DNA from: an uncultured Leucobacter sp.
Lineage (GTDB): Bacteria; Actinomycetota; Actinomycetes; Actinomycetales; Microbacteriaceae
Length of the DNA stretch: 11,525 nt
NCBI GenBank assembly: GCA_937872275.1
Contig: CALMSE010000030.1
Coordinates: forward strand, 1 to 11,525
Direction of reading: 5' to 3'
Shown here: positions 1 to 11,525 of the stretch, piece after piece
Layout: the number at the start of each line of letters is the position of its first letter
Position numbering within the stretch: position 1 is the stretch's first letter
Notes under the pieces: model-generated
Databases searched by the model: none
The model's input: the letters and a program-made list of their open reading frames with translations, nothing else
What the model was told of the DNA's origin: nothing
Program-made: the position numbers and the translations under genes

Positions 1-477
1 ATGCTCGCCGCGATCGAGGATCTGCTCGACTCGTGGCCGGGCACCCTCATCGTCGTGTCGCACGACCGCTACTTCCTGGAGCGCGTGACCGATCAGCAGT
101 ACGCCGTGCTGGGCGGGCGCCTGCGGCATCTGCCCGGCGGAGTCGACGAATACCTGCGGCTGCACGCGGCGCAGGATCGCGCGGCGCAGGAACGCACGGC
201 CGGGCAGCAGAGTCTGTCGGCCAGAACGCCCGATCAGTCGCCCAAGACCGTGTTGTCCGGCGCCGAGCTGCGCGCCGCCGAGAAGGAGCTCTCCGCGGTC
301 GAGCGCAAGATGGAGCGCTTGCAGTCCGATATCGCGAAGTCGAGGAACGGGCTCGCCGATCTCGACCAGTCCGACTACGCGCTGCTGAACGCCGAGATGA
401 CGAAGATCACCGCGATCGAGGACGAGGTCGCGGCGCTCGAGGATCGCTGGCTCGAGCTGAGCGAGCTGCTGGCGTAG
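1..477 (+). CDS. ABC-F family ATP-binding protein, C-terminal fragment (5' end outside window)
   Basis: The window opens inside this gene; the first ATG is most likely an internal Met just after the Walker B/D-loop of the second nucleotide-binding domain. Residues 15-31 (TLIVVSHDRYFLERVTD) are the H-loop region typical of ABC-F proteins, with switch His at residue 21. A GGR..LPGGVDEYL stretch (38-51) follows, as in the end of ABC-F ATPase domains. Residues about 85-157 are rich in Glu, Lys and Leu in heptad-like spacing and match the C-terminal coiled-coil extension found in Uup-like ABC-F proteins. ABC-F proteins are soluble, lack membrane domains and act on ribosomes or nucleic acid; Uup-like members have roles in ribosome function and DNA stability. 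The N-terminal ATPase domain and linker are not visible, so the subfamily (Uup, EttA or antibiotic-resistance type) cannot be fixed. The coiled-coil tail favours a Uup-like member. Confidence 0.9.
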   Translation: MLAAIEDLLDSWPGTLIVVSHDRYFLERVTDQQYAVLGGRLRHLPGGVDEYLRLHAAQDRAAQERTAGQQSLSARTPDQSPKTVLSGAELRAAEKELSAVERKMERLQSDIAKSRNGLADLDQSDYALLNAEMTKITAIEDEVAALEDRWLELSELLA

Positions 478-524
478 CCGGATCCCCTCTCGCGAGTCGC
501 TCTCGCCGGGAGCAGCGGATCCGG
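478..524 (+). terminator. Inverted repeat after the ABC-F stop codon, possible terminator
   Basis: CCGGATCC at 478-485 begins directly after the TAG stop and is exactly complementary to GGATCCGG at 517-524. This gives an 8-bp GC-rich stem with a 31-nt loop that can itself fold partly (CTCGCGAG inside). No T-run follows, only TACATTT, so a classical intrinsic terminator is not shown. Actinobacterial terminators often lack strong U tracts, which keeps this a modest candidate. Confidence 0.35.
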
Positions 525-624
525 TACATTTCACCGTGTAGGCGGCGATCGCGCGTTCTCCGGCTGCGCCGCCGCAGGGCTGCACCGTTGCAGTGCTGCG
601 CCGGGGGGAGGGGAGGAGCCCGCG

Positions 625-1515
625 ATGACGAGGATTCCGGAGGGGATGCGTCCCATCACCCGGCGCACGGCGCTCGGAGTATCGGCCGTGGGCCTCGGGG
701 TGCTGCTCACGGCATGCGGTTCGCCGCCGGAGACGGACCCGTCCGAGCCGCTCGATCGCGAACCGGCCGCAGGGCCGGACGGGGCGGGCGACCCCGCACC
801 CGAGCAGCCGGTGCCCGAGCCCGTGCCCGTGCCGGATCCCGAGCCCGAGGCGCCCGTCTCGCAGGCCCCCGGGCTCGAACGGGTGCCCGCCCCGTACGGT
901 GCGTTCTACGGCCTCCCCGGCGAGGGGAACCTGCTGGCCTGGACGGTCGACGACGGGGCCGACTCGTCGGTGGTGGCCGCCTACGCCGCGTTCGCCGCGG
1001 CGACCGGCACCCGGCTCACCCTTTTCGCGACCGGCTCCTACCCGGCCTGGGCCGAGAACGCGGAGGCGCTCCGGCCGCTCGTGGCGAGCGGCCAGGTGCA
1101 GATCGGCAACCATACCTGGAGTCATCCGAACCTCACCGCGCTCCCGGACCAGGGCATCATCGACGAACTGCAGAGCACCCACGATCTCATCGGCGAGCTC
1201 TACGGCGTCGATGCGCGCCCCTACTTCCGGCCGCCGTACGGCTACTTCGACGACCGCGTGCTCGCCGTCGCCGCGAGCATCGGCTACACCGCGCCCACCA
1301 TGTGGTACGGATCGCTCTCGGACTCGGGGCTGATCGCCCCGGAGCAGATCGTCGCCTTGGCGCAGCAGTGGTTCCTGCCCCAGCACATCGTCATCGGCCA
1401 CCTGAATTTCCCGCCGGTGACGCAGGTCTTCGACCAGCTCTCTCAGGTCATCGCCGAGCGCGGGCTCACCACCGTCACCCTCAACGACGTCTTCACGAGC
1501 GACTTCCACCCCTGA
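625..1515 (+). CDS. Polysaccharide deacetylase (NodB-domain) lipoprotein, Tat-type signal
   Basis: A 296-aa secreted lipoprotein. The N-terminus carries a twin-arginine motif (TRRTALG, Arg13-Arg14), a hydrophobic core (residues 17-29) and a lipobox LTAC with Cys31, so Tat export followed by lipidation is predicted. Residues 33-90 are a Pro/Glu/Asp-rich spacer that would hold the enzyme off the membrane. The NodB (carbohydrate esterase 4) fold follows: TVDDG (107-111; Asp109 probable base, Asp110 metal ligand), HTWSH (His163 and His167, metal ligands), RPPYG (202-206) and a late GHLNFPP (His259). All expected catalytic motifs are present, so an active metal-dependent de-N- or de-O-acetylase on peptidoglycan or another envelope polysaccharide is likely; the true substrate is not shown. 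The start is supported by GGAGGAG at 612-618, 6 nt upstream. Met8 (646) is a weaker alternative that would also keep the RR motif. It is monocistronic, convergent with lldD. Confidence 0.9.
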   Translation: MTRIPEGMRPITRRTALGVSAVGLGVLLTACGSPPETDPSEPLDREPAAGPDGAGDPAPEQPVPEPVPVPDPEPEAPVSQAPGLERVPAPYGAFYGLPGEGNLLAWTVDDGADSSVVAAYAAFAAATGTRLTLFATGSYPAWAENAEALRPLVASGQVQIGNHTWSHPNLTALPDQGIIDELQSTHDLIGELYGVDARPYFRPPYGYFDDRVLAVAASIGYTAPTMWYGSLSDSGLIAPEQIVALAQQWFLPQHIVIGHLNFPPVTQVFDQLSQVIAERGLTTVTLNDVFTSDFHP

Positions 1516-1617
1516 GCCGGCCGCCCGCCTTCGCGCAGCTGCCGCGGCGGTGGATCGGACTCCCCGATGGGGCGACGGTGCAGCCGCCCTCGAACCCCGG
1601 CGATTCCTCGGCAGCGC

Positions 1618-2883
1618 TCAGCGGACGCCCGGCGACGCCCCCGTCCCCGTCGCGGTCACCGGGACGAGACTGCTCAGCTGCGTGACGTGCCTCGGCTCCA
1701 GCTCATCGAGCGAGGAGACGCCGAGCAGCGCCATGGTGCGCACGATCTCGCTGCCGAGGATGGCGATGGCGCGATCCACCCCCTCGCGACCGCCCGCCAT
1801 GAGCCCGTACAGATACGCGCGCCCGATGAGCGCGAACTTCGCGCCGAGCGCGACCGAGGCGACGATGTCGGCCCCGCTCATGATGCCCGTGTCGATCATC
1901 ACGGTCGCGTCGCGCCCGACCTCGCGCACCACCCGGGGCAGCAGGTGGAAGGGTACGGGGGCGCGATCCAGCTGGCGGCCGCCGTGGTTCGAGAGCACGA
2001 TCCCGTCGACGCCGCGGTCGATGAGCCGCGCGGCGTCGGCCACCGTCTGCACCCCTTTGACGACGAGCCTGCCCGGCCACATGCCGCGGATCGTGTCGAG
2101 GTCGTCGTAGGAGATCGTGGGATCCATCGCCGAGGCGATGAAGTCGCCCACCGTTCCCTCGGTCGAGGAGAGGGAGGCGAACTCGAGCTTCGGCGTCGTC
2201 AGGAAGTCGAACCACCACCAGGGGCGGGGGATCGCGTTCAGCACGGTGCGCGGTGTGAGCCGGGGCGGGATGGAGAATCCGTTGCGCGTGTCGCGCAGGC
2301 GGGCCCCCGAGATCGGGGTGTCGACCGTGAACATGAGGGTGTCGAAGCCGGCCTTCGCGGCGCGCTCGACGAGACCGTAGGAGATCTCGCGCTCGCGCAT
2401 GACGTAGAGCTGAAACCAGTTGCGCCCCGTGGGGTTCGCGAGCTTCACGTGCTCGATCGACGTGGTGCCGAAGGTCGAGAGGGTGAACGGGATGCCCGCG
2501 TCGCCCGCCGCGCCCGCCCCCGCGGTCTCGCCCTCGGTCTGCATGAGCCTGGTGAAGCCGGTGGGCGCGATGCCGAACGGCATCGAGGCGCGGCCGCCCA
2601 GGATCTCGACAGCGGTGTCGACGCCGATCGCCGGCCGCAGGATGTCGGGGTGGAACTCGATCTCCTCGAACGCCCGCCGGGCGCGCGCGAGCGAGACCTC
2701 GCCCTCGGCCGCGCCGTCGGTGTAGTCGAAGGCCGCCCGGGGTGTGCGCCGCTTCGCGATGCGACGCAGATCGTGGATCGTGAGCGCCGAGTCGAGGCGC
2801 CGTCTCTTCCCGTCGAGCTCCGGCCTCTTGAAGCGCAGGAGGTCGCGCAGTTCGGCGGGCCGGGGGAACTGGCGCTCGACCAT
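1618..2883 (-). CDS. lldD: L-lactate dehydrogenase (quinone-type, FMN-dependent)
   Basis: A 421-aa member of the FMN-dependent alpha-hydroxy-acid dehydrogenase family, expected to oxidise L-lactate to pyruvate at the membrane and pass electrons to the quinone pool. It closely resembles corynebacterial LldD from its first residues ([19 protein letters not shown]). Visible motifs: [11 protein letters not shown] (52-62) with active-site Tyr54, [11 protein letters not shown] (100-110), WFQLYV (156-161), VVKGV (274-278) with FMN-contacting Lys276, SNHGGRQLD (298-306) with catalytic His300 and substrate Arg303, [10 protein letters not shown] (331-340) and the phosphate-binding IGRAYLYG (353-360). 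The frame stays open upstream to 3822, but the start at 2883 is set by AAAGGAG 5 nt upstream and by family length. It lies 98 nt downstream of tetR on the same strand. No lactate permease or LldR-type GntR regulator is adjacent. Other 2-hydroxy acids remain possible substrates. Confidence 0.95.
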
Positions 2884-2934
2884 GCGAGCTCCTTTCTCGT
2901 GGGTCTCTTCCTCGATTCTCGCGGCACATCCCGG

Positions 2935-2945
2935 TTTCGGCGAAA
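2935..2945. promoter_or_regulatory. Palindrome TTTCGGCGAAA in the lldD leader, possible operator
   Basis: TTTCG-G-CGAAA is a perfect 5+1+5 inverted repeat in the 98-nt gap between tetR and lldD, about 50 nt upstream of the lldD ATG. It is short, has no second copy that I can see in the window, and does not match the palindrome upstream of tetR. It is recorded as a weak candidate binding site for a lactate- or carbon-responsive regulator. Confidence 0.2.
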
Positions 2946-2981
2946 TGCGCTGGCAGGAAGCGGGGGCGGATCGGCCCGCGC

Positions 2982-3743
2982 TCAGCGCAGCCGCTCGCCG
3001 ACGGCCCGCAGCACCTCGTCGGGACTCGCCCCGGCGTCGAATGCGGCGACCACGATGCGGGTCGCGCCGCGATCCGCATCGCTCCGCTCCGCACCGCTCC
3101 GCTCCACTCCGCCGAGCTCCACTCCGCCGAGCTCCACTCCGCCGAACTCCACTCCGCCGAACCATGGCGAGAAGCGGGAGACGAGGGTGCGCAGCTCGGC
3201 GTCGAGCAGGCCCGCCGCGCGCGGGTCGGGATCCCTCAGCCAGCGCCTGAGCGCCGCGTTGTGCACCGCGACCATCGCCGAGGCGAGCGCGATCGGCACC
3301 CAGGGCGGGGTGTCGGGCGCCGCGACCCGCGCGAGGTAGGCGGCGTAGACCCGCTCGTAGCGATGGGTGATGACGAGCTCGCGCTCGCGCAGCGCCGGCG
3401 TGCGGCGCAGGAGCCCCGAGCGCAGCTGCGCCGCCTCGACGTCCCGGGTGAGCAGATGCAGCACGTCGACCGTCGCGCGGGCGAGCGCCTCCTCGACCGG
3501 CAGCTCCGTCTCGCTCAGGAACTCCTCGAGCCGGCCGAGCGCGAGGTCGTGGTCGGCGAAGATCACGTCGTCCTTGCTGCCGAAGCGGCGGAAGAAGGTG
3601 CTGCGGCTCATGCCCACGGCGTCGGCGAGGTCGCCCGCGGTCGTGGCCTCGAAGCCGTGCTGCGCGAGGAAGCGGATCGCCGCCGTGCCGATCTCGGCAG
3701 GCACAGGGGCCCGCCGGCGCTGCGAGGAGGGCTGTTCTGGCAT
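2982..3743 (-). CDS. TetR family transcriptional regulator with internal pentapeptide repeats
   Basis: A 253-aa TetR-type repressor. The N-terminal DNA-binding domain (about 15-62) has the helix-turn-helix [20 protein letters not shown] (38-57). The rest should be the helical ligand and dimer domain. Between residues 196 and 226 lies an unusual low-complexity insert of GGVEL-type pentapeptides followed by [10 protein letters not shown], encoded by a 15-bp DNA minisatellite. Normal-looking helix sequence resumes at 229-253. The start is placed at ATG 3743: there is no Shine-Dalgarno, but an extended -10 ends 6 nt before it, which suits leaderless translation. A GTG at 3776 would add 11 residues that look like promoter sequence. 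The gene diverges from the acyl-CoA dehydrogenase and precedes lldD on the same strand, so control of either or both by an acyl-CoA or hydroxy-acid ligand is plausible. The ligand cannot be read from sequence. Confidence 0.85.
3081..3160. repeat. In-frame minisatellite inside tetR: four 15-bp units plus degenerate 5-bp units
   Basis: Positions 3101-3160 are four head-to-tail copies of a 15-bp unit, GCTCCACTCCGCCGA. The first three are identical; the fourth (3146-3160) differs at one base. Immediately to the left, 3081-3100 is built of GCTCC/GCACC pentamers, so the 15-bp unit looks like a higher-order form of a 5-bp repeat. On the coding (minus) strand each unit gives five residues of the GGVEL type. 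Gain or loss of whole 15-bp units preserves the frame; a 5-bp slip would shift it. Confidence 0.9.
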
Positions 3744-3749
3744 AGGCAG

Positions 3750-3758
3750 AAAGTACCA
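3750..3758 (-). promoter_or_regulatory. Extended -10 element for a probably leaderless tetR
   Basis: On the minus strand TGG-TACTTT (TGn plus TAnnnT hexamer) is followed by six bases, CTGCCT, and then the tetR ATG at 3743. The expected transcription start therefore falls on or next to the A of the ATG. No Shine-Dalgarno lies upstream of this ATG, and leaderless mRNAs are common in Actinobacteria. No convincing -35 hexamer is seen 16-18 nt upstream. Confidence 0.4.
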
Positions 3759-3814
3759 CAGATGCGAGATTGGCACTCGGTTTCATTTCGACCGGCATCA
3801 ATCTGTTCCTGGCC

Positions 3815-3832
3815 GGTGTCACGTATGACGCC
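3815..3832. promoter_or_regulatory. Near-palindrome between tetR and acd, candidate TetR operator
   Basis: GGTGTCA-CGTA-TGACGCC has 7-bp arms (6 of 7 pairs exact, the remaining pair T/G) around a 4-bp centre, the size and symmetry expected of a TetR dimer site. It ends 11 nt before the -35 of the acyl-CoA dehydrogenase promoter and lies about 70 nt upstream of the tetR start, so one bound dimer could influence both divergent genes. No experimental motif is matched; the assignment is positional. Confidence 0.45.
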
Positions 3833-3843
3833 TGCGGGTGGGG

Positions 3844-3872
3844 TTGTAATGGGACTCGGTCTCAGGCATACT
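3844..3872 (+). promoter_or_regulatory. Sigma-70-type promoter for the acyl-CoA dehydrogenase gene
   Basis: TTGTAA (3844-3849) and CATACT (3867-3872) are separated by exactly 17 bp, giving 4/6 matches to each consensus box. Transcription would start near 3879, leaving a leader of roughly 84 nt before the ATG at 3963, which has its own AGAGGA ribosome-binding site. It is the best promoter match I found in the tetR-acd spacer. Confidence 0.5.
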
Positions 3873-3962
3873 CGGAGCAAGCGAACGCGAGCAGGCGGAT
3901 CCGGGTGACGGCATCGCCGATGCGCCCGATGCGACAGGAACCGACAGGAAAGAGGAACCGTC

Positions 3963-5177
3963 ATGAGCCAGCATGTGAGTCTCGGCACCGAGGAGCCCGA
4001 CTACCAGCTCTGGGAGCCGATCGACGTCGATGTCTCGGGCGCCTTCACCGGCATCTCCGCCGACGATCTCGCCTACCGCGACCGGGCCCGCGCCTTCGTG
4101 CAGGACGAACTGCGGCCTGTGATCGCCGGCTACTGGGACCGCGCCGAGTATCCCCTGCACCTCGCGAAGCGCCTCGGGGAGCTCGACCTGATCCGCGACG
4201 GCATCGACGTGCCCGGCTTCCCGGAGCAGAGCCTCATGGCCGCGGTGCTCACCACCATGGAGCTCTCGCGCGGCGACGGCTCGATCGCGACCATCGTCGG
4301 GGTGCAGGGCGCCCTCGCGCTCCGCTCGATCGCGCTCTGCGGCAGCGAGGAGCAGAAGGATCGCTGGCTCGCCCCGCTCGCCCGCGGCGAGGAGCTCGGC
4401 GCCTTCGCGCTCACGGAGCCCACCCACGGCAGCGACTCGGTGAGCCTCGAGACCCGCGCGCGCATCGAGGGCGACGGGTACGTCATCGACGGCCACAAGA
4501 AGTGGATCGGCTCGGGCAGCGTCGGCGACGTCTCGGTGGTGTGGGCCCGCGGCGACGACGGTCAGGTGCAGGGCTTCCTCGTTCCGCAGAGCACGCCGGG
4601 CTACAACGCCACGACCATCGAGGGCAAGATGTCGCTGCGCGCCATCTGGCAGGCCCACATCGAGTTCGACGGCGTTCGCGTCGGCGCCGACGCCAGGATG
4701 CCGGGAGCCCGCAGCTTCAAAGACACCGCCCGCGTGCTCCAGGCCACCCGGCTCGGGGTCGCCTGGGGCGGGCTCGGTCACGCGCAGGCGGTCTACGAGA
4801 CCGCGGTGCACTACTCGAAGCAGCGCCAGCAGTTCGGGCGGCTGCTCGCGGCCTCGCCGATCGTGCAGAACCGCCTCGCCGAGATGCTGAGCCAGCTCAC
4901 CTCCCTGCAGACCCTGCTCATGCAGCTCACCCGCGCCGAGGAGGCCGGAGAGCTCTCCGGCGCCGGTGCCTCGCTCGGCAAGTACACCGCCACGCGCACC
5001 GCGCGCCAGATGGCCGCGAACGCCCGAGACCTGCTGGGCGGCAACGGCATCCTGCTCGAGAATCGTGCCGCGCGGCACTTCGCCGATGTCGAGGCGCTGC
5101 ACACCTATGAGGGCACGGAGACGGTGCAGGCGCTCATCATCGGGCGCGAGATCACCGGAATCTCGGCGTTCGCCTGA
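3963..5177 (+). CDS. Acyl-CoA dehydrogenase, glutaryl-CoA dehydrogenase/ACX4-like subgroup
   Basis: A 404-aa FAD-dependent acyl-CoA dehydrogenase that would introduce an alpha-beta double bond into an acyl-CoA and pass electrons to ETF. Motifs in order: FALTEPTHGSD (148-158) and KKWIGSGS (179-186) around the flavin and substrate, RQQFGRLLA (288-296), ARDLLGGNGIL (354-364) for FAD-pyrophosphate binding, and TYEGTETVQALIIGREITGI (381-400), where Glu383 is the predicted catalytic base. The layout matches glutaryl-CoA dehydrogenase and plant ACX4-type enzymes more than straight-chain MCAD types. However, the Arg-Ser pair that binds the glutaryl carboxylate in human GCDH (Arg94-Ser95) aligns with Ala109-Thr110 here, so glutaryl-CoA is an unlikely substrate. 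The start is supported by AGAGGA at 3951-3956, 6 nt upstream. It is divergent from tetR and ends 15 nt from the convergent 116-aa gene. Confidence 0.92.
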   Translation: MSQHVSLGTEEPDYQLWEPIDVDVSGAFTGISADDLAYRDRARAFVQDELRPVIAGYWDRAEYPLHLAKRLGELDLIRDGIDVPGFPEQSLMAAVLTTMELSRGDGSIATIVGVQGALALRSIALCGSEEQKDRWLAPLARGEELGAFALTEPTHGSDSVSLETRARIEGDGYVIDGHKKWIGSGSVGDVSVVWARGDDGQVQGFLVPQSTPGYNATTIEGKMSLRAIWQAHIEFDGVRVGADARMPGARSFKDTARVLQATRLGVAWGGLGHAQAVYETAVHYSKQRQQFGRLLAASPIVQNRLAEMLSQLTSLQTLLMQLTRAEEAGELSGAGASLGKYTATRTARQMAANARDLLGGNGILLENRAARHFADVEALHTYEGTETVQALIIGREITGISAFA

Positions 5178-5192
5178 GGACGTTCCGCCTCC

Positions 5193-5543
5193 TCAGAGCC
5201 CGCTCAACAAGCCCATGCAGGGGCCGATCACGACGAGCCAGGTCGCCGCCGCCGCGATGAGCATGCCGAGCCCGACCCGGCGCGCGCGCTCGGAGGCCGC
5301 CACGACGACGCCGATGATCGCCGGGATCAGGAAGTAGAGGATCAGCCCGCCGAAGCCGGCGAAGAGGCCCGCGCTGATCAGCGGGAGCATGAGCATCCCG
5401 AGCAGCACGTAGACGCCGCAGCCGATGCCGATGCCGCCCCAGAGCGAGCCGCCCTCGCGGGGGAGGTCCGGGGGAGGGCGCTCCTCCGAGGGCTGCGGCC
5501 CGGGGCCCGGTGGCTCCTCGGGGGGCGGGGGCGCGTCGCTCAT
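5193..5543 (-). CDS. Small Pro-rich membrane protein, function unknown
   Basis: A 116-aa protein I do not recognise as a named family. Residues 1-30 are Pro/Glu-rich and presumably cytoplasmic. Three hydrophobic segments follow, at about 35-56, 58-82 and 91-113, the second pair joined by the charged loop ASERARR (83-89). Such short Pro-rich multi-helix proteins are common and poorly characterised in Actinobacteria. It is the last gene of the minus-strand block, starting 14 nt after the stop of the 106-aa Pro/Gln-rich protein, so co-transcription is likely. The upstream Shine-Dalgarno is weak (GGGA). It ends 15 nt from the end of the convergent acyl-CoA dehydrogenase gene, leaving no room for a separate terminator. 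Confidence 0.75.
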   Translation of the reverse strand: MSDAPPPPEEPPGPGPQPSEERPPPDLPREGGSLWGGIGIGCGVYVLLGMLMLPLISAGLFAGFGGLILYFLIPAIIGVVVAASERARRVGLGMLIAAAATWLVVIGPCMGLLSGL

Positions 5544-5557
5544 CGTCGATTCCCGAC

Positions 5558-5878
5558 CTAGGTGAGCATCGAGACGCAGGTGCCGAGCAGCACGATGACG
5601 CCCGCGGCGCAGAGGAGGAAGAATCCTGCGACGACGCCGCCGACGACGATGCCGACCTTCGCGCCCGTCGGCAGCGGCTGATTCTGCTGCGGAGGCGGCG
5701 GATAGGCGTGCTGCGGATAGGGAGGCTGCGGCTGAGGCGGCGGAGGATAGTGAGGCTGCGGATACGGAGGTTGCGGGAGTGCCTGCTGGATCGGATCGGG
5801 CTGCTGGGCCTGCGGTTGCTGGGCCTGCGGCTGCTGCGTCGGATCCGGGTGCGACGGGTCAGGCGGGCTCTGGTTCAC
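5558..5878 (-). CDS. Pro/Gln/Tyr-rich single-pass membrane protein, function unknown
   Basis: A 106-aa protein. Residues 1-70 are almost entirely Pro, Gln, Tyr and His, including a QAQQP tandem duplication and repeated PPYP/HYPPPP patterns; one transmembrane helix follows (about 73-101) with Cys90 and Cys101. This tail-anchored layout is familiar from actinobacterial small membrane proteins whose disordered Pro/Tyr-rich arm may bind partners. No catalytic domain is present. It starts at GTG 5878 behind a near-perfect AAGGAGG (5883-5889, 4-nt spacer) embedded in the end of the Lgt-like gene, overlapping that gene by 20 nt. The strong ribosome-binding site, the overlap and the downstream 116-aa gene indicate operon membership. 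Confidence 0.75.
   Translation of the reverse strand: MNQSPPDPSHPDPTQQPQAQQPQAQQPDPIQQALPQPPYPQPHYPPPPQPQPPYPQHAYPPPPQQNQPLPTGAKVGIVVGGVVAGFFLLCAAGVIVLLGTCVSMLT
5801..5830. repeat. Two tandem 15-bp units in the Pro/Gln-rich gene
   Basis: CTGCTGGGCCTGCGG (5801-5815) is followed directly by TTGCTGGGCCTGCGG (5816-5830), one base different. On the minus strand they encode the duplicated QAQQP pentapeptide. The array is short and frame-preserving, and is probably a product of slippage in a low-complexity coding region. Confidence 0.7.
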
Positions 5879-6665
5879 GATGCCTCCTTGCTCCGGTGGG
5901 AGTGAGCCTACCCTGCTTCGCGAGCCAGAGGATCCGCGCCGCGAACAGCGGGATCGTCACGAGCAGGAAGAGCTGGGGCCTCGTCAGACCCAGCCACGCG
6001 ACCTCGTTGCCGCGCACGAACTCGACGAGGAAGCGGAAGACGGCGTACGCGCCGATGTAGAGGGTCAGCGTCTCGCCCGCACCGAGACCGATGTGCCTGA
6101 GCCAGAACCACAGCAGCACGAAGGCGACCGCGTGGAACACGATCTCGTAGACGAAGCTCGGGTGCAGCCCGACGCCGGCCGGCGAGCCGACGCGCGCGGC
6201 CGCGGCCTCGTCGAGCACGATGCCCCAGCCGCCGGCGGTCGGCGCGCCCGGCCGCTCGGTGAGGAGGCAGCCGAAGCGGCCGATGGCGAGCGCGAGCGCG
6301 ACCGCCGGCGCGAAGAGATCGCCGGTGCGCTCCCGGTACCCCACGATGCGCTTCGTCAGGTGCACGCCGAGCCAGGCCCCGACGAGGGCGCTCAGGATCG
6401 ACGCGTTGCCCCGCAGCAGCTGCTCCGCGAGGTTGAGGTTCTGGGCGGGGTCGAGGTGCTGCACCCAGGTGCCGAGCCGGGCGAAGACGGCCGCGCCGAC
6501 GAGCGCCCCGAGTACGAGCCACGGAATGCGCGGATCGCGCACCCGGCGTCTGCGCGCCTCGAGCCAGAACACGAGACCGCCTGCCAGGAGCCCCAGCGCC
6601 ACGAAGACGCCGTGCGTGTCGAGCGGGGGCCCGAAGCCCAGCAGGTCGTCGAGGCGGGGGAACAC
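5859..6665 (-). CDS. Lgt-family (prolipoprotein diacylglyceryl transferase-like) membrane protein, divergent paralogue
   Basis: A 268-aa integral membrane protein with about seven hydrophobic segments, normal Lgt length. Lgt normally moves diacylglycerol from phosphatidylglycerol to the lipobox Cys of prolipoproteins. Retained features: the GR-x-G start of the signature (GRFG, 129-132, with Arg130), HPSFVYE (168-174) in place of HPxQLYE, and RFLVEFVRGN (211-220). Departures are marked: the loop that reads SFHGGLIG in E. coli Lgt is SILSALVG here (89-96), so the conserved His-Gly-Gly is gone, and the GN of GRxGN is GC (Cys133). I read it as an Lgt-fold relative with a changed acceptor or donor rather than the housekeeping Lgt. 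Its GTG start lies 3 nt after the stop of the 114-aa gene, without a clear ribosome-binding site, which suggests translational coupling. Its 3' end overlaps the next gene by 20 nt. Confidence 0.85.
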   Translation of the reverse strand: MFPRLDDLLGFGPPLDTHGVFVALGLLAGGLVFWLEARRRRVRDPRIPWLVLGALVGAAVFARLGTWVQHLDPAQNLNLAEQLLRGNASILSALVGAWLGVHLTKRIVGYRERTGDLFAPAVALALAIGRFGCLLTERPGAPTAGGWGIVLDEAAAARVGSPAGVGLHPSFVYEIVFHAVAFVLLWFWLRHIGLGAGETLTLYIGAYAVFRFLVEFVRGNEVAWLGLTRPQLFLLVTIPLFAARILWLAKQGRLTPTGARRHREPEPA

Positions 6666-6668
6666 GGA

Positions 6669-7013
6669 TCAGCCGCCGAGCACCCGGATCCAGAGCGCGA
6701 CCCAGAAGGGGATCGCCGCCGCGGCGAGCACCGCCACGGCGGCGAGGTAGGCGATGACCACCCGGGTGTCGCCGAGCCGGCACTTCGAGCGCATGAGGCC
6801 GGCCCGCCGAGCCCTCGCGTAGCCGGCGATCGCGGTCAGGGCGAACGCGAGGAGAGCGACGGGGCCGAGCACGCAGGCGATGAGCGCCACGGTGGTGTTC
6901 ACGCAGAGGCGCAGCGGATCGAGGCCCGGAGCGTCCGCGACGCCGGGGTCGCGCTGCGCGAGCGGAGGCGTGTTCGGCGTCAGGTGCGCGGTCCGGTCGT
7001 CTGGCGCGGTCAT
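6669..7013 (-). CDS. Two-helix membrane protein in the radical SAM/Lgt-like operon
   Basis: A 114-aa protein with no family I can name. Residues 1-32 are polar and Pro-rich. Helices are predicted at about 38-64 and 83-109, joined by a very basic loop (ARARRAGLMRSKCRLGDTR, 66-84) that should face the cytoplasm and phospholipid head groups. The ATG (7013-7011) overlaps the TGA of the radical SAM gene (ATGA) and has GGAG 6 nt upstream, so it is translationally coupled to that gene. The Lgt-like gene begins 3 nt after its stop. Being wedged between the radical SAM enzyme and the Lgt-like protein, it is a natural candidate for a membrane partner or recruiter, but this is inference. The reading frame is open much further upstream (to 8558), antisense or out of frame to the radical SAM gene; that extension is not credible. 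Confidence 0.8.
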   Translation of the reverse strand: MTAPDDRTAHLTPNTPPLAQRDPGVADAPGLDPLRLCVNTTVALIACVLGPVALLAFALTAIAGYARARRAGLMRSKCRLGDTRVVIAYLAAVAVLAAAAIPFWVALWIRVLGG

Positions 7014-8632
7014 GCCCCGCTCCGGGTACCGATGGCGACGGGGGTCGGGAGGGCGCGGGCACCCGTCGCGGTCGAGAGGCGCCGCCGCGACAGCGGTGCC
7101 CAGGCCTGCACCGCGCAGAAGGGCGCGCACTGGTGCACGGCCTCGCCGGCAGGGCCAGGGTTCTCGTGCACCGTCGCGACGTGCACGCAGCACTGCGTCA
7201 GCCGCTCCTCGATCATGGTGTTGATGTCCATGAAGGGCTTCACCGTGATGCGCTTCACGCGCTCGCCCAGAAACCCCCGCAGCCGCTTCTGCTGGCCCGG
7301 AAGCGCCGCCGCGGCGAGCTTCGTGAGCGTGCCGATGCCGAGATCGCAGCCGGTGCAGATGTCCTTCCACAGCGAGGCGATCGAGGGATGCGACAGCGAC
7401 GACTGCTCGCTCAGGAGGTCGAGCAGCGACTGCTTCACGCTGTCCTTGAGCGCCTGGTTGATGCCGCTGTCGGCGATGCGGTTCGCGATGAGATCGGGGT
7501 TCAGGTCGAGAAACTCCTTGAGCCGATCGGGCCCGACGAGGGCGGTCAGCGACCTCCAGTCGCCCGAGTCGTCGCGCAGCAGATAGCCGACCGAGCAGCA
7601 GTGCGGATGCGAGCAGGGGAGCGCCGTGAGGTCGCGCCAGGTCACCTCGCCGTCCGTCTGCGGGCCCAGCCTCGCGAGCACCCCGGTGTGGGTGAGGCGA
7701 TCCTGCGCATCGATGCCGGCGGAGCGCCCCGAGCCGAAGACCGGCTGGATCGTGACCCCGCCCACGTACGGAGTCTCCATGGCGCGGCGGATCACGGCGC
7801 CGATCTCGTGGTCGTTCACCCCGAGTGCGGCCGTCATCGTGAGCGTCGTGAAGACACCGGCCGCGGACAGCCGCTCGAGCGCCCGCTGCTTGAAGCGGCG
7901 GATGTCGGCGCCGCGATGGTAGCGCGACGACTCCGGCTCCTCGCCGTCGTACTGCAGGTAGATCTCGACGCGCTCGCGGTGCCGCTTCAGCGTCTCGACG
8001 AAGGCGTCGTCGTTCGCGATTCTGAGCCCGTTCGAGTTGATGAGGATGCGCACCACCGGGCGCGCCACCAGCTGCTCGAGCAGCTGCTCGAGCCAGGGGT
8101 AGAGCGTCGGTTCGCCTCCCGAGAGCATGAGCACGTCGATGCGGTTCCGCTCGCGCGAGAGCCGCGCGTCGACCGAGGCGAGCACCTCTTCGAGCGGTGC
8201 CACGGCGCTCGCCGCCGGGCTCGACTCGGCGAAGCAGGTGGGGCACTTGAGGTTGCAGTGGTCGGTGATGTCCTCCAGCAGGATGCAGGTGTGCTGCGTC
8301 TGCATCTCCGGCAGCCCGTCCTCGTAGGCCTCGGGCACCGGCTTGAAGTTGCCGGCGAGATCGGCGGCGTGGATCTTGGTCGGCGCCGTCCACTGCTCGA
8401 GATAGGAGAGGATCTCGGCCGACTCGTCGTAGAGGGTGCGCTGCAGGCCGTGGGTGCGGCAGCCGCGCTCGAGCCAGATCACGCCGTCGCGATCCGCGAG
8501 CCAGCCCGAGAGCCGCTGCACCTCGGACAGCGGGCGATCCGGGTCCTCCTCGTGGCACGCGGGGCAGAAGGCGTTGACGTAGCGGTGCACGCGGTAGTCG
8601 CGCAACGGCATCCCGGCGGTCGGCGTTGACAT
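7010..8632 (-). CDS. Radical SAM protein of the tetraether/membrane-spanning lipid synthase (Tes, MJ0619-like) family
   Basis: A 540-aa protein. The radical SAM cluster motif is HCNLKCPTC (Cys126, Cys130, Cys133), followed by the SAM-binding SGGEPTLYPW (171-180). An N-terminal metal-binding piece has CPAC (Cys23, Cys26) and GCRTHG (Cys58). Further Cys sites are LPCSHPHCC (Cys340, 345, 346), CTGC (Cys426, 429), QCC (Cys481, 482) and QCAPFC (Cys502, 506). This CPxC...CxxHG / CxxxCxxC / CSHPHC / RCC...PFC order is what I know from archaeal Tes, which joins isoprenoid lipid tails by C-C bonds using several iron-sulphur clusters, and from bacterial homologues tied to membrane-spanning lipids. The substrate here is unknown; a lipid C-H activation is the family-based guess. 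Residues 512-540 are a basic low-complexity tail. The start at 8632 lacks a Shine-Dalgarno and may be leaderless; Met8 is an alternative. It lies 59 nt downstream of marR. Confidence 0.88.
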   Translation of the reverse strand: MSTPTAGMPLRDYRVHRYVNAFCPACHEEDPDRPLSEVQRLSGWLADRDGVIWLERGCRTHGLQRTLYDESAEILSYLEQWTAPTKIHAADLAGNFKPVPEAYEDGLPEMQTQHTCILLEDITDHCNLKCPTCFAESSPAASAVAPLEEVLASVDARLSRERNRIDVLMLSGGEPTLYPWLEQLLEQLVARPVVRILINSNGLRIANDDAFVETLKRHRERVEIYLQYDGEEPESSRYHRGADIRRFKQRALERLSAAGVFTTLTMTAALGVNDHEIGAVIRRAMETPYVGGVTIQPVFGSGRSAGIDAQDRLTHTGVLARLGPQTDGEVTWRDLTALPCSHPHCCSVGYLLRDDSGDWRSLTALVGPDRLKEFLDLNPDLIANRIADSGINQALKDSVKQSLLDLLSEQSSLSHPSIASLWKDICTGCDLGIGTLTKLAAAALPGQQKRLRGFLGERVKRITVKPFMDINTMIEERLTQCCVHVATVHENPGPAGEAVHQCAPFCAVQAWAPLSRRRLSTATGARALPTPVAIGTRSGA

Positions 8633-8638
8633 GGCCCC

Positions 8639-8644
8639 AGCCTA
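8639..8644 (-). promoter_or_regulatory. Possible -10 hexamer for the radical SAM operon
   Basis: On the minus strand TAGGCT (TAnnnT pattern) is followed by GGGGCC and the ATG at 8632, the same hexamer-6 nt-ATG geometry as tetR, and would give a leaderless transcript. The hexamer is a poor match otherwise and no -35 is visible, so transcription from upstream through marR is equally possible. Confidence 0.2.
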
Positions 8645-8691
8645 TTCGCTGTTCGCGGGGCTCCGTGCGTGCTGGGGGCGGGGGACCGCGC

Positions 8692-9216
8692 TCACTCCCT
8701 CACGTCGGGGCCGAAGCGGTCGACGCTGATGGCGAGCCTGCGCAGCAGCGTGGCGAGCCGCTCGCGCTCGGCGCGGGGAACGCCGCCCAGCAGGTGCTCC
8801 TCGGCGTCGGTGAGGCGCGTCATGGCCGCGTCGACCAGGGTCTGGCCCTGATCCGTCATCTCGACCAGCACCCCGCGGCCGTCGTTCGGGTCGGTGAGCC
8901 GATGCACCAGCCCGCGCTCCTCCATGCGGTCGATGCGGTTCGTCATCGTGCCGCTCGAGACCATGGTCTGCCGCACGAGCATCTTCGGGCTCTGCCGGTA
9001 GGGCGCGCCCGATCGGCGCAGCACCGCGAGCACGTCGAACTCCCACGAGGTGAGCCCGCTCCGCGCGAAGGCCTGCGTGCGCACGCGATCCACGTGCTTC
9101 GCGATGCGGGTCATACGGGAGAAGACCGCGAGCGGCGCGAGGTCGAGGTCCGGGCGCGCGGCGGCCCAATCCTTCACGATCCGATCGACCTCGTCCTGTT
9201 CCTTCATGCCCCCCAT
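8692..9216 (-). CDS. MarR family transcriptional regulator
   Basis: A 174-aa winged-helix regulator. It has an N-terminal dimerisation helix region (about 25-50), SGLTSWEFDVLAVLRRSG (53-70), a recognition region MVSSGTMTNRIDRMEERGLV (85-104) and a wing HRLTDPNDGRGVLVEMTDQG (105-124) with the family's DxRxxxxxLT pattern, then C-terminal dimer helices. MarR proteins usually repress a neighbouring gene or operon and release DNA on binding a small hydrophobic or phenolic ligand, or on oxidation. It sits 59 nt upstream of the radical SAM gene on the same strand and is its natural regulator. Start choice is uncertain: ATG 9216 has GGGGAG only 3 nt away, while ATG 9207 (Met4) lies 7 nt after a GATAAT hexamer and could be leaderless. 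No clear palindrome was found in the 59-nt gap. Confidence 0.9.
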   Translation of the reverse strand: MGGMKEQDEVDRIVKDWAAARPDLDLAPLAVFSRMTRIAKHVDRVRTQAFARSGLTSWEFDVLAVLRRSGAPYRQSPKMLVRQTMVSSGTMTNRIDRMEERGLVHRLTDPNDGRGVLVEMTDQGQTLVDAAMTRLTDAEEHLLGGVPRAERERLATLLRRLAISVDRFGPDVRE

Positions 9217-9238
9217 TATCTCCCCGTCCCGCCGTCAG

Positions 9239-9254
9239 CGCCCGAGCGCGGGCG
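9239..9254. terminator. Short GC hairpin between the MFS exporter and marR
   Basis: CGCCCG (9239-9244) and CGGGCG (9249-9254) form a perfect 6-bp stem with a 4-nt loop just after the exporter stop codon, in the 40-nt gap before marR. There is no T-run on either strand, so it may attenuate rather than end transcription. It is the only structural sign that the exporter unit and the marR unit are separate. Confidence 0.25.
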
Positions 9255-9256
9255 GT

Positions 9257-10762
9257 TCAGGGCCGTTCCGCGGGCGCCTGCTCGCGTTGCGGAGCGGCCT
9301 CGACCGTGTGTCGCGAGTGCCGCAGGAACAGCACCGCGATCAGGCCGAGCAGGATGACGCCCGCGGGCAGCAGGATCGACTGCGCCATGGCCGTCGAGAA
9401 CGGGCCGGCGATGGCGTCGGGCAGACGGCCCGCCGAGAAATCGCCTCCCGCGCTCGCCGCGCCGGGGAGATTGCTCTCGAGGCGGGCCTGCATGAACGCG
9501 GCGATGGCCGCGGATCCGATCACCGAGCCCACGGTGCGGGTGGCGTTGTAGATGCCGGATCCGGCTCCCGCCTGCCGCGGTGCGAGGCCCAGCGTCGCGG
9601 TGGTGGCCAGCGGCCCCCACATGCCCGCGTTGCCGATGCCGAGCAGTGCAGAGGGCAGGAGGAACGCCCAGACCGGCGTGTCGGGGTTCATGATTAGCGC
9701 GTACCAGACGAGGGAGACGGCGACCATCAATAGGCCCGGGACGAGCAGCACGCGCGGATCCACTCGGTCGAGCAGGCGGCCTGCGAGCGGCGAGAGCACG
9801 CCGGCCGCGACCGCCATCGGCACGAGGAGCAGCGCGGACTGGGTCGGGGTGAGACCCCGGGCCAGCTGCACGAAGAACATGAGCGGCAGCGACATGCTCG
9901 TCACGGTGAAGCCGACGGTCGCGATGCCGAGGTTCGCCACAGAGAAGTTGCGGTCGCGGAACAGGCCGAGCGGCACGAGCGGCTCGCTCTTCGTCTTCGC
10001 CTGCTGCCAGATGAACAGCGCGAGCACCACGACGCCGGTCGCGATGAGCGACCAGACGGAGATCGGCCCCCAGATCGCGCCCCAGTCGTACTTCTCGCCC
10101 TCCTGCAGGCCGAACACGATGAGGAAGAGGGCGACGGCGCTGAGCACGACGCCGGCGACATCGAAGCGGTGCGGGTGGGTCTCGAGCCTCGGCACGAGGA
10201 TCCAGGCGAGCACGAAGCCGATCACGCCGACCGGCACGTTGATGAAGAAGATCCACTCCCAGCCGAGGCCGTCGACGAGGAGGCCGCCGGCGAGCGGGCC
10301 GACGAGCATGGCGACGCCCGAGGTCGCCCCCCACAGGCCCATGGCCGCCCCGCGCTGCCGCGGCGGGAAGGTGCGCGTGATGACCGACATCGTCTGCGGC
10401 GTCATCAGCGCCGCGCCGAGCCCCTGAACGGCGCGCATGGCGATGAGCGCTTCGAGGGAGGCCGAGAATCCGCAGCCGAGGGATGCGAGCGTGAACACCG
10501 CGAGGCCGATGAGGTAGATGCTGCGCGGGCCGAAGCGGTCGCCGAGGCGGCCGGTGATGAGCAGCGGCACGGCGTAGGCGAGCAGGTACGCGCTCGTGAC
10601 CCACACGACGTTGTCGAGGTTGTTGGTGTGCGGATCGAGCGCCGCCTTGATGGCCGGGTTCGCGACCGAGACGATCGTCGTGTCGACGAGGATCATGAAG
10701 AAGCCGATCACCATGGCCCAGAGGGCCGGCCACGGGCTGCGGGGATGAGGGGAAGCGTTCAC
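9257..10762 (-). CDS. MFS drug exporter, DHA2 (EmrB/QacA) 14-helix type
   Basis: A 501-aa inner-membrane proton-drug antiporter. Signature pieces: LVDTTIVSVANPAI (25-38, the DHA2 motif in the first helix), the motif A loop GRLGDRFGPR (71-80), Arg110 in MRAVQGLGAA (helix 4), and motif C GVAMLVGPLAGG (149-160) followed by WEWIFFINVPVG (168-179). Length and the number of hydrophobic segments fit 14 transmembrane helices. These exporters expel hydrophobic or cationic toxic compounds; the substrate is not predictable. The GTG start at 10762 overlaps the padR TGA (GTGA) with AAAGGCGG upstream, so the two are translationally coupled and PadR is the likely repressor. The frame is open further upstream (to 10969) but that part runs over padR. 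The C-terminus ends in a short polar tail (about residues 477-501). Confidence 0.93.
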   Translation of the reverse strand: MNASPHPRSPWPALWAMVIGFFMILVDTTIVSVANPAIKAALDPHTNNLDNVVWVTSAYLLAYAVPLLITGRLGDRFGPRSIYLIGLAVFTLASLGCGFSASLEALIAMRAVQGLGAALMTPQTMSVITRTFPPRQRGAAMGLWGATSGVAMLVGPLAGGLLVDGLGWEWIFFINVPVGVIGFVLAWILVPRLETHPHRFDVAGVVLSAVALFLIVFGLQEGEKYDWGAIWGPISVWSLIATGVVVLALFIWQQAKTKSEPLVPLGLFRDRNFSVANLGIATVGFTVTSMSLPLMFFVQLARGLTPTQSALLLVPMAVAAGVLSPLAGRLLDRVDPRVLLVPGLLMVAVSLVWYALIMNPDTPVWAFLLPSALLGIGNAGMWGPLATTATLGLAPRQAGAGSGIYNATRTVGSVIGSAAIAAFMQARLESNLPGAASAGGDFSAGRLPDAIAGPFSTAMAQSILLPAGVILLGLIAVLFLRHSRHTVEAAPQREQAPAERP

Positions 10763-11367
10763 TGCCGGGCCGCCTTTCGCTGAGCCTGATATTGAGCGGG
10801 TGCGGGGCAGTCCTCCGCGCCCCAGAGGAGATCGCCCGATGCGAAGCGCGCGAGCAGCCCGTCGAGCCAGCTCAGCTCGGCATCGAGCAGCACCGCCTCG
10901 CGCTCGACGTCGACGAGGAACTGTTCGGCCACCGCGCGCGAGCGCGCATCGGCGAGACCCGAGCGGCATCCCGCGAGATCGGCCGCCAGGGTTCGCCGAC
11001 GCACCTCGAGCAGAGCGGCGACCTCCTCGCGCGGCAGGTTGTGGGCCTCAGCGAGGGCGACGCGGAACTGACCGGCGGGGTCGACGCGGGGCAGCTCGGC
11101 GCGCACCCACTCCGCGACGAGCTCGTCGCCGAGATCCTGCAGGGTGTAGATCGTGCGCTCCGGGCGGTTGCCCTCGCGATCGACGCCGGCCTCGGCGATG
11201 AGTCCCTGCTGCTCGAGGCGTGCGACCGTGTGGTAGAGGGCGCCCTTGGTGAGGGCGATCAGCCGGTCCCGACGACGCTGCTGCATGAGGCGCAGCATCT
11301 CGTAGGGATGCATGTCGCCCTCGCGGAGCAGGGCGAGCACCATGATGCCGAGCGGGGTGAGCCTCAC
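10759..11367 (-). CDS. PadR family transcriptional regulator
   Basis: A 202-aa regulator with an N-terminal PadR winged helix: RLTPLGIMVLALLREGDMHPYEM (2-24), LTKGALYHTVARLEQQGLI (39-57), and a wing with GNRPERTIYTLQDLG (66-80). The C-terminal half (about 95-178) is helical and matches the dimerising, ligand-responsive part of longer (Vir-type) PadR proteins. PadR proteins usually repress a co-transcribed or adjacent exporter and respond to its substrates, as the fused arrangement with the MFS gene suggests. The start is GTG 11367; an in-frame TAA lies 21 nt upstream (11386-11388), so no longer form is possible. No good Shine-Dalgarno precedes it. A palindromic operator overlaps the presumed promoter 30-50 nt upstream, consistent with autorepression. 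Confidence 0.9.
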   Translation of the reverse strand: MRLTPLGIMVLALLREGDMHPYEMLRLMQQRRRDRLIALTKGALYHTVARLEQQGLIAEAGVDREGNRPERTIYTLQDLGDELVAEWVRAELPRVDPAGQFRVALAEAHNLPREEVAALLEVRRRTLAADLAGCRSGLADARSRAVAEQFLVDVEREAVLLDAELSWLDGLLARFASGDLLWGAEDCPAPAQYQAQRKAARQ

Positions 11368-11400
11368 GGATGCGCGGTCATCTGATTAGTCCACTTCTAC

Positions 11401-11416
11401 TAGTCCGAATGGACTA
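11401..11416. promoter_or_regulatory. Palindromic operator candidate for PadR
   Basis: TAGTCC-GAAT-GGACTA is a perfect inverted repeat with 6-bp arms and a 4-bp centre. A third half-site, TAGTCC at 11387-11392, lies 14 nt to the left in direct orientation. The palindrome overlaps the -10 element of padR, so a bound dimer would block transcription of the padR-exporter unit, and of anything transcribed to the right. Confidence 0.6.
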
Positions 11417-11421
11417 TAACA
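11413..11421 (-). promoter_or_regulatory. Extended -10 promoter element of the padR-exporter operon
   Basis: On the minus strand TGT-TATAGT is an extended -10 (TGn plus a 5/6 match to TATAAT), embedded in the palindrome. The start of transcription would be near 11406, giving a leader of about 40 nt before the padR GTG. No convincing -35 is present, which is usual for extended -10 promoters. Confidence 0.5.
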
Positions 11422-11426
11422 CGGGC

Positions 11427-11525
11427 GTGAGCGGCCCGGCTCGCCTGCCCCGCCCCGATCCGCCCGCTCCGTGTGATCGGTCGGGTCCGTCGGATCAGCC
11501 CGATCCCGCCCGCCCCGCCCCCGCC
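11427..11525 (+). CDS. Possible start of a divergent gene running off the right edge
   Basis: From GTG 11427 a frame stays open for 33 codons to the window end, giving a Pro/Ala/Arg/Asp-rich peptide. TATAAC (11415-11420) lies exactly 6 nt before the GTG, the leaderless geometry seen for tetR. Against it, third codon positions have more T than the confident genes here, the peptide shows no domain, and open frames are cheap at this GC content. No other feature is seen in these bases apart from C-rich runs. Confidence 0.2.
   Translation, partial: MSGPARLPRPDPPAPCDRSGPSDQPDPARPAPA

Follow-up and report, generated by a model that had tools for sequence, protein, structure and literature searches.

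What does a radical SAM enzyme related to the tetraether synthase Tes do beside an Lgt-like membrane protein in an actinobacterium? The question is raised by a gene set in an uncultured Leucobacter sp., within a stretch of 11,525 nucleotides of contig CALMSE010000030.1 (the window). All of its genes are on the minus strand, beginning with a MarR-family regulator (8692-9216) that is followed by a 59-nt gap and the radical SAM gene (rSAM; 7010-8632; 540 aa). rSAM overlaps by 4 nt (ATGA) with a gene for a small two-helix membrane protein (TwoHx; 6669-7013; 114 aa), and a 3-nt gap leads to the Lgt-like gene (LgtL; 5859-6665; 268 aa, GTG start), which overlaps by 20 nt with the Pro-rich gene ProA (5558-5878; 106 aa); a 14-nt gap separates this from a second Pro-rich gene, ProB (5193-5543; 116 aa). 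This order and spacing agree with the original prediction. The gene set suggests an undescribed route by which an unusual membrane lipid is made or attached, and the core parts of the cassette are rSAM, LgtL, and ProB.

The co-occurrence of rSAM and LgtL is complete in the genomes sampled. Among 345 genomes of the window's class, the rSAM family is present in 21, and the LgtL family (E≤1e-30) is found in the identical 21, with the two genes adjacent, and in 0 of the other 324; LgtL is also absent from 12 further genomes in this sample with distant Tes/TrsS-like radical SAM proteins. TwoHx, which has conserved DPLRLC and RSxCxLxDTR motifs and 0 Pfam or NCBIfam matches at E≤0.1, is in 15 genomes, all within the 21 (it is absent from 6), and in 0/324 others. 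The association goes beyond chance: all three genes occur together in 71/80 named loci, and LgtL adjoins rSAM in 77/80, the remaining three (L032, L075, and L097) being contig ends at the rSAM gene. Conservation of the pair far beyond close relatives, on which the original prediction depended, is thus borne out, including by one Bacteroidota record. The cassette is patchy, since in a family-level sample of 120 genomes the only strong match is the window's own genome, the remaining 15 matches being generic radical SAM proteins with 34.4 bits or less; viral contigs gave 0 matches to the rSAM or Bacteroidota LgtL profiles. The cassette-bearing genera include cultured strains.

Membership of the other genes varies. 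Clustering of neighbors in 85 loci shows that, beyond rSAM, LgtL, and TwoHx, only ABC-transporter-like and MFS clusters recur in at least 3 of 8 taxon groups, although this clustering missed ProB owing to its low complexity and divergence. MarR was considered as the cassette regulator and rejected, because it adjoins rSAM in just 5/80 named loci, all Leucobacter or a metagenome-assembled genome labeled LEU1, where it lies next to an MFS efflux gene; it is probably outside the cassette, contrary to its inclusion in the predicted unit. ProA was also included and is not generally conserved: it shares a ProB-like layout, with a Pro-rich sequence, one predicted helix (by eye), and a C-terminal LLGTC, yet is a separate, lineage-limited gene. 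ProB, whose core status the prediction missed, is the Pro-rich protein that belongs to the cassette.

ProB has a Pro-rich N terminus and three predicted helices (by eye), the last of which follows the pattern RARR...GPC109, and, like ProA, it has one weak Pfam/NCBIfam match, far below cut-offs. The family of small membrane proteins was recognized first by eye and then by a profile iterated on the first 85 loci, so that counts there depend on the profile. It is present in 94/107 cassette loci; at least 4 of the 13 loci in which it was not found (L024, L026, L032, and L097) are truncated by a contig end. A Gly-x-Cys lies at the end of the last helix in 104/115 ProB-family open reading frames, and in 103 of these 104 the 19 residues preceding the Cys are uncharged. 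The mean net charge is +2.09 before this stretch and -0.09 after it, and this pattern, together with the positive-inside rule, places the tail Cys on the outer side of the membrane, which is also where Lgt acts. The sequence is otherwise variable except for one charged residue and glycines; 14/85 loci have two or three copies, some of them Cys-less beside Cys copies (e.g., L063, L067, and L072). The profile has 0 matches in 48 control loci without the cassette (many only 3 to 4 kb, some covering the same place twice), and it identifies ProB at E≤0.01 in 17 of 19 cassette loci outside profile building, whose rSAM proteins are 68 to 92% identical to the nearest among the profile-building loci. 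Of the 345 whole genomes, 13 match the profile (E≤1e-4), 7 of them cassette genomes with the match beside the cassette and 6 of them genomes without one, the latter with 24.8 to 30.5 bits. The ProB signature by itself is weak, and linkage bears the argument.

A Bacteroidota counterpart is present in one Persicobacter record, in which an LgtL and rSAM pair is accompanied by an ATGA-coupled 59-aa membrane protein ending GTGICGSLLS. By eye this ending resembles that of ProB, although the two share no more than their layout; the 59-aa protein falls outside the ProB profile (5.5 bits, E 28), and a homologue search with it recovers only itself. This trio is a single locus. The Bacteroidota LgtL family comprises 2,051 proteins at E≤0.001, perhaps including other Lgt relatives.

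The Lgt fold proposed for LgtL is confirmed, with a match to PF01790 at 92.8 bits (cut-off, 24.9) and to the fold of PDB 5azb. LgtL R130, E174, Y207, R211, E215, and R218 correspond to the Lgt network; of these, R130, Y207, R211, E215, and R218 align in 5azb with R143, Y235, R239, E243, and R246, which a passage of PMC4728403 describes as important in Lgt, and each is present in ≥97% of 78 sequences. All 21 cassette genomes have a second Lgt-family gene elsewhere, and in 19 this is closer to canonical Lgt than LgtL is, so LgtL is an addition, and its role as a replacement Lgt was rejected. In the two exceptions, G420 and G440, the separate gene scores slightly below LgtL against the canonical query (60.3 versus 64.8 and 59.4 versus 73.9 bits).

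rSAM proved to be the Tes relative it was predicted to be. It contains a rubredoxin-type CxxC...CxxH motif (C23, C26, C58, and H61) and the radical SAM CxxxCxxC (C126, C130, and C133), all invariant in 23 sequences, with further conserved residues at C340/C345/C346, C426/C429, C481/C482/H484, and C502/C506. Pfam matches are to PF04055 (67.5 bits) and PF23545 (35.7 bits), and among solved structures the closest relative is that of the tetraether synthase Mj0619 (7tol; E 1.3e-32), an enzyme described in part of PMC9433317 as binding two phospholipids in a hydrophobic pocket and coupling lipid tails. The structure model of rSAM has a mean pLDDT of 57.2, too low for judging such a pocket.

From the gene linkage, the LgtL fold, the conserved residues, and the position of the Cys relative to charges, we infer a lipid-modification cassette, in which LgtL lipidates the ProB tail Cys and rSAM alters the lipid tails or that anchor, and assign this reading a probability of about 0.35. 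LgtL, as a paralog of Lgt, would bind a lipid of the phosphatidylglycerol type on the outer side of the membrane and move its diacylglyceryl part onto the ProB-family Cys at the outer end of the last helix, the acceptor being a Gly-x-Cys site with no normal lipobox. The cytosolic Tes-like rSAM could then abstract a hydrogen from an unactivated tail carbon of either the donor lipid or the new anchor and couple or otherwise change that tail, with TwoHx perhaps docking or helping rSAM at the membrane. Several observations count against this reading: 11/115 ProB reading frames are without Gly-x-Cys, 13/107 loci yielded no ProB, and position -1 is rarely lipobox-like; LgtL lacks the Lgt H103, rSAM lacks the cluster-N cysteines and Tyr459 of Tes, and TwoHx is missing from 6/21 genomes; and the Persicobacter trio is one locus with a 59-aa protein unmatched by the ProB profile. 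We consider it doubtful that the cassette is a new plasmid-borne anchoring pathway of mesophilic Actinomycetota and Bacteroidota, in which a diverged Lgt would lipidate a C-terminal-helix Cys and rSAM would cross-link or alter the anchor tails, for example, to give a protein lipid that spans the membrane or is covalently paired.

A possible alternative, which we entertain tentatively, is that the product of rSAM and LgtL is a free membrane lipid whose tails are coupled or modified; ProB and TwoHx would then serve as scaffolds, without lipidation of any protein. The kinship of rSAM to an enzyme that couples lipid tails and the diacylglycerol-handling fold of LgtL are both consistent with this, but it leaves the ProB tail Cys and the invariant LgtL Cys133 unaccounted for, and the literature excerpts retrieved by searching report no membrane-spanning lipids for cassette genera. 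Moreover, Tes Tyr459, Met439, and the cluster-N cysteines are not conserved in rSAM, and a membrane-spanning product is therefore not transferable to it from Tes; part of PMC9433317 describes Tyr459 as strictly conserved across 1,000 archaeal Tes homologues.

It is unlikely that rSAM instead modifies ProB itself, for example, by joining carbon to sulfur or to another carbon close to the tail Cys, with LgtL and TwoHx as a helix-holding membrane complex. The small size of ProB, its multiple copies, and its variability save for a few residues are like those of a modified precursor, and the extra conserved rSAM cysteines could bind more clusters. However, iron-sulfur enzymes are cytosolic and the charge rule puts the Cys at the outer face, the closest characterized rSAM relative works on lipids rather than peptides (as described in part of PMC9433317), and LgtL retains lipid-binding catalytic residues that a mere scaffold does not need. 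Still less probable is a disulfide or metal relay in which the conserved cysteines of the three membrane partners LgtL, TwoHx, and ProB feed or protect rSAM and no lipid is made, as this accounts neither for the kept Lgt arginine network nor for Cys-less ProB copies beside Cys copies. That LgtL is an ordinary second lipoprotein Lgt beside an unrelated radical SAM gene, in keeping with its automatic annotation as a 'prolipoprotein diacylglyceryl transferase family protein,' is very improbable given the complete co-occurrence with rSAM, the other Lgt-family gene in 21/21 genomes, and the sequence departures from Lgt described below.

Bacterial Tes homologues have been noted, with products described as unknown in parts of PMC9433317 and PMC8941075, and a 2025 paper (PMC11868695) states in part that their activity is still unconfirmed. 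The cassette offers a handle on them, being one branch with a fixed Lgt-fold partner and a small one-Cys membrane protein. If the tail Cys is lipidated, lipoprotein biology would gain a second acceptor type, and if tails are coupled, membrane-spanning lipid chemistry would reach ordinary actinobacteria.

Each component resembles a known system and departs from it. ProB is like bacterial lipoproteins in having a positive residue, an uncharged helix, and a Cys at the outer face by the charge rule, but the Cys is near the C terminus (a median of 9 residues from the stop), the -2 position is Gly, and A, G, or S occupies -1 in just 16/104. LgtL scores 55.6 bits against the Lgt equivalog TIGR00544 (cut-off, 118.9), and the signature-motif Asn146 is replaced by Cys133 in 78/78 aligned sequences; a GDLF stretch distinguishing it from Lgt (5azb) is common to LgtL and Bacteroidota LgtL. 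H103 of the HGGL motif, required for Escherichia coli Lgt activity, is Leu91 in LgtL; its loss was rejected as a mark of changed function, because the canonical Lgt of the window's genome also lacks it, with Phe at that site.

The best NCBIfam match of rSAM is the TrsS radical SAM (seleno)protein NF045646, at 183.5 bits against an equivalog cut-off of 490. In loci hand-picked from those retrieved (22 cassette and 22 other, L137 and L168 being one gene), a methyltransferase neighbor is present in 21/22 Trs-type or other Tes-like loci, without LgtL, and in 0/22 cassette loci, which have LgtL; this criterion comes from the Trs-type loci in this analysis rather than a curated definition. Cassette sequences have His at residue 458, where the other Tes/TrsS-like loci carry Glu, Ser, Gln, Thr, Ala, or Met. 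rSAM reaches 150.8 bits against the Tes equivalog (cut-off, 450), and Tes cluster-N ligands C73, C77, and C80 are E101, D105, and P108 in the window's rSAM (Cys in 0/22 cassette rows), Tyr459 is Val there and in 22/22 cassette rows, and Ser271 and Met439 are Phe and Lys. Even so, rSAM is like Tes (GDGT-MAS, Mj0619) along most of its length, with the CxxxCxxC aligned, the rubredoxin-type motif present with aligned counterparts of C33 and H36, and counterparts of Phe106, Arg210, Gln268, Arg275, C455, C456, and H458 kept; of the two enzymes, only rSAM is linked to LgtL.

The genome that carries the window is a 2.57-Mb assembly (346 contigs, 76.6% complete; the window lies on contig 30), and the nearest named relatives of its Tes-like (tetraether synthase-like) radical SAM enzyme, rSAM, are from Leucobacter. 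The five genes and spacings of the original prediction coincide exactly with the coordinates, all on the minus strand: rSAM (7010-8632), a two-helix membrane protein, TwoHx (6669-7013, ATGA overlap with rSAM), an Lgt-like membrane protein, LgtL (5859-6665, 3-nt gap to TwoHx), and two Pro-rich membrane proteins, ProA (5558-5878, 20-nt overlap with LgtL) and ProB (5193-5543, 14-nt gap to ProA). A minus-strand MarR gene (8692-9216) lies upstream of rSAM, and beyond it are a DHA2-type MFS efflux gene (9257-10969) on the same strand as MarR, an arrangement typical of a regulator-pump pair, and a PadR gene (10759-11367). Elsewhere in the window, a TetR-family regulator (2982-3776) carries a C-terminal domain of the MftR type (106 bits to mycofact_TetR, below the cut-off of 224.9) and has a neighbor that is presumably a lactate-dehydrogenase-type gene, though by eye no mycofactocin genes stand out in the window; the gene at 625-1515 has a lipobox-like start (LGVLLTAC) and by eye resembles a polysaccharide deacetylase lipoprotein.

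Linkage of rSAM, TwoHx, and LgtL is directly established across named genomes. Among the best 80 of 263 rSAM relatives, which include Leucobacter, Microbacterium, Agromyces, Micrococcaceae, Nocardioidaceae, Intrasporangiaceae, Micromonosporaceae, one Mycobacterium MAG, and others, 71 loci have rSAM, TwoHx, and LgtL together, six have rSAM and LgtL, one has rSAM and TwoHx, and two have rSAM only; at the three without LgtL (L032, L075, and L097) a contig end cuts at rSAM. Two gene orders predominate in these 80 loci, rSAM-TwoHx-LgtL (41 loci) and LgtL-rSAM-TwoHx (29 loci), and because content is kept while order is reshuffled, the sequence comparison argues that the three function jointly and have not simply been inherited together from an ancestral region.

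The check proposed with the original prediction, co-occurrence of the rSAM and LgtL families, bears this pairing out. In a class sample of 345 evenly chosen genomes, family rSAMs (847-1121 bits) and LgtL (E<=1e-30, 219-444 bits) are present in the same 21 genomes of 12 genera and 7 families, adjacent on one contig and one strand with gaps below ∼0.8 kb; the sampled genomes are kin, and these counts are not independent trials. TwoHx (E<=1e-8) is in 15 of the 345, every one among the 21, and LgtL is absent at its threshold from all 12 further class genomes with a distant Tes/TrsS-like rSAM (E<=1e-40, 142-203 bits; TrsS is an NCBIfam radical SAM [seleno]protein family). A phylum sample of 296 genomes was searched with the TrsS model and 13 regions around top matches were fetched; five non-window genomes (one of which, G157, also belongs to the class sample) have a family rSAM (>400 bits), with LgtL in 5/5 and TwoHx in 3/5, and neither is found at the eight Tes/TrsS-like rSAM loci. 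All 21 class-sample cassette genomes have an additional Lgt-family gene elsewhere, closer than LgtL to canonical Lgt in 19 and slightly worse in G420 and G440.

ProB is the third core part of the cassette. Its description as a Pro-rich membrane protein holds for the Pro-rich N terminus and helices but missed a conserved Gly-x-Cys near the stop, and elsewhere the gene that follows LgtL has the same layout: a Pro-rich N terminus, helices, a positive turn, and an uncharged helix ending in Gly-x-Cys near the stop. A ProB-domain profile finds 92 open reading frames (ORFs) in 74 of the 85 cassette loci from which it was built, all on the rSAM strand and within 2 kb of rSAM, and has no match in 48 loci that lack the cassette. 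Across a further 19 cassette loci outside profile building, with rSAMs 68 to 92% identical to the nearest one used, there are 18 ProB ORFs in 17 loci; 15 of the 18 ORFs lie between LgtL and rSAM, and every one has Gly-x-Cys. With three plasmid records included, 115 ORFs are found in 94 of 107 loci (the profile finds no ProB in the other 13), and 104 have Gly-x-Cys. Eight of the nine ORFs lacking any Cys near the site, among the 11 exceptions, are from Nocardioides or Nocardioidaceae loci. Nocardioidaceae have a second, Cys-less type of tail protein (L063:12564-12800, L067:12504-12740, L072:12102-12338, and L076:11893-12648); where the sequence was read far enough upstream (L063 and L072), a WWHRDHPTF stretch precedes the helices.

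Where the Cys sits with respect to charges is a direct observation: the last Arg/Lys is a median of 21 residues before it and the stop a median of 9 after (98/109 ORFs). The 19 preceding residues are uncharged in 103/104; the eight ahead of that stretch have a mean net charge of +2.09, and the eight that follow the Cys one of -0.09. Residue conservation is equally direct: five columns reach >=90% conservation in a 27-sequence alignment (31% mean column identity), the Cys among them, and the window's row in it ends just ahead of its Cys. A simpler profile run on whole genomes matches 13 of 345, six of them weakly and without a cassette, and a Pfam search finds no family covering ProB or TwoHx (best E 0.009, all below cut-offs).

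The cassette is also plasmid borne. Of 72,556 plasmid records, four match the Lgt-like query (E<=1e-10), each with an adjoining Tes-like rSAM, and ten match the rSAM query (E<=1e-20), including those four; five of the remaining six were fetched, and all have a methyltransferase neighbor. These Trs-type pairs, rSAM then methyltransferase (L216:3968-6336, L217:2986-5149, L218:2926-5204, L219:2974-5177, and L220:2974-5084), are on haloarchaeal and Mycolicibacterium vanbaalenii plasmids, several beside DUF547 or thiol-redox-type genes (redoxin/peroxiredoxin, CcdA, disulfide oxidoreductase). Two mycobacterial plasmids, from Mycobacterium branderi and M. avium, hold a cassette made up of LgtL, a pair of tail-Cys genes, and rSAM (L212:4358-7551 and L215:4228-7548), with transposase genes nearby and no TwoHx match; one of the two is typed mobilizable (MOBP).

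The fourth Lgt-like record is from a Bacteroidota, Persicobacter psychrovividus (L214). Its LgtL (5265-6011, TTG start) overlaps rSAM (6001-7395). An ATGA overlap joins the rSAM stop to the next gene (7392-7571), which encodes a protein of 59 aa that has two hydrophobic stretches and ends RAMKYFIFAAIYFVIGTGICGSLLS. By eye this protein resembles ProB in layout; its score against the ProB profile (5.5 bits, E 28) is no match, and a search with the protein finds no homologues. The fold of LgtL is directly established. The Actinomycetota and Bacteroidota LgtL profiles align over 214 columns (30% identity, hhalign probability 99.6%) and share GRxGC and GDLF. Persicobacter adjoins the cassette group in the rSAM tree (the branch holding all others has support 87/85), a placement with long branches where false joins are possible. 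Bacteroidota have a large, highly conserved Lgt-like family, 60 to 69% identical to Persicobacter LgtL among 120 matches listed (itself excepted), with GRxGC in 12/12 aligned and a gene neighborhood known from one record.

Lgt takes the diacylglyceryl group of phosphatidylglycerol and attaches it to the thiol of a Cys on the outer side of the membrane, and Tes removes hydrogen from the ends of lipid tails and couples them. By analogy, LgtL would lipidate the tail Cys of ProB and rSAM may change the tails, a reading argued mainly from the linkage counts and from ProB in Actinomycetota. A free lipid product is an unlikely alternative, though the strongest; modification of ProB itself is slightly less probable, and a redox relay is improbable. 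For a Tes-like rSAM paired with a protein of the Lgt type, searches of open-access papers (subscription journals are mostly outside this scope) gave no precedent in the titles, abstract openings, and passages covered, and none of these papers contains both "tetraether synthase" and "diacylglyceryl transferase".

Aligned to Tes (Mj0619), rSAM retains the rubredoxin-type ligands and CxxxCxxC along with several SAM contacts, C455, C456, and H458, but has lost the cluster-N cysteines 73, 77, and 80, and each of the 22 cassette rows compared has Phe for Ser271, Lys for Met439, and Val for Tyr459. A Tes study (PMC9433317) reports that a Met439 variant remains active, so that loss weighs little. The rSAM scores below both the Tes and TrsS NCBIfam cut-offs, and membership tests bar the name Tes for rSAM and Lgt for LgtL. 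Of the 22 other Tes-like loci compared, 21 (two are one gene) lack LgtL and have a methyltransferase next to rSAM, a type that we take to be the Trs system; one such neighbor best matches the DVU_1556-family methyltransferase (136.3 bits, under the cut-off of 155). In contrast, all 22 cassette loci compared lack the methyltransferase and have LgtL, and in a 28-row tree the cassette rSAMs form one group with support 100/100.
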